DNA from: Herbidospora sakaeratensis
Lineage (GTDB): Bacteria; Actinomycetota; Actinomycetes; Streptosporangiales; Streptosporangiaceae
Direction of reading: 5' to 3'
DNA: 64,000 bases
Assembly (NCBI RefSeq): GCF_001570525.1
Contig: NZ_BBXC01000012.1
Span: forward strand, 39,140-103,139
The position numbers and the translations under genes are program-made. A model generated the notes under the pieces. That model worked only from the letters and a program-made list of their open reading frames with translations, did not search any database and was not told the origin of the DNA. Shown one piece after another: positions 1 to 64,000 of this stretch (its first letter is position 1; every line of letters starts with the position of its first letter).

Positions 1-1
1 T

Positions 2-610
2 GTTTCCGGCCAATCGGGTGCGGGTTTCCGGCCGGGTGCGGGCCAGCCGGGTGCGGGCCAGCCGCGTTCGGGCGCGCCGGATTCGGGCCGGTCTGGTTCT
101 GGGCAGCCGAGGTCCCAGTTGCCGCAGCCGATTGTGATCAGTCCCACTCGCCGGGTCTGGCGGGCCGGGGCGCCCGGGGGGCGGTTGGTGCCGCGGTGGA
201 AGCGGCGGCCGACGCCCGACGCCTGGTCGATCTTGCACGGGCATCGGCGGGAGGTCGTGGCGCTGGCGCTGCTCGGGCTGGCGGCGCTGCTGGTGCCCTT
301 CAGGTTCCCGACCGTGCTGATCTTTCCGGTGCCGGCGATCGTGTGGGCCGTCGGGGCGGTCGTCACGTTGTCGTGTCAGGGGTGGAACATGCCCGACCGG
401 CTGGCCGGTCTGGGGGCGCCCGCGCTGGCCTGGATATTCGGGGGCGGCATCCTCGCGCTGACCGGGCCCGAGCGGACCTCCGTCGAAGGGCTGCTAGCGC
501 GCTTCAACGAGGTCGCCGGCATCGCGTTCATCATCGGCACCGCCGCCGGGCTGACGTGGCTGCTCTACCGTCTGTTCGACCCACCCGTCTCCACACACGC
601 CCGGCGGTAG
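2..610 (+). CDS. Membrane protein with Pro/Gly-rich N-terminus (partial, start outside window)
   Basis: The reading frame is open to the left window edge, so the true start is not visible; a TTG at 119 is only an internal candidate. The first ~40 residues are low-complexity Gly/Ala/Gln/Pro/Ser with a PGAGQ repeat. They are followed by a basic stretch and about three or four hydrophobic segments (for example around ALALLGLAALLVPF and FPVPAIVWAVGAVV). I do not recognise a family. The 3' end overlaps the convergent TetR gene by 117 bp. The low-complexity part suggests a cytoplasmic or extracellular linker ahead of a small membrane domain. Confidence 0.55.
   Translation, partial: VSGQSGAGFRPGAGQPGAGQPRSGAPDSGRSGSGQPRSQLPQPIVISPTRRVWRAGAPGGRLVPRWKRRPTPDAWSILHGHRREVVALALLGLAALLVPFRFPTVLIFPVPAIVWAVGAVVTLSCQGWNMPDRLAGLGAPALAWIFGGGILALTGPERTSVEGLLARFNEVAGIAFIIGTAAGLTWLLYRLFDPPVSTHARR
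34..63 (+). repeat. 15-bp tandem repeat, two perfect copies, coding
   Basis: GGGTGCGGGCCAGCC occurs twice back to back at 34-48 and 49-63. It is in frame with the partial membrane protein and encodes the unit PGAGQ. Degenerate copies continue on both sides as Gly/Ser/Gln/Pro-rich codons. The unit length is a multiple of three, so copy-number changes would keep the frame. Confidence 0.7.
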
Positions 611-1171
611 CAGGCCGAGCGCCAGCCTGATCCAGGCCGACACGAAGCGGTCGGTGGCCACCCGGCCGGGGGCCTCTCCGGTGGTGTACTCGATCAGCCG
701 GAAGTTGATGATCGAGCCGCCCAGCACCGAGCCGACCCCGGCCCAGTCGACCTGGGCGTCGAGGTATTCGGGCTGGCAGGCGAACCACTCGGTGAGCGCG
801 TCGAACATGGGCTGCAGCAGGCCTGCCGTGACCACCGCGACCAAATCGGGGAACTGCGACAGGTCGCGGAAGAAGACCTGGGCGAGCCGGCGTTCCTCGT
901 CCATCTTGTCGAGCCCCGCGTGGCACATCGCGGCCAGCCGGACCTCGATCGGCTCGGTCTGGGCGACGTCGAGCGTGATCTCGTTGCGCGACGCCCGGTC
1001 GGCGACGGCGGCCGCGAGGACCTCGTACTTGGACTTGAAGTGCCGGTAGAGGCCCCCGGCGCCGGGCGACAGGCCGGCGGCGGCCTCTATCTCGGCCACC
1101 GAGGTCGCGTTGTAGCCGCGCTCGGCGAACAGCCGTAGCGCCTCCTCGATGATGCGACCCCGTGTGCTCAT
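494..1171 (-). CDS. TetR/AcrR family transcriptional regulator
   Basis: 225 residues. The N-terminus has the TetR DNA-binding layout: a first helix (RGRIIEEALRLFAERGY), then the TSVAEIEAAAGLS turn and the GGLYRHFKSKYEVL recognition segment, all within the first 60 residues. The C-terminal ligand domain is not diagnostic. I chose the ATG at 1171 because GGGAGG lies just upstream; the longer frame to 1318 would add a non-homologous leader. It is divergent from the HAD gene, so it may repress itself and that gene. The last ~39 codons are antisense to the upstream membrane-protein gene. Confidence 0.85.
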   Translation of the reverse strand: MSTRGRIIEEALRLFAERGYNATSVAEIEAAAGLSPGAGGLYRHFKSKYEVLAAAVADRASRNEITLDVAQTEPIEVRLAAMCHAGLDKMDEERRLAQVFFRDLSQFPDLVAVVTAGLLQPMFDALTEWFACQPEYLDAQVDWAGVGSVLGGSIINFRLIEYTTGEAPGRVATDRFVSAWIRLALGLLPPGVCGDGWVEQTVEQPRQPGGGADDERDAGDLVEAR

Positions 1172-1219
1172 CTGTACCTCCCGCGAGGGACAGCGTAGAC
1201 CGCCCAGCTTTAAAAGGAA

Positions 1220-1239
1220 GATCCACTTCGCGGCGGATC
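1220..1239. promoter_or_regulatory. Inverted repeat in TetR/HAD divergent region (possible operator)
   Basis: GATCC (1220-1224) and GGATC (1235-1239) form an inverted repeat with a 10-nt spacer. It sits just after a TTTAAA stretch, between the TetR start (1171) and the HAD start (1263). Its position and symmetry fit a TetR-type operator, but the arms are only 5 bp. Confidence 0.25.
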
Positions 1240-1262
1240 GCGCACTTTGGCATCCTTGATCC

Positions 1263-1886
1263 GTGCACAGCATGGGGATCAACGTCGGTTTCGACCTCGA
1301 CCTGACGCTCGCCGACACTCGCGCGGCGATCGCGGCCGTCTACGAGGCGATGCTGCCCTCGCTCCACACCCCCATCGACGTCGCGATCGCGGTGTCGCGG
1401 ATCGGCTGGCCGCTGGAAGACGAGCTGGCCCAGTGGTTGCCGGCCGACGAGATCCCGGCCGCCGTGGCGCTCTACCGCTCGCTCTATCCGGTCATCGCGC
1501 TGCCCGCCACCGTGGCCATGCCGGGCGCCCACGAGGCGCTGGCGGCCGTCCGCGCCGCCGGGGGCCGGATCATCGTGGTCACCGGGAAGAACCCGCGTGA
1601 CGCCCGGCGCACGGTCGACGCGCTCGGGCTCGACGTCGACGAGATCGCCGGGTCGGTCTTCGGCGCCGACAAGGGCGCCGCCATCGCCGCGTTCGGGGCG
1701 GCGGTCTACGTGGGCGACCACGTGGCCGACGTCGAGGCGGCCCGAGCGGGCGGGGCGATCAGCGTGGCCGTCGCGACGGGCGGCTGCACCCCCGCGCAAC
1801 TGGCCGAGCGGGGCGCCGACGTGGTCGTCGCCGACCTCACCGAGTTCGTGTCCTGGTACACCGCCCGGACGTCGATTCCCGCGTAA
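1263..1886 (+). CDS. HAD-superfamily hydrolase (phosphoglycolate-phosphatase-like)
   Basis: 207 residues from the GTG at 1263; an ATG at 1272 would also work and neither has a clear ribosome-binding site. Motif I is DLDLT near residues 11-15 (DxDxT nucleophile and acid). Motif II is the VVTGKN region and motif IV is VGDHVADVEAA, which supplies the metal-binding aspartates. A helical cap lies between motifs I and II. The family hydrolyses small phosphate esters and the substrate cannot be told here. The TetR gene diverges from it. Confidence 0.85.
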   Translation: MHSMGINVGFDLDLTLADTRAAIAAVYEAMLPSLHTPIDVAIAVSRIGWPLEDELAQWLPADEIPAAVALYRSLYPVIALPATVAMPGAHEALAAVRAAGGRIIVVTGKNPRDARRTVDALGLDVDEIAGSVFGADKGAAIAAFGAAVYVGDHVADVEAARAGGAISVAVATGGCTPAQLAERGADVVVADLTEFVSWYTARTSIPA

Positions 1887-1976
1887 TTTGACGGGCTTTC
1901 GGCGGTCACCCGGGAGCCTTAGTGGGCATAACCTACATCCATTCCCTTCCACGACAGTTTGAACGAGGTCACTCCT

Positions 1977-2378
1977 GTGCCCAGCGGCAAGGTCAAGTGG
2001 TACGACGAAACCAAGGGTTTCGGTTTCCTCACCCGCGACGACGGCGGTGAGGTCTTCGTGCATTCATCCGCGCTGCCCAAAGGCGTGGAAGCCCTCAAGC
2101 CCGGCCAGAAAGTCGAGTTCGGGGTCGCCGAGGGGCGGCGCGGCCAGCAGGCGCTGTCCGTCAGGGTGCTGGAGCAGCCCCCGACCCTGGCGAAGGCGCC
2201 GCGTCCGAAGGGGAAGCGCAAAAAGCCCGACGAAATGGTCGTCATCGTCGAAGACCTGATCAAACTGCTCGACGAACTGTCGACCTCGTCCTACCAGAAG
2301 GGCAAACTCCCCGAACCCGTGCACGCGAAGAAGGTCGCCACCGTGATTCGCGCAATTGCGGACGACATTGACGCCTAA
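1977..2378 (+). CDS. Cold-shock-domain protein with actinobacterial C-terminal extension (CspB type)
   Basis: 133 residues. The cold-shock domain fills residues 1-65, with RNP1 (KGFGFL) and RNP2 (VFVH) nucleic-acid-binding motifs. A basic linker (KGKRKKPDEM) leads into a helical extension of ~55 residues, seen in the longer actinobacterial Csp proteins rather than the 67-residue CspA type. The start is the GTG at 1977, giving the family-typical M-P-S-G-K-V-K-W opening behind GAGG; a TTG at 1959 is in frame but less likely. It probably acts as an RNA chaperone. Transcription likely ends at the hairpin at 2404-2440. Confidence 0.93.
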   Translation: MPSGKVKWYDETKGFGFLTRDDGGEVFVHSSALPKGVEALKPGQKVEFGVAEGRRGQQALSVRVLEQPPTLAKAPRPKGKRKKPDEMVVIVEDLIKLLDELSTSSYQKGKLPEPVHAKKVATVIRAIADDIDA

Positions 2379-3811
2379 AACGGATTTGTCAGAGGTTTCG
2401 TGTCCCCTGCGGCCGGTGGCTGAGCCACCGGCCGCAGGGGCACGGTGACCGCGGTCGACATGCTCATGACCTTCCGCTGACGGCGGGTGACCAGCAACCA
2501 GACCAGCGAGACCGCCAGCAGGGTCGCCATCACCGCCAGCCCGGCCGTGCCCTGCGCGAACAGCGACAACATCAGGCCGATCAGGCCGCCGAACACCCAG
2601 GCGATCTGGAGCAGCGCCTCGACCACCCCGAAGGTCGACGACCTGACCTCCTCGCCGATCTCCCGCTGCACGATCGCGTCGAGCGCGAGCTTGCCCAGCC
2701 CCTGCGCGAACGCGCCGATGAGGGCGACCGCGACGGCCGTCCAGAGACTGAAGAAGAACGTCGCCACGAGCGTGGTGAGCGTGGTCAGCGCCAGCGTCGA
2801 CAACACGATCAGGTGCGGCGGATAGGACTTCACCCACGACGCCACGGCCGCGCCGAACAGGCCGCCGCCCCCGGCCGCCGCCGCGAGCAGGCCCAGCGTG
2901 ATCTCGGGGGCCAGCCCCGGCAGGTGCTTGTCCTGGACGAGGAACAGCAGGAAGAAGACCAGGAACCCGGCCTGGATGCGGATGGCCGCGTTGGCCCGCA
3001 TCGACTCGGCCACGATCGGCCCGACGTTCAGCAGGGCCCGCACGCCCGGCGGCTTCGCCGACTCCTCCTCGTCGGGGGAGTCGACGTGACGGGGCAGCCT
3101 TATCGACACCACCCCGGCCACCAGGAACAGCACCATGGCGATCCGGAGCACCCATTCGGCGCCCAGCCAGGCCACCAGGCCCGCCCCGAGCCCGGCCGCG
3201 CCGCCCGCCGCGACCAGCGCGAACAGGGCCACCCGGGCGTTGGCGGTGACCAGCCCTATGTCGGCCGGCAACACACTCGGCATGATCGCCGCCCGGGACA
3301 CGTTGTAGGCCTTCGAGAGCACCAGCACCGCCAGGGCGGCCGGGAAGAGCGAGAGCGTGTCGCCGTAGACGACGCTGGAGGCCATGCCCCAGCAGAGCAG
3401 GCCGCGGGCGAACAGGGTGCCGGCGATGACGTAGCGGCGGCCCGACCGGAAACGGTCGAGCACCGGGCCGACGAAGGGCGCGACGACGGTGAACGGCACC
3501 ATCGTCACCAGCAGATAGAGGGCCACCTGGCCGCGCGCCTGCCCGACGGGCATGCCGAAGAACAGGGCGCCCGCCAGCGAGACCGTGATGAACGCGTCGC
3601 CCGCGCTGTGGACGGCGGTGACCTCGATGAGACGGCCGAGGCCGGTCCGGTCGGCGCCCTTCGCGTGGGTCAGCCGCCGGCTGGCCCGCCCGACGCTGCC
3701 GGCGGCCCGTCCGACGCTGCCCGCGCCGCGGCCGATCGAGCGGCCGGTCCGGGCGCTCGCGGACATGATCGCGCGGCCCGCGTCACGGACCTTGCCCCAG
3801 GCACCCGCCAC
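2375..3811 (-). CDS. MFS transporter
   Basis: 478 residues. A basic Ser/Gly/Arg-rich cytoplasmic N-terminus of ~55 residues contains a repeated AGSVGRA unit. About 12 hydrophobic segments follow, with a loop rich in charged residues near the middle (SPDEEESAKPP), as in MFS exporters. The substrate is unknown. The GTG at 3811 is preceded by GAGGAG at suitable spacing. The 3' end overlaps the cold-shock gene stop by 4 bp and contains a perfect terminator hairpin. The neighbouring DUF3027 gene diverges from it. Confidence 0.85.
   Translation of the reverse strand: MAGAWGKVRDAGRAIMSASARTGRSIGRGAGSVGRAAGSVGRASRRLTHAKGADRTGLGRLIEVTAVHSAGDAFITVSLAGALFFGMPVGQARGQVALYLLVTMVPFTVVAPFVGPVLDRFRSGRRYVIAGTLFARGLLCWGMASSVVYGDTLSLFPAALAVLVLSKAYNVSRAAIMPSVLPADIGLVTANARVALFALVAAGGAAGLGAGLVAWLGAEWVLRIAMVLFLVAGVVSIRLPRHVDSPDEEESAKPPGVRALLNVGPIVAESMRANAAIRIQAGFLVFFLLFLVQDKHLPGLAPEITLGLLAAAAGGGGLFGAAVASWVKSYPPHLIVLSTLALTTLTTLVATFFFSLWTAVAVALIGAFAQGLGKLALDAIVQREIGEEVRSSTFGVVEALLQIAWVFGGLIGLMLSLFAQGTAGLAVMATLLAVSLVWLLVTRRQRKVMSMSTAVTVPLRPVAQPPAAGDTKPLTNPF
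2404..2440. terminator. Perfect 17-bp hairpin, bidirectional terminator inside an MFS gene 3' end
   Basis: The arm CCCCTGCGGCCGGTGGC (2404-2420) pairs perfectly with 2424-2440 across a TGA loop. It lies 25 bp past the cold-shock gene stop and inside the last codons of the convergent MFS gene. There is no long U-tract on either side, as is usual in high-GC actinobacteria. Confidence 0.75.
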
Positions 3812-3917
3812 CCCATCCGCTCCTCTCGTGTCGAATTTCCAGTCTTACCGACGTACTCGGGTGCTGTCCGCTCCCGAGGAGGGTGAAAATCGCTCCTCAG
3901 GTAGGTGAAAATGGAGT

Positions 3918-4685
3918 GTGAGCCGTACCCGCGTGAGAACCCCCGCCGCTGACCAGGCCTGCGCCGCCGCCGTCGACCTGGCTCGTTCGGCGGCCGAGGA
4001 GATCGCCAGGCCGGGCGAGGTCGGCGAACACCTGGGGTTCGACGCGGAGGGTGACCGGGTGGTCACCCACTATTTCGCCTGCCTCGATCGAGCATACGAG
4101 GGCTGGCGCTGGGCGATCACAGTGGCCCGTGCTTCGCGTGCGAAGGCCGTCACCGTCAGTGAGACCGTGTTGCTGCCCGGCAAGGGCGCCCTGCTGGCGC
4201 CGACCTGGGTGCCGTGGAGCCGCCGTCTGCGCCCCGGCGACCTGGGCCCCGGCGACCTGCTGCCGGCCGAGGCCGACGACGACCGGCTCGCGCCCGGCTT
4301 CACGGCCGAGGCCGAGGCCGACGACGAGACCGACCACCAGATGCTCTTCGAATACGGCCTTGGGCGGGCCCGGGTGTTGTCGGCGATCGGCCGCGACCTC
4401 GCTGTCAACCGCTGGCACAGCGGCGAGTCGGGCCCCGACTCACCGCTCGCGACGGCGGCCCCCGCCCAGTGCTCCACCTGCGGTTTCTACTGGCCCCTCG
4501 CCGGCGCGCTGCGCCTGGGCTTCGGGGTGTGCGCCAACGAGTTCGCCCCCGACGACGGTAAGGTCGTCGCCGCCGACCACGGCTGCGGCGCCCACTCCGA
4601 GGCGGCCCCCGCGCCGTCGGCGGCGGGCGAGGCTCCACAGCCGATCCTCGACGACCTGGGCTACGACCCCATGCCGGAAGGCTGA
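3918..4685 (+). CDS. DUF3027 family protein
   Basis: 255 residues from a GTG at 3918. The N-terminal half has the conserved WRWAITVARA and LLPGKGALLAPTWVPWSRRLRPGDLGPGD segments typical of actinobacterial DUF3027 proteins. The C-terminal half has a probable zinc site made of CSTCGFYW, GVCANEF and a CGAH end. No enzymatic role is established for the family. Upstream, the 9-mer GGTGAAAAT occurs twice (near 3881 and 3903) in the divergent promoter region with the MFS gene. The Hsp90-like gene follows after 26 bp, probably in one operon. Confidence 0.88.
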   Translation: MSRTRVRTPAADQACAAAVDLARSAAEEIARPGEVGEHLGFDAEGDRVVTHYFACLDRAYEGWRWAITVARASRAKAVTVSETVLLPGKGALLAPTWVPWSRRLRPGDLGPGDLLPAEADDDRLAPGFTAEAEADDETDHQMLFEYGLGRARVLSAIGRDLAVNRWHSGESGPDSPLATAAPAQCSTCGFYWPLAGALRLGFGVCANEFAPDDGKVVAADHGCGAHSEAAPAPSAAGEAPQPILDDLGYDPMPEG

Positions 4686-4711
4686 CCTCCCTTCACTCCC
4701 GGAAGCGTGTG

Positions 4712-7700
4712 ATGAACGACTTCTTCGGCACCACCCGCATGCGTGAAAACGTCCTCGCCGCCTGGACGGCCTCGCCCGCCCGGTTCCGCGAGGACGCCAA
4801 TGCCGAGGAGGATTTCGCCCTCGGCGGCTACCGCGACCGCCTGATCGTCGAACTGGCCCAGAACGCCGCCGACGCCGCGCTGCGCGCCGGGGTGCCCGGC
4901 CGGTTGCGGCTGACCCTGCGCGAGGGCGTGCTCGAGGCCGCCAACACCGGCGGGCCGCTCGACGCCGCCGGGGTCGAGGGCCTGTCGACGCTCCGGGTCT
5001 CCGGCAAGCGCGACGAGGCCGGCGCGGCCGGACGGTTCGGCGTCGGCTTCGCGGCCGTCGTGTCGGTCAGCGACGAGCCGGCCGTCGCCTCCCGGGCGAC
5101 CGGCGGGGTGCGCTGGTCGCGGGCGCTGACGACCGAGCTGGTCGCCGCGGTCCCCGAGCTGGAGAACGAGCTGGCCGGGCGTGAGGGCCACGTGCCGCTG
5201 CTGCGGCTGCCGTTCCCGGCCGAGCTGACGGTGCCCGAGGGCTTCGACTCGGTCGTCCGGCTGCCGCTGCGCAACGCCGCCGCCGAAGACGCCGTCCGGC
5301 GCATGCTCGAGGAGACCAGCCCGGCGCTGCCGCTGGTCATGCCCGCGCTGTCGGCGATCGACATCGAGGTCGACGGCGTCTGGCGCAGCGTCACCGCCGC
5401 CGGGTGGCACGTCGTCGAGGCGTCGGGCGAGTTCACGCCCGAGCAGGTGGGCGACCTGTTCGCCGACCGGCCGACCGAAGAACGGGCCCGTCCGTTCTGG
5501 CAGGTGCGGTGGGCCGTGCCGATCGCCGGGGCCGTCGCCCACGGCCAGGCCCGTGCGTGGGGCGACCAGGCCCGGCGCGACGGCGAGGCGCTGCCGCTGC
5601 CGAAAGACGTGCCGTCGTCAGTGCACGCGCCGACGCCCTCCGACGAGCCGCTCGACCTGCCCGCTCTGCTGATCGCCACGTTCCCGCTGGCCACCGACCG
5701 GCGTCACGTCGCGTCCGGGCCGCTGACCGACTTCCTGGTGCGGCGTTCGGCCGAGGTCTACTGCGACCTGCTGCGGTCGTTGCCGCGCACTCCCCGGCTG
5801 CTCGACCTGGTGCCGCAGGTGCTGGCCAAGGGCGAGCTCGACGCGGCGATCCGGGGCGAGATCCTCTCCCTGCTGCCCGACCTGCCGCTGCTGCCCGCCA
5901 TCTCGGCCCCCGAGGAGCCCGCCGAGCGCTACGCCGAGGTCGTCAACGCCCGGCGCGCGGCCGACGGGCTGGCGCCGCTCTCCTTCGCCGACGACGAGGA
6001 ACTGGTCATCGCCGGGCGCGACGCCCGGGTGGTGGCCGGGCCCGGCGAGTTCCTGACCATGATCGCCGACATGGTGCCCGGCCTGCTCCCGGCCGGGTGG
6101 CCGGTGCGCCACCACGCGCTGCCGGGCCTGGGCATCCGCAGGGTCGAGCTGGCCGACGTGATCGACATGCTCACCGGCGACGCCGTGCGCGACCGCGAGC
6201 CCGCCTGGTGGCGGGCGCTCTACCAGGTGCTCCCGGCCGACGACCTCGAAGCGGTCGGGGCCGTGGCGGTGCCGCTGGCCGACGGCCGGCTGGTGCGGGG
6301 CGCCCGGGGCACGCTGCTCCTGACCGACGGCGAGAAGGCGCTCGACGCGGCGCTGCTGGCGCCCCTGGGCCTGCGCATCGTCCACCACGACGCCGCCCAC
6401 CCGCTGCTGCTGCGGCTGGGGGCGGCCGAGGCGACGCCGCGGACCGTCCTCGACGACCCGCTCACCCACGCCGCCGTCACCGAGTCGGCCGGGTCGGCCG
6501 ACCCCGAGCCGGTCGCGCAGGCGGTGCTGGCCCTGGTCGACGCGGCCGGGCTGACCGCCGGTGAGGCGCCCTGGCTGGCCGCGCTGGCCCTGCGCGGGGC
6601 CGACGGCGAGGTCTACGCCGCCGGCGACCTGCTGCTCGAAGGCGGCGACCTGGCCAAGCTGATCGACCAGGAGGCCCCGTTCGCGGCGCCCGACCTGGTG
6701 GAGAAGTTCGGCTCCCGGGTGCTGGCGGCGGCCGGCGTGCTCGACGGGTTCGCCGTGGTCAACGACGCCGACGTGGTGCTCGACCCCGACGACTGCGACC
6801 ACGACCTCGACCGTGAGGACGAGTGGCTCGACGCGATCCTCGACCTGCTGCCCGAGCTCGACGTGCCGCCCGTGGCGCGCGAGTTCACCGCCGTCCGCGA
6901 CCTCGAATACGTCGCCGACTGGGCCGCCGCGCTGCCGCTGCTGGCCCGGCCGCCGCTGCGCGCCGCCCTGCAGCCGATGCGGGTCTTCGCGGCCGGCGAG
7001 GTCCACGAGGTGCCCTCCTACACCGGCTGGTGGCTGGCCCACCACCCCGTGATCGACGGGAAGCCGCCGACCTCCCTGCGGCTGCCGTCGGCCGACCCCC
7101 TGCTCTTCGGCCTGTACGCCGACGCGCCCCCCGTCGCCGACGAGTCGGCCCTCACGATGATCGGGGTGCGGTCGACCCTGGCCGACCTGCTCGCCTCCCA
7201 CGGCGGCCCCGAGGAGCTCCTCGACCTGATGGCCGACCCCGGGCGGCCCGTCGACCGGGCCCAGCTGCGGGCCCTCTGGAAGGCGCTGGCCGAGGTCGGC
7301 CCCGAACGGGTGAGCCCCCCGGCGGCGGTCCGGGCGGTGCAGGACGGCGAGATCGTGGTCGCCGACGTCGACGGCGAGCTCGAACCGGTCGTCGTCGAGG
7401 CGCCCGACCTGCTCGCCCTGGTGGCCGACCGGCCGCTGGTGCTGGTCGGGTTCGACCAGGCCGAGGCGCTGTCGGAAGTGCTCGACCTGCCGCTCGTCGG
7501 CGAGGTCGTCACCGGCGACGTCACCTCGTCGGGCGCGGAGACCCCGGTTCCCCCGCAGGTGCGCAGGCTGCTGCCGGGGGCGCCCAGTTCGTACATGAAG
7601 CATGAGGAGCTGCTCGTCGACGGCAGGCCGGTGCCGTGGCGGTTCTTCGAGGGCCGGGTGCACGCGTCCGGCGTCGAGGGGCTGGCGCGCGGGCTCGCGT

Positions 7701-7801
7701 GGTCGGCCGGGCAGTGGGGCGACCGGCTCGCGGTCGAGGCGCTGCTGCGCGATCCCGGCCGGGTGCCGCTGCTGCTGGCCGAGGCCGACCTCGACGGCTG
7801 A
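4712..7801 (+). CDS. Large Hsp90-fold ATPase, sacsin N-terminal ATP-binding-like
   Basis: 1,029 residues from the ATG at 4712, with GGAAG 7 nt upstream; the adjacent GTG at 4709 is an alternative. The first ~200 residues carry a GHKL/Bergerat layout: the helix VELAQNAADAA with the catalytic-type Glu and the ATP/Mg-binding Asn, the segment LEAANTGGPL in place of DxGxG, and GRFGVGFAAV as the glycine-rich lid. The remaining ~800 residues are Leu/Asp-rich and acidic with no motif I can name. Homology suggests a chaperone-like or regulatory ATPase, not a histidine kinase. A methyltransferase gene follows after 12 bp. Confidence 0.8.
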   Translation: MNDFFGTTRMRENVLAAWTASPARFREDANAEEDFALGGYRDRLIVELAQNAADAALRAGVPGRLRLTLREGVLEAANTGGPLDAAGVEGLSTLRVSGKRDEAGAAGRFGVGFAAVVSVSDEPAVASRATGGVRWSRALTTELVAAVPELENELAGREGHVPLLRLPFPAELTVPEGFDSVVRLPLRNAAAEDAVRRMLEETSPALPLVMPALSAIDIEVDGVWRSVTAAGWHVVEASGEFTPEQVGDLFADRPTEERARPFWQVRWAVPIAGAVAHGQARAWGDQARRDGEALPLPKDVPSSVHAPTPSDEPLDLPALLIATFPLATDRRHVASGPLTDFLVRRSAEVYCDLLRSLPRTPRLLDLVPQVLAKGELDAAIRGEILSLLPDLPLLPAISAPEEPAERYAEVVNARRAADGLAPLSFADDEELVIAGRDARVVAGPGEFLTMIADMVPGLLPAGWPVRHHALPGLGIRRVELADVIDMLTGDAVRDREPAWWRALYQVLPADDLEAVGAVAVPLADGRLVRGARGTLLLTDGEKALDAALLAPLGLRIVHHDAAHPLLLRLGAAEATPRTVLDDPLTHAAVTESAGSADPEPVAQAVLALVDAAGLTAGEAPWLAALALRGADGEVYAAGDLLLEGGDLAKLIDQEAPFAAPDLVEKFGSRVLAAAGVLDGFAVVNDADVVLDPDDCDHDLDREDEWLDAILDLLPELDVPPVAREFTAVRDLEYVADWAAALPLLARPPLRAALQPMRVFAAGEVHEVPSYTGWWLAHHPVIDGKPPTSLRLPSADPLLFGLYADAPPVADESALTMIGVRSTLADLLASHGGPEELLDLMADPGRPVDRAQLRALWKALAEVGPERVSPPAAVRAVQDGEIVVADVDGELEPVVVEAPDLLALVADRPLVLVGFDQAEALSEVLDLPLVGEVVTGDVTSSGAETPVPPQVRRLLPGAPSSYMKHEELLVDGRPVPWRFFEGRVHASGVEGLARGLAWSAGQWGDRLAVEALLRDPGRVPLLLAEADLDG

Positions 7802-7813
7802 AACACTGCCAGG

Positions 7814-8554
7814 GTGGAACGTCACCTGATCAGTCACCTCGCGCACACCGACCACCCCATCGCCGCTCCGGTGAGCGGTCAGACGATCACGCGCATCCTG
7901 CGCCGGGCCAAGCTCGGCGCCCAGCCGCGCGTGCTCGACCTCGGCTGCGGCCATGGCGTCTGGACGCTCCGCGCCCTCGCCATGCACGAAGACGCCACCG
8001 CCGACGCGGTCGACGTGCACCGCGAGGGCCTGGAGTCGTGCCGGATCATGGCCGAGCGCCAGGGCCTCGACCACCAGCTCACCCTGCACCACACGTCGGC
8101 CGCCGACTATGAGAACGGCCTCTACGACCTGGTCATGTGCGTCGGCGCGACGCACGCCTACGGCGGCCTGGTCGAGACCGCCAACGCGGTCAAGAAGCAC
8201 CTCAAGCCGGGCGGCCTGGCGCTGATCGGCGAGGGTTTCTGGGAGGTGCCCCCGAACGCCGAGACGCTCATCACGCTGGGCGCAGAACCGGGGGAGTACG
8301 CCGACCTGGCCGGCACCGTCGAGCGCGCCGAGAGCGCGGGCTACGCGACGGTCTACGCCTACACCAGCGAACTGTCGGAGTGGGACGACTACGAGTGGTC
8401 GTGGACCGGCAGCCTGCTGCGGTGGGCGGCCGACCACCCGGGCCCCGACGGCGACACGGCGCGGGCGGCGGCGCTGGCCCACCGCGACATGTGGCTCAAG
8501 GGCTACCGGGGGGTGCTGGGTTTCGTGACGCTTCTGCTGAAGCGGACGAACTGA
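7814..8554 (+). CDS. Class I SAM-dependent methyltransferase
   Basis: 246 residues from a GTG at 7814. Motif I is VLDLGCGHG, followed by an acidic residue at the end of strand 2 (AVDVH), then LYDLVMCVGATHAYGG and LKPGGLALIGEGF for the later strands. It has the general small-molecule methyltransferase shape and no substrate can be assigned. It is in line with the Hsp90-like gene and probably co-transcribed. Its last 59 bp overlap the convergent DUF2530 gene. Confidence 0.85.
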   Translation: MERHLISHLAHTDHPIAAPVSGQTITRILRRAKLGAQPRVLDLGCGHGVWTLRALAMHEDATADAVDVHREGLESCRIMAERQGLDHQLTLHHTSAADYENGLYDLVMCVGATHAYGGLVETANAVKKHLKPGGLALIGEGFWEVPPNAETLITLGAEPGEYADLAGTVERAESAGYATVYAYTSELSEWDDYEWSWTGSLLRWAADHPGPDGDTARAAALAHRDMWLKGYRGVLGFVTLLLKRTN

Positions 8555-8759
8555 TCTTCCGGTCGCGTCGGCGGACGAACCAGAGCCCGAAGAACCCCAT
8601 GCCGATCCCGGCCACGCAGGTCCACGAATACCAGCTCTGGTCGGGGCGGACGATCAGCAGGACGATGAGGGCGATCGCCCACAGGACGATGCCGACCGTG
8701 ATCGTCGCGGAGTCGTTGGTCTTGAGGGGCTCTGGATCGGGCCGCCGCTGCTGGGTCAC
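8496..8759 (-). CDS. DUF2530 family small membrane protein
   Basis: 87 residues, GTG start at 8759. The sequence has the DUF2530 pattern: a PEPLKTND lead-in, one hydrophobic helix (VGIVLWAIALIVLLIV), a short loop with Trp residues, a second helix (CVAGIGMGFFGLWFV) and a basic RRRDR end. The family is actinobacterial and of unknown function. It is commonly found next to NCS2-type permeases, as here. The last 19 codons are antisense to the methyltransferase gene. Confidence 0.88.
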   Translation of the reverse strand: MTQQRRPDPEPLKTNDSATITVGIVLWAIALIVLLIVRPDQSWYSWTCVAGIGMGFFGLWFVRRRDRKISSSASAEASRNPAPPGSP

Positions 8760-8895
8760 CCTGTCACCTTAAATCCGGCAGGTCACAAGTGGCCCATGTG
8801 AGATTCGACGCGGGTCGCGTACGAAACCGCAACGAAAAAGTCACGTCGGCGACCTGGGTCTTTTCCCTGGTGGTAAGGGGTGTCACTCTGCGCGG

Positions 8896-10368
8896 GTGAG
8901 TGACGTCAAAACCCCCCAAAGCAGTAGTTTCCTCGACACGTATTTCAAGATCTCGGCTCGGGGCTCGTCGGTCGGCGCGGAGGTTCGTGGTGGTCTGGCC
9001 ACGTTCTTCACGATGGCCTACATCGTCGTGCTCAACCCGATCATCCTGGGCTTCGTCCAGGACAAGGACGGGCAGTTCCTCGGCGACGGGTCGGCTCCCA
9101 ACCTGTCGTTGATCGCCGTCGCGACGGCGCTGGTGGCCGGCCTGCTGACCATTCTGATGGGCGTGGTGGCGAACGTGCCCTTCGCCCTGGCGGCGGGCCT
9201 GGGCCTCAACGCGTTCGTCGCCTACGGCATCGCCTCCCAGGTCTCCTGGGAGGACGCCATGGGCCTGGTCGTCCTCGAAGGTCTGGTCATCCTGGTGCTG
9301 GTGCTGACCGGGTTCCGGACGGCCGTCTTCCACGCCATCCCGGCGAGCCTGAAGACCGCGATCTCGGTGGGCATCGGCCTGTTCATCGCGCTCATCGGCT
9401 TCGTGGACGCCGGATTCGTGCGCAAGACGGCCGCCCCGGCGCCGCCCCTGGAGCTGGGCATCGGCGGCGGGCTGACGTCGTGGCCGATCCTGGTGTTCGT
9501 GGTCGGCCTGCTCGTCACCGCCCTGCTGGTGGCCCGCAAGGTGAAGGGCGCGATCCTGATCGGCATCGTCGGCGCGACGATCTTCGCGATCGTCGTCCAG
9601 GCGATCGGGAACATCCCGAAGCAGCAGGACGGTGACGTGATCACCCCGGGAGGCTGGGGCCTGAACCAGCCGGCCCTGCCGTCGTTCGACCAGATCTTCG
9701 CGCTGCCCGACTTCTCGCTGATCGGCCAGTTCAGCCTGTTCGGCGCGTTCACCAAGCTCTCGGTCGTGCTGGCCGTGCTGCTGGTGTTCACGCTGCTGAT
9801 CACCGACTTCTTCGACACCATGGGCACCGTCGTCGGCGTCGGCAAGCAGGCCGGCCTCGTGGCGGCCGACGGCACGCTGCCGAAGACCAAGGAGATCCTC
9901 CTGGTCGACTCGATCGCGGCCGCCGCCGGCGGCGCGGCGTCGGTGTCGTCGAACACGACCTACATCGAGTCGGCCTCGGGCGTCGGCGAGGGCGCGCGGA
10001 CCGGGCTCGCCTCGGTGGTCACCGGTCTGCTGTTCCTCGCGTCGATGTTCCTCGCGCCGCTGGTCAACATCATCCCGTACGAGGCCGCGGCGCCCGCGCT
10101 GGTGGTGGTCGGCTTCCTGATGATGACCTCGATCCGGGAGATCGACTTCACCGACCTGGAGATCGCGATCCCGGCGTTCTTCACGATCGTGCTGATGCCG
10201 TTCACCTACTCGATCGCCAACGGCATCGGGGCCGGGTTCATCACGTACGTGCTGATCAAGGCGGTGAAGGGCAAGGCGTCCGAGGTGCACCCGCTCATGT
10301 GGCTGGTGGCGGTGCTGTTCACGATCTACTTCGCGCTCGGCCCGATCAAGATCCTCTTCGGCTTCTGA
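8896..10368 (+). CDS. NCS2 family permease, AzgA-like (adenine/guanine/hypoxanthine)
   Basis: 490 residues with about 12-14 membrane segments. The AzgA subgroup is shown by the early FFTMAYIVVLNPIILG segment, the GLGLNAFVAYG stretch, the substrate-region motif ITDFFDTMGTVVGVG and the later SSNTTYIESASGVGEGARTG segment. The family imports purine bases with protons. The start is the GTG at 8896. The 136-bp upstream gap has no riboswitch-like fold I can recognise. The stop codon overlaps the first xylanase operator-like palindrome. Confidence 0.92.
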   Translation: MSDVKTPQSSSFLDTYFKISARGSSVGAEVRGGLATFFTMAYIVVLNPIILGFVQDKDGQFLGDGSAPNLSLIAVATALVAGLLTILMGVVANVPFALAAGLGLNAFVAYGIASQVSWEDAMGLVVLEGLVILVLVLTGFRTAVFHAIPASLKTAISVGIGLFIALIGFVDAGFVRKTAAPAPPLELGIGGGLTSWPILVFVVGLLVTALLVARKVKGAILIGIVGATIFAIVVQAIGNIPKQQDGDVITPGGWGLNQPALPSFDQIFALPDFSLIGQFSLFGAFTKLSVVLAVLLVFTLLITDFFDTMGTVVGVGKQAGLVAADGTLPKTKEILLVDSIAAAAGGAASVSSNTTYIESASGVGEGARTGLASVVTGLLFLASMFLAPLVNIIPYEAAAPALVVVGFLMMTSIREIDFTDLEIAIPAFFTIVLMPFTYSIANGIGAGFITYVLIKAVKGKASEVHPLMWLVAVLFTIYFALGPIKILFGF

Positions 10369-10376
10369 AACTTTCA
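10366..10376. promoter_or_regulatory. GAAACTTTC palindrome upstream of xylanase (putative operator 1)
   Basis: TGAAACTTTCA is an 11-bp palindrome overlapping the permease stop codon, 138 bp before the xylanase start. GAAACTTTC/CGAAACTTTCG boxes are known from Streptomyces xylanase and xylosidase promoters, where they bind a repressor (established knowledge). The role here is inferred. Confidence 0.55.
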
Positions 10377-10486
10377 ACTATTTGCCGATAGATTGCCGGA
10401 TCTCCGCAGGACCACCCGCGTCGCACGGCTGGTGCATTGACCGTATTTTGCGGCCAATTCTAGCCTTCCGTGCGACACGGGAGTTA

Positions 10487-10500
10487 CCGAAAGGTTTCGG
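10487..10500. promoter_or_regulatory. CCGAAA-NN-TTTCGG palindrome upstream of xylanase (putative operator 2)
   Basis: CCGAAAGGTTTCGG has perfect 6-bp arms around GG and ends 4 nt before the AGGAGAT ribosome-binding site of the xylanase gene. A protein bound here would lie across the early transcribed region. Confidence 0.55.
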
Positions 10501-10513
10501 AACAGGAGATCCA

Positions 10514-12454
10514 GTGCGTACCTCTAAATGGCGATCTCTGATGGCGGCGGCCCTCGCCCTCGCCTCGGCCGCCGCGACAGTGCTCGTCGCCACGCCGGCC
10601 TCGGCCAGCGCGGCGCTGCGTGTGCACGCCCAGGCGCGCGGCAAGTTCATCGGCACCGCGCTGGCGACCTCGCCCCTGGCCAACGAGACGGCCTACCGGA
10701 ACATCGCCGGGAGCGAGTTCAACCAGATCACGGCCGAGAACGCGATGAAGTGGAGTGACACCGAGCCGAACGACAACCAGTACACGTTCGGCGGCGCCGA
10801 CCAGATCGTCAACTTCGCCACGGCGAACAACCAGCAGGTGCACGGCCACACCCTCGTCTGGCACAGCCAGACGCCGGGCTGGGTCCAGGGCCTGTCGGCC
10901 ACCAACATGCGCGCCGCGATGAACGAGCACATCGCGACGGTCGTGGGCCGCTACGCCAACAACCCCGCGGTCGTCTCGTGGGACGTGGTGAACGAGGTCT
11001 TCGAGGAGAACGGCAGCTTCCGCTCGTCGTTCTGGTACAACACGCTGGGCTCCAGCTTCATCGCCGACGCCTTCCGCGCGGCGCGGCAGGCCGACCCCGA
11101 CGCCCGCCTGTGCATCAACGACTACAACGTCGAGGGCATCAACGCCAAGAGCACCGCGATGTACAACCTGGTCCAGCAGCTCCGGTCGCAGAACGTGCCG
11201 GTCGACTGCGTCGGCTTCCAGGCCCACCTCTCCACCCAGTACGGCTTCCCGAGCGATCTCCAGCAGAACATGCAGCGGTTCGCCGCCCTCGGCGTGCAGG
11301 TCAGGATCACCGAGCTCGACGTCCGCATCCAGGGGTCGCGCACCTCGGCCAAGGACACCCAGCAGGCGACCTACTACAGCAACGTGGTGAACGCCTGTCT
11401 CGCCATCACGGCCTGCGCCGGCGTGACCATCTGGGGCTTCACCGACAAGTACTCGTGGGTCCCGGACACCTTCCCGGGTGAGGGCTTCGCGCTGATCTAC
11501 GACAACAACTACTCGCAGAAGCCGTCGTACACGGCGGTCCACAACGCCCTCGACAACGGCAGCCCGAGCGACACCACCGCACCGACGACACCGGGCGCCC
11601 CGACCGCGTCCAGCGTCACCTCGTCGGGCGCCAGCCTGTCGTGGACGGCCTCGACCGACTCGGGCGGCTCCGGTCTGGCCGGGTACAACGTCTACAACTC
11701 CTCCGGTACGCAGCTCGCGACGTCCACCACCAACTCGGTGACCCTGACCGGGTTGTCGGCCAACACGGCCTACACGGTCTACGTCCGGGCGCGTGACGGC
11801 GCGGGCAACCTCTCGGGGAACTCGACCTCGGTCACCTTCACCACCACGGGCGGCAGCAGCGACACCACCGCCCCCACCACCCCCGGCACGCCCACGGCAT
11901 CCAGCATCACCTCGTCGGGCGCCAGCCTGTCGTGGACCGCGTCGACCGACTCGGGCGGCTCGGGCCTGGCCGGGTACAACGTCTACAACTCCTCCGGTAC
12001 GCAGCTCGCGACGTCCACGACGAACTCGGTGACCCTGACCGGGTTGTCGGCCTCGACGGCGTACACGGTCTACGTCCGGGCGCGTGACGGCGCGGGCAAC
12101 CTGTCGGGGAACTCGACCTCGGTGACCTTCACCACCACGGGCGGCACCTCCGGCGGCTGCTCGGCCACCGGCACCATCCAGACCCAGTGGGGCGGCGGCT
12201 ACGTCGTCCAGCCGGTGACCGTGACCAACGGCAGCTCCGCCCGCACCTCGTGGACGGTGACCTTCACCCTGCCCTCCGGCCACACCCTCGTCGGCTCCTG
12301 GAACGCCACCCTCACGGTGTCCGGGAACACGGTGACGGCCCGCAACGCCAACTACAACGGCAACCTCGGCGCCGGCGCGAGCACGACGTTCGGCTTCCAG
12401 GTGGCGCGTCCCAGCAGCGACACCTCGACGGCGTCGGGTTACACCTGCGCCTGA
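10514..12454 (+). CDS. Secreted endo-1,4-beta-xylanase, GH10-FN3-FN3-CBM2
   Basis: 646 residues. The GTG at 10514 has AGGAGAT upstream; the frame extends to 10382 but that part lacks a signal. Residues 1-~37 form a signal peptide (basic start, Ala/Leu core, ATPASASA). The GH10 barrel spans ~38-345, with acid/base Glu161 in DVVNE and nucleophile Glu267 in ITELD. Two nearly identical FN3 modules (~353-545) follow, then a CBM2 cellulose-binding module with flanking cysteines (CSATGTIQTQW, ending in YTCA). It cleaves xylan outside the cell. The two upstream palindromes suggest substrate-dependent repression. Confidence 0.96.
   Translation: MRTSKWRSLMAAALALASAAATVLVATPASASAALRVHAQARGKFIGTALATSPLANETAYRNIAGSEFNQITAENAMKWSDTEPNDNQYTFGGADQIVNFATANNQQVHGHTLVWHSQTPGWVQGLSATNMRAAMNEHIATVVGRYANNPAVVSWDVVNEVFEENGSFRSSFWYNTLGSSFIADAFRAARQADPDARLCINDYNVEGINAKSTAMYNLVQQLRSQNVPVDCVGFQAHLSTQYGFPSDLQQNMQRFAALGVQVRITELDVRIQGSRTSAKDTQQATYYSNVVNACLAITACAGVTIWGFTDKYSWVPDTFPGEGFALIYDNNYSQKPSYTAVHNALDNGSPSDTTAPTTPGAPTASSVTSSGASLSWTASTDSGGSGLAGYNVYNSSGTQLATSTTNSVTLTGLSANTAYTVYVRARDGAGNLSGNSTSVTFTTTGGSSDTTAPTTPGTPTASSITSSGASLSWTASTDSGGSGLAGYNVYNSSGTQLATSTTNSVTLTGLSASTAYTVYVRARDGAGNLSGNSTSVTFTTTGGTSGGCSATGTIQTQWGGGYVVQPVTVTNGSSARTSWTVTFTLPSGHTLVGSWNATLTVSGNTVTARNANYNGNLGAGASTTFGFQVARPSSDTSTASGYTCA
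11570..12148 (+). repeat. Tandem duplication of FN3 module (291-bp unit)
   Basis: The unit starting GACACCACCG at 11570 recurs at 11861. The period is 291 bp, exactly 97 codons. Long blocks are identical at DNA level, including third codon positions (for example around CGGGTACAACGTCTACAACT), pointing to a recent in-frame duplication or ongoing gene conversion. Confidence 0.9.
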
Positions 12455-12464
12455 TTCTTGACCC

Positions 12465-12493
12465 GGGCACGGCCTCCTTCGGGGGCCGTGTCC
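12465..12493 (+). terminator. Terminator of the xylanase gene
   Basis: The stem CACGGCC (12468-12474) pairs with GGCCGTG (12484-12490), extended by three weaker pairs outside, and is followed by GGCCTTTT. It lies 11 bp after the stop codon. Confidence 0.7.
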
Positions 12494-12541
12494 GGCCTTT
12501 TCGGGGAAGGTATCCCTGAGCAGGAATGCCAAGGTGTGCCA

Positions 12542-12559
12542 TATAGTTAGCAAAGGTAA
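12542..12559 (+). promoter_or_regulatory. Putative MarR autoregulatory promoter/operator
   Basis: TATAGT (12542-12547) is a -10-like hexamer. It runs into TTAGCAAAGGTAA (12547-12559), an imperfect palindrome of the MarR-box kind. A wider inverted repeat GTTAGC/GCTAAC (12546-12551 and 12568-12573) overlaps the start codon. Confidence 0.4.
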
Positions 12560-12565
12560 TGACTC

Positions 12566-13027
12566 ATGCTAACGAATCCTCAGAACACGGATCCGGCTGC
12601 GAACCTGCGCAGCGACGCCGGTCTGGCGTCCGCGCTGCGCGTGTCGCTGGCCCGGCTGACCCGTCGCCTGCGCAAGCAGGCCGTGGGTCACATCCTGACG
12701 CCCACGCAGCTCGCGGCCCTGGCCGCCGTCGAGCGGCACACCACGATGACCCCCGGCGAACTGGCCGAGCACGAGAAGGTGCAGCCGCCTTCGATGACCA
12801 GGGTGGTCACCCATCTGGAGGAACGCGGCCTGCTGGCCCGCTCTCCCCATCCCACCGACCGTCGTCAGGTGACCCTGTCGGTCACCCCGGCGGGCGCCTC
12901 CCTGCTGAAGGAGGAGCGCCGCCGCAAGGAGGCCTGGCTGGCCCAGCGCCTCGGCGAGCTGACACCCGAGGAGAAGGCGATCCTGCGCAAGGCCGCCCCC
13001 ATCCTCGAAAAGCTCTCCCAAATGTGA
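12566..13027 (+). CDS. MarR family transcriptional regulator
   Basis: 153 residues, ATG start. The winged helix-turn-helix lies at about residues 50-105: LTPTQLAALAAVERH, then MTPGELAEHEKVQPPSMTRVVTHLEERGL, then the wing RSPHPTDRRQVTLSVT. The C-terminal helix (ERRRKEAWLAQRL) is the usual dimerisation segment. The stop overlaps the GTG of the following MFS exporter gene, so the two are translationally coupled. This pairing usually means a drug- or metabolite-responsive exporter repressed by its MarR partner (inference). Confidence 0.92.
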   Translation: MLTNPQNTDPAANLRSDAGLASALRVSLARLTRRLRKQAVGHILTPTQLAALAAVERHTTMTPGELAEHEKVQPPSMTRVVTHLEERGLLARSPHPTDRRQVTLSVTPAGASLLKEERRRKEAWLAQRLGELTPEEKAILRKAAPILEKLSQM

Positions 13028-14358
13028 GAAGGCTGCGCACCGCGGCCGATCTGGCGAAGTGGACGGGTGCTGGGGCGGTTCGGGAGCCCGGCCCAGCCTC
13101 GGCCGACGGCGCCGCCGGCATGTTCCGGTCATTGCGGAACTTCAACTACCGGTTGTTCCTCTCCGGCAGCGTGGTCTCCAACGTCGGCACCTGGATGCAG
13201 CGCACCGCCCAGGACTGGCTCGTGCTGAGCCTGACCGGAGGGTCGGGCACGGCGCTCGGCATCACGGTGGCGCTGCAGTTCCTGCCGATCATGTTGTTCG
13301 GGATGTGGGGCGGCGTGCTGGCCGACCGGTTCCCGAAACGGCGGCTGCTGATGACCGCGCAGTCGCTGATGGCGGCGCTCGCGCTGGCCATGGGCGTGCT
13401 GACCGTCACCGGCCACGCCGAGGTCTGGCACGTCTACGTCATGGCCTTCACCCTCGGGCTGCTGGCCTGCGTCGAGGTGCCCACCCGGCAGTCGTTCGTG
13501 GTCGAGATGGTCGGCCGCGACGACCTGTCCAACGCCATCGCCCTCAACAGCTCCTCGTTCAACCTGGCCCGCGTGGTCGGCCCGGCCGTCGCCGGGCTCC
13601 TGATCAACTGGCTGGGCGGCACCGGCCCGCTGTTCCTGGTCAACGCCCTCACCTTCGCCTTCACCATCGGCGGCATGCTGCTGATGCGGACGGCCGAACT
13701 GCGCACCCCCGAGCCGGTCAAGCGCGGCAAGGGGCAGGCCAGGGAAGGCGTGCGCTACGTGATCGGCAAGCCCGATCTGCTGCTGCCGGTGCTCATGGTC
13801 GGCTTCGTCGCGGTCTTCGCGCAGAGCTTCACCACGTCGATCGCGCTCATGGCGACCGAGGTGTTCGACGCGGGGGCGTCGGCGTTCGGGATCGGCAGCA
13901 GCGCGTTCGCCGTCGGGGCCGTCGTGGGCGCCCTGCTGGCGGCCCGGCGGGTCACCCCGTCGCGGCGGATGATGGTCGCCGCCGGCGTCGCCTTCGGGGC
14001 CGCCCAGATCGCGGCGGCGGTCACGCCGGCGTACTGGGCCTTCCTGATCGTGCTCGTCCCGGCCGGGCTGGCCATGATCACCGTGCAGACCATGGCGAAC
14101 TCGACTCTCCAGCTCGGGGCCTCCAGCGAGATGCGCGGACGGGTGATGGGGATCTACGTCCTGGTCTTCACCGCCGGCGCCCCGATCGGCGCCCCGCTGA
14201 TCGGCTGGATCGCCGAACTGGCCGGTCCCCGCGTCGGGATCATGGTCTCCGGCCTGCTCAGCCTGACCGGCGTGGCGCTGGCCGTATTGATCACCCGGCT
14301 GGTCGCGGCCCGCAAGGCCGTGGCCCTGAACCCGGCCGCGGCGTCGGTCGCGGTCTGA
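13024..14358 (+). CDS. MFS transporter, EntS/MFS_3-like exporter
   Basis: 444 residues from a GTG at 13024 that overlaps the MarR stop as GTGA; an ATG at 13120 (MFRSLRNFNYRL) is the main alternative, since many homologues begin near there. About 12 membrane helices are visible. The MFS signature GGVLADRFPKRRLL lies between helices 2 and 3. The opening FRSLRNFNYRLFLSG and the SNVGTWMQRTAQDWLVL segment match the enterobactin-exporter-like MFS group. The substrate is unknown. It is probably induced together with the MarR gene. Confidence 0.9.
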   Translation: MRRLRTAADLAKWTGAGAVREPGPASADGAAGMFRSLRNFNYRLFLSGSVVSNVGTWMQRTAQDWLVLSLTGGSGTALGITVALQFLPIMLFGMWGGVLADRFPKRRLLMTAQSLMAALALAMGVLTVTGHAEVWHVYVMAFTLGLLACVEVPTRQSFVVEMVGRDDLSNAIALNSSSFNLARVVGPAVAGLLINWLGGTGPLFLVNALTFAFTIGGMLLMRTAELRTPEPVKRGKGQAREGVRYVIGKPDLLLPVLMVGFVAVFAQSFTTSIALMATEVFDAGASAFGIGSSAFAVGAVVGALLAARRVTPSRRMMVAAGVAFGAAQIAAAVTPAYWAFLIVLVPAGLAMITVQTMANSTLQLGASSEMRGRVMGIYVLVFTAGAPIGAPLIGWIAELAGPRVGIMVSGLLSLTGVALAVLITRLVAARKAVALNPAAASVAV

Positions 14359-14388
14359 GGATGGTCAGCGGCACCCCATGGGCTTGGC

Positions 14389-14394
14389 TAGGCT
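14389..14394 (+). promoter_or_regulatory. -10-like box of a leaderless transcript
   Basis: TAGGCT lies exactly 7 nt before the GTG of the 27-residue ORF, and no ribosome-binding site is present. This spacing is typical of leaderless actinobacterial mRNAs. Confidence 0.45.
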
Positions 14395-14401
14395 CGACGC
14401 C

Positions 14402-14485
14402 GTGGACCGTCCCCGCCGCTGGCTGCTGCCGACCGTGCTCGGCCTGCTGATGCTGCTCGTCGTCGTGGGCGCGCTGGTTCAATAG
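14402..14485 (+). CDS. Small single-pass membrane peptide (27 aa)
   Basis: GTG start, TAG stop. The peptide begins with a basic segment (DRPRRW) followed by one hydrophobic stretch (LLPTVLGLLMLLVVVGALV) and ends at a Gln. The -10-like TAGGCT with a 7-nt gap supports leaderless expression. It lies 43 bp after the MFS exporter, so it could be an accessory peptide of the exporter, but no homologue is known to me. Its small size makes chance occurrence possible. Confidence 0.45.
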   Translation: MDRPRRWLLPTVLGLLMLLVVVGALVQ

Positions 14486-14487
14486 CC

Positions 14488-14564
14488 GCCTGTTTGATGG
14501 CCGCGCCCTGGGCGCGGCGGCCGGGGCCTGTTTGATGGCCGCGCCTCCGGCGCGGCGGCCGGGG
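14488..14564 (+). repeat. Two tandem copies of a 38-bp hairpin-forming repeat
   Basis: The copies start at 14488 and 14526, both with GCCTGTTTGATGGCCGCGCC, and differ only in the hairpin loop (CTGG versus TCCG). Each folds into a GC stem (GCCGCGCC with GGCGCGGC). Reverse-orientation copies occur at 15871-15921, on the other side of the aldo/keto reductase gene. This looks like a dispersed intergenic repeat family. Confidence 0.75.
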
Positions 14565-14812
14565 CGCTCAGACCCGACGCTTTCCCTCGTCGCTCCGGTT
14601 CGCTGCGCTCTCCTGCGCTCCTCAGTCCAAGCGTCGGCGCGCCCCGGCGGCGGGAGGACTTCACCGGCGGAGCGGTGGCCGAAAGACGGACCTGAGGCGC
14701 CGGAAACCGGACCTGCAAGAACAGGGCGCCCGGCTCGCAAGACCGGGAGCCGGGGCCGCACGATCAGGGCCGGAACCGGAGGGGTGGGGAGCCGGGCTCG
14801 AATGACCCGGAG
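14565..14812. other. Non-coding stretch with a long-span inverted repeat
   Basis: I see no credible gene here. CCGACGCTT (14574-14582) and AAGCGTCGG (14629-14637) form a 9-bp inverted repeat spanning 64 bp around a CGCTCC/GCGCTC-rich core. The rest is GC-rich sequence with short direct repeats and no recognisable RNA fold. Confidence 0.4.
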
Positions 14813-14845
14813 AAGTCCGGTGCGGCGGGTGGCCGCACCGGACTT
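14813..14845. terminator. Strong hairpin terminator, 14-bp stem
   Basis: AAGTCCGGTGCGGC (14813-14826) pairs perfectly with GCCGCACCGGACTT (14832-14845) across a 5-nt loop. It lies 3 bp beyond the aldo/keto reductase stop codon. It is followed by TTCTT on the plus strand and may act in both directions. Confidence 0.8.
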
Positions 14846-14848
14846 TCT

Positions 14849-15820
14849 TCACCAGGCGTAGGCCTCGGGGGCGGTGCCGCCCGGGCCGGGGAAGATCTCG
14901 TCGATGCGGGCCAGGGCCTTGTCGTCGAACTTGATCTCCAGGGCGCGCAGGGAGCCGTTGAGCTGGTCGGCGGTGCGCGGGCCGATGATCGGGGCCGTGA
15001 CGGCCTTCTGGTGGAGGAGCCAGGCGAGGCCCGCGTTGGCGGGGTCTTCGCCCAGGTCGTCGCAGAACGCCTCCCACTGCTCGATCTGGGGGCGGACCTT
15101 CTCGAGGTTCTGGAGCATGTCCTCGGTGGCGCTGCGGCCCTTGTCGATCTTCCGCAGGACGCCGCCGAGCAGGCCGCCGGCCAGGGGGCTCCACGGGATG
15201 ACGCCCAGCCCGTAGTCCTCACACGCCGGGAGGACCTCCAGCTCGACCGAGCGCTCCAGCAGGTGGTACTTCGACTGCTCGCTCACCAGGCCGAGGAAGT
15301 TGCGGCGGCGGGCGGTCTCCTGGGCCTTGGCGATGTGCCAGCCCGCGAAGTTCGACGAGCCGACGTACAGGATCTTGCCCTGCTGGCGCAGGACCTCCAT
15401 GGCCTCCCAGAACTCCTCGAACGGGGTGTTCCGGTCGACGTGGTGAGCCTGGTAGACGTCGATGTAGTCGGTCTGCAGGCGCTTCAGCGAGGCGTCGCAG
15501 GCGCGGCGGATGTTCAGCGCCGAGAGGAAGGTCTCGTTGGGCCAGTCGCCCATCGAGCCGTAGAGCTTGGTGGCGATGACGGTCTTCTCCCGACGCCCAC
15601 CGCCCTTGGCGAACCACCGGCCGATGATCTGCTCGGTGACGCCCTCGCCCTTCACCCATCCGTAGACGTTGGCGGTGTCGAAGAAGTTGATGCCCAGCTC
15701 ATGGGCGCGATCCATGATCGCGAAGGAGTCCTCCTCCGACGTCTGCGGGCCGAAGTTCATCGTGCCCAGGCAGAGCTTGCTGACCTTGAGTCCGGTACGA
15801 CCGAGCTGCGCGTAGTCCAT
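14849..15820 (-). CDS. Aldo/keto reductase
   Basis: 323 residues. The ATG at 15820 gives the typical MDYAQLGRTGLKVSKLCLGTMNFG opening behind a GGTGGA site; the upstream in-frame extension crosses a repeat element and is rejected. The AKR catalytic tetrad is visible: Asp in FFDTANVYG, Tyr in the same motif, Lys in VIATKLYG and His in YQAHHVD. The C-terminal VIPWSPLAGG and APIIGPRTADQL segments bind NADP. The family reduces carbonyls with NADPH; the substrate is unknown. It stands alone, bracketed by repeat copies. Confidence 0.92.
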   Translation of the reverse strand: MDYAQLGRTGLKVSKLCLGTMNFGPQTSEEDSFAIMDRAHELGINFFDTANVYGWVKGEGVTEQIIGRWFAKGGGRREKTVIATKLYGSMGDWPNETFLSALNIRRACDASLKRLQTDYIDVYQAHHVDRNTPFEEFWEAMEVLRQQGKILYVGSSNFAGWHIAKAQETARRRNFLGLVSEQSKYHLLERSVELEVLPACEDYGLGVIPWSPLAGGLLGGVLRKIDKGRSATEDMLQNLEKVRPQIEQWEAFCDDLGEDPANAGLAWLLHQKAVTAPIIGPRTADQLNGSLRALEIKFDDKALARIDEIFPGPGGTAPEAYAW

Positions 15821-15870
15821 GCTTCCACCATAGGAACCTGGAGTGGACTCCAGGCCAGCCCTCACGCCAG

Positions 15871-15921
15871 CCGCCGCGCCGGAGGCGCGGCCATCCAACA
15901 GGGCGCGGCCATCGGACAGGG
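15871..15921 (-). repeat. Two reverse-orientation copies of the intergenic hairpin repeat
   Basis: On the minus strand, 15902-15871 matches the 14526 copy with a single mismatch over 32 nt. The span 15921-15899 is a shorter, more diverged copy of the 14488 type. They sit between the aldo/keto reductase start and the next gene's start, so they lie in or next to both promoters. Confidence 0.7.
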
Positions 15922-15933
15922 CAGGATGTTCCC

Positions 15934-16935
15934 ATGGGGTGGACATGTCGGGGAATCGGGCTGGCCTTGCTGGTCGTGGTCCTGTGGGCGGTTCCGGCGC
16001 AGGCCGACGACGACGAGTTGTTCCGGTTCGCCGATCCCCGGATCACCGAGTCGAGCGGCCTCGCCGTCTCGCCGACGCATCCCGGGATCGTCTACACCCA
16101 CAACGACAGTGACGCCGGGGCCGTCTTCTACGCCGTCGACTCCGCGACGGGGCGGACCAAGGCGGCGTACACGATCGAGAACGCCGAGGCCCGCGATTGG
16201 GAGGGCATGGCGGCCTACCGTGACTCGTCGGGGCGCGGGGTGTTGTTCTTCGGCGACATCGGCGACAACCTCGACGGGGCGTGGTCGGACATCTCGGTCT
16301 ACAAGGTGACCGAGCCGGCCCGGCTGCGCAGTGGCACCGTCTCGGCGGTGCGGTATCGCTTCCGGTACGCCGACCAGGCGCGGAACGCCGAAGGTCTCAT
16401 GGTCGACCCTCGGACCGGTCGTGTCTACGTGGTGACCAAGGAGTTCGACGGGCTCGTCTACGCGGCGCCCAGGCAGCTGCGGACCGATCGGGTGAACGTG
16501 CTGAAGAAGGTGGGGTCGGCGCCGACCATGGCGACCGACGCGGCGTTCGCGCCGGACGGGTCGAGTTTCGTGATCCGGACCTACTTCTCGGCGACCCTCT
16601 ACCGGAAGATCGACGAGGAGATCTCGGGGGTGGGCATGCCCATGTTGCGGCAGGCGGAGTCGATCACCTACACGGCCGACGGGAAGGCGCTGCTGACCGG
16701 GTCGGAGGGGGCGCGCAGCCCGGTCGTGCGGGTTCCGCTGCCGGAGGGCGCCATGCCCAGCCCGTCGCCCACGCCGGAGGTCTCCGAGGCGGCCGAGCCG
16801 AGCCCGGCGGCGGCTGAGCCGGTGTCCGCCGAGTCGCAGGGGCCGAACACCGGGCTCATGATCGCTCTGTGGCTCGGGGTGGCCGTGGGGGCGGTCGGGA
16901 TCATCGTCGGGATCGCGCGTTGGGCCGGGCGCTGA
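15934..16935 (+). CDS. Secreted, C-terminally anchored beta-propeller-like protein
   Basis: 333 residues. A signal peptide (ALLVVVLWAVPAQA) is followed by a repetitive beta-rich body: PGIVYTHNDSDAGAVFYAVD, EGLMVDPRTGRVYVVTKEF and SITYTADGKALLTGSEG resemble blades of a propeller. Then come a Pro/Ser/Ala/Glu linker and a C-terminal membrane helix (MIALWLGVAVGAVGIIVGIA) with a short basic tail. It is therefore an extracytoplasmic domain tethered to the membrane, with no assigned ligand or catalytic residues. The ATG at 15934 has a GGCAGGA site and lies directly behind the repeat element. Confidence 0.7.
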   Translation: MGWTCRGIGLALLVVVLWAVPAQADDDELFRFADPRITESSGLAVSPTHPGIVYTHNDSDAGAVFYAVDSATGRTKAAYTIENAEARDWEGMAAYRDSSGRGVLFFGDIGDNLDGAWSDISVYKVTEPARLRSGTVSAVRYRFRYADQARNAEGLMVDPRTGRVYVVTKEFDGLVYAAPRQLRTDRVNVLKKVGSAPTMATDAAFAPDGSSFVIRTYFSATLYRKIDEEISGVGMPMLRQAESITYTADGKALLTGSEGARSPVVRVPLPEGAMPSPSPTPEVSEAAEPSPAAAEPVSAESQGPNTGLMIALWLGVAVGAVGIIVGIARWAGR

Positions 16936-17039
16936 GCTTGCGATTTGAGTGCTTTTGTCAGCCACATACCGGGATACTCACCGCGAATTGAGTAGGTGCT
17001 CCATAGCGCCCACATGGGGTTGAGCGGGATGGTTCCCGT

Positions 17040-19475
17040 ATGCACTCCGCCGGCTCTCCTGCCTGCCCCGACTGCGGTGTCCCACTGGACGGGTCACCTC
17101 GCCGCTGTCCCGCCTGCGAGCTTCCGCTCCACGGCCCGATCGCGGCGGAGTTGTGGCAGCTCGACCTCGCTCTGAACGATCTACGGGGGCGCGAGGCCCG
17201 GCTGCTGGGCAGGAGGACGGAGCTGCTCACCGCGCTCCGCGCCGCCGGAGAGCACCAGCCCACCGGCGCCTGGGCCGGGGGAGCCCAAGCGCCGGTGAGC
17301 GGCCCATCCGAGCAGGAGGCGGCGAGCGCAGGGCAGCGGACGGGCGCCCAGGGACAGCCTGGGTGGCAGCAGGGCGGGGGCGGTTTCCATGGTCCCGTCG
17401 CGCCGAAGCGGGAGATGTCGCCCTCCGCTGTCCGGAATCTGCTGCTCGGGCTCGGCGGGTTGCTGCTCGTCGTGGCCGCGTTCGTGTTCACGATCGTCAG
17501 CTGGGGTTCCGTCGGGATCGGGGGGCGGGCGGCGATTCTGGTCGGGTTCACCGCCTTCGCCTTCGCGGCGCCCTTCCTGCTGGTCAGGCGGAACCTCAAG
17601 GCGACCGCCGAGACCGTCGCCATCCTCGGGCTGGCGTTGTTCCTGCTCGACGGCTACGCCGCCTACCAGGTCTGGTTCGAGCCCGACGTCGACGCGCTGG
17701 CGTACACGGCGGTGCTGATCGCGCTGGCGGCGGGGGTGTTCGCCCTCTACGGCGGGTACGCCCGGTTGTCGTTGCCGGTCCCGGTCGCCATCGGGCTCGC
17801 GCAGTTCCCGCTCATCATTTCCATCGCCGACGAGACCGTCGCGCACGCCGCCGGGGCGCTGGTGCTCACCGCCGCGTTCGACCTCGTCGTCTGGACGCTG
17901 ACCCGCCGGAAGACCGCCCTGATCGGGCTGCTCGTCACCTGGGTCGTCGGCGTCTACATCGCGTTCTTCCAGTCGACGGCCTACCCCGACGACCTGGCGA
18001 AGGGGGTCGTCTACGGCGTCATCCTCGCCGTGGCCGCCGTCGAGGCCGCTTTCCTGGCCCGCAGGGCGACCAGGTTCCCGCTGGTCCCGATCATCGGGGG
18101 CGTCGTCGCGGGGGTGTTCGCGGTGCGGGCGCCGGTCGCGGCGGTCGTGCCGTTCGAGTGGGTCGTCCTGGTCGCGCCGGTCGCGGCGGGGGTGTTCGCG
18201 CTGGTGTTGCGGGGGCGGGCGCGCACGACCGCGCTGGTCGTGGGGGCGGTGGCGTCGATCGGCGTGCTGGCGCCGGTCCTCATCGTGGTGCGGGGGCCGC
18301 TCGACTGGGGGCACGGTGTCTGGTCGGCGAGCTGGGGCGCGGGGGCGGGCGACTACCTGAGCCGGTCGCCGTGGGTGCCGGGGGTGCCCGACCTGCTGCT
18401 GCTCGGGCTGATCACGGTCGCGCTGGCGCTGGTGGTGAAGCAGAAGGTCGTCGCGGTGCTCGCGGGGGCGCTGGCGGTCGCGTTCGTGCCGCCGGTGTTC
18501 GACCTGCCCTACCCCGTGATGATCGCAGTGCTGCTGGCGCTGACCGCCGGGATCGCGGCGGTGCGGCAGCCGGCGTTCGCCCGGCTCGCCCTCGGCGTCG
18601 GCGTGGTGGCCGTGGTGTGGGGGCTGGTCAGCGAGACGGCGACGCTCGTGGTGCTGGCCGCGCTCGTGGTGATCGCGGCGGGGGTGGCGGTCCGGGACGA
18701 GAAGTCGCGGACGTGGGCGGCGAACGTCGCGGTCGTGCACGCCGGCGGGTTCGTGGCGGCGGCCTGGCTGGCGGCCGATCTCCAGCCCCGGTTCCTCACG
18801 TTCGTGCTGCTCGCGGTGGCCGCCGCGGCCGCGCCCTGGCGGCGGACCGAGATCGGGGCCGGGGTGGCCGGGCTGGCGGGGCTGGCGGTCGTCCAGGACC
18901 TGAGGATGTTCAGTCTCGCGGCCGCCGCCGCCGGGGTGATCGCGACCGGGGTGGCGCTGCGCAAGGATCGCGGGAAGGTCGGCTACCTGGCCACCGCGCT
19001 GCTGCTGACGGCCTCGTGGTCGCGGCTGGTCGCCGAGGACGTCACCCTCGTCGAGGCCTACACCGCGCCGTTCTCGGCCGTGTTGCTGGTGTTCGGCTGG
19101 TGGAAGGCGCGGACCGGGTCGTCGTGGCGGGCCTACGGCGCGGGGTTGACCTTCACGCTGCTGCCGAGCCTGTTCGTGCTCTACGACCAGCCCGAAGGAT
19201 GGGTCAGGCCGCTGGCGCTCGGGATCGTGGCGCTGGGAGTGCTGGTGGTCGGGGCGCTGCGGCGGCTGCAGGCGCCCGCCGTGCTCGGCGGGTTCACGCT
19301 CGCGGCGGTGACCGTGCACGAGATCGCGCCCTGGGTGGCCGACCTGGTGCTCCTGGTGCCCCGGTGGGTGCCGATGGCCGTGGGCGGGCTGCTGTTGCTG
19401 CTGGTCGGGGCGACGTACGAGAGCCGGATCCGCGACGTCAAGCGGGTCGGCGCGGCGATCCGGGGTCTGCGGTGA
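17040..19475 (+). CDS. Large polytopic membrane protein with N-terminal zinc ribbon (SCO7613 C-terminal-domain-like)
   Basis: 811 residues. The N-terminus has two CxxC knuckles (CPDCGVPL and CPACELPL), a predicted zinc ribbon, followed by a helical segment and a Gln/Gly-rich linker. From about residue 135 on there are more than 20 hydrophobic helices rich in Val, Ala and Gly. This layout matches actinobacterial proteins annotated as SCO7613 C-terminal domain-containing membrane proteins, whose function is unknown. ATG start with a GAGCGGGA stretch upstream. It ends just before a hairpin at 19503-19539. Confidence 0.75.
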   Translation: MHSAGSPACPDCGVPLDGSPRRCPACELPLHGPIAAELWQLDLALNDLRGREARLLGRRTELLTALRAAGEHQPTGAWAGGAQAPVSGPSEQEAASAGQRTGAQGQPGWQQGGGGFHGPVAPKREMSPSAVRNLLLGLGGLLLVVAAFVFTIVSWGSVGIGGRAAILVGFTAFAFAAPFLLVRRNLKATAETVAILGLALFLLDGYAAYQVWFEPDVDALAYTAVLIALAAGVFALYGGYARLSLPVPVAIGLAQFPLIISIADETVAHAAGALVLTAAFDLVVWTLTRRKTALIGLLVTWVVGVYIAFFQSTAYPDDLAKGVVYGVILAVAAVEAAFLARRATRFPLVPIIGGVVAGVFAVRAPVAAVVPFEWVVLVAPVAAGVFALVLRGRARTTALVVGAVASIGVLAPVLIVVRGPLDWGHGVWSASWGAGAGDYLSRSPWVPGVPDLLLLGLITVALALVVKQKVVAVLAGALAVAFVPPVFDLPYPVMIAVLLALTAGIAAVRQPAFARLALGVGVVAVVWGLVSETATLVVLAALVVIAAGVAVRDEKSRTWAANVAVVHAGGFVAAAWLAADLQPRFLTFVLLAVAAAAAPWRRTEIGAGVAGLAGLAVVQDLRMFSLAAAAAGVIATGVALRKDRGKVGYLATALLLTASWSRLVAEDVTLVEAYTAPFSAVLLVFGWWKARTGSSWRAYGAGLTFTLLPSLFVLYDQPEGWVRPLALGIVALGVLVVGALRRLQAPAVLGGFTLAAVTVHEIAPWVADLVLLVPRWVPMAVGGLLLLLVGATYESRIRDVKRVGAAIRGLR

Positions 19476-19502
19476 ATCGTGTCTTTTAGGCAGATTCCCG
19501 GC

Positions 19503-19539
19503 GGAAGACGCTGTCGGCCTTCGGCCGTCAGCGTCTTCC
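19503..19539. terminator. Bidirectional hairpin terminator between convergent genes
   Basis: GGAAGACGCTG (19503-19513) pairs with CAGCGTCTTCC (19529-19539). An inner CGGCC-TTC-GGCCG stem continues it after one mismatch. The stop codon of the minus-strand gene (19528-19530) lies inside the hairpin. Confidence 0.75.
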
Positions 19540-19893
19540 TTCGACGAACTCCTCGCCCCTGAGCGCGCGTTCGACCAGGGCGATCGACTCGGCGAGGGCG
19601 ACGAGCCGGGGGCCCTCCCGGCGGTAGACCTCCAGGACCGCCTCGACCACGTGGGGCGGCAGGTGCTCCTTCAGGTCGACGGCCGCGTCGCGGTAGCCCG
19701 CCCGCGCGCCCTCGACCTGGGCGCGCACGGTGTGGCCGGCCATGCGGGCCAGCGCGAGCGGATGGCGGCGCAGCACCCCGTAGGCGCGGTAGTCGGGCGG
19801 CACCGCGTCGAGCAGCCAGTTGACGGCCGACGTCTGCCAGTCGGGGCTGCCCGGTGGGCGTACTTCGGGTGGCCATCCCGGTGGAACGTACAC
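19528..19893 (-). CDS. Conserved hypothetical protein
   Basis: 121 residues, mainly helical. It starts with a Pro-rich lead (YVPPGWPPEVRPPG) and continues with WLLDAVPPDYRAYGVLRRHPLALARMA and an alternating charged/hydrophobic helix ending in ALRGEEF. I know no function. I chose the GTG at 19893 because a -10-like TAATAT (19906-19901) lies exactly 7 nt upstream, fitting a leaderless transcript; longer frames run into lhgO. It shares a symmetric promoter with lhgO, suggesting co-expression. Confidence 0.65.
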   Translation of the reverse strand: MYVPPGWPPEVRPPGSPDWQTSAVNWLLDAVPPDYRAYGVLRRHPLALARMAGHTVRAQVEGARAGYRDAAVDLKEHLPPHVVEAVLEVYRREGPRLVALAESIALVERALRGEEFVEGRR

Positions 19894-19896
19894 GTG

Positions 19897-19911
19897 TTCG
19901 ATATTATCGAA
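19897..19911. promoter_or_regulatory. Palindromic bidirectional leaderless promoter
   Basis: TTCGATATTATCGAA is a palindrome with 7-bp arms around one central base. On the plus strand it supplies TATTAT (19902-19907), 7 nt before the lhgO ATG (19915). On the minus strand it supplies TAATAT (19906-19901), 7 nt before the GTG at 19893. The two start codons are only 21 bp apart and neither has a ribosome-binding site. Confidence 0.6.
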
Positions 19912-19914
19912 GGC

Positions 19915-21069
19915 ATGAAGATCGGGGTGGTCGGCGCCGGCATCCTCGGGCTCGCGGTGGCGCGCGAGCTGACCTCCCGGGGCGCCGAGGTGACCGTGCT
20001 CGAGAAGGAAGACCGCGTCGCCGCCCACCAGACCGGGCACAACAGCGGGGTCGTGCACGCCGGGATCTACTACCGGCCGGGGTCGTTGAAGGCGCGGTTG
20101 TGCCGCGAAGGGGTCGCGCTGCTGCGCGACTACTGCCGGGAGCACCGGCTGCCCTACGACGAGATCGGCAAGCTGGTGATCGCCTCGACGAGGGCCGAGC
20201 GGGCGGGGCTGCGCGAGATCGCGGCCAGGGCGCGCGCGAACGGCGTACCGGACATCACCGAGCTCGACGCCCTCGGCCTGCGCGAGATCGAACCCCATGC
20301 GGTCGGCGTCGCCGCCGTCCATTCTCCCCGCACCGCCGTCGCCGACTTTCCCGCCGTCGCCCGGCATCTCGCCGCATCCTTGGATGTACGGCTCTCGCAC
20401 CCCGTGCCGGCCGTCCACGAGTCGGCCACGGGTGTGGCGGCGGGCGGCCTGCGCTTCGACCGCCTGGTGGTCTGCGCCGGCCTGGGCACCGACGCCCTGG
20501 CGGGCCGGGGAGAGGTGCGCGTCGTCCCGTTCCGCGGCGAGTACTTCCGCCTGACCGGCCACGCGAAAGCCCTGGTCAAGGGCCTCATCTATCCCGTTCC
20601 CGACCCGCGTTACCCCTTCCTCGGCGTCCACCTCACCCGACGGATCGACGGCGAGGTGCTGGTCGGGCCCAACGCGATCATGGCACTGGCGCTCGAAGGC
20701 TACTCGTGGCGCGACGTGCGGCTGGGCGAGCTGGCCCGCATCCTCGCCTGGCCCGGCACCCGCAGGATGGCCCGCCGCCACTGGCTGACCGGCCTGCGCG
20801 AACTGAACGGCTCGCTGCGGCCGTCGGCGTTCCTCAAGGCGGCCCGCCGCTACGTGCCCGCGCTCACCGGGGGCGACCTGGTCAGGGCGGGCAGCGGGGT
20901 GCGGGCCCAGGCGGTCGGCCGCGACGGCGCGCTGATCGACGACTTCGCCATCGACCGCCACGGGCGGGTCCTGATCGTGCGCAACGCGCCCTCTCCGGCG
21001 GCGACGTCGAGCTTCGCCATCGCCCGGCATGTGGCTGATTTGACGGCAACCTTAAGCGATTCTTCATAA
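19915..21069 (+). CDS. lhgO: L-2-hydroxyglutarate oxidase
   Basis: 384 residues. The N-terminal FAD-binding motif is VGAGILGLAVARELTSRG, followed by the LhgO-type HQTGHNSGVVHAGIYYRPGSLKARLC segment that is diagnostic of this DAO-family branch. Later PFRGEYFRL, PVPDPRYPFLGVHLT and RAGSGVRAQAVG also match. It oxidises L-2-hydroxyglutarate to 2-oxoglutarate and passes electrons to the quinone pool. The ATG at 19915 is supported by the leaderless promoter spacing. The third-last sense region contains a rare TTA leucine codon (21052-21054). Confidence 0.92.
   Translation: MKIGVVGAGILGLAVARELTSRGAEVTVLEKEDRVAAHQTGHNSGVVHAGIYYRPGSLKARLCREGVALLRDYCREHRLPYDEIGKLVIASTRAERAGLREIAARARANGVPDITELDALGLREIEPHAVGVAAVHSPRTAVADFPAVARHLAASLDVRLSHPVPAVHESATGVAAGGLRFDRLVVCAGLGTDALAGRGEVRVVPFRGEYFRLTGHAKALVKGLIYPVPDPRYPFLGVHLTRRIDGEVLVGPNAIMALALEGYSWRDVRLGELARILAWPGTRRMARRHWLTGLRELNGSLRPSAFLKAARRYVPALTGGDLVRAGSGVRAQAVGRDGALIDDFAIDRHGRVLIVRNAPSPAATSSFAIARHVADLTATLSDSS
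21040..21069 (+). promoter_or_regulatory. Possible promoter of the first two-component operon
   Basis: TTGACG (21040-21045) and TCATAA (21064-21069) are spaced by 18 nt and lie inside the last codons of lhgO. The response-regulator start follows about 40 nt later. The hexamers are imperfect. Confidence 0.35.
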
Positions 21070-21108
21070 AGTGCTCAGGTACGCCCCCCATCGTCCGAGA
21101 AGATGCTC

Positions 21109-21807
21109 ATGGTGACTCCCGAAGCCCGACTGCTGATCGTCGAAGACGAGCCGAACATCCTCGAACTGCTGGCCGCGAGCCTGCGGTACGCCGGCTTCGA
21201 GGTCAGCACCGCGTCCAGCGGCACCGAGGGAGTCGCCGCGGCCACCCGTCACCGGCCCGACCTGATCGTGCTCGACGTGATGCTGCCCGACATGGACGGC
21301 TTCGACGTCGTCCGGCGGCTGCGCGGCGGCGGCACCTTCACCCCCGTCGTCTTCCTGACCGCCCGCGACGCCACCGAAGACAAGATCCGCGGCCTGACGC
21401 TGGGCGGCGACGACTACGTCACCAAGCCGTTCTCGCTCGAAGAGGTCATCGCCCGCATCCGGGCCGTGCTGCGCCGCACCGCCGGCGACCCGACCGCGCC
21501 GCCGCCCCGGCTGACCTTCGCCGACATCGAGCTCGACGAGGAGTCCCACGAGGTCTGGCGGTCGGGCAACCCGGTGCCGCTGTCGCCGACCGAGTTCAAG
21601 CTGCTGCGCTACTTCATGGCCAACGCCGGGCGGGTGCTCTCGAAGGCGCAGATCCTCGACCACGTGTGGGACTACGACTTCCGGGGCGACGCCGGGATCG
21701 TCGAGTCCTACGTGTCGGTGCTCCGGCGCAAGATCGACAGCCGGTCGGCGCCGAGGTTGATCCACACCCTGCGCGGTGTCGGCTACGTGATGCGAACCTC
21801 GGCCTGA
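21109..21807 (+). CDS. OmpR-family response regulator (system 1)
   Basis: The receiver domain occupies residues 1-120: acidic pair VEDEPN, phospho-acceptor Asp in LIVLDVMLPDMDG, Thr in FLTARD and Lys in YVTKPF. The winged-helix effector domain follows (LSPTEFKLLRYFMANAGRVLSKAQILDHVW to LRRKIDSR and LRGVGYVMR). I prefer the ATG at 21109 because GAGAAG lies 6 nt upstream; an ATG at 21103 is too close to it. The sensor kinase gene follows after 4 bp. It probably controls the efflux genes between the two systems. Confidence 0.93.
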   Translation: MVTPEARLLIVEDEPNILELLAASLRYAGFEVSTASSGTEGVAAATRHRPDLIVLDVMLPDMDGFDVVRRLRGGGTFTPVVFLTARDATEDKIRGLTLGGDDYVTKPFSLEEVIARIRAVLRRTAGDPTAPPPRLTFADIELDEESHEVWRSGNPVPLSPTEFKLLRYFMANAGRVLSKAQILDHVWDYDFRGDAGIVESYVSVLRRKIDSRSAPRLIHTLRGVGYVMRTSA

Positions 21808-21811
21808 CGAC

Positions 21812-23203
21812 ATGAGCCGGGTGTCGCTGCGTACGAAGCTGATCGCGGCGATGCTCGCCCTGGTCGCCTGGACCCTGCTGGTGATCGGCGCGGCCAGCGT
21901 CTCCCTCTTACGCAGCTACCTGATCGACCGCGTCGACGAGCAGGTGGCCAAGCTCAGCGTCCAGACGCTCGCGCGGCTCGCGCACAGCGGCGACCTGACC
22001 TATTCGATGCAGCGGCTGCCGCCCGAGGGCCTGGTGCAGGTCGTCGAGGCCGACGGCACGGTCGGCCCGACGGCGGCCGGCGAATCGGTGGTCGGCGGCC
22101 CGAGCCCGGCCGACCTGCCGCCCCCGGGCGAGATCGCGACCCGGTCGGCCGACGGCGTGTCGTGGCGGGTCAAGACCGTGCCGCTGGCGAGCGACCGCAC
22201 CCTGGTCACGGCCATCGCGCTCGGCGGGGTCACCCAGATCACGAGCCGGCTGGGCCTGATCGTCATCCTGGGCGGCGCGGTGGTGCTGGCGCTGGCGGGC
22301 GCGATCGGGATCCTGCTGGTCCGGCGCAGCCTGCGCCCGCTGGCCGAGATCGAGCGCACGGCCGGATCGATCGCCGCCGGCAACATGAGCAGCCGCATCC
22401 CCGACCGCGACCCGCGTACCGAGGTCGGCCGGCTGGCCCGGTCGCTGAACGGCATGCTCGCCCAGATCGAGAAGGCCTTCGACGACCGGTCGCGCTCGGA
22501 GGCGGCGGCCCGGGAGTCGGAGGAGCGCATGCGCCGGTTCGTCGCCGACGCGTCCCACGAACTCCGCACTCCGCTGACCTCCATCCGCGGGTACGCCGAA
22601 TTCCACCGTCAGGCCCCGCAGACCGACGTGACGCGGCTGATGCGGCGCATCGAGAGCGAGGCCGAACGGATGAGCCTCCTCGTCGAAGACCTGCTCCTGC
22701 TCGCCCGCCTCGACCAGCAGCGCCCCCTCGCCTCGAAGCCGGTCGACCTGCTGGCCATCGCGGGCGACGCCGTCCAGGACGCGCGCATCCTGTCGCCCGG
22801 CCGGGCGATCTCCCTGGCGGTCGAGGGCACGACCGCGCCGATCGTGTCGGGCGACGAGGTGCGGTTACGGCAGGTCGTCGGCAACCTGATGTCCAACGCC
22901 CTGGCCCATACGCCCGATGGGGTGCCGGTGATGGTGACCGTCGGCGCGGCCGGGACCGAGGCGTTCGTCGAGGTCGCCGACAAGGGGCCCGGGATGACCG
23001 CCGACGAGGCGGCGCGCGTCTTCGAACGTTTCTACCGCGCCGACCCGGCCCGCACCCACGACGAGTCGTCGGGCGCCGGGCTGGGGTTGTCGATCGTGTC
23101 GTCGCTGGTGAAGGCCCATGGAGGGACCGTGACCCTGGAGACGTCGCCGGGGGCGGGCGCGGCGTTCCGCGTGGTGTTGCGCCTGGAGCCGGAGCAGGAC
23201 TAG
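21812..23203 (+). CDS. Sensor histidine kinase (system 1)
   Basis: 463 residues. Two membrane helices (residues ~11-33 and ~145-170) enclose an extracytoplasmic sensor of ~110 residues. A HAMP domain follows (RRSLRPLAEIERTAGSIAAG). The H-box is ADASHELRTPLTSIRGYAEF; the N-box (LMSNALAHTP), G1 (VADKGPGM) and G2 (GAGLGLSIV) boxes are intact. Two rare TTA codons occur (21908-21910 and 22865-22867). The stop codon overlaps the stop of the convergent adaptor gene in a CTAG tetranucleotide. Confidence 0.93.
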   Translation: MSRVSLRTKLIAAMLALVAWTLLVIGAASVSLLRSYLIDRVDEQVAKLSVQTLARLAHSGDLTYSMQRLPPEGLVQVVEADGTVGPTAAGESVVGGPSPADLPPPGEIATRSADGVSWRVKTVPLASDRTLVTAIALGGVTQITSRLGLIVILGGAVVLALAGAIGILLVRRSLRPLAEIERTAGSIAAGNMSSRIPDRDPRTEVGRLARSLNGMLAQIEKAFDDRSRSEAAARESEERMRRFVADASHELRTPLTSIRGYAEFHRQAPQTDVTRLMRRIESEAERMSLLVEDLLLLARLDQQRPLASKPVDLLAIAGDAVQDARILSPGRAISLAVEGTTAPIVSGDEVRLRQVVGNLMSNALAHTPDGVPVMVTVGAAGTEAFVEVADKGPGMTADEAARVFERFYRADPARTHDESSGAGLGLSIVSSLVKAHGGTVTLETSPGAGAAFRVVLRLEPEQD

Positions 23204-24558
23204 AGGCCGGGGAAACCCTCGTCGGGGAAGCCGCCTTCGGGGGTGCCCGGAAGCGCCACCTGCTCGCCCTCGGTCAGGCCGCCGGTGATCTCCACCGTGG
23301 TGTCGCTGCGCACGCCCGTGGTGACCTTACGCTTCGCGCCGCCGGGCAGGGTGACCGTGTCGTTCTGGACGGCCCTGGCCGGGACGTAGACGACATTGGG
23401 TGATTCGCCCGTGACGACCTGGACGGTCGCGGACTGGCCGAGGAGGAGGCCGGCGGGCTGGTCGTCGAACGAGATGGTGACGCCGTAGCGGACCAGCCGG
23501 TCGGTCGTGGTGGCCATGGGGTCGATGTGCGAGACCGTGCCCTGGTAGGCGCCCTCGGCCAGGGTGATGACGGCCTGCTGGCCGGTTTTCAGGGTGCCGA
23601 TGTCCGACTGGGTGAACAGGGCCTTGACCTGGAGGTCGGTCAGGTCGCCGAGGCTGACGAAGGCCCCCTCGGTGTAGGGGTCGCCCGCGACGCCGCCGAC
23701 CTGGAGGACGGTGCCGGCCGAGGGGGCCTTGATGACGACGCCTTTCAGGGCGTCCCTGGCGGCGGTCAGGTCGTTCTCGGCCTTGGTGACGGCGGCTTCT
23801 GCTTCGGCCTCGGTCATCTGCGGGCCGCCGCCTTGCTGTTGCTGCGGGAGGCGGGCGCCGCCGCCTTGGGGGCGCTGCTGCTCCTGCTGCGGAGGCTGCT
23901 GGTCGCAGGATGGGCTCGGGCTCGGGGTCGGCGTCGGAGAAGGCGAAGGCGAAGGCGACGACGACGGCGATGGGGACGGCTCGGTCGCGGGGTCGAGGTG
24001 GACTTCCGCTTCCCCCTGCCGCCACGGCTTCTCCGATGGCACCGGAGACTTGGTGAACGACACCGCAGCGGCACGGATGCCGCTGGGCGAGCTCGACGGC
24101 TTCGCCCTGGCTGTAGGTGACGGCTTGCCGTTCGTGGGCGGGCAGTTCGTTTGGGGCTGTCGGCTGGGGGGCGCGGAGGAGCCGCCCGTCGCGCCCGAGC
24201 CGTCGACCGTGTCGAGTCGTTCCTCCGCCGCGGCCAGGGCGGCCTTCGCCGCGGCGTAGTCCTCGCGGGCGATCGTGTCGTCGATCCGGGCCAGCAGGTC
24301 GCCCTTGCGGACCTGGTCGCCGATCTTGACGTACACCTTCTCGACCGTCCCGGCCGTCGAGAAGGCCAGGTCGTGGATGCCGTCGTCCACGGTGTTCCCG
24401 GCGGCGGCGGCGACCGAGGTCACGTCGCCGCGGGCGGCGGCGACGAGTTCCACGTCAGGCAGGGCCGGCGGGTCCTCCGAGAGCAGGATCACGCCGGTGG
24501 TCGCCAGGGCGGCGGCGGCCAGGGCCAGGCCGCCGGCGCGGAGCCGGGTACGAGTCAT
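23200..24558 (-). CDS. Efflux periplasmic adaptor (HlyD/MacA type) with low-complexity insertion
   Basis: 452 residues. An N-terminal membrane anchor (GLALAAAALATTGVILL) is followed by the first lipoyl half (TAGTVEKVYVKIGDQVRKGDLLARIDD). Where MacA-like proteins have a long alpha-hairpin there is a ~130-residue region rich in Pro, Ser, Gln and Gly, with SPSP and QQQQ runs and a single Cys. The second lipoyl half (VIKAPSAGTVLQVGGVAGDPYTEG) and the beta-barrel (FTQSDIGTLKTGQQAVIT) follow. It is divergent from the second adaptor. It probably works with the adjacent MacB-type transporter or senses envelope state. Confidence 0.85.
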   Translation of the reverse strand: MTRTRLRAGGLALAAAALATTGVILLSEDPPALPDVELVAAARGDVTSVAAAAGNTVDDGIHDLAFSTAGTVEKVYVKIGDQVRKGDLLARIDDTIAREDYAAAKAALAAAEERLDTVDGSGATGGSSAPPSRQPQTNCPPTNGKPSPTARAKPSSSPSGIRAAAVSFTKSPVPSEKPWRQGEAEVHLDPATEPSPSPSSSPSPSPSPTPTPSPSPSCDQQPPQQEQQRPQGGGARLPQQQQGGGPQMTEAEAEAAVTKAENDLTAARDALKGVVIKAPSAGTVLQVGGVAGDPYTEGAFVSLGDLTDLQVKALFTQSDIGTLKTGQQAVITLAEGAYQGTVSHIDPMATTTDRLVRYGVTISFDDQPAGLLLGQSATVQVVTGESPNVVYVPARAVQNDTVTLPGGAKRKVTTGVRSDTTVEITGGLTEGEQVALPGTPEGGFPDEGFPGL

Positions 24559-24642
24559 GGCTCGTCATCCTGGTGACCGCGTGTCATGTTCCGCTGAGCC
24601 GAAACTGCGAGTTGCCTGTGGACCCTTGACAGGAAACGTTCA

Positions 24643-24678
24643 GGACCGGCAGAGGGCGCTCCAAACCTGGACCGGCAG
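24643..24678 (+). repeat. Direct repeat GGACCGGCAG in the divergent adaptor promoter region
   Basis: GGACCGGCAG occurs at 24643-24652 and 24669-24678, spaced 26 bp start to start. It follows TTGACA (24626-24631), a -35-like hexamer, in the gap between the two adaptor genes. It could be a binding site for one of the flanking response regulators; this is inference from position. Confidence 0.3.
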
Positions 24679-25724
24679 TGTCCATCCCTGTGAAGTTGTC
24701 GACGAAGCGCAGAGCGCTGATCCTGAACGCCTCGCTGGGGGTGCTGCTGCTCGGCGGGGCCGGGGCGGCCTGGGCGTCCCTCGGGGGCGGGGGCGAGCCG
24801 GCGGCGTCGGGGAACGTGCTGACCACCAGGGTCACCCGCGGCACGGTCGAGGCGGCCGTGACCGCGTCGGGGGCCGTGGAGAGCTCCCGGGCCCGTTCGT
24901 TGAATTTCGCCACCCAGGGCACCGTCGCGTCCGTCTCCGTCGAACCCGGCGAGAAGGTGAAGAAGGGCCAGGTGCTGGCCCGCCTCGACGACGCGAGCGC
25001 CCGCGAGGGCGTGGACGCCGCCAAGGCGAGCCTCGACGCCGCCGAGGACGGCGACACCGACAGCGCCTCCGGCTACTCCCAGTACGTCGCCGCGAAGAAC
25101 GCCTACCAGGCCGCGAAGCGCACCCTCGCCGGGACCGTGATCAAGGCCCCGTTCGCCGGGACCGTCACGGCGGTCGGCGGCACGGCCGGCGGGCCCTCGC
25201 AGGTCCAGGAGGGCGGCTTCGTCGACGTCGCCGACCCCGCCAGGCTCCAGATCGTCGGGAACTTCACCGAGTCGGACGTGACCAGGCTGAAGGTCGGCCT
25301 GGCGGCCCAGATCACCTTCGACGCGATCCCGGGCGTGACCGCCACGGGCGAGGTCGTGCTCATCGGGGCGCAGCCCCAGACGGAGGACAACGTGGTGTCG
25401 TATGCGGCCACGATCGCCCTGACCGACCTCCCCGACCAGGTCAGGCTCGGGCAGACGGCGTCGGTCAGCGTGGTGGTCGACCGGGCCGACGACGTGCTGA
25501 CGCTGCCATCGGCGGTGATCACCACGGCCGGCGGGCGCAGCACGGTGACCGTGCTGGAGGACGGGCGGCAGACGGTGCGGGTCGTCGAGACCGGGGTGAA
25601 GGGCACGACGGGCACCGAGATCGTCTCGGGCCTCCAGGAGGGCGACCAGGTGGTGCGGCCGGTCGTCGCGCCGACCGGCCAGACCGGCGGGTTCCTCCGC
25701 GGCGGGTTCGGTGGGCGGCCATGA
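24678..25724 (+). CDS. Efflux periplasmic adaptor subunit (MacA/HlyD type)
   Basis: 348 residues from a GTG at 24678; a GTG at 24690 (MKLSTKRRALI after translation) is equally possible. One N-terminal membrane helix (ALILNASLGVLLLGGAGAAW) anchors it. The lipoyl halves are TQGTVASVSVEPGEKVKKGQVLARLDD and VIKAPFAGTVTAVGG, with a shortened hairpin between them and a beta-barrel after (NFTESDVTRLKVGLAAQIT). Its stop overlaps the ATG of the ATPase gene. It links a MacB-like transporter across the cell envelope. Confidence 0.9.
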   Translation: MSIPVKLSTKRRALILNASLGVLLLGGAGAAWASLGGGGEPAASGNVLTTRVTRGTVEAAVTASGAVESSRARSLNFATQGTVASVSVEPGEKVKKGQVLARLDDASAREGVDAAKASLDAAEDGDTDSASGYSQYVAAKNAYQAAKRTLAGTVIKAPFAGTVTAVGGTAGGPSQVQEGGFVDVADPARLQIVGNFTESDVTRLKVGLAAQITFDAIPGVTATGEVVLIGAQPQTEDNVVSYAATIALTDLPDQVRLGQTASVSVVVDRADDVLTLPSAVITTAGGRSTVTVLEDGRQTVRVVETGVKGTTGTEIVSGLQEGDQVVRPVVAPTGQTGGFLRGGFGGRP

Positions 25725-26449
25725 GCCTGGTGCTGGACGTACGGGACGCCACGAAGGTCTACGGCGCGGGCGAGACGGCGGTGCACGCCCTGCGCGGGGT
25801 GTCGCTCCAGGTCGAGCCCGGCGACTACGTGGCGATCATGGGGGCCTCCGGCTCCGGCAAGTCGACCCTGATGAACATCATCGGCTGCCTCGACGTGCCG
25901 ACCGCCGGGCGGTTCCACCTCGACGGCGTGGACGTCGGCGCGCTCGACGACCGGCGGCAGGCGGTGGTGCGCAACCGGAAGATCGGGTTCGTCTTCCAGT
26001 CGTTCAACCTGATCCCGCGCATGACCGCCCTGATGAACGTCGAGCTGCCGCTCGCCTACGGCGGGGTCAAGCCGGCCGAACGCCGCCGCCGGGCGCTGGC
26101 CGCGCTCGACCTGGTGGGCCTGGCCGACCGGGTCGGCCACCAGCCGAACGAGCTCAGCGGCGGCCAGCAGCAGCGGGTCGCCATCGCCCGCGCGCTGGTC
26201 AACGCCCCCGCCCTGCTGCTGGCCGACGAGCCGACCGGCGCGCTCGACAGCACCTCCACCTTGGACGTGCTGGGCATCTTCGACCGGTTGTCGGCGACGG
26301 GCCGCACGATCGTCGTCATCACCCACGAGGCCGACGTCGCCGAGCACGCCAAGCGGGTGGTCCGGCTGCGCGACGGACGCGTCATCGAGGACACCCGGCT
26401 CGCCCCCGTCGACGGCCTGCCGCCCCGGCTCGGGGAGGCGACCGCGTGA
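25721..26449 (+). CDS. ABC transporter ATP-binding protein, MacB/LolD type
   Basis: 242 residues. Walker A is GASGSGKST, the Q-loop is VFQSFNLIPRMTALMNVELPL (family-typical), the signature is LSGGQQQR, Walker B is LLLADEPTGALD and the switch His is in VVITHEADVA. The ATG at 25721 overlaps the adaptor stop (ATGA) and the stop overlaps the permease GTG, so all three subunits are translationally coupled. It energises export or envelope mechanotransmission by the permease. Confidence 0.95.
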   Translation: MSLVLDVRDATKVYGAGETAVHALRGVSLQVEPGDYVAIMGASGSGKSTLMNIIGCLDVPTAGRFHLDGVDVGALDDRRQAVVRNRKIGFVFQSFNLIPRMTALMNVELPLAYGGVKPAERRRRALAALDLVGLADRVGHQPNELSGGQQQRVAIARALVNAPALLLADEPTGALDSTSTLDVLGIFDRLSATGRTIVVITHEADVAEHAKRVVRLRDGRVIEDTRLAPVDGLPPRLGEATA

Positions 26450-27696
26450 GCGCCGTCGAGATCGTCCGGTTCGCCGTCCGGGGGCTGGCGGCCAACAAGA
26501 TGCGCTCCGCGCTCACCACGCTCGGCATCCTGATCGGGGTCGCCGCGGTGATCCTGCTGGTCGCGGTCGGCGAGGGTTCCTCGCAGTCGATCCAGCGCAA
26601 CATCCAGCAACTCGGCGCGAACACGCTCACGGTCAGCTCCTCGACCGGCGGCGGTGGCGGGGGCTTCCGGATGGCCCGACCGCAGGAGGACAGCGGGCCG
26701 CGCACCCAGGCCAGGCCGCTGACCGTGGACGACGCCAGGGCGCTCGCCGACAAGGCGGCCGCGCCCCACGTGGCCTCGGTGTCGCCGGTGGTCTCGGCGA
26801 ACGCGCAGGCGGCGACGTACGACGGGGCCTCCCACCCGATCCAGCAGGTGATCGGCACCTACCCGAGCTACTTCGAAGCCTCCAACAAGCCCGTCGCCAA
26901 GGGCGCCTACTTCTTCAACGACGACGTGCTGGCCGCCCGCAAGGTCGTCGTCATCGGGCAGACCGTGGCCGAGAACCTGTTCGGCCCGATCGACCCGGTC
27001 GGGAAGCAGATCACCGTCACCGGGGTGCCGTTCACCGTCGTCGGGGTGCTGAAGGAGGCCGGGTCGGCCGGCGGGTTCCAGGACGCCGACGACGTCGCCA
27101 TCGCGCCGCTGACCTCGGTGCAGCAGAGCCTCACCGGGTTCGGGCCGCTCGGCCAGATCCTCGTCAAGGCCGGGTCGGCCGCCGACGTGGCCGCCGCCCA
27201 GGCCGAGATCACCTCGGTGCTCGACCAGCGGCACGGCGTCGGCGGCACGGTGGCGGCCGACTACCAGATCCTCAACCAGGCCACCCTCCAGGAGACCGTC
27301 AGCGCCGCCACCTCGACGTTCACGGTCCTGCTCGCGGCCGTCGCGGCGATCAGCCTGCTGGTCGGCGGCATCGGGATCACCAACATCATGCTGGTCACGG
27401 TCACCGAACGGACCCGCGAGATCGGCATCCGCAAGGCCATCGGCGCGCCACGCGGCGCGATCCTCGGCCAGTTCCTCGTCGAGGCGACCCTGCTGAGCCT
27501 CGTCGGCGGCCTGCTCGGGGTCGCCATCGCGGTCGTCGGCGCGCAGTTCACCATCGCCGGCATCACGCCCGTCGTGGTGCCGAGCTCGGTCGTGCTGGCG
27601 CTCGGCGTCTCGGTCGCCATCGGGTTGTTCTTCGGCAGTTACCCCGCCAACCGCGCCGCCCGGCTGCGGCCGATCGAAGCCCTGCGCTTCGAGTAG
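26446..27696 (+). CDS. ABC transporter permease, MacB/FtsX family
   Basis: 416 residues. One N-terminal helix (ALTTLGILIGVAAVILLVAVG) is followed by a large extracytoplasmic MacB core domain (~residues 45-285). Three C-terminal helices then form the FtsX domain, with the conserved VTVTERTREIGIRKAIGAP loop. A poly-Gly stretch lies at the start of the core domain. The organisation is of the mechanotransmission type, not a channel. GTG start within the ATPase stop. Confidence 0.93.
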   Translation: MSAVEIVRFAVRGLAANKMRSALTTLGILIGVAAVILLVAVGEGSSQSIQRNIQQLGANTLTVSSSTGGGGGGFRMARPQEDSGPRTQARPLTVDDARALADKAAAPHVASVSPVVSANAQAATYDGASHPIQQVIGTYPSYFEASNKPVAKGAYFFNDDVLAARKVVVIGQTVAENLFGPIDPVGKQITVTGVPFTVVGVLKEAGSAGGFQDADDVAIAPLTSVQQSLTGFGPLGQILVKAGSAADVAAAQAEITSVLDQRHGVGGTVAADYQILNQATLQETVSAATSTFTVLLAAVAAISLLVGGIGITNIMLVTVTERTREIGIRKAIGAPRGAILGQFLVEATLLSLVGGLLGVAIAVVGAQFTIAGITPVVVPSSVVLALGVSVAIGLFFGSYPANRAARLRPIEALRFE

Positions 27697-27716
27697 CTTC
27701 GAGTTAAGGAGTCACG

Positions 27717-28238
27717 GTGCCCAGGCGTATGTCCGCCGACGAACTGCTGGAGACCTCGCCGTTCCGCGGCGAGCTCACCGAGGAGCTGACCGCCCGCCCC
27801 AAGCGGGCGAAACTCCCCAGACTGACCCTGTTCCTGGCCGCCGGGGTGATGCTGGTGGCCGGGATCCTCATCGGGATCCAGGCCCAGAAGACCTTCGGCG
27901 CCACCGACGACCGGACGGCGATGATCGGCCAGCTGATGGCTAACCGAGGTGGTCAGCTGGGCGGTCAGCCGGGTGGTCAGCTGGGCGGCCAGGGCACGGT
28001 CGGTACCGTCAAGCTGGTCGACGGCGACAAGGTCTACGTCGAGGGCGCCGACGGCACCACCACGGTCGTCACCACCAGTGACGACACCGAAGTACGAATC
28101 TCCAAAGAGGGCAAACCGTCGGATCTCAAGCCGGGCGCGTCGGTCGTCGTCCAGGGCGAGCGAGACGCCGACGGGAACGTCGCGGCCACCAGCGTGACCG
28201 AGGGCGGTGGCGTGCCGAGAATGCGAGCGAACCAATGA
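27717..28238 (+). CDS. Membrane-anchored DUF5666-like protein
   Basis: 173 residues. AAGGAG precedes the GTG at 27717. A cytoplasmic segment of ~35 residues is followed by one helix (TLFLAAGVMLVAGILIGI). Then comes a Gly/Gln repeat (GGQLGGQPGGQLGGQ) and a small beta domain (GTVKLVDGDKVYVEGADGTTTVV to SVVVQGERDADGNVAATSV), similar to the DUF5666 OB-like fold. The stop overlaps the ATG of the second response regulator. It may be an extracellular accessory or sensor of the MacAB-like system (inference). Confidence 0.65.
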   Translation: MPRRMSADELLETSPFRGELTEELTARPKRAKLPRLTLFLAAGVMLVAGILIGIQAQKTFGATDDRTAMIGQLMANRGGQLGGQPGGQLGGQGTVGTVKLVDGDKVYVEGADGTTTVVTTSDDTEVRISKEGKPSDLKPGASVVVQGERDADGNVAATSVTEGGGVPRMRANQ

Positions 28239-28921
28239 GTGAGGCCAGGCTCCTGATCGTCGACGACGAACCGAACATCCGGGAGCTGCTGTCGACCAGC
28301 CTCCGCTACGCCGGATTCGAGGTGATCACGGCGTCCGACGGCAGGGAGGCGGTCGAGGCCGCCGAACGATTCCGGCCCGACCTGATGATCCTCGACGTCA
28401 TGCTCCCCGACATGGACGGCATCGCCGTCGCCACCCGCCTCCGCGCAGCCGGACGGCGGGTTCCGGTCGTCTTCCTGACCGCCCGCCAGGCGCACGACGA
28501 CAAGCTCGCCGGCCTGGCCCTCGGCGACGACTACGTCACCAAGCCCTTCTCCCTCGACGAGGTGCTGGCCCGCATCCGGGCCGTGCTGCGCCGGGCCGGG
28601 GCCGCCGACCCCGCGCCGATGCGGCTGCGGGTGGCCGACCTGGAGATGGACGAGGACGCCCACCAGGTCTGGCGGTCGGGCCGCCCGGTGCGGTTGTCGC
28701 CGACGGAGTTCAAGTTGCTGCACTACTTCATGGTCAACCAGGGCCGGGTGCTCTCGAAGGCGCAGATCCTCGACCACGTCTGGCGCTACGACTTCGGCGG
28801 CGACCGGAACGTGGTCGAGTCGTACGTGTCGTACCTGCGCAAGAAGATCGACACCCGCGACCCAAAACTGATCCACACCCTGCGCGGCGTCGGCTACGTG
28901 CTGCGCGCGCCCCGCCGATGA
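28235..28921 (+). CDS. OmpR-family response regulator (system 2)
   Basis: 228 residues and clearly a paralogue of the system 1 regulator: long shared blocks include SLRYAGFEV, LDVMLPDMDG and VLSKAQILDHVW. The phospho-acceptor Asp, Thr and Lys (DDYVTKPF) are all present, but the loop before the Lys motif is one residue shorter (LALGDDY versus LTLGGDDY). The effector domain is a winged helix. It is coupled to the upstream DUF5666-like gene (ATGA) and to the downstream kinase (ATGA). Confidence 0.93.
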   Translation: MSEARLLIVDDEPNIRELLSTSLRYAGFEVITASDGREAVEAAERFRPDLMILDVMLPDMDGIAVATRLRAAGRRVPVVFLTARQAHDDKLAGLALGDDYVTKPFSLDEVLARIRAVLRRAGAADPAPMRLRVADLEMDEDAHQVWRSGRPVRLSPTEFKLLHYFMVNQGRVLSKAQILDHVWRYDFGGDRNVVESYVSYLRKKIDTRDPKLIHTLRGVGYVLRAPRR

Positions 28922-30375
28922 GGCGGGTGCCGCTCTGGGCGCGGCTGGTGGCCGGGACGCTCGTCCTGGTCGCCCTCGCGATCACCCTCACCGGCGTGTT
29001 CGCGGTCCGGCTGCTGCGCGGCTACCTGGTCGACCGCATCGACCAGCAGCTGATCGCGGCCGGGCTGCCGCTGCGCGAGGTGACCCTCAAGCCGCCGCTG
29101 TCGCAACTCGTCAAACCCCGGCCGCAGCGGCTGCCGGGCCTGTTCCACGTGCTCATCCTCGACGCCGACGGCAAGGTGGCCGACCAGATCGCCACGTCGA
29201 CCACGCCGGAGGAGCCGGTGCTGGCCGGCCTCGACCACACGAGGGTGGCGGCCCTGTCGGGACACCCCTTCACCGTCGAATCGGTCGACGGGACCGGCCC
29301 CGAGTGGCGGGTCGTGGCCGTGCCCACCCCCGACGGGCGCAGCCGGGTGGTGGCGGTCAGCCTGGGCGACATCGAGCACACCGTCTCCCGGCTGACCCTC
29401 ATCGTGGCCGGGGTCGGCGCGGCCGTGCTGCTCGCGCTCGGGCTCGCCTGCCATTGGCTGGTACGCCGCAGCCTGCGTCCCCTCGGGGAGATCGAGCACA
29501 CCGCCGCCGCCATCGCCGGGGGCGACCTGTCCCAGCGGGTGCCCGAACAACCCCGCAGCACCGAGATGGGCCGTCTCGGCGGCGCGATCAACGGCATGCT
29601 GCACCAGATCGAGCTGGCCTTCCGCGCCCGCGAGCAGTCGGAGACGGCCGCCCGGCGGTCGGCCGCCGAGGCGCGCGGCTCGGAGGAGCGCATGCGCCGC
29701 TTCGTCGCCGACGCCTCCCACGAGCTGCGCACCCCGCTGACCTCCATCAGGGGCTTCGCCGAGCTCTACCGCCAGGAGGCCGACCCGGACACCGAGAAGC
29801 TGATGGGCCGCATCGAGGGCGAGGCCGCCCGCATGGGCGTCCTGGTCGACGACCTGCTCCTGCTCGCCCGCCTCGACCAGCAGCGCCCCCTCGAACGCGA
29901 ACCGGTCGACGTGCTCAGCCTGGCCGCCGGGGAGGTGCTCGACGCCCGGCTCCTGGCTCCGGAGCGCGAGATCGATCTGGTACGTCTGGACGACTCCGAC
30001 GACCCCCTGATGATCGTCGGCGACGAGGCCCGGTTGCGGCAGGTCCTCGGCAACCTGGTGGGCAACGTGCTCAAGCACACCCCCGAGGGCACGGGCTTCA
30101 CCGTGGCGGTCGGCGCGGCCTCGTCCGGAGTGGTGATCGAGGTCGCCGACGAGGGGCCGGGGCTGCGCTGCCCCGAGCGGGTCTTCGAGCGTTTCTACCG
30201 CGACGACCCGTCCCGCAGCCGGGGAGCCCGGAAGGGCGGGGCCGGGCTCGGCTTGTCGATCGCGGCGGCCCTGGTGGAGGCGCACGGGGGCCGGATCCGG
30301 GCGGCCAACGGCGAGCGGGGCGCGGTGTTCCGGGTGGAGCTGCCGGCGGGGTTGCCAGCATCCTCACAGGAGTGA
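28918..30375 (+). CDS. Sensor histidine kinase (system 2)
   Basis: 485 residues. The two membrane helices (~10-32 and ~160-185) flank a ~125-residue extracytoplasmic sensor. HAMP (RRSLRPLGEIEHTAAAIAGG), H-box (ADASHELRTPLTSIRGFAEL), N-box (LVGNVLKHTP), G1 (VADEGPGL) and G2 (GAGLGLSIA) are intact. It is paralogous to the system 1 kinase, with near-identical H-box surroundings (EERMRRFVADASHELRTPL), so cross-talk with the other regulator is plausible. Confidence 0.93.
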   Translation: MRRVPLWARLVAGTLVLVALAITLTGVFAVRLLRGYLVDRIDQQLIAAGLPLREVTLKPPLSQLVKPRPQRLPGLFHVLILDADGKVADQIATSTTPEEPVLAGLDHTRVAALSGHPFTVESVDGTGPEWRVVAVPTPDGRSRVVAVSLGDIEHTVSRLTLIVAGVGAAVLLALGLACHWLVRRSLRPLGEIEHTAAAIAGGDLSQRVPEQPRSTEMGRLGGAINGMLHQIELAFRAREQSETAARRSAAEARGSEERMRRFVADASHELRTPLTSIRGFAELYRQEADPDTEKLMGRIEGEAARMGVLVDDLLLLARLDQQRPLEREPVDVLSLAAGEVLDARLLAPEREIDLVRLDDSDDPLMIVGDEARLRQVLGNLVGNVLKHTPEGTGFTVAVGAASSGVVIEVADEGPGLRCPERVFERFYRDDPSRSRGARKGGAGLGLSIAAALVEAHGGRIRAANGERGAVFRVELPAGLPASSQE

Positions 30376-30405
30376 CTCAACGGCCTCATATTCCGGGGCT
30401 CTTCG

Positions 30406-30972
30406 ATGGATCCCGTGCAGAAGACCGCCTTCGCCGCCCTGACCGCGGCCCTGCTCCTGTCCCTGACCGCCTGCGGCGGGGGAGGCGGGTCGACCACCGC
30501 GGCTCCCGCGCCCTCGGGCGGACCGGCCGACCGCACCGCCTTGGCCGAGTGCCTCAAAGAGCACGGAGTGGCCTTGCCCGAAGGCGGCTTCAACGGCGGC
30601 CGGACTTCGGGCGCACCCTTCGGCGGCGGCCGATCGAGCGACGGCCAGCCGCGCGACTGGCCCTCGGGCGCGCCTGCCGGTGGCGGCCGATGGGGCGACG
30701 GCCGGCCAGGCGAACGGCCCTCGGGCGCGCCTTCTGGTGATGGCCGATCAGGCGGGCGGCCGTCGGGTTTTCCGTCCATGGATGACAAGACGCGGGAGGC
30801 CCTTCAGGCCTGCGGCGGCAGGCGGGTCGACGACTCGGCCCTCAACGCGTTCCGCACCTGCATGAAGGACAACGGCGCGGAGGTGACGAGCTTCCGGGAC
30901 GTGAACCGGGACGACCCGGCGATCAAGAAGGCCCTGGAGAAGTGCCGTCCTCTGATGCCGTCCACCTCATAG
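30406..30972 (+). CDS. Lipoprotein with Gly/Arg/Ser-rich centre and repeated Cys motif
   Basis: 188 residues. The signal peptide ends in the lipobox LTAC, followed by a poly-Gly/Ser tether. Two related motifs, ECLKEHGVALP and TCMKDNGAEVT, flank a low-complexity region of PSGAP and DGRSGGRPSG-like units; further Cys residues lie in QACGG and EKCRP. Four non-lipobox cysteines could form two disulphides. It lies 30 bp after the second kinase gene and is probably part of the same efflux/stress operon. No catalytic motif is seen. Confidence 0.7.
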   Translation: MDPVQKTAFAALTAALLLSLTACGGGGGSTTAAPAPSGGPADRTALAECLKEHGVALPEGGFNGGRTSGAPFGGGRSSDGQPRDWPSGAPAGGGRWGDGRPGERPSGAPSGDGRSGGRPSGFPSMDDKTREALQACGGRRVDDSALNAFRTCMKDNGAEVTSFRDVNRDDPAIKKALEKCRPLMPSTS

Positions 30973-31036
30973 GGCTTTGCGGTGAATTGGCGCATCCGCC
31001 ACGTTGCGCACGCTTCTTTGAGGGAAGTCGGACCAT

Positions 31037-32752
31037 ATGTCCGATGGGTTGGCGACCGCGCTGAAGAGCCTGCGTGCGCAGCTCGGCCGTGACCTGTTCC
31101 CGCTCGCCATCGGGAACGTCGAGGCCGACCGCCACGCCCAGAAGGAGCTGGCCGGGCAGCTCGACGACTACCTCATCCCGCGCCTGGCCGCCATCGACGC
31201 GCCTCTGCTGGCCGTCGTCGGCGGCTCCACCGGGGCCGGCAAGTCGACGTTGGTCAACTCCCTCGTCCAGGACGACGTCACCGCCCCTGGCGTGCTCCGC
31301 CCGACGACGCTGGCCCCGACCCTGGTGGCCTCCGCGGCCGACGGGCCCTGGTTCACGTCCATGAACGTGTTGCCGGGCCTGCCGCGCTCGACCGGCGACG
31401 GCCAGCCGGGCACCCTCAAGATCGTCACGTCGCCGCAGGTCAAGCCCGGTCTGGCGCTGCTCGACGCGCCCGACATCGACTCGGTGGTCACCGCCAACCG
31501 CGAGCTCGCCGCCCAGCTGCTCGCTGCCGCCGACCTCTGGTTGTTCGTCACGACCGCCAGCCGGTACGCCGACGAGGTCCCCTGGGGCTTCCTGCGCATC
31601 GCGAGCGAACGCAGCACCGCCATGGCGGTGATCCTCCAGCGGGTGCCCGAGGAGGCCCGCGTGCCGGTCGCCGCCGACCTGCGCCGCCTGCTCAAGGAGA
31701 ACGGCCTGGCGGGCACGCCCCTGTTCGAGGTGCCGGAACTGCCGCTGCCGAGCGAACGCGCCCGGCTGCCCGAGACGGCGGTCCGGCCGATCAAACAGTG
31801 GCTCGACGGCCTCTCGGCCGACCACGAGGCCCGCGCCGACGTCGTCCGCCGGACCCTGTCGGGCGCGCTCGACAGCCTGGCCGTGCGGGTCCCGGCCCTG
31901 GCCGAGGCGGCCGACCGGCAGCTGCTCGGCGCGAACGAGCTGCGCGGCCTGGTCGAGAAGGGCTACGACGTCGGCATGGCCGACTTCGACGAGGCCATGC
32001 GCGACGGCACCCTGCTGCGCGGCGAGGTGCTGAACCGCTGGCAGGACTTCGTCGGCACCGGCGACCTCATGCGCTCCCTGGAGACCCGGGTCGGCTGGGT
32101 GCGCGACAAGCTGGTGGCCGCCTTCACCGGGCGTCCGGCCCCCGACAAACGGCTCAGGGTCGCCCTGGAGAGCGGCGTCGAGTCGCTGATCAGGGCCACC
32201 GCCGACGGGTCGGCCGAACGCGCCGTGGACGCGTGGCTCTCCACTCCGCAGGGGCGTGACCTGCTGGAACGTACCGGAATCGAAGCCGCCGGGAAGCTCG
32301 GCCGGGTGTCCGCCGACCTGCCGACCAAGGCCGCCAAGGCGGTCCGCGACTGGCAGGGTTACGTGCTCGACCTCGTCCGCGACGAGGGCGCCGACAAGCG
32401 CAGCATGGCCAGGGCCGCCTCGTTCGGGGTGAACGGCCTGGGCCTGCTGATCATGCTGACGGTGTTCGCGTCCACGGGCGGCCTGACCGGCATCGAGATC
32501 GGCGTCGCCGGCGGCACCACGGTCCTCAGCCAGAAGCTCCTGGAAGCGGTCTTCGGCGACCAGGCGGTCCGCCGCCTCACCGACGCCGCCCGCGCCAACC
32601 TCCGCCAGCGGGTCAGGGATCTGTTCGACGACGAGGCCGGGCGCTTCCACGTCCTGCTCGCCGGCATGGAGTCGACCGACACCCACGCCCTGCGGGCCGC
32701 CGCCGAGGCCGTCGAACGCCGCAAGAGCGACATTCCAGGCGGTGCCGCGTGA
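31037..32752 (+). CDS. Dynamin-like GTPase 1
   Basis: 571 residues. The P-loop is GGSTGAGKST (~residues 62-71), switch I Thr lies in VLRPTTLAPTLV, the G3-like motif is LLDAPDIDS, and helical regions follow. Near residues 465-505 there is a hydrophobic hairpin (GLGLLIMLTVFASTGGLTGIEIGVAGG) that could insert in membrane. It overlaps the next GTPase gene by GTGA. Paired dynamin-like genes with membrane segments (DynA/DynB) act in sporulation septation in Streptomyces; equivalence here is only a possibility. Confidence 0.8.
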   Translation: MSDGLATALKSLRAQLGRDLFPLAIGNVEADRHAQKELAGQLDDYLIPRLAAIDAPLLAVVGGSTGAGKSTLVNSLVQDDVTAPGVLRPTTLAPTLVASAADGPWFTSMNVLPGLPRSTGDGQPGTLKIVTSPQVKPGLALLDAPDIDSVVTANRELAAQLLAAADLWLFVTTASRYADEVPWGFLRIASERSTAMAVILQRVPEEARVPVAADLRRLLKENGLAGTPLFEVPELPLPSERARLPETAVRPIKQWLDGLSADHEARADVVRRTLSGALDSLAVRVPALAEAADRQLLGANELRGLVEKGYDVGMADFDEAMRDGTLLRGEVLNRWQDFVGTGDLMRSLETRVGWVRDKLVAAFTGRPAPDKRLRVALESGVESLIRATADGSAERAVDAWLSTPQGRDLLERTGIEAAGKLGRVSADLPTKAAKAVRDWQGYVLDLVRDEGADKRSMARAASFGVNGLGLLIMLTVFASTGGLTGIEIGVAGGTTVLSQKLLEAVFGDQAVRRLTDAARANLRQRVRDLFDDEAGRFHVLLAGMESTDTHALRAAAEAVERRKSDIPGGAA

Positions 32753-34335
32753 GGCTCCTGCGGCGCCGCTCCCACATTTCCCTGGACGACCGCCTCAAGG
32801 CCCTCGGCGCCGCCGCCGACCTGGCCGACGGCCGGGTGGCCCGGGAACCGGTCGACCACGCCCGCGCCGTCGTCGCCCGGGCCGGCGCCCGCGCGGGCCT
32901 GTCGGTCGACCACACGGCGGTCGCCCTGGCGGGAGCCACCGGCAGCGGCAAGTCGTCGTTGTTCAACGTGCTGGCCGGCGGCGACGTCGCCACGGTCGGG
33001 GTGACCCGCCCCACCACCTCCAAGGCCCAGGGCGCCCTCTGGTCGCCGGAGGGCTCGGGCCCGCTGCTCGACTGGCTCGACGTGCCCACCCGGCACGTCG
33101 TGCACTCCGACGACCTGGCCGGGCTGATCCTCCTCGACCTGCCCGACCACGACAGCATCGAGCTCTCCCACCGCCTGGAGGTCGACCGCCTGGTCGCCGT
33201 CGTCGACCAGCTCGTCTGGGTCATGGACCCCCAGAAGTACGCCGACGCCGCCATCCACGAGCGCTACCTGCGCCCCCTGGCCAGGCACGCCGACGTGACC
33301 CTCGTGGTCCTCAATCAGATCGACCGCCTCCCGCCGCACGCCATCCGCCGCTGCCTCGACGACCTGCGCCGCCTGCTGGCCGAAGACGGCCTTCGCGACG
33401 TGCCGATCCTGCCCGTGTCGACGGTGACGGGAGAGGGCGTACAAGAGCTGAAAGACCTGCTCACCGAACTGGTCAGCCGTCGCCACGCGTGGTCGTCGCG
33501 GCTGGAGGCCGACACGGCCGGCGCCGCCGACCACCTGATCGCCGCCTCCGGCGGCCTGCCCGCGTCGGACCCGCGCACCCCCGACCACGACGCCCTCGAT
33601 GAGGCCCTGGCCGAAGCGGCCGGGGTGCCCCTGGTGGTCCGGGCCGTCGCGAAGGCCCACCGGCACCGCGCCGTGGCGGCGATGGGCTGGCCGGTGACCC
33701 GCTGGCTGCGCCGTTTCCGCCCCGACCCCCTGCGCCGCCTGCACCTCCAGCGCCCCACGACGGGCCGCACCTCCCTGCCCCAGGCGTCGGCCATCCAGAC
33801 CTCCCAGATGGACGCGGCCGTCAGAGCCGTCGGCCTGGAAGCGGCCGAGGGCGTCCCGGAACCCTGGGCCGCCGCCATCCGCCGCTCAGCCCGCGAACAC
33901 CACGAGGGCCTGGCCGACGCCCTCGACCAGGCGGTCGGCCGCAGCGACCTCGGCATGGAACGCCGCCCGTTGTGGTGGCGCGCCGTGAACGCCCTCCAAT
34001 GGCTGCTGTTCGCGACGCTGCTGGCGGGCCTGGGCTGGCTGGTGGTCCTTTACGTGCTGGGCTTCCTGCAACTGCCGAGCCTCTACACACCGACGGCCGG
34101 AGACGTGCCGTGGCCGACGACGCTGCTGGTGGGCGCGGCGGTCATCGGGGTGGTGGTGGCCCTGCTGACCCGAGGGCTGGCCTGGATCGGCAGCAGGCGG
34201 AAGGCCCGGAAGTCGGCCAGGGTGCTGCGCCAGAACATCTCCGACGTGGCCGACCGAATGGTCATCACCCCGATCGACCACGAACAGACCCGCTACGCCA
34301 CCTTCGTCCAGCAGGCCAAGACGGCGAGCAGCTAA
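32749..34335 (+). CDS. Dynamin-like/YfjP-type GTPase 2
   Basis: 528 residues. P-loop GATGSGKSS, switch I Thr in VTRPTTSKAQ, G3 LLDLPDHDS and G4 NQID are visible. Two membrane helices lie near residues 415-470 (WLLFATLLAGLGWLVVLYVLGFL and LLVGAAVIGVVVALLTRGLAW). It starts at a GTG overlapping the stop of GTPase 1, so equimolar synthesis and a hetero-complex are likely. The stop codon lies inside the first operator site of the Fic promoter array. Confidence 0.82.
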   Translation: MRLLRRRSHISLDDRLKALGAAADLADGRVAREPVDHARAVVARAGARAGLSVDHTAVALAGATGSGKSSLFNVLAGGDVATVGVTRPTTSKAQGALWSPEGSGPLLDWLDVPTRHVVHSDDLAGLILLDLPDHDSIELSHRLEVDRLVAVVDQLVWVMDPQKYADAAIHERYLRPLARHADVTLVVLNQIDRLPPHAIRRCLDDLRRLLAEDGLRDVPILPVSTVTGEGVQELKDLLTELVSRRHAWSSRLEADTAGAADHLIAASGGLPASDPRTPDHDALDEALAEAAGVPLVVRAVAKAHRHRAVAAMGWPVTRWLRRFRPDPLRRLHLQRPTTGRTSLPQASAIQTSQMDAAVRAVGLEAAEGVPEPWAAAIRRSAREHHEGLADALDQAVGRSDLGMERRPLWWRAVNALQWLLFATLLAGLGWLVVLYVLGFLQLPSLYTPTAGDVPWPTTLLVGAAVIGVVVALLTRGLAWIGSRRKARKSARVLRQNISDVADRMVITPIDHEQTRYATFVQQAKTASS

Positions 34336-34390
34336 TTCTGGCGAACTTAGCAGCTAATTAGCTGCTAATCTGAGCAGAATTAGCAGCTAG
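34325..34390. promoter_or_regulatory. 66-bp dyad-symmetric array of four TTAGCNGCTAA operators upstream of fic
   Basis: Four 11-bp near-palindromes of the form TTAGC-N-GCTAA are centred at 34330 (9 of 11 bases), 34352 (perfect), 34363 (perfect) and 34385 (10 of 11). Centre spacings are 22, 11 and 22 bp, so all sites face the same side of the helix. ATTCTG (34335-34340) and CAGAAT (34375-34380) extend the symmetry, giving one dyad centred between 34357 and 34358. The fic start codon is 16 bp downstream. TAATCT (34366-34371) could be a -10 box covered by the third site. Confidence 0.8.
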
Positions 34391-34405
34391 CGGGCGGAGG
34401 TCCCG

Positions 34406-35740
34406 GTGCGTATTCCCCAGCCGCCTCCACCGCTGTCGCCGATCCTGGCCTCCCTTCAGGGGGATCGTCTCGTCGAGGTGATGCGCCACGGCATGTCGAT
34501 CGCAGGTGAGCGATACCTGCCCTGGGACGAGTTCCGCTGGCGTCCGGTCCCCGAAGGGCTCACCCTCGAGGAGTGGTGGGCGGCCACGAAGATCGCCCGC
34601 TCGGTGGTCCGGCGGCGGTTGCCGTTGCGATTCCAGGACGACGTCCCTTTCGGCTACGCCCTGCCCGACGAGGTGCTGCGCGGCATCGAGAACGTGGCCA
34701 AGCAGACCAGCGGCCGAATCGGGGTCCCCGAGCCGGTCACCCACGACGCGCCGACCCGCGACCAGTACGTCGTCAACTCGCTCATCGAAGAGGCCATCAC
34801 CTCCTCCCAGCTCGAGGGCGCCTCGACGACCTACCAGGTCGCGAAACACATGTTGCGGACCGGACGCAACCCCCGCACCCGCGACGAGCTGATGATCCTC
34901 AACAACTACCTGGCCATGCGCCGCGTGGGCGAGCTGAGGGAGGAACGCCTCACACCGGCGCTGATCGCCGAGATCCACCGCATCGTCACCGAAGGCACTC
35001 TCGACGACCCCGCCACGGCCGGCCGCCTGCAGCTGCCCGGTGAAGAACGGGTCGTCGTCATGGACATGGAGGGAAACGTCCTGCACGCCCCGCCGCCGGC
35101 GGAACAACTGCCGGAGCGGATGGAGGCGCTCTGCGCCTTCGCCAACGGAGAGAGCGGCGCCTCCTACGTGCCGCCGGTCGTCCGCGCCATCGTCGTGCAC
35201 TTCATGTTGTCCTTCGACCACCCGTTCGTCGACGGCAACGGCCGCACCGCCCGCGTGCTCTTCTACTGGTCGATGCTGAACCAGGACTACTGGCTGACCG
35301 AGTTCCTGTCGATCTCCCGCCTGATCAAGCAGAAACAGGCCCAATACGGCCGCAGCTTCCTGCACTGCGAACAGGACGAGGGCGACCTCACCTACTTCAT
35401 CGACGCCCAACTCGGCATCATCAGCCAGGCCATCACCGACCTGCACGACTACCTCGACCGCAAGGTCGGCCAGACGCGCAATCTCCAGCGGGCCGTGTCC
35501 GCGCTCGCCGGTCACCTCAACCATCGCCAGATCGCGCTCCTCCAGAACGCGATCAAGAAGTCCGACGCCCGCTACACCGTCCGGTCGCACTCACGGAGTC
35601 ACAACATCACCGTGCAGACCGCGCGCACCGACCTGCAGGCCCTGGAAACCAGGGGCCTGCTCACCAGGGTTCCCGAAGGCCGGGGCTTCGCGTGGCTGCC
35701 GGTCGGCGACCTCCGCAAAGTCCTCGGTCTCGCCGGCTAG
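34406..35740 (+). CDS. Fic family protein (AMP transferase) with C-terminal winged-helix domain
   Basis: 444 residues, GTG start with GGAGG 5 nt upstream. The catalytic Fic motif is HPFVDGNGRTAR. The inhibitory motif (S/T)xxxE(G/N) appears as SSQLEG ahead of the Fic core, so this is a class II Fic that blocks its own ATP site. The C-terminal ~90 residues look like a winged helix (LNHRQIALLQNAI, then ITVQTARTDLQALETRGLL). With the symmetric operator array directly upstream, the protein probably binds its own promoter. Its AMPylation target is unknown. The stop overlaps that of the convergent SPFH gene in CTAG. Confidence 0.92.
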   Translation: MRIPQPPPPLSPILASLQGDRLVEVMRHGMSIAGERYLPWDEFRWRPVPEGLTLEEWWAATKIARSVVRRRLPLRFQDDVPFGYALPDEVLRGIENVAKQTSGRIGVPEPVTHDAPTRDQYVVNSLIEEAITSSQLEGASTTYQVAKHMLRTGRNPRTRDELMILNNYLAMRRVGELREERLTPALIAEIHRIVTEGTLDDPATAGRLQLPGEERVVVMDMEGNVLHAPPPAEQLPERMEALCAFANGESGASYVPPVVRAIVVHFMLSFDHPFVDGNGRTARVLFYWSMLNQDYWLTEFLSISRLIKQKQAQYGRSFLHCEQDEGDLTYFIDAQLGIISQAITDLHDYLDRKVGQTRNLQRAVSALAGHLNHRQIALLQNAIKKSDARYTVRSHSRSHNITVQTARTDLQALETRGLLTRVPEGRGFAWLPVGDLRKVLGLAG

Positions 35741-36804
35741 GCCCGGTCGCGCGACCGGTCGAGGTCGCCCAGTGGGTCGGGCACCGCCTGGCCGCGTTCG
35801 ATCGACCTCGGCAGCGAATCGGCCTCCGCCTCCGCCTTGGCCTCCGCCGCGGCCGCCTCCGCCTCGCGCACCGCCTCAGAACCGGCCGGACGGTCGCGGT
35901 CGGGCTGCTCCCTGGTCGCCGCCGACTGCGGCAGCGCCTCGGTGAACGCCTTCGACACGCCCTGGAGCGCCGACGTCACCTCCGACGGGATCACCCAGAA
36001 CGTGTTGCCCGGGCCGGACGCGAGCTGCGGCAACATCTGGAGGTACTGGTAGGCCAGCAGCTTCGGGTCGGGGTCGTTGCGGTGCACGGCCTGGAAGACC
36101 TCGTCGATCGCCTGCGACTGGCCCTCGGCCTTGAGGATCTGGCTGGTGCGCTCACCTTCGGCGCGCAGGATGGCGCTCTGCTTCTCGCCCTCGGCCGTGA
36201 GGATCTGCGACTGCCGCAGGCCCTCGGCGGTCAGGATGGCCGCGCGCTTGTCGCGTTCGGCGCGCATCTGCTTCTCCATCGCCTCCTTGATGGTCTTGGG
36301 AGGGTCGATGGCCTTGATCTCCACCCGGTTGACCCGGATGCCCCACTTGCCGGTCGCCTCGTCGAGCACGCCCCGCAGCTGGCTGTTGATGGTGTCTCTG
36401 CTGGTCAGCGTCTTCTCCAGGTCCATGCCGCCGACCACGTTGCGCAACGTCGTCACGGTCAGCTGCTCGACGCCCTGGATGAAGTTCGCTATCTCGTACG
36501 CCGCCGCGCGCGGGTCGGTCACCTGGAAGTACAGGACCGTGTCGATGTCGACGACCAGGTTGTCCTCGGTGATCACCGGCTGCGGCTTGAAGCTGACGAC
36601 CTGTTCACGCAGGTCTATGAGCGGCCGCACCCGGTCGATGTAGGGGATCACGAAGTTCAGGCCGGGATCGAGGGTGCGGCTGTAGCGGCCCAGGCGCTCG
36701 ACGTTGGCGGCGCGCGCCTGAGGGACGATCCGCACCGTCCGGAAGACGGTGACGACCGCGAACATCGCGACCAGGATCAGGATGACGAGCAGCGCGACTT
36801 CCAT
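35737..36804 (-). CDS. SPFH/band 7 domain protein (stomatin-like)
   Basis: 355 residues from an ATG at 36804, which has GGGAG 7 nt upstream; a GTG at 36810 overlaps the NfeD stop but is too close to that site. One N-terminal helix (ALLVILILVAMFAVVTVF) is followed by the SPFH domain (VPQARAANVERLGRYSRTLDPGLNFVIPY onwards). A coiled coil rich in AEG repeats (ILTAEGLRQSQILTAEG) and an Ala/Glu-rich tail complete it. Such proteins form membrane microdomain scaffolds and pair with NfeD partners, as here. Confidence 0.93.
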   Translation of the reverse strand: MEVALLVILILVAMFAVVTVFRTVRIVPQARAANVERLGRYSRTLDPGLNFVIPYIDRVRPLIDLREQVVSFKPQPVITEDNLVVDIDTVLYFQVTDPRAAAYEIANFIQGVEQLTVTTLRNVVGGMDLEKTLTSRDTINSQLRGVLDEATGKWGIRVNRVEIKAIDPPKTIKEAMEKQMRAERDKRAAILTAEGLRQSQILTAEGEKQSAILRAEGERTSQILKAEGQSQAIDEVFQAVHRNDPDPKLLAYQYLQMLPQLASGPGNTFWVIPSEVTSALQGVSKAFTEALPQSAATREQPDRDRPAGSEAVREAEAAAAEAKAEAEADSLPRSIERGQAVPDPLGDLDRSRDRA

Positions 36805-36806
36805 GG

Positions 36807-37238
36807 TCACTCCCGAGGGTAGACAAGCGCGGTGGCGCCCTCGATCTCGAACACGTCGACGGTGGCGCCGACCGGGATGACGAGGGTCTCGTCATAGGCG
36901 CGGGCCGACCATTCCTCGCCGCCGATCTTGACCCGGCCGCCTCGGCCGGTGACCTCGTGGGTCACGTACGCCGACTTGCCGACCAGGGCCGAGACGCCGA
37001 ACCTCTGGGCGGGGGCCTGCTTCAGGTGCCGCATCGCCAGGGGGCGCAGGCCGAGCAGGCCGCCGCCGGACGCCAGGACGAACACGAGCAGTTGCAGGCC
37101 GGGCGGCAGCCCTATCGCGGCCACGCCCGCCGTCAGCAGGGCCGCGACCGAGATGATGCCCATGGCGGCGGTGAGCGTGAAGAGCTCCGCGACTCCCAGA
37201 GCCGCCGCCAGGATCAACCACACGATCCACGAGTCCAT
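36807..37238 (-). CDS. NfeD family protein
   Basis: 143 residues. Three membrane helices in the first ~75 residues are followed by the NfeD OB-fold (LVGKSAYVTHEVTGRGGRVKIGGEEWSARAYD to VDVFEIEGATALV). It is the short form without the ClpP-like protease. Its stop lies 3 bp before the SPFH start, so the pair is translationally linked. NfeD OB domains bind SPFH partners. Confidence 0.93.
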   Translation of the reverse strand: MDSWIVWLILAAALGVAELFTLTAAMGIISVAALLTAGVAAIGLPPGLQLLVFVLASGGGLLGLRPLAMRHLKQAPAQRFGVSALVGKSAYVTHEVTGRGGRVKIGGEEWSARAYDETLVIPVGATVDVFEIEGATALVYPRE

Positions 37239-37245
37239 TGCACCG

Positions 37246-37259
37246 CCCTATCTATAGGG
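37246..37259. promoter_or_regulatory. Palindrome CCCTAT-CT-ATAGGG at the NfeD promoter
   Basis: A perfect 6-bp inverted repeat with a 2-nt spacer lies 7 bp upstream of the NfeD ATG. It contains a -10-like TATAGA on the minus strand. It may be an operator covering the promoter, or just a symmetric -10 element. Confidence 0.35.
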
Positions 37260-37282
37260 GGTTCCTCATATCAACCTACCCG

Positions 37283-38392
37283 TCAGGGAGCCAGAGCGCT
37301 GCCCGCCTTCCATGCGTTCCAGGCAAGTTGCCAGAATCCCCACCCGTTGGCCGGTTCGAGTGGTCTGTCCGTTCCGACGATGACCACCGGGTCGCCCCGC
37401 AGGGAGTTGTCGAAGAACCACTTCGCCTGGTCGGGGCGGGCGTTGACGCAGCCGTGGCTGACGTTCAGCCGGCCCTGGGCCCAGGTGTTGTCCTTGGCGT
37501 GGACGTACTCGCCGCTGTTGGAGATGCGGACGGCGTGGTCGATCATCAGGTCGTAGTACTCGGGGTCGCCCGGTTTGCGCCGGGGGGAGACCATGCGGAC
37601 CTTCTCCTTCTTCTCCATCGTCAGGTGGACGCCGCTGGTCGTGGTGTATTCCCTGGTGGTGGCCATGCCGGCGCTGATCGCCATCTCCTGGGCGAGCACG
37701 CCGTCGCGGTGCACGGTCATGCGGTGGTTGGCGGTGTCGATGTGACTGCTCATGTGGCGGCCGATGACGAAGTTGGCCGAGGGGTCGGTGGTGCCGTACA
37801 CACCTGGAGCGAAGCGCAGGCCCGTGAGGTGGGCGGTGAACCTGACCCGGGTGCCGGGTTGCCAGTGGTGGCGGGGGCGCCAGACGGCCTGGGTGTCGGA
37901 GAACCAGTGCCAGCCGCCCTCGACGGGGCGGTCGGGCACGACCTCGAAGACGCGCTCGACGGCCGCGCGGTCGGGGACGGGCACCTTGAACTCGACCACG
38001 ATCGGCATGCCGACGCCGACGGTCTCGCCGGGCAGCGGGTCGACCTTGGGGGGTGTGGCGGGGGTGGCCGTGAGGGTGCGGAAACGGCCGCTGACGCGGC
38101 GGTCGGTGGTGACGGCGGTGACGAGGTGGTCGGCGCCGGGGCGCAGCGACCACGACGAGCGCCATTCGGTGCGGTCGCGGCTGTAGGCGCCGGGGACCGG
38201 GAGGCCGGCCGCGGTCACGGTGACCGACCTCAGCGTGCCGCCGAGCGCCCTGATCGTCAGGCCCCGGTCGGGGACCGCCCGCTTCTCGCCCAGGGCGGGG
38301 GAGATCGCGACGCCGACGGGCGTCAGGGCGGTCACGGGAGAGCAGGAGACGAGCGTGGTCAGGGCCGTGAGCAGGCAGAAGAGGCGCGGCAC
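37283..38392 (-). CDS. L,D-transpeptidase lipoprotein (Ig-like domain plus YkuD)
   Basis: 369 residues, GTG start. The signal peptide ends in a lipobox-like LVSC. One or two Ig-like domains span ~residues 35-215 (as in mycobacterial LdtMt2). The YkuD domain then follows (HRMTVHRDGVLAQEMAISAG onwards), with catalytic YVHAK and SHGCVNA motifs holding the His and nucleophilic Cys. It makes 3-3 crosslinks in peptidoglycan outside the cell. It starts only 10 bp after the fumarylacetoacetase stop, so it may be co-transcribed with catabolic genes, which is unusual. Confidence 0.93.
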   Translation of the reverse strand: MPRLFCLLTALTTLVSCSPVTALTPVGVAISPALGEKRAVPDRGLTIRALGGTLRSVTVTAAGLPVPGAYSRDRTEWRSSWSLRPGADHLVTAVTTDRRVSGRFRTLTATPATPPKVDPLPGETVGVGMPIVVEFKVPVPDRAAVERVFEVVPDRPVEGGWHWFSDTQAVWRPRHHWQPGTRVRFTAHLTGLRFAPGVYGTTDPSANFVIGRHMSSHIDTANHRMTVHRDGVLAQEMAISAGMATTREYTTTSGVHLTMEKKEKVRMVSPRRKPGDPEYYDLMIDHAVRISNSGEYVHAKDNTWAQGRLNVSHGCVNARPDQAKWFFDNSLRGDPVVIVGTDRPLEPANGWGFWQLAWNAWKAGSALAP

Positions 38393-38402
38393 CGCGCCAA
38401 CG

Positions 38403-39500
38403 CTACCGAACGGTAGCGGGCAGGATGCGCCCGGTTACCTCCCCGAGGGACAGCCCTGACGGGGTCGTGGCGGTGATGGTGACCGTGTCGCCGTCTTCGA
38501 GGAACGACTGGCCGCTCTTCATCGGCCGGGTGCCGTTCCAGGTGAGCTCGATGAACGATCCGGGGGAGTCCTCGCCCGAGACGGTGCCGCTGGCGTAGAG
38601 GTCGCCGGTGCGCAACGACGCGCCGTTGACGGTCAGGTGGGCGAGCATCTGGTCGGGGGTCCAGTACATGTCGCGGTAGGGCGGGGTGGAGACGACCTCG
38701 TCGTTCAGCCGCACTTCGAGGGCGAGGTCGAGGCCCCATTCGGCGTTGCGGCGCAGGTAGTCGAGCGGCGCGGGGTCCTGCTCGCGGCCGCCGACGCGGG
38801 CGTGGTCGAGGGCGTCGAGGGGGGTCACCCAGGCGGAGATCGAGGTGGCGAACGACTTGCCGAGGAAGGGGCCGAGGGGGACGTACTCCCAGGCCTGGAT
38901 GTCACGGGCGCTCCAGTCGTTGACCAGCACGACCCCGAAGACGTGCTCGTCGAACGCGCCCGCCCGCTGGCACAACTCGGTGCCGGCGCCGACCACGAAG
39001 CCGACTTCGGCCTCGATGTCGAGCTTGGCCGACGGGCCGAACGACGGCCGCTGGCCGCAGGGGCGGCGGATGTCGGTGCCCGAGACGACGACCGTGCCGG
39101 CCCGCCCGTGGTAGCCGACGGGCAGGTGCCGCCAGTTGGGCTTCAGCGGCTCCTCGTCGGGGCGGAACATGCGGCCCAGGTTGGAGGCGTGTTCGAGGGA
39201 GGCGTAGAAGTCGACGTAGTCGGCCACGTCGATGGGGAGGTGGAGCCGTACCCGGTCGAGGGGGATCAGGTGCCCGGCGCCGCGGTCGTCGGCGAGCAGG
39301 TCCTGGACGCGGCCCCGGGTGGCCCGCCACGCGCCGCGCCCGCGGGCCATGAACGGGTTGAGGTTCGGTTCCCGGAACACGTCGTCGCCGAGCAGGGGCG
39401 CCAGGTCGACGACCTGGTCGCCGTAGCGCACCCCGACGCGGGGCGGCCCGCCGTCGACGGAGAAGACGCCGTAGGGGAGGTTGTCGAGCCCGAAACTCAC
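38403..39500 (-). CDS. Fumarylacetoacetase
   Basis: 365 residues, GTG start. The N-terminal domain precedes the FAH catalytic fold. Ligands typical of the family are present: DFYASLEHASN, the metal-binding Glu pair in DIEAEVGFVVG, Asp in VLVNDWSARDIQ and Lys in LGKSFATS. It hydrolyses fumarylacetoacetate to fumarate and acetoacetate, the last step of homogentisate catabolism. The GTG overlaps the stop of the upstream unknown gene (GTGA), placing it in the HGD operon. Confidence 0.95.
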   Translation of the reverse strand: MSFGLDNLPYGVFSVDGGPPRVGVRYGDQVVDLAPLLGDDVFREPNLNPFMARGRGAWRATRGRVQDLLADDRGAGHLIPLDRVRLHLPIDVADYVDFYASLEHASNLGRMFRPDEEPLKPNWRHLPVGYHGRAGTVVVSGTDIRRPCGQRPSFGPSAKLDIEAEVGFVVGAGTELCQRAGAFDEHVFGVVLVNDWSARDIQAWEYVPLGPFLGKSFATSISAWVTPLDALDHARVGGREQDPAPLDYLRRNAEWGLDLALEVRLNDEVVSTPPYRDMYWTPDQMLAHLTVNGASLRTGDLYASGTVSGEDSPGSFIELTWNGTRPMKSGQSFLEDGDTVTITATTPSGLSLGEVTGRILPATVR

Positions 39501-40243
39501 GCGTCTTCTCCGATCAGGCCGAGTTCCCGCAGGTCATTGAGGGGTTGGGAGGTGCTGCAGGAGCCGTAGGAGACGAAGGTCTCCCGGGTTCTCACCGCTT
39601 CTCCGTCCGGTACGGCCACCGCCTGACGCGCCAGCCGATCCGCGTCGGTCGAGGCCAGCACCGGCAGCGGGTCACCCCCGTGGAGGGCGGCGTGGGTGGC
39701 GAGCAGCAGGTTGAGGAACCCGTGCCGCCAGACGCCCAGCGCGGGGTCGTAGTGCCGGACGGCGTGGTGCAGCCCGGCGGTCGCCTTGAACGGGATGCCG
39801 CTTCGGGCGCAGAACGTGATGAAGCGGGCGACCTCCTCGGGGGAGGGGAACGCCTCCCGGGTGAGCCCGCCGCACCTGATCTTGAACCCGGCCCCGGTCG
39901 AGGGATGCGGATGCGCGACGGCGTCGAGCCCGTCGAGCTCGTCGGCGGTCACCTCGACGAACAACCGGGCGTCGGACCGGGGCACCGGCTTGCCCAGCCG
40001 CACCTCGATGAGATCGACCTCCGGCAGCTCGACCGCGGGATCGTCCACGATCACCCCGATCTTCTCCGGCCGGGGCGTGGTGATCTCGTGGAGGCGGCTG
40101 GCCAGGCACAGGAACCGGTGGGTGAGCACCCGGCTGCCGGCGGCCCGGTCGTCGTCGTGGCGGGCCAGCGCCTCGGCCATCGGCAACGAGGTCGGCGGGA
40201 ACAGCCCCGCGTCGTCGACGAGGGCGGAAAACAGCGGGCTCAC
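39497..40243 (-). CDS. Conserved hypothetical protein of the homogentisate operon
   Basis: 248 residues; the GTG at 40243 overlaps the HGD stop and its stop overlaps the FAH start. Recognisable stretches are LVDDAGLFPPTSLPMAEAL at the start, GAGFKIRCGGL and PFKATAGLHHAVRH in the middle, and ETFVSYGSCSTSQPLNDL at the end. They give the impression of a TIM-barrel or sugar-isomerase-like fold, but I cannot name a family. The tight coupling to HGD and FAH suggests it helps process a homogentisate-pathway intermediate; a maleylacetoacetate isomerase is otherwise missing here. Confidence 0.75.
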   Translation of the reverse strand: MSPLFSALVDDAGLFPPTSLPMAEALARHDDDRAAGSRVLTHRFLCLASRLHEITTPRPEKIGVIVDDPAVELPEVDLIEVRLGKPVPRSDARLFVEVTADELDGLDAVAHPHPSTGAGFKIRCGGLTREAFPSPEEVARFITFCARSGIPFKATAGLHHAVRHYDPALGVWRHGFLNLLLATHAALHGGDPLPVLASTDADRLARQAVAVPDGEAVRTRETFVSYGSCSTSQPLNDLRELGLIGEDA

Positions 40244-41397
40244 CGGGCCCAGGTCCAGGCGTAGTCGCCGTCTTCGCAGGCCAGCGCGCCGGGCCCGAGG
40301 TCGAGCGGCCGGAACGTGTCGACCATCACGGCCAGCTCGGAGGTCTGCGTGGCCCCCGAGGCGATGATCGCCTCGACCGCGCCGGGCTGCGGCCCGTGGG
40401 TGAACCCGGCCGGGTGCAGTGACACCGACCCGACGTCGATGCCCGAGCCGGCCCGCGCCGAGTAGTCGCCGCCGACGTAGAACATGAACTCGTCGGAGTC
40501 GACGTTGTGGTGGTTGTACGGGATCGGCACCGCCTCGGGATGGAAGTCGAGCGGCCGGGGGCAGAACGAGCACACCACGAAGCCCGGCCCCTCGAACGTC
40601 TGGTGCACGGGCGGCGGCGCGTGGGTCTTCTTCACCACGGGCTCGAAGTCGGCGATGTTGAACACGTACGGGTAGAGGCACCCGTCCCAGCCGACCACGT
40701 CGAACGGGTGGTTGCGGTAGGTGAGCCGGGTGAGGCCGCCACGGGTGCGGACCAGGACCGGGACGTCCTCCCCTTCGACGATCAGCGGCTCGGTCGGCGC
40801 GCGAAGATCGCGTTCGGAGTAGGGGGCGTGCTCCAGGAACTGGCCGAACTGGGAGAGGTAGCGTTTCGGCGGCCGGATGTGGCCCGACGCCTCGATCGTG
40901 AGGGCCTCGACGGGGCCGGAGGGCACCCAGCGGTGGATGGTCCCGGTCGGGATGACGACGTAGTCGCCCTCGCCGACGTCGAGCGCCCCGTAGGCCGACT
41001 CGAACCGGGCCCGCCCCGACTTGACGTAGACGCACTCGTCGCCCATCGAGTTGCGGTAGAGCTCGCTGGGCCGGTCGGTGGCGGCGTAGCCGAGCCGGAC
41101 GTCGCCGTTGCCCGCCAGCAGCCGCCGCCCCGAGACGAGGTCGCCCTCGGGGGCGAGGTCCTGCGTGCGGAAGTGGCGCGGTGACAGCGGCAGGTTGGGT
41201 TCGAGGGCGCGGTAGCCGTTCTGCACGGCCTCGGCCTTGGTGATGGCCGTGGGGGCGTAGCGGTGGTAGAGCAGCGAGGCGTCGGAGGAGAAGCCCTCCT
41301 CGCCCATCAGCTCTTCGGCGTAGAGCCCGCCGTCCGGACGGCGGAACTGGACGTGACGTTTCCGGGGAACCTCTCCCACGGTGCGATAGTGCGGCAT
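40240..41397 (-). CDS. hmgA: Homogentisate 1,2-dioxygenase
   Basis: 385 residues. The ATG at 41397 has GGGAGG upstream; the frame extends to 41436 without homology. It is a cupin-type HGD with metal-binding His/Glu residues in the C-terminal half (NHHNVDSDEFMFYVGGD and SLHPAGFTHGPQPG) and GDYVVIPTGTIHRW in the N-terminal cupin. It opens the ring of homogentisate to maleylacetoacetate in tyrosine/phenylalanine catabolism. It is the first gene of the catabolic run and lies directly behind the IclR gene. Confidence 0.95.
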   Translation of the reverse strand: MPHYRTVGEVPRKRHVQFRRPDGGLYAEELMGEEGFSSDASLLYHRYAPTAITKAEAVQNGYRALEPNLPLSPRHFRTQDLAPEGDLVSGRRLLAGNGDVRLGYAATDRPSELYRNSMGDECVYVKSGRARFESAYGALDVGEGDYVVIPTGTIHRWVPSGPVEALTIEASGHIRPPKRYLSQFGQFLEHAPYSERDLRAPTEPLIVEGEDVPVLVRTRGGLTRLTYRNHPFDVVGWDGCLYPYVFNIADFEPVVKKTHAPPPVHQTFEGPGFVVCSFCPRPLDFHPEAVPIPYNHHNVDSDEFMFYVGGDYSARAGSGIDVGSVSLHPAGFTHGPQPGAVEAIIASGATQTSELAVMVDTFRPLDLGPGALACEDGDYAWTWAR

Positions 41398-41420
41398 CGT
41401 CGCCTCCCTGTACGCATACC

Positions 41421-41434
41421 GGACGCTGACGTCC
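41421..41434. promoter_or_regulatory. Inverted repeat GGACG-CTGA-CGTCC before hmgA (possible IclR operator)
   Basis: Perfect 5-bp arms with a 4-nt loop lie 23 bp upstream of the hmgA ATG, right after the IclR stop. On the minus strand TATAGT overlaps the IclR stop just upstream and could be a -10 box. The placement suits repression by the adjacent IclR protein. Confidence 0.4.
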
Positions 41435-41435
41435 A

Positions 41436-42071
41436 CTATACGTCAAGCGCCTCCCCGAGCTCCTTGGCGGCCTCCGACACGAGCGGCCCCGCGACCGAGA
41501 CGTCGAGATCGCCGAACGAGATGATCCCGACCGACGCCTCCAGCCACTCGAGCCCCGTGATCGGCGCGGCCACCCCGCGGGCTCCCTCCTGAAGCTGCCC
41601 CTCGGTGGCCTGAACACGCGGCTTGCCCTCCCGCAAGGAGAGGATGGCCAGCCCCGCGGCCCCCTTCGACAGCGGATGACGGGATCCTGCCCGGTAGGCG
41701 ACGTGGAGATTCGTCCACGACGGCTCGACCACCGCGATGGCCAGCCCCTCGCCGCCCTCGGCCACGGTCAGGTGGGCGGTCGCCCCCGACGCCTCCGCCA
41801 GCCGCCGCAGCGCCGGCACGGCCGTCGCCATCAGCAACGGCTGGACCGCCTGGGCCAGCTTGACCACCCCGAACCCGAGCAGCACCCGCCCGGCGGCGTC
41901 GCGCCGCGCGAACCCCTCGTTCTGCAACGAGGCGATCAGCCGGTAGACGACGGGCCGGCTGACGGCCAGCGCGGCGGCCAGCTCCGTCGGGGTCATCCCG
42001 GTGGGGGTCTCCGCGAGGAGACGGAGCAGTCTCAGCCCGCGCTCAAGGGTCTGTGCCGACTCAACAGCCAT
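41436..42071 (-). CDS. IclR family transcriptional regulator
   Basis: 211 residues. The N-terminal winged helix is ERGLRLLRLLAETPTGMTPTELAAALAVSRPVVYRLIASLQNEGF. The C-terminal effector domain carries YRAGSRHPLSKGAAGLAILS, the usual ligand-pocket signature; it is slightly short compared with the ~250-residue norm. CATAAT lies exactly 7 nt before the ATG, so it is probably leaderless. It is likely the local regulator of homogentisate catabolism. Confidence 0.92.
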   Translation of the reverse strand: MAVESAQTLERGLRLLRLLAETPTGMTPTELAAALAVSRPVVYRLIASLQNEGFARRDAAGRVLLGFGVVKLAQAVQPLLMATAVPALRRLAEASGATAHLTVAEGGEGLAIAVVEPSWTNLHVAYRAGSRHPLSKGAAGLAILSLREGKPRVQATEGQLQEGARGVAAPITGLEWLEASVGIISFGDLDVSVAGPLVSEAAKELGEALDV

Positions 42072-42077
42072 GGGGAC

Positions 42078-42084
42078 GATTATG
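42078..42084. promoter_or_regulatory. Overlapping divergent -10 boxes between IclR and FAD oxidase
   Basis: On the minus strand CATAAT (42084-42079) lies 7 nt before the IclR ATG. On the plus strand GATTAT (42078-42083) lies 6 nt before the oxidase GTG. The two start codons are 18 bp apart. Confidence 0.45.
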
Positions 42085-42089
42085 AAACG

Positions 42090-43187
42090 GTGCAGAACGT
42101 GATTGTGGTGGGCGCGGGGATCTGGGGTGCGTCACTGGCCCTCCGGCTGGCGGAGTCGGGCCGCCGGGTGACCCTCATCGAGCGCCTCGACGGAGACGAC
42201 CCCCGCCGGGCCAGCGCCGGGGAGACCCGCCTGGTGCGCTCGGCCCACGGGACGTCGGAGTTCTATTCGCGGATGGCCTGGGAGTCGACCCGCGAGTGGC
42301 TGGCCCTCAACGAGCGGACGGGCGAGCAGATCTTCCTGCCACAGGGGGTGATGTGGTTCGGCCGCGAGGCCGACGGCTGGGAACTGCGCAGCGCCGAGGT
42401 CCTGAGAACCCTCGGCATCCCCTGCACGTTGCTCGACCCCGCCGAAGCGGCGAGGTTCTACCCCGAGATGCGCCACGACGACCTGGCCACGGTCCTCTAC
42501 GAACCGGAGGCGGGCGTGGTCAGGGCCCGGCGCGCGACCGAGGTGACGACCGGCCTGGCCCAGGACGCCGGGGTGACCCTGCTCAGGGGCACGGCCAGGC
42601 CCGCCGGGCGCGGGGTCGTCGTCGACGGCGAGCGCCTGACCGCCGACCAGGTCGTCTGGGCCTGCGGGGCCTGGTTGCCCGGCCTGTTCGAGGGCCTGCC
42701 GATCACGGTCACCCGCCAGGACACCACCCACTTCGCCGCCGGCTGGACCGGCGTGCCCGCGTTCTGCGACTACAGCGGCTCCGCCTACGGCCACGGCGAC
42801 GTCGGCGGCCACGGCATGAAGATCACCAGCGACGTCGAGGGGGAACCCGGCTTCGACCCGGACTCGCCGCGCGGCGAGATCCTGGCCGCGAGCGAGCAAC
42901 GGGCCCGCGACTACCTGGCCCGCCGGTTCCCCTCGCTGGCCGAGGTCCCGCTGGGCCTCACCCAGGTCTGCCAGTACGCCCTCACCCCCGACGGCGAGTG
43001 GGTCATCGCCGAGGTCGACGACGGCGTCTGGGTGCTGGGCGGCGACAGCGGCCACGGCTTCAAGCACGCGCCGGTCCTGGCGTCGTACGTGACCTCGGTC
43101 CTGAACGGCGAGGCGGCGATCGATCCCCGGTTCGGCCTCCACCCGAGGGAAAACGCGCGCGGCCTGCGGACCAGCGGCGAGACGTGA
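42090..43187 (+). CDS. FAD-dependent oxidase, sarcosine/N-methyltryptophan oxidase-like
   Basis: 365 residues from the GTG at 42090; the GTG at 42099 is also possible. The Rossmann FAD motif is VVGAGIWGASLALRLAESG, followed by the DAO-family RASAGETRLVRSAHG segment. The C-terminus has CQYALTPDGEWVIAEVD and LGGDSGHGFKHAP, the covalent-flavin-region pattern of monomeric sarcosine oxidase relatives. It probably oxidises an N-methyl or secondary amino acid, forming hydrogen peroxide. It is divergent from the IclR gene and may share its control. Confidence 0.85.
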   Translation: MQNVIVVGAGIWGASLALRLAESGRRVTLIERLDGDDPRRASAGETRLVRSAHGTSEFYSRMAWESTREWLALNERTGEQIFLPQGVMWFGREADGWELRSAEVLRTLGIPCTLLDPAEAARFYPEMRHDDLATVLYEPEAGVVRARRATEVTTGLAQDAGVTLLRGTARPAGRGVVVDGERLTADQVVWACGAWLPGLFEGLPITVTRQDTTHFAAGWTGVPAFCDYSGSAYGHGDVGGHGMKITSDVEGEPGFDPDSPRGEILAASEQRARDYLARRFPSLAEVPLGLTQVCQYALTPDGEWVIAEVDDGVWVLGGDSGHGFKHAPVLASYVTSVLNGEAAIDPRFGLHPRENARGLRTSGET

Positions 43188-43200
43188 TCTACTGCCCGGC

Positions 43201-43539
43201 ATGGCGGATTTCGGGGCGACCGAGGAGATCGCGGTCGAAGGGGACAGGTCCGGCCGGGCGGCGTCGCTGCTCGGCAGGATCGTCGTGGCCGTGCTGGCCG
43301 CGGCGGTCCTGACCGCGTCGGCGGCCCCCGTCGCGCCCGCGATCTCGCCCGGCCTGGAGGGGGCGACCCCCATGGAGGCCCCGGAGGTCGACCTGGTCTG
43401 CGAGGGCGGCTGTCCGGCCGGTGACGGCGGCCAGCTGGGCGACGGGACCTCGCCCTTCCCCCGGGGCTACCGGGAGGAGGACCAGGAGTGCGCGGGCGAG
43501 GGCTGCGCCGTCGCTCCGCAGGACGCCGTCGACAAGTAG
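43201..43539 (+). CDS. Hypothetical exported/membrane-anchored small protein
   Basis: 112 residues, ATG start 13 bp after the FAD oxidase stop. A charged N-terminus is followed by one hydrophobic stretch (RIVVAVLAAAVLTASAAPVAPA) that could be a signal or anchor. The rest is acidic and Gly-rich, with two CEGG/CPAG and CAGEGC clusters. TCTACT lies 7 nt before the ATG as a weak -10. No family is recognised. Confidence 0.5.
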   Translation: MADFGATEEIAVEGDRSGRAASLLGRIVVAVLAAAVLTASAAPVAPAISPGLEGATPMEAPEVDLVCEGGCPAGDGGQLGDGTSPFPRGYREEDQECAGEGCAVAPQDAVDK

Positions 43540-43558
43540 GAGATTTCCTACGTATAGT
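43536..43558 (+). promoter_or_regulatory. Leaderless promoter with perfect operator palindrome for ArsR gene
   Basis: GTAGGA-GATT-TCCTAC (43536-43551) is a perfect 6-4-6 inverted repeat. TATAGT (43553-43558) follows as a -10 box and lies exactly 7 nt before the ArsR ATG. A dimer bound to the palindrome would occlude the polymerase. Confidence 0.6.
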
Positions 43559-43565
43559 GTCTGAC

Positions 43566-43904
43566 ATGCACATCTTGTCAGGCGAGGAACGGGTGTTCGC
43601 CGCGTTGGCCAGCCCCGTCCGCCGGGAGGTGCTGCGGCTCCTGCGCGACGCGGGCCCGCAGCCGGTCACCGATCTCGCCGCCCACTTCGACATGGCCCGC
43701 CCGAGCTTCTCCGAACACCTGCGCGTGCTGCGCGAGGCCGGTCTGGTCAGCGAGTCCCGCGCCGGCCGTCAGCGGCTCTACCGCCTGGAGGGCGCGGCGC
43801 TCTACGAGGTCCAGGAATGGCTCAACCCGTTCGAACGCTTCTGGCGCGACCGGCTCACCGCGATCGGCGGCGTGCTCGACTCCCTGGACGGTGACGAGTC
43901 GTGA
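43566..43904 (+). CDS. ArsR family transcriptional regulator
   Basis: 112 residues. The winged helix covers ERVFAALASPVRREVLRLLRDAG, then VTDLAAHFDMARPSFSEHLRVLREAGLVSESRAGRQRLYRL. No metal-binding CxC motif is present, so this is the AHSA1-associated, non-metal subtype. The ATG at 43566 fits the leaderless promoter; the in-frame upstream extension overlaps the previous gene and the operator. The stop overlaps the GTG of the SRPBCC gene. Confidence 0.92.
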   Translation: MHILSGEERVFAALASPVRREVLRLLRDAGPQPVTDLAAHFDMARPSFSEHLRVLREAGLVSESRAGRQRLYRLEGAALYEVQEWLNPFERFWRDRLTAIGGVLDSLDGDES

Positions 43905-44347
43905 ACGACGATCTGACCACGATCAAGGTCGACCAGTTCCTGGCGCATCCGCCCGCGAAGGTGTGGCGGGTGCTCACCGAGCCCGACCTGATCGCCAAGT
44001 GGCTCATGCCCGGCGACTTCCGGCTGGAGGTCGGCCACCGCTACACCATGGAGACCCGCGCCATCCCGGCCACCGGCTTCTCGGGGCTGGTGCGGGCCGA
44101 GGTGCTGGCCTTCGAACCCCTGCGCATGCTGCGCATCGGCTGGGACGACGCCGCCGCACCCGGGAAGACCGGCTGGACCATCACCTGGACGCTGGTCGCG
44201 GAGGGCCGGGGCACCCGCCTCTTCCTCACCCACGAGGGCTTCGACCCCGACGACCCGCTGCAGACGCAGGCCCGGACCATCATGGGCGGCGGCTGGCGCG
44301 GCATGGTCACCCGCCGCCTCGGAGAGATCCTCGCCGACCTCGACTGA
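43901..44347 (+). CDS. SRPBCC / AHSA1-like protein
   Basis: 148 residues of the Bet v1-like helix-grip fold: PAKVWRVLTEPDLIAKWLMPGDFRLEVGHRYTM at the start and GWTITWTLVAEGRGTRLFLTHEGF in the later strands. Such proteins are routinely co-encoded with this kind of ArsR regulator and probably bind a hydrophobic ligand. Translational coupling through GTGA. A hairpin follows at 44364. Confidence 0.9.
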   Translation: MNDDLTTIKVDQFLAHPPAKVWRVLTEPDLIAKWLMPGDFRLEVGHRYTMETRAIPATGFSGLVRAEVLAFEPLRMLRIGWDDAAAPGKTGWTITWTLVAEGRGTRLFLTHEGFDPDDPLQTQARTIMGGGWRGMVTRRLGEILADLD

Positions 44348-44363
44348 TCGCGGGCATGAAGAA

Positions 44364-44393
44364 GCCGGGGTGAACGATCGCCCGCACCCCGGC
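44364..44393. terminator. Hairpin between convergent genes
   Basis: GCCGGGGTG (44364-44372) pairs with CACCCCGGC (44385-44393) across a 12-nt loop. It separates the SRPBCC gene from the convergent EF-hand gene and may serve both. Confidence 0.6.
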
Positions 44394-44411
44394 CGAGTCG
44401 TCGCTCTGCGC

Positions 44412-44618
44412 CTAGCGGGAGGACTCCAGCCAGTTGCCGAACTCCGACAGGTTGATCAGGCCGTCGCCGTCGCCGTCGACCTTGGCGATCACCGCGGCGG
44501 CGCCCGCCTCACCGAGGGGCTGGCCGAGCAGATCCGCCAGGCGGGTCAGCTCCTCGGCCGAGATGAGGCCGTCGCCATCGGCGTCGACGAGGGCGAAGGT
44601 GGGAGCGTACTCGCTCAT
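44412..44618 (-). CDS. Small EF-hand calcium-binding protein
   Basis: 68 residues with two canonical EF-hand loops: DADGDGLISAEE and DGDGDGLINLSE. The Asp/Asp/Asp/Glu coordinating positions are complete in both. GGAGGA precedes the ATG. It has no signal peptide, so it is probably a cytoplasmic calcium buffer or switch of the short calerythrin kind found in Streptomyces. It is divergent from the KdpE-like gene. Confidence 0.93.
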   Translation of the reverse strand: MSEYAPTFALVDADGDGLISAEELTRLADLLGQPLGEAGAAAVIAKVDGDGDGLINLSEFGNWLESSR

Positions 44619-44678
44619 GATTTCCTCCTCAGATACGCGATCAGCACCCTAGCGGGATATCTCTTCCCAAGAGCGGCG

Positions 44679-44684
44679 TAGCCT
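44679..44684 (+). promoter_or_regulatory. -10-like box of a leaderless transcript
   Basis: TAGCCT lies exactly 7 nt before the ATG of the KdpE-like gene, with no ribosome-binding site in between. Confidence 0.5.
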
Positions 44685-44691
44685 CGCATTC

Positions 44692-45360
44692 ATGACGCGG
44701 ATCCTCGTTGTCGACGATGAGCCCCAGCTGCTGCGCGCGCTGCGGATCAACCTGGCGGCCCGCGAGTACGACGTGGCCGTGGCGGCCGACGGCGCCGCCG
44801 CGCTGCGCCTGGCCGCCGACTGGCACCCCGACCTGGTCGTGCTGGACCTCGGCCTGCCCGACCTTGACGGGGTCGAGGTCATCCACGGCCTGCGCGGCTG
44901 GACGAAGGTGCCGATCATCGTGCTGTCGGGCCGGTCGGGCAGCCTCGACAAGGTCGGCGCCCTCGACGCGGGCGCCGACGACTACGTGACCAAGCCCTTC
45001 GGCATCGACGAGCTCCTGGCCCGCATCCGCGCGGTCACCCGCCGCAGCGCCTCGGCCGGCGCCGAACCGGTGACGGTGAAGATCGGCGACCACGTGGTCG
45101 ACCTGTCCGACAAGACCATCTCGGGCGGGGTGCGGCTCACGCCCACCGAGTGGCACCTCCTGGAGATCCTGGTCCGCAACCCCGGCAAGCTGATCAGCCA
45201 GCGCCAACTGCTGACCGAGGTGTGGGGCCCGGCCTACCTCAAGGAGACCCACTACCTGCGCCAGTACTTCGCCCAGCTCCGCCGCAAGCTGGAGTCCGAC
45301 CCCGCCCACCCGATCCACCTGGTCACCGAACCGGGCATGGGCTACCGCTTCCAGCCGTAG
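44692..45360 (+). CDS. OmpR-family response regulator, KdpE-like (orphan)
   Basis: 222 residues. Receiver motifs are VVDDEPQ, VVLDLGLPDLDG, IVLSGRSG and YVTKPFG. The effector domain has the KdpE-type LTPTEWHLLEILVRNPGKLISQRQLLTEVWGP and THYLRQYFAQLRRKLE. KdpE normally pairs with the KdpD kinase to control the Kdp potassium pump, but neither kdpD nor kdpFABC is next to it here. A terminator follows at 45436. Confidence 0.88.
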   Translation: MTRILVVDDEPQLLRALRINLAAREYDVAVAADGAAALRLAADWHPDLVVLDLGLPDLDGVEVIHGLRGWTKVPIIVLSGRSGSLDKVGALDAGADDYVTKPFGIDELLARIRAVTRRSASAGAEPVTVKIGDHVVDLSDKTISGGVRLTPTEWHLLEILVRNPGKLISQRQLLTEVWGPAYLKETHYLRQYFAQLRRKLESDPAHPIHLVTEPGMGYRFQP

Positions 45361-45435
45361 ACACCGCCGGAGCGCCCGCGCCCGGCCGGTTGCCAGGTCC
45401 CGCGACCGTGCCGCTTGTGGTCATCCGGCAGTGCA

Positions 45436-45475
45436 AAGCCCGGCCGCGCCCAGGGGGGTAGGCGCGACCGGGCTT
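45436..45475. terminator. Hairpin terminator between convergent KdpE-like and SGNH genes
   Basis: AAGCCCGGCCGCGCC (45436-45450) pairs with GGCGCGACCGGGCTT (45461-45475), with one mismatch and a 10-nt G-rich loop. Confidence 0.75.
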
Positions 45476-45520
45476 CGTAGCACCTCGCGGGGCCGTTCCC
45501 GGGGCGGGTCCGCGAGGGGG

Positions 45521-46615
45521 TCAGCCGGCCGTGCAGGTGGGCACGGGGGCGGTGTTGGTGCCGTTCCAGGAGCCGAGGAAGCCGAAGGTGGCGGTGGCGC
45601 CCGCGCCCAGGCTGCCGTTGTAGACGGCGTTGCGGACCGTCACCTGGCCGCCCGACTGGGTGTGGGAGCCGTTCCAGAGCTGGGTGATCTGCTGGCCGTT
45701 GGCGAAGGTCCACCGGACCGTCCACGCGGTGATCGCCGTGTTGCCCGCCTTGACGACGACCTCGCCCTGGAAGCCGCCGCCCCACTGGCCGCCCGGCGTG
45801 TAGGTCGCCGTGCATCCGCCGGGCTGCGGCGAGGGCGACGGCGAGGGCGACGGAGAAGGCGAGGGCGACGGAGAAGGGGTCGGTGACGGCGTGGGAGTGG
45901 GGGTGGGGGACGGGGTGGTGCCGTTGATGGCGGCGGTCAGGGCCGGGTACCAGGCGTTGGCCATCTTCTGGTCGCCCGCCGCGTTCGGGTGCACGCCGTC
46001 GTAGGTGTCGGCGGCGGTGCTGAAGTTCGTCCACTGGTCGACGACCACGATCGGGGACTGGGCCGTGGTGCGGGCGGCGGCCCAGGCGGGGATCGCGTTG
46101 TTCAGGTTGACCGTGCGCTGAGCGCACTCGCCGCAGGTCGACGGGTTCATCGGAATGATCTTGGCGACCAGGATCTTCATCGCGGGGTTCTTGGCCCGCA
46201 TCTGGGTGACCAGGGTCGAGTAGGCGTCGAGGATCTGCTGGGTCGAGCGGTTGCTCCAGACGTCGTTGGTGCCGAAGTGCATGAGCACGATGTCGGGGCT
46301 GGTGGCGTTCAGCCAGCCGACGAGCTGGTTCTGCGCCGCCACGTTGGTCACCAGGTAGCCGCCGTGGCCCTCGTTGTCGCCGTCGTAACTGAAACCGCAG
46401 CCCTGCGGGCCGAGCGTGCCGACCATGTCGACGGAGGTGTAACCCGTCTGCTGGAGGCGTTGCCACAACAGGGCCCGCCAGCAGCCGGGAGAACCGGTGA
46501 TCGAGTCGCCCAGGGGCATGATCCGCACCGTGGCCGCCTCGGCGGGCCGCGTGACGAAGAACGCGGCGAGCAGCACCAGAGCCGCCACCAGGGCGCTCAT
46601 CTTCGACGTCTTCAC
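45521..46615 (-). CDS. Secreted SGNH/GDSL esterase with CBM2 (CE3-like)
   Basis: 364 residues, GTG start. A signal peptide (ALVAALVLLAAFFVTRPAEA) is followed by an SGNH hydrolase: GDSIT nucleophile block, GGYLVTN, HFGTNDV and the DGVHPN Asp-His block. This pattern fits carbohydrate esterase family 3 (acetylxylan esterase). A Ser/Pro/Thr linker of ~30 residues joins it to a CBM2 cellulose-binding module (CTATYTPGGQWGGGFQGEVVV, ending in CTAG). It probably removes acetyl groups from xylan outside the cell, complementing the GH10 xylanase. Confidence 0.9.
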   Translation of the reverse strand: MKTSKMSALVAALVLLAAFFVTRPAEAATVRIMPLGDSITGSPGCWRALLWQRLQQTGYTSVDMVGTLGPQGCGFSYDGDNEGHGGYLVTNVAAQNQLVGWLNATSPDIVLMHFGTNDVWSNRSTQQILDAYSTLVTQMRAKNPAMKILVAKIIPMNPSTCGECAQRTVNLNNAIPAWAAARTTAQSPIVVVDQWTNFSTAADTYDGVHPNAAGDQKMANAWYPALTAAINGTTPSPTPTPTPSPTPSPSPSPSPSPSPSPSPQPGGCTATYTPGGQWGGGFQGEVVVKAGNTAITAWTVRWTFANGQQITQLWNGSHTQSGGQVTVRNAVYNGSLGAGATATFGFLGSWNGTNTAPVPTCTAG

Positions 46616-46660
46616 GGGCGGATGGTAAGAAGACGAACCGGTCAGCTCCTAGAAACTTCT

Positions 46661-46686
46661 TCTGACCCGGGGCTCTGACCTGGGGC
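46661..46686 (+). repeat. Tandem 13-bp repeat upstream of the SGNH esterase gene
   Basis: TCTGACCCGGGGC (46661-46673) and TCTGACCTGGGGC (46674-46686) differ by one base. They lie 45-71 bp upstream of the esterase start, in the gap after the ketopantoate-reductase-like gene, and could bind a regulator. Confidence 0.45.
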
Positions 46687-46700
46687 GACGTATGTACGTT

Positions 46701-47660
46701 TCAGATCAGGGCCGTCAACTCGCCCACGGAGGAGGAGCCCGGCGGGCGCGACGCATGGGCCGCGTGGTTCGCCTCACGCTGGAGCATGGCGTTCACCGGG
46801 GTCGCCACCCCGTGGAGGCGGCCGAGCAGCACGATCTCGCCGTTGAGATAGTCGGCCTCGATCGTGCCGCTGCCCTTGGCCAGGCTCTGCCACGACGATC
46901 CGCCGGGCCGGGGCACACCCTCGATCTCGCCGTGCTCGACCAGGCGCCCGCGCCGGGCGCGTTCCTCCTCGGGGGTGGTCACCTCGACGCCGGCGGCGGC
47001 CAGCGCCGCGAGGCCCTCCTCGCGGGCCCGCCGGGCCAGGTCGAGCCCGGCGGGGTCGGGGCCGACCAGGGCTTCGACGGCGTTGCCGAGGTTGCCGAGG
47101 AGCTTGCCGTACTTCCAGCGCATGATCGCGGGGTCGGCCCAGGAGGCGAAGCCGCTGCGGTCGAGGTCGGCGGCGATCGTCTCGGACAGTTTGTCCACAC
47201 CCTGTGGATAACGTCCGACGGGCAGCATGCCGGAGGCGGGGGTGCCGTAGGCGACGATCGTGCCGGGCTCCAGGTGCAGGGCGGGCATCCAGACCAGCAT
47301 CCCGTAGACGTCGGCGAACAACCGCAGGGCGAGGCGCTCGTTCTCGACGGCGTTCTGCGCGCAGACCACCGGCAGGCCGTCGGCGTGCGGGGCCCACGCC
47401 GAAAGGGCCGCCGCGGTGTCCTGGGTCTTGGTCGCGACGACCAGCACGTCGCCCTCGCGCAGCTCCAGGTCGGCCGGGCCGCCCACGGCCGGGATCCGAA
47501 GTGTTTCCGATCCGTTGGGAGTGACGAAACGCAGCCCGGTTGAGCGCAGCGCGGCCAGATGAGACCCTCGGGCGGACAATACGACGTCGTGGCCGGACTG
47601 GTGGAGACGGGCGCCGATGGTGCCCCCGATGCCGCCGGCCCCGATGATGATGTAGCGCAT
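46701..47660 (-). CDS. Ketopantoate reductase (ApbA/PanE) family protein
   Basis: 319 residues. The ATG at 47660 starts directly on the Rossmann motif YIIIGAGGIGGTIGARL; the in-frame extension to 47705 is not conserved-looking. CAGAAT lies 7 nt upstream, so it may be leaderless. NADPH-contact segments VVATKTQDT and CAQNAVEN follow, and the catalytic Lys is in MRWKYGKLLGNLGNAVEAL. True PanE makes pantoate for coenzyme A; many family members reduce other 2-oxoacids, so the substrate is uncertain. Confidence 0.85.
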   Translation of the reverse strand: MRYIIIGAGGIGGTIGARLHQSGHDVVLSARGSHLAALRSTGLRFVTPNGSETLRIPAVGGPADLELREGDVLVVATKTQDTAAALSAWAPHADGLPVVCAQNAVENERLALRLFADVYGMLVWMPALHLEPGTIVAYGTPASGMLPVGRYPQGVDKLSETIAADLDRSGFASWADPAIMRWKYGKLLGNLGNAVEALVGPDPAGLDLARRAREEGLAALAAAGVEVTTPEEERARRGRLVEHGEIEGVPRPGGSSWQSLAKGSGTIEADYLNGEIVLLGRLHGVATPVNAMLQREANHAAHASRPPGSSSVGELTALI

Positions 47661-47793
47661 AGGCCCGATTCTGCCCGGCTTTACAGTCACGGAGGGTTCT
47701 GTCACCGTGACCGTGGAACGTTGACTTCGGCGGATTTCGGGTCACCCAATATGCTGCCCAAACGAAACCGCGGACCGCACGGAAGGAAGGCTC

Positions 47794-47886
47794 ATGTACA
47801 AGGAGTTCGCGATCGAGGTCGTGGTCTGGCTGATCCCGGTCGTCATCCTGCTGGGCCTCGCCTGGCTGGTCACCGCGACCGCCTAG
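47794..47886 (+). CDS. Small single-pass membrane peptide (30 aa)
   Basis: ATG start with a strong GGAAGGAAGG site 3 nt upstream. The peptide opens with YKEFAIE and has one hydrophobic helix (VVVWLIPVVILLGLAWLV), ending ATA before TAG. It sits in the divergent/convergent gap between the PanE-like and GH5-like genes, so it is a stand-alone unit on its strand. I know no homologue. The ribosome-binding site and clean membrane profile argue for expression. Confidence 0.55.
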   Translation: MYKEFAIEVVVWLIPVVILLGLAWLVTATA

Positions 47887-47903
47887 GTCCGACCGACCAG
47901 GCC

Positions 47904-50123
47904 CTAGCGCAACTCCAGCGCGAAGTCGCCCGCCGGGCAGCCCGAGAGCCGCCATCCGCCGGGCACCTGCCGGAAGGCCACGCTGGAGATGCCCGAGGTC
48001 GTCACCGACGGGCGGGCCGGGCCGGGCGCCCAGACGTCGAGATCGCACCGTCCGGTCCCCTTGGTTCCGGTCAGCCGCAGGTGGCGACGCTCCGGATCCG
48101 ACCACAACGAGGCGAGACGGCCCGGCACCGCCCTCGGGTAGGCCCTGCTCACCACGTTGCTCACGGAGCGTGACGGTCCCCTTTCCGTGCCGGTCGCGCA
48201 GTCGACGGTCACCAGGTTCCCCGCGGTGACCGGGTCGGCGCCGGCCAGGTGCGGGTCGCCGCACCCCTGCTTCCAGACCCAGAAGGCGCCGCCGATCATG
48301 GCGCTGTCCTCGGCTTTCGCGTACGCCGCCAGCCGCCCCCCGCCCCACGCGCTGGTCCACAGCGGGGTGCCGTAGCGGTCGGCCATCCGGGCCGACAGGG
48401 CGACCGCGCGGGCCGGGTCGATCGGCAGGTCGGCGGGCTTGACGGCCAGCACGAGGCGGGGGTCGGCGGCGAAGCCGGGCCAGGGCGCCCACAGCGGGCC
48501 GGGCTCGAAGAAGATCAGGTGCCGGTGGCCGCCCGCCGCGCGTTCGGCCTCCCTGATGGCGGCGACGGCGCGGGCGTAGAAGCGGCCGAGCGCGGCCGAG
48601 GAGGTCAGCGGCGGGGTCTCGCCGAGGCCGGGGCTGTTCATCAGGTCGAACCCGGCGACGGCGGTCGAGCCGGCGAACTCCCGGGCCAGCCGTCCCCAGG
48701 TCGCGACCAGCCGGGTCTGCACGCCGCCGCGGTCGGCGTAGAAGTCGCCGAAGGCCCGGTTGACCACGGGGGCCAGCTCCTTCACCAGGAACTGGCAACG
48801 TCTGCTGCCGTCGAACGGGGTGGCCCAGCCGGGCGCGCCGTCCCAGCCGATCATGGGGGTGGTACCGGTCGGGCAGGTGGAGCCCATCGGGGCGACGACG
48901 CCCCGGCCCCAGGCGTCCTGGTGCAGGTCGATCACGGTGACCATGTCGTTGGCGGCGGCCTGGTCGACGGCCCGGCGGATGCGGGCGACGTAGCCGGCGT
49001 CGAAGGCGCCGGGTGTGGGTTCGAGCAGCGACCACGAGACGGCCAGCCGGACCACCGAGAAGCCCATCGCGGCCATCTGGCGGAAGTCGGCGTCGGTGAG
49101 GGGGCGCACGGTCTCCTTGGTCGCGTCGCCGCTCCAGTAGTCGACGAGCTGGTTCACCCCGACCCCGCGTAACAGCACCTGGCGGCCCTGGCCGTCGGTG
49201 ATGGCCCGGTCGGGCAGCGCGTTTGCCTCCGGCGCCAGCGTCATCGCCAGGGCCAGGACGGGCACGGCCGCCTTCCTCCGCCCGGGCAGCAGGATGGTGG
49301 CCGTGGCGGCGAACAGCCCGATCACCGCGCCGTAGGAGGCCCCCACCGCCAGCCTGATCAACAGGGCGAACAGCGGCCAGGGGTCGCCCGAGAGGGCGTC
49401 GGCGGGTCCGTACGCGAACAGGGCCGCGACACTCTGGGCGAAGCCCAGGAAGAGCCCGCCGCAGAGGCACGCGAGCCAGCACCCGACGAACCGGCCGGGC
49501 CCCGCGGCCAACCGCGCCGAGGCGAGGTGGACGACGGCGAGGAACACCGCGAGGCCGACCAGCCCGCCGACGACCCCGGCCCCGGCGGTCGGCGCGAAGA
49601 ACCACCACCCGCCCCCGAACGCGTATCCGACGGGCGAGTGCGTCCACCACCCGGGCCCGAGCACGATCAGCCCGCCGACACCCGCGAACGCCGTCATCAC
49701 CGTGAACTCGGGCGCCGGCCGCCCCCACGCCCGGCGGGTGCGGCGTGTCACGATCCAAGCCGGGATCGCGGCGGGCCAGCAGAGGACGCCCAGGTAGACG
49801 CCGGTGAAGCCGGCGGCCCAGGCGGTGGTGAACGGTCCTTCGCCCAGCGGAACGGTCCCGAGGAAACGCCCGGTGACGGCGGCCAGCACCAGCAGGCCCC
49901 AGGCGGCCAGGAAGCCCCGCCGCAGCAGGTAGGAGCCGCCGAAGAAGGCGGTCACGGTCAGCACGGCCTCGGCCCGGCCGGGGGCGAGCAGCCCCGTCGG
50001 GTCGGCGAGGTCCAAGGTCAGGAGCAACCCGGCGAGCACGGCGGACCCGGCGCCTGCGGCGCGGAGCGCGGTGGGGTCCACGGCGGCATGACGGGGCACC
50101 CCGTGATCCAACCAGCCCCACAT
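47904..50123 (-). CDS. Polytopic membrane protein fused to a GH5-like domain lacking catalytic glutamates
   Basis: 739 residues, ATG start. Residues 1-~300 contain about seven membrane helices. Residues ~305-650 resemble GH5 endoglycoceramidase-type hydrolases (LLRGVGVNQLVDYW, FSVVRLAVSWSLLEP, VIDLHQDAWG). The acid/base motif, normally NEP, reads FDLMNSPG. The nucleophile strand, normally TEFG or TEWG, reads LWTSAWGGG. Both glutamates are therefore replaced, though other family features such as FWVWKQG persist. A beta-sandwich-like C-terminus ends it. It is more likely a binding or sensor pseudoenzyme than an active glycosidase. Confidence 0.75.
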   Translation of the reverse strand: MWGWLDHGVPRHAAVDPTALRAAGAGSAVLAGLLLTLDLADPTGLLAPGRAEAVLTVTAFFGGSYLLRRGFLAAWGLLVLAAVTGRFLGTVPLGEGPFTTAWAAGFTGVYLGVLCWPAAIPAWIVTRRTRRAWGRPAPEFTVMTAFAGVGGLIVLGPGWWTHSPVGYAFGGGWWFFAPTAGAGVVGGLVGLAVFLAVVHLASARLAAGPGRFVGCWLACLCGGLFLGFAQSVAALFAYGPADALSGDPWPLFALLIRLAVGASYGAVIGLFAATATILLPGRRKAAVPVLALAMTLAPEANALPDRAITDGQGRQVLLRGVGVNQLVDYWSGDATKETVRPLTDADFRQMAAMGFSVVRLAVSWSLLEPTPGAFDAGYVARIRRAVDQAAANDMVTVIDLHQDAWGRGVVAPMGSTCPTGTTPMIGWDGAPGWATPFDGSRRCQFLVKELAPVVNRAFGDFYADRGGVQTRLVATWGRLAREFAGSTAVAGFDLMNSPGLGETPPLTSSAALGRFYARAVAAIREAERAAGGHRHLIFFEPGPLWAPWPGFAADPRLVLAVKPADLPIDPARAVALSARMADRYGTPLWTSAWGGGRLAAYAKAEDSAMIGGAFWVWKQGCGDPHLAGADPVTAGNLVTVDCATGTERGPSRSVSNVVSRAYPRAVPGRLASLWSDPERRHLRLTGTKGTGRCDLDVWAPGPARPSVTTSGISSVAFRQVPGGWRLSGCPAGDFALELR

Positions 50124-50488
50124 GCCTCTCGACTAGGGGTGTTCTCGCTGGTCAGATTTCCCCATATCACCTTAAATAGCTCCAAATTGGTATCGACCCC
50201 GGTATTTCGGTCAGGTGCCTACAAAAGTGTCACTCCACTGCAATCTTGATCATCATCATTTGATCATGTGATACTGCGCCGGTGATGCCGAAGGTACGGC
50301 AAAACATCACAGATACGACATATCACTAGTGAAGTGAAAGATCGGGAGGTAACCGGCACTCAACAGGCCGTCGAAACCGGTCACCGTTCCCGTCACGTAC
50401 GCACGATCTCTTGGACCGTTCAAGCGCCCCTCCGCCGGGGGTGCTGACTGTGCTGCGCAAATCCTTCACTGTGGGGAGCACCCGAGAA
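50124..50488 (+). promoter_or_regulatory. AT-richer regulatory region upstream of the terpenoid operon
   Basis: This 365-bp gap has no gene. It contains a promoter candidate with TTGATC (50246-50251), an 18-nt spacer and GATACT (50270-50275). TTGATCAT occurs twice (50246-50253 and 50260-50267). TCACTAGTGA (50323-50332) is a perfect 10-bp palindrome downstream. Overall base composition is clearly lower in GC than the surrounding genes. A leader of ~200 nt would precede the P450 start. Confidence 0.5.
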
Positions 50489-51838
50489 ATGTCCGTCGAG
50501 ACACCCGCGAGACCCGCCCGACCCCCACGCAACCTGCCGTTACGCCGGCTGCTGCCCATGGTCGTCAAAGCCCCGCTCGAAGGTCTGACCGACGTGGCCA
50601 GAGCCGCCCGGGGGGAGATCGTCCGGCTGGACGTCGGGCCGTTCCGGCCCTACCTGCTGAGCCACCCCGACCACCTCCAGCACGCGCTGCGCGCCGACTG
50701 GACCAGCTACCTGCGCAAGGGCATGTTCTGGAAGCCCGTCGAGCGGCTGCTCGGCGACAGCGTCATCGGCGACGGGCCCGGCTGGGCCGCCAGCCGCAAG
50801 GTGCTCCAGCCGCTCTTCACCGCCCGCTACGTGGCCTCGCTCACCGACGACATGGCCGCCACGATCGACCGGGGCCTCGACGAGCTCACCCCGGACGTGC
50901 CGATCGACGCCATGGAGGAGATGAACCGCATCGTCACCCGGGCGGTCGTCTCGGTGTTCTTCGGCGACCGGATCTCCCCGCGCGAGGCCGAGGTCCTCGG
51001 GGCGGCGTACACGACCGCGAACACCGCGCTGCCCTTCCGCATCGCGCTGCCGTTCGTGCCCGACCGGGTGCCGCTGCCGGGCGACCGGAGGTTTATGGAA
51101 GCGCGGCAGACCATCGACGACGTGATCTACCCGCTGATCCGGCAGGCCCGCAAGGAGAGGAGCGACGGGCCCGACATCATCTCGGCGCTCGTCCGCGCTC
51201 GCGACGACGAGGGTCGCGAGCTCACCGAGCTCAACCTCCGCGACGACCTGGCCAGCATCTACGGGGCCGCCACCGAGACCGCCGCGGTCGCGCTGACCTG
51301 GTTGTGGCCGATCCTGCACGACCACCCCGACGTGGCGGCCCGGCTCTACGCGGAGATCGACGAGGTCACCGGTGATGGGCCGGTCGGCGCGGACACGCTG
51401 CCGAGGCTGCGCTACCTGGACACGGTGCTGCGCGAGACGATGCGCCTCTACCCGGCCGGCTGGGCCATGCCGCGCATGGTGACCAGAACCCACGAGATCG
51501 GCGGGGTCACCCTCAAGGCCGGGTCGCAGGTGCTCATCAGCCCGTACATCACCCATCGCCTGGACGAGTTCTGGCCCGACCCGCTGACCTTCGACCCCAC
51601 CCGGTTCGAGGGCGACCGGGAGAAGCGGCACCGCTACTCCTACCTGCCGTTCGGGGCCGGGCCGCACCTGTGCCTCGGGCAGCACCTGTTCTTCATCGAG
51701 GCGCCGCTGCTGATCGCCGGGCTGCTGAAGCGGTTCCGGCCCGAGCTGGTCACCGAGGCGCCGTTCCCGGTGCAGCCCGCGGGCACGCTGCGCAGCCGCA
51801 AGAAGATCGAGATGATCCTGCGCCGGGTGACCACGTGA
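50489..51838 (+). CDS. Cytochrome P450 (terpenoid locus)
   Basis: 449 residues from the ATG at 50489, giving normal P450 length; TTG 50411 and GTG 50447 are in-frame alternatives. The heme motif is FGAGPHLCLGQ, the K-helix ExxR is ETMR, and the I-helix reads GAATETA, keeping the acid-alcohol pair. It carries a rare TTA codon at codon 18 (50540-50542). The stop overlaps the GTG of the terpene-synthase-like gene. It probably oxidises the diterpene product of the two following enzymes. Confidence 0.93.
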   Translation: MSVETPARPARPPRNLPLRRLLPMVVKAPLEGLTDVARAARGEIVRLDVGPFRPYLLSHPDHLQHALRADWTSYLRKGMFWKPVERLLGDSVIGDGPGWAASRKVLQPLFTARYVASLTDDMAATIDRGLDELTPDVPIDAMEEMNRIVTRAVVSVFFGDRISPREAEVLGAAYTTANTALPFRIALPFVPDRVPLPGDRRFMEARQTIDDVIYPLIRQARKERSDGPDIISALVRARDDEGRELTELNLRDDLASIYGAATETAAVALTWLWPILHDHPDVAARLYAEIDEVTGDGPVGADTLPRLRYLDTVLRETMRLYPAGWAMPRMVTRTHEIGGVTLKAGSQVLISPYITHRLDEFWPDPLTFDPTRFEGDREKRHRYSYLPFGAGPHLCLGQHLFFIEAPLLIAGLLKRFRPELVTEAPFPVQPAGTLRSRKKIEMILRRVTT

Positions 51839-52629
51839 TCGACGCACACACCGCCGGCCGGGTGAGCGGGCTGGCGGCGGCTTCCGCGCGCGATCTGACC
51901 GCCCGCGCCGCCGCTCATCCCGATCTGTTCCCGGCCAGGCCGTTCGACGCGACCCTGTTCACCGCCGTCTCGCTGGCCAACGCGTTCGGCTCGCCCGACG
52001 CGACCGTGGCCGAGCTCCGGGTGGCCAACCGGCTGTCCCTGTGGATCTTCGCGGTCGACTGGCTGATCGACCACCGGGCGACGGAGCTCGCCGAGGTCGA
52101 CACGATCGTCGAGGAGTGCCTGAGCGGCGTGCCCAAGAGCCCGCTGACGGCCTTCCTCGGCGAGATCCGCGACGAGGTGGCCGACACCCAGGGGTTGTTC
52201 GAGGCCGAACTGGCCCGGATGCTGCACGCCATGCGCCGCGAGTTCGCCTGGAAGGCGGCCGGCGAGCTGCCGACGCTGGAGGTCTACCTCGGCAACGCGG
52301 CCAACTTCGGCTCGACGTTCGTCAACGTCGCCCACTGGACCAGGAACGGGGTGGCCGGCGTGGCCGACCTGCTCCCGGCCAGCGACGAGGTGCAGAAGGT
52401 GCTGCGCCTGCTGAACGACCTGGCCACCCACCACCGCGACGTGAGCTGGGGCGACCTGAACGCGCTGATGCTCGGCCCGACCCCCGACGAGGTGCGCGCC
52501 CGCGTCGAGAGCCTGGTCGGGGCCGCGAGGAAGCTCATCGGCGACGGCCCCCAGGCCGGCTACCTGGGCCGCCAGATCGGCTACAGCTCCGGCTTCTACG
52601 GCGTCGCCGACTACTGGGGGAGCCGGTGA
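51835..52629 (+). CDS. Class I terpene-synthase-like protein
   Basis: 264 residues, GTG overlapping the P450 stop. The fold is all-helical. The first metal-binding motif is DWLID (75-79), a variant of DDxxD, on the helix LSLWIFAVDWLIDH. The second is NDLATHHRD (194-202), matching the (N/D)Dxx(S/T)xxxE triad except that the last Glu is Asp. The C-terminus has RQIGYSSGFYGVADYW. It is shorter than typical bacterial terpene synthases (~300-350). It probably ionises the bicyclic diphosphate made by the next enzyme; a prenyl-binding non-catalytic role is possible. Confidence 0.7.
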   Translation: MIDAHTAGRVSGLAAASARDLTARAAAHPDLFPARPFDATLFTAVSLANAFGSPDATVAELRVANRLSLWIFAVDWLIDHRATELAEVDTIVEECLSGVPKSPLTAFLGEIRDEVADTQGLFEAELARMLHAMRREFAWKAAGELPTLEVYLGNAANFGSTFVNVAHWTRNGVAGVADLLPASDEVQKVLRLLNDLATHHRDVSWGDLNALMLGPTPDEVRARVESLVGAARKLIGDGPQAGYLGRQIGYSSGFYGVADYWGSR

Positions 52630-54122
52630 CCGCCGACGAACTCGTCCGCGACCTGATGTCGCGGCCGTGGGGCGACGTGTCGACGTCGGTCTACGAGACC
52701 GGCCGCCTGGTCACCCTCGCGCCCTGGCTGGTGGGGCACGCCGAACGCGTCGAGTACCTGTGCGCCGGGCAGCGCCCCGACGGCGGCTGGGGCGCGCCCG
52801 ACGGTTATGACCTGGTGCCCACCCTGTCGGCGACCGAAGCCCTGCTGTCCGCCGTCGACCGGGGTGATCCGGCGCCGCGCCGGGGCGATCCGAAGGCCGC
52901 CGCGCGGCGGGGGCTGGCCGCGCTGGCCCGCCTGCTGGGCGACGAACCGTGGCGGCCGCTGCCCGACATGCCGGCGATCGAGCTGATCGTGCCGCACCTG
53001 ATCGGCCTGATCAACGTGCGTCTCGGCGACCCGGGCCTGCCGATCCCGCCCGGCATGAGCACGGCCCCGCTCCGCCGAATTCGCGGCTGGTTGAAATCGG
53101 GTGCGCAAGTTCCAGAGAAATTGCTTCATGCACTGGAAATAGCGGGAGATTCCGCGACTTTTGCGCAAACAGGACTTACTTCTATTGGTACGGTCGGAGC
53201 TTCCCCCGCCGCGACGGCCGCCTACCTCGGCCACCGGGGGCTGCTGGCCCCGGGCAACCCGGCCCGCCTGCACCTCGAAGCGGTCGTCCGGCGGTTCGGC
53301 GGGCCGGTCCCGGTGGGCCTGCCGATCACCGTCTTCGAGCGCGGCTGGGTGCTGAGCACCCTGGTCAGAGCCGGTGTACGGGTCGACCCGCCGGCCGAGA
53401 TGCTGGCCGACCTGGTGGCCGCCATCGGCCCGGCGGGCAGCCCGGCCGGCACCGGCCTGCCGCCCGACTGCGACACCACCTCGGTGGCCCTCTACGCCCT
53501 CGGGCTGCTCGGCATCCCGTACGACCCCGAGTGCCTGCTGGCCTACGAACTCGACACCCACTTCTGCACCTGGAAGAGCGAGGAAGGGGCCTCCATCAGC
53601 ACGAACGCTCATGTGCTCGACGCGCTGGGCCAATACCTGAAGCTGGCGCCGGAGGCCCGCCGCTACCGCCCCCCGATGGAGAAGGCCGCCGCCTGGCTCG
53701 TCGCGAAACAGCTGCCCGACGGCTCGTGGCGGGACCGCTGGCACGCCAGCCCCCTCTATGCCACCGCCTGCGCCGCCCTGGCCCTGCGCGAGTATGGCGG
53801 CCCGGCCGCCGAGGAGAGCGTCGAAAGGGCGCTGACCTGGACGGTCGCCACCCAGCGGGACGACGGATCGTGGGGCAGGTGGGCCGGCACGCCCGAGGAG
53901 ACGGCGTACGCGTTGCAGATCTTACTGCTCGTCGGAGGGCTCCGGCACCGCGAGGCGGTGGCCCGCGGGCACGCCTTTCTGACCGATGAGGACGACATGT
54001 CGGAATGGCCGCCGCTGTGGCATGACAAGGACCTGTACCTGCCCGTTTCCATCGTCAGAGCGGCCATGATCGCGGCGCGTCATCTTACGCGACGGAATGC
54101 AGCGGCCTATCTTCAGATATGA
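52626..54122 (+). CDS. Class II diterpene cyclase-like protein (prenyltransferase/squalene-hopene-cyclase fold)
   Basis: 498 residues, GTG overlapping the previous gene by 4 bp. Residues 281-285 read DCDTT, the DxDTT variant of the class II DxDD acid motif known from the mycobacterial halimadienyl diphosphate synthase. QW-type motifs appear as QRPDGGW (49-55), QLPDGSW (362-368) and QRDDGSW (410-416). The length fits bacterial class II diterpene cyclases. It should protonate geranylgeranyl diphosphate to a labdane or halimane-type diphosphate. Codon 433 is TTA (53922-53924), and codons ~155-191 are unusually AT-rich. Confidence 0.85.
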   Translation: MTADELVRDLMSRPWGDVSTSVYETGRLVTLAPWLVGHAERVEYLCAGQRPDGGWGAPDGYDLVPTLSATEALLSAVDRGDPAPRRGDPKAAARRGLAALARLLGDEPWRPLPDMPAIELIVPHLIGLINVRLGDPGLPIPPGMSTAPLRRIRGWLKSGAQVPEKLLHALEIAGDSATFAQTGLTSIGTVGASPAATAAYLGHRGLLAPGNPARLHLEAVVRRFGGPVPVGLPITVFERGWVLSTLVRAGVRVDPPAEMLADLVAAIGPAGSPAGTGLPPDCDTTSVALYALGLLGIPYDPECLLAYELDTHFCTWKSEEGASISTNAHVLDALGQYLKLAPEARRYRPPMEKAAAWLVAKQLPDGSWRDRWHASPLYATACAALALREYGGPAAEESVERALTWTVATQRDDGSWGRWAGTPEETAYALQILLLVGGLRHREAVARGHAFLTDEDDMSEWPPLWHDKDLYLPVSIVRAAMIAARHLTRRNAAAYLQI

Positions 54123-54141
54123 GCACATAAAGGGACACGTG

Positions 54142-54170
54142 TTGAGTGTGTTTCCCGGCATTGCTAAGGT
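54142..54170 (+). promoter_or_regulatory. Promoter candidate of the conservon
   Basis: TTGAGT (54142-54147) and TAAGGT (54165-54170) are separated by 17 nt. The predicted transcription start falls at the foot of the hairpin 54174-54200. Confidence 0.5.
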
Positions 54171-54173
54171 TCC

Positions 54174-54200
54174 CCGGGGCGCTTGCGGCTTGCGCCCCGG
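54174..54200 (+). terminator. GC-rich hairpin between terpenoid genes and conservon
   Basis: CCGGGGCGC (54174-54182) pairs with GCGCCCCGG (54192-54200) across a 9-nt loop. No U-tract follows. It may terminate the terpenoid transcript or form a 5' structure of the conservon mRNA. Confidence 0.45.
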
Positions 54201-54260
54201 AAATCCCCGCTAAGCGGTGACGAGTTAGTAATCGCCGGGAAACGTCCCAGGGTGGTTGAT

Positions 54261-56513
54261 ATGCGCTTCCGCAATTCCCGAGTGCGCACCAAGGTGGTGG
54301 CACTGCTGCTGTCCCTCGCGGCCCTTTGGGGGTTCGCGGCCTGGGTCACGCTCCGGGAAGGCGTCAACCTCCTGTTCGTGAACACCTTCGACCAGGGTGT
54401 CGCGCAACCAAGTGACGGGCTCGTGCTGGCACTCCAGGACGAACGGCGCGCGTCGGTCGTGCAGCTCGCCGGCCGCCGCCCGCTGGCCGACATGTCCGGG
54501 CTGCGGGCCAAGACCGACCAGACCAGGGCCCACTTCGAGAGCCTGGCCAAGGGCGACGACGTCAAGTTCGCCTCCAGCCCCGACACGACCAAGCGCCTCG
54601 ACGAGCTGTTCGGCCTGCTGTCGGGCCTGTCCGACATCCGCAAGGCGGTCGACCAGGGCCGGATCAACCGCGACCAGGCCGCCGACGGCTACACCAAGGT
54701 GCTCGACGCCATCTTCCGCACGTATTTCTCCGTCGCGACCCTCGACGACGACGAAATCGCGAAGGACGCTCGCACTTACATCAGTCTCCAGCGCGCACGT
54801 GAAGTTCTTTCGCAAGAGGACGCGCTGCTCGCGGGCGCGATCGCGGCCGGCCGATTCGGCGCCGCCGAACACGCGAAATTCGTGCAGATCGTCGGGGCCC
54901 AGCGTTTCCACACGGCCGAGCAGGTCAGCGAATTGCGGCCGGTCGACCGGGCCTACTTCGACACGCTGCTCGAGAGCGACGCGTTCACCCGGCTGCGCCA
55001 GGTCGAGAACGCCGTGATGGAGCGCGGCCGGACCCTGGAGGCGCCGCCCGTCACCGCCGACCAGTGGCAGCAGACCACCTCGGTCGCCCTCGGCCGGATG
55101 ATGGACGAGGTCCTCGCGGGCGGCGACCGGGTGGTCGAGCGGGCCACCCCGGTCGCGCTGGGCGTCATCGTCCGGCTCGTGCTGGCCGGCGGCCTCGGCC
55201 TGGTGGCCGTCATCGCGTCGGTCATCCTGTCGATCACCACCGCCCGGCGGCTGGTCGCCCAGCTGGAGAAGCTCCGCGACGCCGCCCACCAGCTCGCCGA
55301 CGAGCGGCTGCCCGGCGTCGTCGAACGGCTCGCCCACGGCGAGAAGGTCGACGTCGCCAAGGAGGCGCCGCCCCTGGAGTTCGGCGGCGACGTCATCGGC
55401 CAGGTGGGCCAGGCGTTCAACGCCGTGCAGGAGACCGCGATCCGGACCGCCGTCGAGGAGGCCGAGCTCCGGCAGTCGATCCGCGACATCCTGCTCAGCC
55501 TGGCCCGGCGCACCCAGTCGCTCGTGCACCGCCAGCTCACCCTGCTCGACGTCATGGAGCGCCGCGAGACCGACGCCGAGGAGCTGCGGGACCTGTTCCG
55601 GGTCGACCACCTGGCCACCCGCATGCGCCGCAACGCCGAGAACCTCATCGTCCTGTCGGGCGCGAGCCCGGCCCGCGCCTGGCGGCGCGCGGTCCCGATG
55701 GTCGACGTGGTGCGCGGCGCGCTCGCCGAGGTCGAGGACTACACCCGCGTGACGATCATGCCGATGGGCCAGGTCGACCTGACCGGCCGGGCGGTCGGCG
55801 ACGTCATCCACCTGCTCGCCGAGGTGATCGAGAACGCCGTGTCGTTCTCGCCGCCCTACACGGTCGTGCAGGTCGGCGGCCACCCGGTCGCCAGCGGCTA
55901 CGCCATCGAGATCGAGGACCGGGGTCTCGGGATGACCGAGGAGGACCTCGCCGAGGCCAACGCCCGCATCCTGAACCCGCCGGAGTTCAACCTGTCGAGC
56001 ACCGCCCGGCTCGGCCTCTACGTGGTCAGCCGCCTGGCCGAACGCCACGGCATCCGGGTCTCGCTCAAGAGTTCGCCCTACGGCGGCACGACCGCCGTCG
56101 TACTGCTGCCGAGCGAGCTGGTCATCGACGACCGGCCCGCCGACATCCCCCCGGCCGAGCAGTTGCCCGAGGCCCTCCCGAGACTGGCCGAGGTCACGAT
56201 GCTCGCCGCGCCCGTGGCGCAGCTCACCCAGCGCCGCCCAGAGCCCGAGCAGGACACCCCTGTCGCTCCGCGCGTCCCGGAGGCCACCGTGACCGAGTTC
56301 ACCCCGTCTGGTCTGCCTTTCCGCGTTCCCCAGGCGAGCATCGCCCCGTCGCTCCGTGACGTGGTCGACGACCTCGCCGAACCGGAGGACGAGGACGACG
56401 ACCGGTCACCTGAAGAGATCATGCGCATCATGGGCTCGTTCCAGTCGGGCACCCGGCGGGGCCGGTCCGATGCGGCCCGCAAACTCCAACAGAACGAAGG
56501 GGACGATCGGTGA
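54261..56513 (+). CDS. Conservon sensor kinase-like protein (CvnA, nitrate/nitrite-sensing type)
   Basis: 750 residues from the ATG at 54261. One N-terminal helix (VVALLLSLAALWGFAAWVTL), an extracytoplasmic helical NIT-like domain of ~270 residues and a second helix (VIVRLVLAGGLGLVAVIASVIL) precede HAMP. The ATPase domain has an N-box (EVIENAVSFSPPYT) and G-boxes (EDRGLGMTEEDL and LGLYVVSRLAERHGI). A classical H-box His is not obvious, as in other CvnA proteins. An acidic disordered tail ends it. Its stop overlaps the Roadblock gene start. Confidence 0.93.
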   Translation: MRFRNSRVRTKVVALLLSLAALWGFAAWVTLREGVNLLFVNTFDQGVAQPSDGLVLALQDERRASVVQLAGRRPLADMSGLRAKTDQTRAHFESLAKGDDVKFASSPDTTKRLDELFGLLSGLSDIRKAVDQGRINRDQAADGYTKVLDAIFRTYFSVATLDDDEIAKDARTYISLQRAREVLSQEDALLAGAIAAGRFGAAEHAKFVQIVGAQRFHTAEQVSELRPVDRAYFDTLLESDAFTRLRQVENAVMERGRTLEAPPVTADQWQQTTSVALGRMMDEVLAGGDRVVERATPVALGVIVRLVLAGGLGLVAVIASVILSITTARRLVAQLEKLRDAAHQLADERLPGVVERLAHGEKVDVAKEAPPLEFGGDVIGQVGQAFNAVQETAIRTAVEEAELRQSIRDILLSLARRTQSLVHRQLTLLDVMERRETDAEELRDLFRVDHLATRMRRNAENLIVLSGASPARAWRRAVPMVDVVRGALAEVEDYTRVTIMPMGQVDLTGRAVGDVIHLLAEVIENAVSFSPPYTVVQVGGHPVASGYAIEIEDRGLGMTEEDLAEANARILNPPEFNLSSTARLGLYVVSRLAERHGIRVSLKSSPYGGTTAVVLLPSELVIDDRPADIPPAEQLPEALPRLAEVTMLAAPVAQLTQRRPEPEQDTPVAPRVPEATVTEFTPSGLPFRVPQASIAPSLRDVVDDLAEPEDEDDDRSPEEIMRIMGSFQSGTRRGRSDAARKLQQNEGDDR

Positions 56514-56923
56514 CCGCCGCCGACCTCGCCTGGCTCCTCGACGACCTGGTCAGCAACGTCCGGGAGGTGCGGCACGGCATCGTGCTCTCCTCCGACGGGC
56601 TGCTGCTCGCGAGCTCACGGGACCTGGAGATATCCAGCGCAGAGCACCTGTCGGCGGTGGCCGCCGGGGTGCAGTCGCTGGCCCGCGGCGTGAGCGAACG
56701 CTTCGAGGGCGGAGCCGTCCGGCAGACCATCATCGAGATGCGGTCGGCCTACCTGGTGGTCACCGTCGCCGGCCACGGCGCCTGCCTGGCGGTGCTCTGC
56801 GAGGAGGACGCCGACGTCGGCCTCGTCGCCTACGAGATGGCGATGCTCGTCGTCCGCGTCGGGCAGTACCTGACGTCTCCCGCACGGTCGGTGTCGTCTT
56901 CTACGGGCAGGAGCGACCCGTGA
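56510..56923 (+). CDS. Roadblock/LC7 domain protein (CvnB)
   Basis: 137 residues. The Roadblock fold is seen in WLLDDLVSNVREVRHGIVLSSDGLLLASS, then HLSAVAAGVQSLARG and the strand YLVVTVAGHGACLAVL. Such proteins dimerise and act as regulators of the adjacent Ras-like GTPase. The GTG overlaps the kinase stop, and the stop overlaps the DUF742 start, keeping the four subunits coupled. Confidence 0.95.
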   Translation: MTAADLAWLLDDLVSNVREVRHGIVLSSDGLLLASSRDLEISSAEHLSAVAAGVQSLARGVSERFEGGAVRQTIIEMRSAYLVVTVAGHGACLAVLCEEDADVGLVAYEMAMLVVRVGQYLTSPARSVSSSTGRSDP

Positions 56924-57279
56924 ACCCAGACGAGCAGCTGTACGACGAGCAGGTCGTCCGTCCCTACGTCATCTCGCGCGGCCGCACCGAGGCCCGCGCG
57001 AACCTCGACCTGATCTCCCTGGCGGTGGCCATCAGGCAGCCGACCGGGCTGGAGGTCGGGCTCGACCCCGAGCACCTGGCGATCGTGCGGCTCTGCCGCC
57101 GGCCGCTGTCGGTGGCCGAGATCGCCGCCGCCCTCGACCTGCCCGCGGGCACGGTCCGGGTGCTGCTCGGCGACCTGCTCGACTCGGGCTTCGTGGCGGT
57201 CCAGGACCCGCAGCCCGAGGTGGACGTACTCGACGAGCGAATGTATAGGGCGGTGCTCGATGGCCTCCGTGCCCTCTGA
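56920..57279 (+). CDS. DUF742 protein (CvnC)
   Basis: 119 residues from the GTG at 56920. Family features are VVRPYVISRGRT at the start, the central LDLISLAV segment and a winged-helix-like end (PLSVAEIAAALDLPAGTVRVLLGDLLDSGFV). It overlaps the GTPase gene by 20 bp. In conservons this protein joins the membrane-associated complex of kinase, Roadblock and GTPase. Confidence 0.95.
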   Translation: MNPDEQLYDEQVVRPYVISRGRTEARANLDLISLAVAIRQPTGLEVGLDPEHLAIVRLCRRPLSVAEIAAALDLPAGTVRVLLGDLLDSGFVAVQDPQPEVDVLDERMYRAVLDGLRAL

Positions 57280-57844
57280 CAAGGTCCGCATGCCCACCCC
57301 CGTGAAGCTGCTCATCGCGGGCGGCTTCGGGGTGGGCAAGACGACGATGGTCGGCGCGGTCTCCGAGATCAAGCCGCTGCGGACCGAAGAGGTGCTGACC
57401 GACCGCAGCGTCGGCGTCGACGACCTGTCGGGCGTCGAGCGGAAGACCACCACCACGGTGGCCATGGACTTCGGCCGGATCAGCGTCGGCGACGACTACG
57501 TGCTCTACCTGTTCGGCACCCCCGGCCAGGAGCGGTTCTGGTTCGTCTGGGACGAACTGGCCAGGGGCGCCCTGGGCGCCGTCGTGCTCGCCGACACCCG
57601 CCGTCTCTCCGACTGCTTCCCGTCGGTCGACTACTTCGAGCGGCGCGGCACCCCGTTCGTGGTCGCGGTCAACTGCTTCGAGGGCGCCCCCGTCTACGAC
57701 CTGGCCGAGGTGAAGATGGCGCTCAGCCTGCCGGCGGACATCCCGGTGCTGCTGTGCGACGCCCGCCGCCGCGCCTCCGGCAAGGAGGTGCTGATCACCC
57801 TCGTCCAGCACGCCTACAGCAGGCGGCCGGTCGCCAAGGTCTGA
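57260..57844 (+). CDS. Conservon Ras-like GTPase (CvnD)
   Basis: 194 residues, ATG start inside the DUF742 gene. The P-loop is GGFGVGKTT, the switch II motif GTPGQERFWF, and the DTRRL and NCFEG segments replace a classical NKxD G4 motif, as usual in this family. It is the G-protein-like output of the conservon. The last 31 bp are antisense to menD. Confidence 0.95.
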   Translation: MASVPSDKVRMPTPVKLLIAGGFGVGKTTMVGAVSEIKPLRTEEVLTDRSVGVDDLSGVERKTTTTVAMDFGRISVGDDYVLYLFGTPGQERFWFVWDELARGALGAVVLADTRRLSDCFPSVDYFERRGTPFVVAVNCFEGAPVYDLAEVKMALSLPADIPVLLCDARRRASGKEVLITLVQHAYSRRPVAKV

Positions 57845-59463
57845 GACACCGCCTCCTGGATGCGCCGCCGGACGGCAGCCTGTTCGTCGCGTTCGGTGAC
57901 CACCTCGACCACCCACAGGCCGGTGCTGGGCTGCATCTCGTTCACGCCGTTGACGCGCGCGTACGGGATCTGCGCCATCGCGGCGACGTCGCGGGCGCTG
58001 ACGCCGTGGGGCGTGCCGAAGAGGCGCTCGAACTCCGGCCGCCCGGCCGGTTCGAGGGTGGAGAAGATGCCGCCGCCGTCGTTGTTGACGACCACGATCG
58101 TCAGGTCGGGCCGGGGCTCCTGCGGGCCCATGACCAGGCCGTTCTGGTCGTGGATGAGCGACAGGTCGCCGATCAGGGCGTAGGAGGGGCCGTCGTGGGC
58201 CAGCGCCGCGCCGATCGCCGACGACACCAGGCCGTCGATGCCGGACGCGCCCCGGTTGGCCAGGATCCGCACGCCGTCGCGCGGCCGCATGGCCAGGTCG
58301 AGGTCGCGGATCGGCATGCTCGACCCGGCGAACAACAACGCGTTCTGCGGCAGCGCCGCGACCAGGTCGCGGGCCAGCCTCGGCTCGCTCAGCGGAGTGG
58401 CGTCGAGCAGCAGGTCGATCGCGTCGCGGGCGCGCTTCTCGGCCTCGTGCCAGGTGGCCGTCCACTCGGTCGGGCCGGTCGTCTCGCCGGGGCGCACCGA
58501 CGGCACGACCGCCATCGCGGTGCGGGTCGGGTCGGGGTGGCGGGCGGCCCGCGAGACCACGACGTGGCGTTCGGCCGACCGGACGTAGGCCAGCGCCGCG
58601 CGTGACAGCCCCACCCGGCCGGAGGTGACGACCAGGCCGGGCCGGAACACCCGGGCGAAGGCCGGATCGCCGAGCAGGCTGCGGTAGGTCGAGACGGCCG
58701 ACGGGCCGCTGCGGTGGCCGCTCGTGGGCTCGGCCAGGATCGGCCAGCCGGTGGACTCGGCCAGGCCCTCCCAATCGTCGTCTTCGGCGCCGTCGCCGAG
58801 CACGATGACGCCGCGCTCCTCGGCCGGCAGCTCGAAGGCGTCGGCGGAGATCGAGGGCGGCGTCATCGACGTCCACGGACGGCGGTCGGCGCGGCCCTCC
58901 AGCAGCTTGTCGGCGTCGCCCGACGGGATCAGCGGGTCGCGGAAGGCCAGGTTGAGGTGGACCGGGCCCGGGTCGGGATGGAGCATGGCCGACCACGCCC
59001 GGTCGATCGTGGTCCGCCAGTAGGGCATCTGGCCCGGTTCGGCCGCGCCCATCTCGCAGAACCAGCGCACGTGGCCGCCGTAGAGCTTGATCTGGTCGAT
59101 CGTCTGGTTGGCCCCCGTCGCCCGCAGCTCCGGCGGCCGGTCGGCCGTCAGCACCAGCAGCGGGACGCCCGACTCGGCGGCCTCGACCACGGCGGGCAGG
59201 TAGTTGGCGGCGGCGGTGCCGGACGTACAGACGAGAGCGACCGGGCGGCCCGACCGCCGGGCCAGGCCCAGCGCCAGGAACGCGGCCGAGCGTTCGTCGA
59301 CCCGGACGTGCAGCCGCACGTGCTCGTTGTTGTGGAAGGCCAGCGCGAGCGCCGTCGAGCGCGAGCCGGGGGAGACGACGACCTCGGCCAGCCCGCAGCG
59401 GGCCAGTTCGTCGACGACCACCCCGGCCAGCGCGGTGGAGCCGTTCCCGCTCAGAAGTGCCAT
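57814..59463 (-). CDS. menD: 2-succinyl-5-enolpyruvyl-6-hydroxy-3-cyclohexene-1-carboxylate synthase
   Basis: 549 residues. The ATG at 59463 lies 12 bp inside the menB 3' end. The ThDP-enzyme pattern is present: VVVSPGSRSTALALAFHNN and DERSAAFLALGLARRSGRP in the N-terminal domain, GDLSLIHDQNGL as the cofactor-binding GDG-type motif, and VVNNDGGGIFSTLEP. It joins isochorismate with 2-oxoglutarate in menaquinone synthesis. Length matches MenD (~550). Confidence 0.96.
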   Translation of the reverse strand: MALLSGNGSTALAGVVVDELARCGLAEVVVSPGSRSTALALAFHNNEHVRLHVRVDERSAAFLALGLARRSGRPVALVCTSGTAAANYLPAVVEAAESGVPLLVLTADRPPELRATGANQTIDQIKLYGGHVRWFCEMGAAEPGQMPYWRTTIDRAWSAMLHPDPGPVHLNLAFRDPLIPSGDADKLLEGRADRRPWTSMTPPSISADAFELPAEERGVIVLGDGAEDDDWEGLAESTGWPILAEPTSGHRSGPSAVSTYRSLLGDPAFARVFRPGLVVTSGRVGLSRAALAYVRSAERHVVVSRAARHPDPTRTAMAVVPSVRPGETTGPTEWTATWHEAEKRARDAIDLLLDATPLSEPRLARDLVAALPQNALLFAGSSMPIRDLDLAMRPRDGVRILANRGASGIDGLVSSAIGAALAHDGPSYALIGDLSLIHDQNGLVMGPQEPRPDLTIVVVNNDGGGIFSTLEPAGRPEFERLFGTPHGVSARDVAAMAQIPYARVNGVNEMQPSTGLWVVEVVTERDEQAAVRRRIQEAVSQTLATGRLL

Positions 59464-60329
59464 GGGAACGGGCTCCAATCGGGTGAACGTTTCTCGAGGA
59501 ACGAGTCGCGGCCCTCGGCCGCCTCGTCGGTCATGTACGCCAGCCGCGTCGCCTCCCCGGCGAACACCTGCTGGCCGACGAGGCCGTCGTCGATGAGGTT
59601 GAACGCGTACTTCAGCATGCGCTGCGCCGTCGGGCTCTTGGCGTTGATCTTGCGGGCCCATTCGAGGGCGACGACCTCGAGCTCCTCGTGGGGCACCACC
59701 GCGTTGACCATGCCCATCCGGTGGGCGGCCTCGGCGTCGTAGGTGTCGCCCAAGAAGAAGATCTCGCGGGCGAACTTCTGGCCCACCTGGCGGGCCAGGT
59801 AGGCGCTGCCGAAGCCGCCGTCGAAGCTGGCGACGTCGGCGTCGGTCTGCTTGAACCGGGCGTGCTCACGGCTGGCGAGGGTCAGGTCGGCCACGACGTG
59901 GAGGCTGTGGCCGCCGCCCGCCGCCCAGCCCGGCACCACGCAGATGACGACCTTGCCCATGAAGCGGATCTGCCGCTGCACCTCCAGGATGTGGAGGCGG
60001 CCGGTGGCCGGGGTGCCGTCGGCGTACTGGTAGCCGTCTTTGCCCCGGATGCGCTGGTCGCCGCCGGAGCAGAAGGCCCAGCCGCCGTCGCGCGGCGAGG
60101 GCCCGTTGCCGGTCAGCAGCACACACCCGACGTCGACCTGCTGCCGGGCGTGGTCGAACGCCTGGAAGAGCTCGTCGACCGTCTGCGGGCGGAACGCGTT
60201 GCGCACCTCGGGACGGTTGAAGGCGATCCGAACCGTGCCCTGGTCAACCGCGCGGTGGTAGGTAATGTCGGCGAAGTCGAAGCCCTCGACGGGGCGCCAC
60301 GCCTTCTCGTCGAACAGTTCAGAAACCAT
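59451..60329 (-). CDS. menB: 1,4-dihydroxy-2-naphthoyl-CoA synthase
   Basis: 292 residues, crotonase fold. MenB-type motifs are FCSGGDQRIRGKDGYQY, VPGWAAGGGHSLHVVADLTLAS and the FDGGFGSAYLARQVG segment, with the C-terminal RSPDWSPFPWHF tail typical of MenB. It closes the naphthoate ring from o-succinylbenzoyl-CoA. It lies 6 bp after menF and overlaps menD by 13 bp, so the three are one operon. Confidence 0.97.
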   Translation of the reverse strand: MVSELFDEKAWRPVEGFDFADITYHRAVDQGTVRIAFNRPEVRNAFRPQTVDELFQAFDHARQQVDVGCVLLTGNGPSPRDGGWAFCSGGDQRIRGKDGYQYADGTPATGRLHILEVQRQIRFMGKVVICVVPGWAAGGGHSLHVVADLTLASREHARFKQTDADVASFDGGFGSAYLARQVGQKFAREIFFLGDTYDAEAAHRMGMVNAVVPHEELEVVALEWARKINAKSPTAQRMLKYAFNLIDDGLVGQQVFAGEATRLAYMTDEAAEGRDSFLEKRSPDWSPFPWHF

Positions 60330-60335
60330 GCTGTC

Positions 60336-61520
60336 TCACTTTACGCAAGTGGGTTCGGCGAACAGATCCCGGATGGCGCCGAGCTTCGCCTCGGTCTCGT
60401 GCCACTCCGAGGCCGGGTTCGAGTCGCCGACGATGCCGCATCCGGCGAACAGCCGCAGGTCGGGCCCCTTCACCTCGGCGCACCGCAACGCGATGCACCA
60501 TTCGCCGTCGCCGCGCGCGTCCTGCCAGCCGACCGGGCCGGCGTAGCGGCCCCGGTCGAGGTTCTCCAGTTCGCGCAGCAGCGACAGGGCCTCCCGGAAC
60601 GGGGTGCCGCAGACGGCGGCGGTCGGGTGGAGCCGCGAGGCGAGGGTGAGCGCGTCGACGTTGTGGCTGAGCGTGCCGCTGATGCGGGTCGCCAGGTGGG
60701 TGACGTTGGCCAGTTGCAGTTCGTGCGGTTCGTGGACGTCGAGCTGCGAGCAGTGGGCCCGCAGCACGTCCTCGGCGGAGTCGGCGGCGAGTTCGTGCTC
60801 GACCGCGGTCTTCTCGGTGCCCAGGCCGATCGCCCCGCCGGGCCAGTCGGTGCCGGCCAGCACCAGCGACTTCACCATCCGCCCGAACCGGCCGGTCAAC
60901 AGCTCCGGGGAGGCGCCGACGAGGCCGTCGACGGCGAACGTCCAGCAGCCGGGGAACCGGTCGTGCAGCCGCGAGACCGCCGTACGCGGGTCGAACGGCC
61001 CGCCGAGCAGCCCCCGCACGTCTCTGGCCAGCACGACCTTGTGCAGCCGCCCGGCCCTGATGTCCTCGACCGCCCGGGAGACCTGCTTGTGGAAACGTTC
61101 CTCGGCGTCGGGCTCGGCCAGCCACCGCACGTTCGGCAGCGGGTCCGGGACCGTTCCATCGGGATGGCAGGGGTCGCCCACGGTCGTCATCCAGGAGGCG
61201 CCGCCGCGCCGGGCGATCAGCACCTGCGGGATGACGAAGACCGACCGGCCGGGCCCGTGGTCGAAGGTGAAGCTGCCGAACGCGACCGGCCCCGAACCGG
61301 GCAGGCCCACGCGGTCGTCGACGTTGCGCCGCGCCAGCCACTGCCGGAACCAGCGGCGGGCGTGCTCGAACCGGCCGGGCCCGCTCACCTCGAACCGGGC
61401 CGCGACGCCCCATCCGGCCATGCCCTCGTCGCCGTGCAGCCAGAGCAGGCTGTCGGCGAACGGCGCGGCGCCGATGAGCGGGCCGGGGTCCTGGATCGGG
61501 ACCGTCCGCACCAGCTCCAT
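60336..61520 (-). CDS. menF: Isochorismate synthase
   Basis: 394 residues. The chorismate-binding domain shows KVVLARD, the LLTGRFGRMVKSLVLAGTDWPGG region with the GTEKTAVEHELA helix, and GWQDARGDGEWCIALRCAEV. The end SNPASEWHETEAKLGAI carries the Mg-binding Glu. It converts chorismate to isochorismate for menaquinone. Its ATG shares bases with the upstream methyltransferase stop. A siderophore role is possible for such enzymes, but the menB-menD context argues for menaquinone. Confidence 0.93.
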   Translation of the reverse strand: MELVRTVPIQDPGPLIGAAPFADSLLWLHGDEGMAGWGVAARFEVSGPGRFEHARRWFRQWLARRNVDDRVGLPGSGPVAFGSFTFDHGPGRSVFVIPQVLIARRGGASWMTTVGDPCHPDGTVPDPLPNVRWLAEPDAEERFHKQVSRAVEDIRAGRLHKVVLARDVRGLLGGPFDPRTAVSRLHDRFPGCWTFAVDGLVGASPELLTGRFGRMVKSLVLAGTDWPGGAIGLGTEKTAVEHELAADSAEDVLRAHCSQLDVHEPHELQLANVTHLATRISGTLSHNVDALTLASRLHPTAAVCGTPFREALSLLRELENLDRGRYAGPVGWQDARGDGEWCIALRCAEVKGPDLRLFAGCGIVGDSNPASEWHETEAKLGAIRDLFAEPTCVK

Positions 61521-62323
61521 CAGGTCTCCTCTGGCCGGCGCGCCAGCACCGAGTGGACGGTGAAGGACACCGCGCGGAACCCCGGGTCGGCCATGACGCT
61601 CCGCACCTCGTCGAGCTGGTCCTTCGTCAGGCCGGTGGCCAGGAAGTGGTCTTCGAGGTGGAAGCTGTTGCTGGTGAGCAGCTCCAGGCCGGGCGACTTC
61701 GGCCCCCACACCTCCACGTGGCACCACGGGTCGATCTGGGCGAACCCGGCCCCGGCGATCTCCTGCGCGGCCGAGCGCCCCCACGTCGGGTCGCTGCCGA
61801 CGCCGACGAGCACCGAGGCCATGGCGCGCAGGAACGTCTCGTAGAGCTCGCGCGAGCCGTGGTCGGGGGCCAGCAGGGCCGGCCAGTGGGTGACGTCGAT
61901 CTCGTCGATCTGCAGCCAGCCGCCCGGCCGCAGCGCCTCGCGCAGCCGCGCCAGCACCGCCGCCCGCTCGGGCAGGTGGCTCAGCACCAGCCGGGCGTGG
62001 ACGAGGTCGAACGCGGCCGGCGGCAGCGGGTCGCGCACGATGTCGTGCCGGGTGACGGTCAGGCCGTCGTGGGCCGGGATGAGGCCCGGCTTGATGTCGG
62101 TGGCGAACACGTGGCCGCGGGGCGCGACCCGGTCGGCCAGCCAGCGGGCGACGCTGCCGCCGCCCGCCCCGATCTCCAGGCAGTTCCAGCCGTCGCCGAC
62201 GCCCGTCTGGGCGAGCCGGCCGAAGGTCAGCGGGTCGAGCAGGTCGGCCAGGCAGCGGTGCTGGTCGGCCGAGTGGTCTCCGTCGTTGTCGAACACATAT
62301 TGATGCGCGAGCACATGCGTCAC
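61520..62323 (-). CDS. Class I SAM-dependent methyltransferase, first gene of the men operon
   Basis: 267 residues from the GTG at 62323, which has a GGGGGGAAA site upstream; an ATG at 62365 is the alternative, but TAGCAT overlapping it looks like the -10 box. Motif I is CLEIGAGGGSVARWLADRV, then FATDIKPG, HDIVRDPLPPAAFDLVHARLVLSHL and LRPGGWLQIDEIDV. It lacks the MenG/UbiE signatures, so a demethylmenaquinone role is not supported by motifs alone. The coupling to menF suggests a link with quinone or chorismate metabolism. Confidence 0.85.
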   Translation of the reverse strand: MTHVLAHQYVFDNDGDHSADQHRCLADLLDPLTFGRLAQTGVGDGWNCLEIGAGGGSVARWLADRVAPRGHVFATDIKPGLIPAHDGLTVTRHDIVRDPLPPAAFDLVHARLVLSHLPERAAVLARLREALRPGGWLQIDEIDVTHWPALLAPDHGSRELYETFLRAMASVLVGVGSDPTWGRSAAQEIAGAGFAQIDPWCHVEVWGPKSPGLELLTSNSFHLEDHFLATGLTKDQLDEVRSVMADPGFRAVSFTVHSVLARRPEET

Positions 62324-62401
62324 TGGATTTCCCCCCCGGGAAAAACAAGCAGTCCGGTTCCGCATGCTAGGGCGTGATTACTTCAGGACATCGGCAGACA
62401 C

Positions 62402-63532
62402 TCAGAGTGATGCGCCGTTCCGGAACACGGCGGCGGTTTCGCGCAGGGCGGTGTGATCGGTCGTCGGGTCGCCGCGCACCGCGAGCAGGTCGGCGTCGAA
62501 GCCCGGCGCGATCCGCCCCTTCCGGTCGCCGATCCGGCACACCTTCGCGGCGTCGGAGGTGAAGGCGCGCAGGATCTGCACCGGCGTCATCCCGGCCGTG
62601 GTCAGCATCTCGCCGCCGTGGGTGAGGATGCCGTGGGGCTTGGGCGGGCCGATGCCCGAGTCGCTGCCGCCGACGATGGTGACGCCCGAGGCGTACAGCA
62701 GGCGCAGGCTGTGGCCGAGCTTCGGGATCAGCGCGGCGATCCTGGGCGGTGGCACCACCCCCGGCCGGACGCCGACGGTCAGCGAGGCGGCGACGCCGTT
62801 CGCGGCCATGGCCGCCATGACCGCCGGGTCGGGCACGACGTCGTCGTGGGTCAGGAAGGTGACGTGCTCGACCGAGTCGAACCCGGCCGCGACCGCCGCC
62901 GCGATGCCCGGCCCGCCGTGGGCGTGCCCGGCGATGGGTAAGCCGTGGCGGTGGGCCTCGTCGGCGGCCGCGTCGATCTCGGCCTGGCTGAACTGGTTGA
63001 GGTGGGAGTGGGTGCCGGGGGTCATCTCGCCGCCCGTGATCATCATCTTGATCGCGTGCGCGCCCTTCTCGGCCCGTTCCCGTACGGCCGCGCGTACGCC
63101 CTCGACCCCCTCGGCCTCGCCCCCGAGCCACCAGCAGTGCCCCTTCACCGAGGTGATCGGGGCGCCGGCGCTGAGGATCTCCGGCCCGTCGGGCATGTCT
63201 CCGGCCAGCTTGAGGGCCAGGTAGCCGCGGTCGCCCAGGTCGCGGACCGTGGTGACCCCGGCGGCCAGCTGCCGGCGGGCGTGGGCGCGCATCCGGTCGT
63301 ACAGGCCCTCGCGGTCGAGCGCGGCCACCGGGTCGGGGGAGGCGTCGAAGGCGAGGTGGACGTGGGTGTCGACGAGACCGGGCAGCAGGGTGACGTCGCC
63401 CAGGTCGCGGACGTCGCCGTGCTCCGGCGCGTCGTCGAGCAGCTCGACGACCCTGCCGCCGGAGACGACGACGGCCCGCTTGTCGGTCAGGTCGCGGCCG
63501 TCGAAGACACGCCGCGCGCGAATGATGAGCAT
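62402..63532 (-). CDS. Amidohydrolase family protein (imidazolonepropionase/prolidase-like)
   Basis: 376 residues, ATG start. The metal-dependent hydrolase pattern is complete: DTHVHLAF for the first two His, a Lys in HAIKMMITGG, GHAHGG, the HVTFLTHDD His region and GSDSG for the final Asp. Such proteins hydrolyse C-N bonds in cyclic amides or dipeptides; the substrate is unknown. A weak -10 (GGATAT) lies 7 nt before the start. It stands alone between the men operon and the ferredoxin-reductase genes. Confidence 0.9.
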   Translation of the reverse strand: MLIIRARRVFDGRDLTDKRAVVVSGGRVVELLDDAPEHGDVRDLGDVTLLPGLVDTHVHLAFDASPDPVAALDREGLYDRMRAHARRQLAAGVTTVRDLGDRGYLALKLAGDMPDGPEILSAGAPITSVKGHCWWLGGEAEGVEGVRAAVRERAEKGAHAIKMMITGGEMTPGTHSHLNQFSQAEIDAAADEAHRHGLPIAGHAHGGPGIAAAVAAGFDSVEHVTFLTHDDVVPDPAVMAAMAANGVAASLTVGVRPGVVPPPRIAALIPKLGHSLRLLYASGVTIVGGSDSGIGPPKPHGILTHGGEMLTTAGMTPVQILRAFTSDAAKVCRIGDRKGRIAPGFDADLLAVRGDPTTDHTALRETAAVFRNGASL

Positions 63533-63577
63533 GGCCCGAATATCCGCCGGTTTTCGGGCTTTCGCATGAGTATGGGG

Positions 63578-63847
63578 CTACTCAGTGATGGGAATCCGCA
63601 ACGAGACCGAGCCGCGCAGGTCGAGCCAGGCGTCCTTCGGCCCGCGTACGAGGGTCAGCACGACCTCCTCGCACCCCGGGCAGCGGGCGACCAGACCGGG
63701 CTGGGGCCCGTAGACGCGCAGCTCGGCCAGCGCGCCGCGCCGGCCGCAGCCCGCGCAGGTGCCCTGCGCCGTGGTGACGTCGAGGGTGAAGATCTCGCTC
63801 AGCGGCCCGGCGAGGGCGTTGCCGTCCTGGTAGTCCAGGTGCTCCAT
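63578..63847 (-). CDS. DUF6510 family protein with zinc-ribbon-like cysteines
   Basis: 89 residues. Two CxxC pairs (CAGCGRRG and CPGCEE) form a predicted zinc site in an otherwise beta-rich small protein starting with LDYQDGNALAGPLSEIF. It starts 3 bp after the stop of the ferredoxin-reductase gene. This pairing is usual for the family, often also with a sulfite-oxidase-like gene. Confidence 0.88.
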   Translation of the reverse strand: MEHLDYQDGNALAGPLSEIFTLDVTTAQGTCAGCGRRGALAELRVYGPQPGLVARCPGCEEVVLTLVRGPKDAWLDLRGSVSLRIPITE

Positions 63848-63849
63848 GG

Positions 63850-64000
63850 TCAGCCTCCGGTGGGTCCGAAACGCTCGGTCTTGATCTTGGCCGGGTCGTG
63901 GCCCAGGTCGATCAGCAGGTCGGCCGTGGCCTCGACGAAGCCCGTCGGCCCGCAGACGAAGACGTCGGGGGCGGTCTCCGGCGGCCAGCCGTAGGCGACC
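63850..64000 (-). CDS. Ferredoxin/flavodoxin reductase-type oxidoreductase, C-terminal end (partial)
   Basis: Only the last 49 codons lie in the window. They encode the NAD(P)-binding end of the ferredoxin-NADP reductase fold: PDVFVCGPTGFVEATADLLIDLGHDPAKIKTERFGPTGG. The 5' end is outside the right edge. It is in an operon with the DUF6510 gene. Electron transfer to a molybdenum or flavin partner is likely by family knowledge. Confidence 0.88.
   Translation of the reverse strand, partial: VAYGWPPETAPDVFVCGPTGFVEATADLLIDLGHDPAKIKTERFGPTGG

Follow-up and report, generated by a model that had tools for sequence, protein, structure and literature searches.

Probable paired operators upstream of winged-helix fic genes, and a partial residue-to-base code linking them to the Fic protein's predicted recognition helix

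A 66-bp near-palindrome directly upstream of a fic gene in Herbidospora sakaeratensis very probably serves as an autoregulatory operator, at which two dimers of the encoded Fic protein would occupy two adjacent sites near the gene's start and repress its transcription. The conserved unit, as read from sequence comparison, is a 7-bp half-site, inverted around an 11-bp spacer; two such operators are present in the window (the whole 64,000-nucleotide stretch analyzed). Comparison of homologous loci supports the conservation of this architecture, its link to fic, and a covariation between operator letters and protein residues that amounts to a partial recognition code.

The Fic Protein and its Upstream Array

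The fic gene (34406..35740, + strand) encodes 444 residues from a GTG start codon, and a GGAGG on the same strand (34396..34400), 5 bp before the GTG, was recognized by eye as its likely ribosome-binding site. The catalytic HPFx(D/E)GN(G/K)R motif is present as HPFVDGNGR (residues 272-280, by motif match; codons 35219..35245, +), and the inhibitory (S/T)xxxE(G/N) motif as SSQLEG (residues 133-138; codons 34802..34819, +). The latter lies N-terminal to the Fic core, a position for which we use the label class II as in the available text of PMC10628234. Across 63 aligned rows, H272, F274, D276, G277, N278, G279 and R280 are invariant, as are S133, E137 and G138 of the inhibitory motif; judged by sequence, the two motifs are those of a self-inhibited AMPylase.

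Searches of Pfam and NCBIfam gave no sequence family matching the C-terminal part of the protein, Pfam returning the Fic domain alone (PF02661, E 3.9e-18). An AlphaFold model (63 sequences, single chain; mean pLDDT 90, pTM 0.88) predicts a C-terminal winged helix-turn-helix (wHTH) at residues 373-432 (35522..35701, +), comprising helices 373-384, 392-399 and 403-415 and strands 419-424 and 427-432. A prior sequence-only reading of this DNA had proposed both the winged helix and the inhibitory motif, and the model and alignment agree with it. The recognition helix, assigned from the model and the covariation described below, spans residues 403-415 (35612..35650, +) and starts V403-Q404. Fold matches to SoFic (Shewanella oneidensis), M. 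marinum Fic 7cb8, CbFic2 (Coxiella burnetii, 8cil) and 7xux extend to residue 432 or beyond. SoFic, of the same architecture, is matched to residue 433-434 with an rmsd of 3.7-4.2, CbFic2 over residues 75-433 with 10.0, and 7xux, which we take to be the Yersinia pseudotuberculosis protein CccR from its 380-residue length and title, over residues 77-432 with 6.0 and 18% identity. The higher rmsd values of 7xux and 8cil reflect a rotation of the domains relative to one another.

The stretch at 34325-34390 (66 bp) is the best self-complementary 66-mer in the window, with 26 of 33 pairs matching its own reverse complement and 23 in the runner-up. The sequence-only reading had described it as four 11-bp TTAGC-N-GCTAA sites on one DNA face within a fully symmetric whole. 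The centres given (34330, 34352, 34363 and 34385), their 22/11/22 spacing and the ATTCTG/CAGAAT of the gaps are all present in the sequence, but the symmetry is that of a near-palindrome and two of the four 11-mers are exact (34347-34357 and 34358-34368). The exact word TTAGCNGCTAA has two copies, both in the array, and none elsewhere in the 8.6-Mb genome; the fourth 11-mer, TTAGCAGCTAG, carries one mismatch to TTAGC-N-GCTAA, and the first, CGAGCAGCTAA, carries two and overlaps the upstream gene's stop TAA (34333-34335). With at most one mismatch, TTAGC-N-GCTAA matches three times in the window against a shuffle mean of 0.05, and 0 of 100 shuffles reached three.

Two predicted operators, neither with an assigned strand, account for this layout. 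O1 (34329..34353, centre 34341) pairs CAGCTAA (34329-34335) with TTAGCAG (34347-34353) across 11 bp, its centre lying 65 bp upstream of the fic start codon, and the stop codon of the upstream GTPase gene falls inside its first half-site. O2 (34362..34386, centre 34374) is the perfect repeat CTGCTAA (34362-34368)-11 bp-TTAGCAG (34380-34386), centred 32 bp upstream of the start codon, and its word and spacer architecture recurs at homologous fic genes. A central palindrome, TTAGCAGCTAATTAGCTGCTAA (34347..34368, likewise strandless), marks where the inner half-site of O1 adjoins that of O2; it is present in the window's close relatives and is not the form typical of the whole family. The four apparent 11-mers are thus two operators so close together that their inner half-sites make a third palindrome.

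Operators in Front of Homologous fic Genes

Homologs were drawn from relatives (35 of 60 genomes matching, few of them full-length), from the class (E <= 1e-30; 10 of 394 genomes), and from a wider scan of 84,980 species genomes, which contributed the best 80 of 432 relatives. The resulting 87 non-duplicate loci, which exclude L020, seven duplicates, and L017 with its truncated gene, are no census. In the 250 bp upstream of fic, 42 of the 87 loci have an inverted repeat with perfect 7-bp arms and an 11-bp spacer, where shuffles lead one to expect 1.7 and coding stretches of the same length give 2 of 87. Repeat counts are also elevated at adjacent odd spacers, because longer arms have a common centre, and at even spacers of 20-26, as expected from paired operators. 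Common half-site words are CTACTAA, CTGCTAA, ATGCTAA, CTATCAA and CTCCTAA. The sequence-only reading had itself named conservation upstream of homologous fic genes as its test, and run in this way the test found that conservation.

Among the 63 loci with a perfect repeat, 37 carry two operators, 1 carries three and 25 carry one; in 13 of them the centre of the proximal operator falls 30-34 bp ahead of the start codon. The inter-operator distance is 45-49 bp in 22 of 39 measured cases and 33 bp in four, namely the window and three other loci, which indicates that the phasing is specific to one clade. These distances, together with the 7-bp half-sites and 11-bp spacer that the homologs keep, led us to reject four equal, helically phased 11-bp sites as the conserved unit; the data do not support their placement on one DNA face, noted in the sequence-only reading, as the organizing principle.

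In the window, fic lies between two GTPase genes (Dynamin_N; MMR_HSR1; 31037-34335) and a facing Band_7/NfeD pair (35737-37238). Elsewhere the array accompanies homologous fic genes amid unrelated gene neighborhoods in many phyla. No conserved partner gene was found among 64 upstream and 64 downstream neighbors, picked by ORF length from 73 loci: among the matches listed (the first 25 of 91 upstream families and the first 25 of 72 downstream), no Pfam family exceeds 2/64 upstream or 4/64 downstream. Restriction genes lie downstream of some fic homologs (ResIII in 4/64, type I HSDR_N in 2/64). By eye, four Fic homologs with the helix ETARQ (L019, L056, L058, L061) have CTCCCAG/CTGGGAG or CTCCAAG words, 9-11 bp apart, in place of the 11-bp-spacer repeat; at L019 the CTCCCAG/CTGGGAG block is present twice.

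Covariation of Operator Letters with the Recognition Helix

Half-sites were called blind in 76 of the 87 training loci, 41 of them perfect; the other 11 gave no repeat call, and several calls, here as in the held-out set described below, are visibly spurious. Mutual information was computed between each half-site base and each protein column, the remaining columns acting as the control for shared ancestry. Residue 403 ranks first of 441 protein columns for base 3. Residue 404 leads for two bases, base 4 (among 442 columns) and base 7 (among 441), and at base 5 it comes second by z and third by excess information; at bases 1, 2 and 6 neither residue leads among the protein columns. Residues 403 and 404 are the first two of the modeled recognition helix, where base contacts would be expected.

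Two rules were derived from the viewed training loci and fixed in writing before any held-out locus was fetched. By the first, Tyr403 predicts A at base 3, and any other residue predicts a base other than A; by the second, Gln404 predicts CT at bases 4-5, Ala, Gly or Asn predicts TC, and Asp predicts CC. A rule for Glu404 (rule iii) stands outside the scored set. Held-out loci came from two other classes (286 and 369 genomes, 13 and 39 of them matching), and were fetched from 13/13 and 30/39 of the matching genomes. Subtracting five loci with more than 90% identity to training, one without the helix and three without a repeat call (3 of 36 with the helix) reduced the 42 loci to 33, among whose proteins L159 and L162 are 89% identical to a training protein.

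The rule for residue 403 was correct in 28 of 32 held-out loci (permutation mean 0.56, with 0 of 5000 permutations doing as well), including 22/22 at perfect repeats. The rule for residue 404 was correct in 22 of 32 (permutation mean 0.34; 0/5000 as good), and in 15 of 22 at perfect repeats (1/5000 as good). Five of its 10 misses among the 32 come from one clade with the helix YDxARK and the half-site ATACTTG; this group (L177, L180, L183-L185) shows a specificity beyond the rules. At perfect repeats in both sets, Tyr403 occurs with A in 33 of 34 cases and a non-Tyr residue with another base in 27 of 29. Training and new loci were also pooled in a tree built on the Fic part of the protein only, and independent pairs differing at residue 403 were compared: of 9 pairs, base 3 changes in the expected way in 6.9, in the opposite way in 0.2, and does not differ in 1.9 (median p 0.016). 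In the same test, residue 404 shows the expected direction without reaching significance (median p 0.065 for Gln/CT and 0.125 for Ala-Gly-Asn/TC). Read from the sequences, residues 403 and 404 and the operator letters form a partial residue-to-base code, legible in genomes across distant bacteria.

Occurrence of the Operator across Genomes

Exact GCTAA-N11-TTAGC occurs at two sites only in the window's genome, O1 and O2, and with one mismatch at 8 places among the matches listed. Allowing up to two mismatches gives 320 places against 1091 for the reversed pattern, so that looser matches are uninformative. A regulon in the same genome was considered and rejected, the exact word-pair being confined to the two fic operators.

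Exact CTGCTAA-N11-TTAGCAG was found in 12 of 297 family genomes, one each, and the reversed control pattern once among the matches listed. Nine of the 12 stand directly before fic (the copy behind the one in genome G033 is damaged), two at syntenic sites without fic, and one elsewhere. Seven were previously known loci (L202, L205-L208, L213, and L210, which resembles L053); the five new ones comprise three at fic (L209, L211, L212), one at a fic-less site (L203) and one elsewhere (L204). By eye, the exact operator of L204 (1501-1525) precedes a non-fic gene starting MIVITGANGRLGR, and possibly serves a regulator from a different family. CTACTAA-N11-TTAGTAG with at most one mismatch was confined to fic in the L071 and L112 genomes, the positions in L112 agreeing with those from the wider scan; four further genomes with differing operators of their own had none.

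One perfect operator-like repeat, AGCTGCTA-N13-TAGCAGCT, stands isolated at G000:C9:591906-591934 (L131, L193), about 50 bp before a tRNA-Tyr gene and with a spacer that resembles the first window spacer reversed; its presence away from fic weighs against the favored explanation. The homolog search of relatives found no second close fic in the G000 genome; the repeat is perhaps the scar of a lost copy.

Arrays Retained without fic

Within the genus, 7 of 7 genomes have a whole or partial array at the corresponding position, whereas fic itself is intact in four (G000, G002, G003, G004), truncated in G005, and absent from G001 and G006, which have at best distant Fic matches (E 1.3e-5 and 2.2e-4). 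The tree built from the neighboring GTPase gene pairs G001 with G005 (96/96), within fic-bearing lineages, and G006 with G002 (100/100), placements which suggest that fic has probably disappeared on more than one occasion, leaving the array behind. The whole array of G006 (L192 1501-1562) is inverted relative to the window, as judged from its spacers, and that of G001 (L195) forms the entire gap between two converging neighbor genes. A further fic-less array, in G1121 (L203), follows what is, judged by eye, the same upstream gene as in G033. Arrays of this kind are the chief argument against the array depending strictly on fic. Recent fic loss is their simplest reading, by which the array can outlive the protein for some time; those of G001, G006 and G1121 may also have a separate role. 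In the window, GCTAG is present both at the array end and at the fic stop codon, and would suit a short-repeat deletion.

Predicted Autorepression and Alternative Explanations

Our analysis suggests that this winged-helix AMPylase, self-inhibited and of class II, would bind as one dimer per 7-bp inverted repeat. The two operators immediately precede the ribosome-binding site, so that two bound dimers would span the promoter region and switch off transcription of their own gene. No sigma-70-like promoter was found in 34200-34420. Residues 403 and 404 would read base 3 and bases 4-5 of the half-site, respectively, such that Val-Gln would read the CTGCTAA of the window and, elsewhere, Tyr-Gln would read CTACTAA and Tyr-Ala CTATCAA. 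That Fic itself binds the array, as the sequence-only reading had supposed, is strongly supported by comparison, given the unrelated gene neighborhoods in which the array accompanies fic and the covariation of its letters with the recognition helix. From this comparison we infer binding, the stoichiometry of two dimers, and repression. The sequence-only reading also raised, as a hypothesis, a tie between occupancy and the AMPylation or oligomer state of the protein.

The palindrome might instead act as an RNA or as a terminator working in both directions, placed between the upstream GTPase gene and the Band_7 gene that faces it, its link to fic being incidental. The strand of the array folds well (z -3.12, with 1 of 200 shuffles as good), and in G001, without fic, it alone separates two converging genes; yet neither a terminator-like site nor an Rfam family was found at the array, and on this ground the RNA or terminator role was rejected. 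The same words, moreover, precede fic amid unrelated neighbors at distances, mostly 45-49 bp, that do not make one long hairpin, and an RNA role would not predict letters that track residues of a recognition helix, all of which makes this explanation very unlikely. It is likewise very unlikely that a separately encoded regulator owns the operators, with fic merely its target. Other regulator families can bind similar short palindromes, and the exact operator at L204 adjoins a gene other than fic; however, no family listed among the neighbors is frequent enough to be a conserved partner, and Fic column 403 tops all tested columns for base 3, in a rule that held at new loci.

A different question is whether repression is what the operator chiefly does. 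It could mainly be an allosteric brake, holding DNA-bound dimers in an inactive or deAMPylating state, with repression secondary. In CbFic2, according to the available text of PMC10628234, DNA binding via the HTH shifts AMPylation to deAMPylation, and the invariance of the inhibitory motif would fit such a brake. The operators nevertheless sit at a repressor-like position, as the proximal centres noted above indicate, and the authors of CccR, in the text available, hold its regulation and toxicity to be independent (PMC9755527); we regard the brake as the main function as unlikely. Somewhat speculatively, autorepression and enzyme control could be joined in a one-gene switch present in many phyla, though we doubt it: the catalytic state of the AMPylase would be set by its own paired operator, the bound form leaving the gene silent and the enzyme inactive, and invasion, degradation or titration of the DNA would free the dimers, so that synthesis and AMPylation start together. 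The operator would then diverge with residues 403 and 404, giving each lineage a private orthogonal pair.

Relation to Known Fic Systems

Autorepression by a Fic-HTH protein is already known from CccR, which, as described in the available text of PMC9755527, represses the gene that encodes it by binding an inverted repeat with its HTH (EMSA, footprint, lacZ fusion), and requires the dimer to do so. CccR resembles the window Fic in its Fic domain, C-terminal HTH and inverted-repeat operator before its own gene. Its operator differs, being AGATAATCAT-N26-ATGATAATCT, with 10-bp arms and a 26-bp spacer, one per promoter, in contrast to the 7-bp arms, 11-bp spacer and two operators here. The window system thus appears to work like CccR and is not assigned to it. 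That source describes CccR for one protein, without a family-wide operator or recognition code, and a search of the open-licence literature gave no description of a family-wide paired operator or residue-to-base code. As far as that literature tells, these two features are new, so that the novelty claimed by the sequence-only reading holds for the operator itself and not for Fic-HTH autorepression through an inverted repeat. The idea that HTH-Fic fusions regulate fic was proposed in 2009 (PMC2686095, as available).

CbFic2 is likewise described as a class II Fic whose C-terminal wHTH binds DNA, in experiments with random DNA that alter its enzyme activity; the available text of PMC10628234 reports no operator of its own. 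Fic proteins with a DNA-binding tail are widespread, and in the sources available a defined operator existed previously for CccR alone. Here the operator, its half-site, its spacer and a partial code could be read from genomes and checked on held-out loci. Cognate DNA of this kind allows one to ask whether DNA binding controls AMPylation, which the available text leaves open for CbFic2 and CccR (PMC10628234), and the homologs offer a natural set of orthogonal repressor-operator pairs.

In phd-doc and other toxin-antitoxin systems, too, a Fido-domain gene is negatively autoregulated by way of an operator; here, by contrast, a single polypeptide would be both regulator and enzyme, and no conserved partner gene was found. 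The PADLOC profile for SoFic, which has no stated cut-off, matches the window Fic at E 5.6e-42, and the NCBIfam SoFic equivalog scores it at 45.6 bits, below the cut-off of 550. Sofic is an abortive-infection toxin according to the available text of PMC12249575, and SoFic DNA binding had not been demonstrated according to that of PMC10628234. Fic homologs also occur in 15 plasmid records (identity 30.6-35.8%, E <= 1e-40) and 2 phage records (E <= 1e-15).
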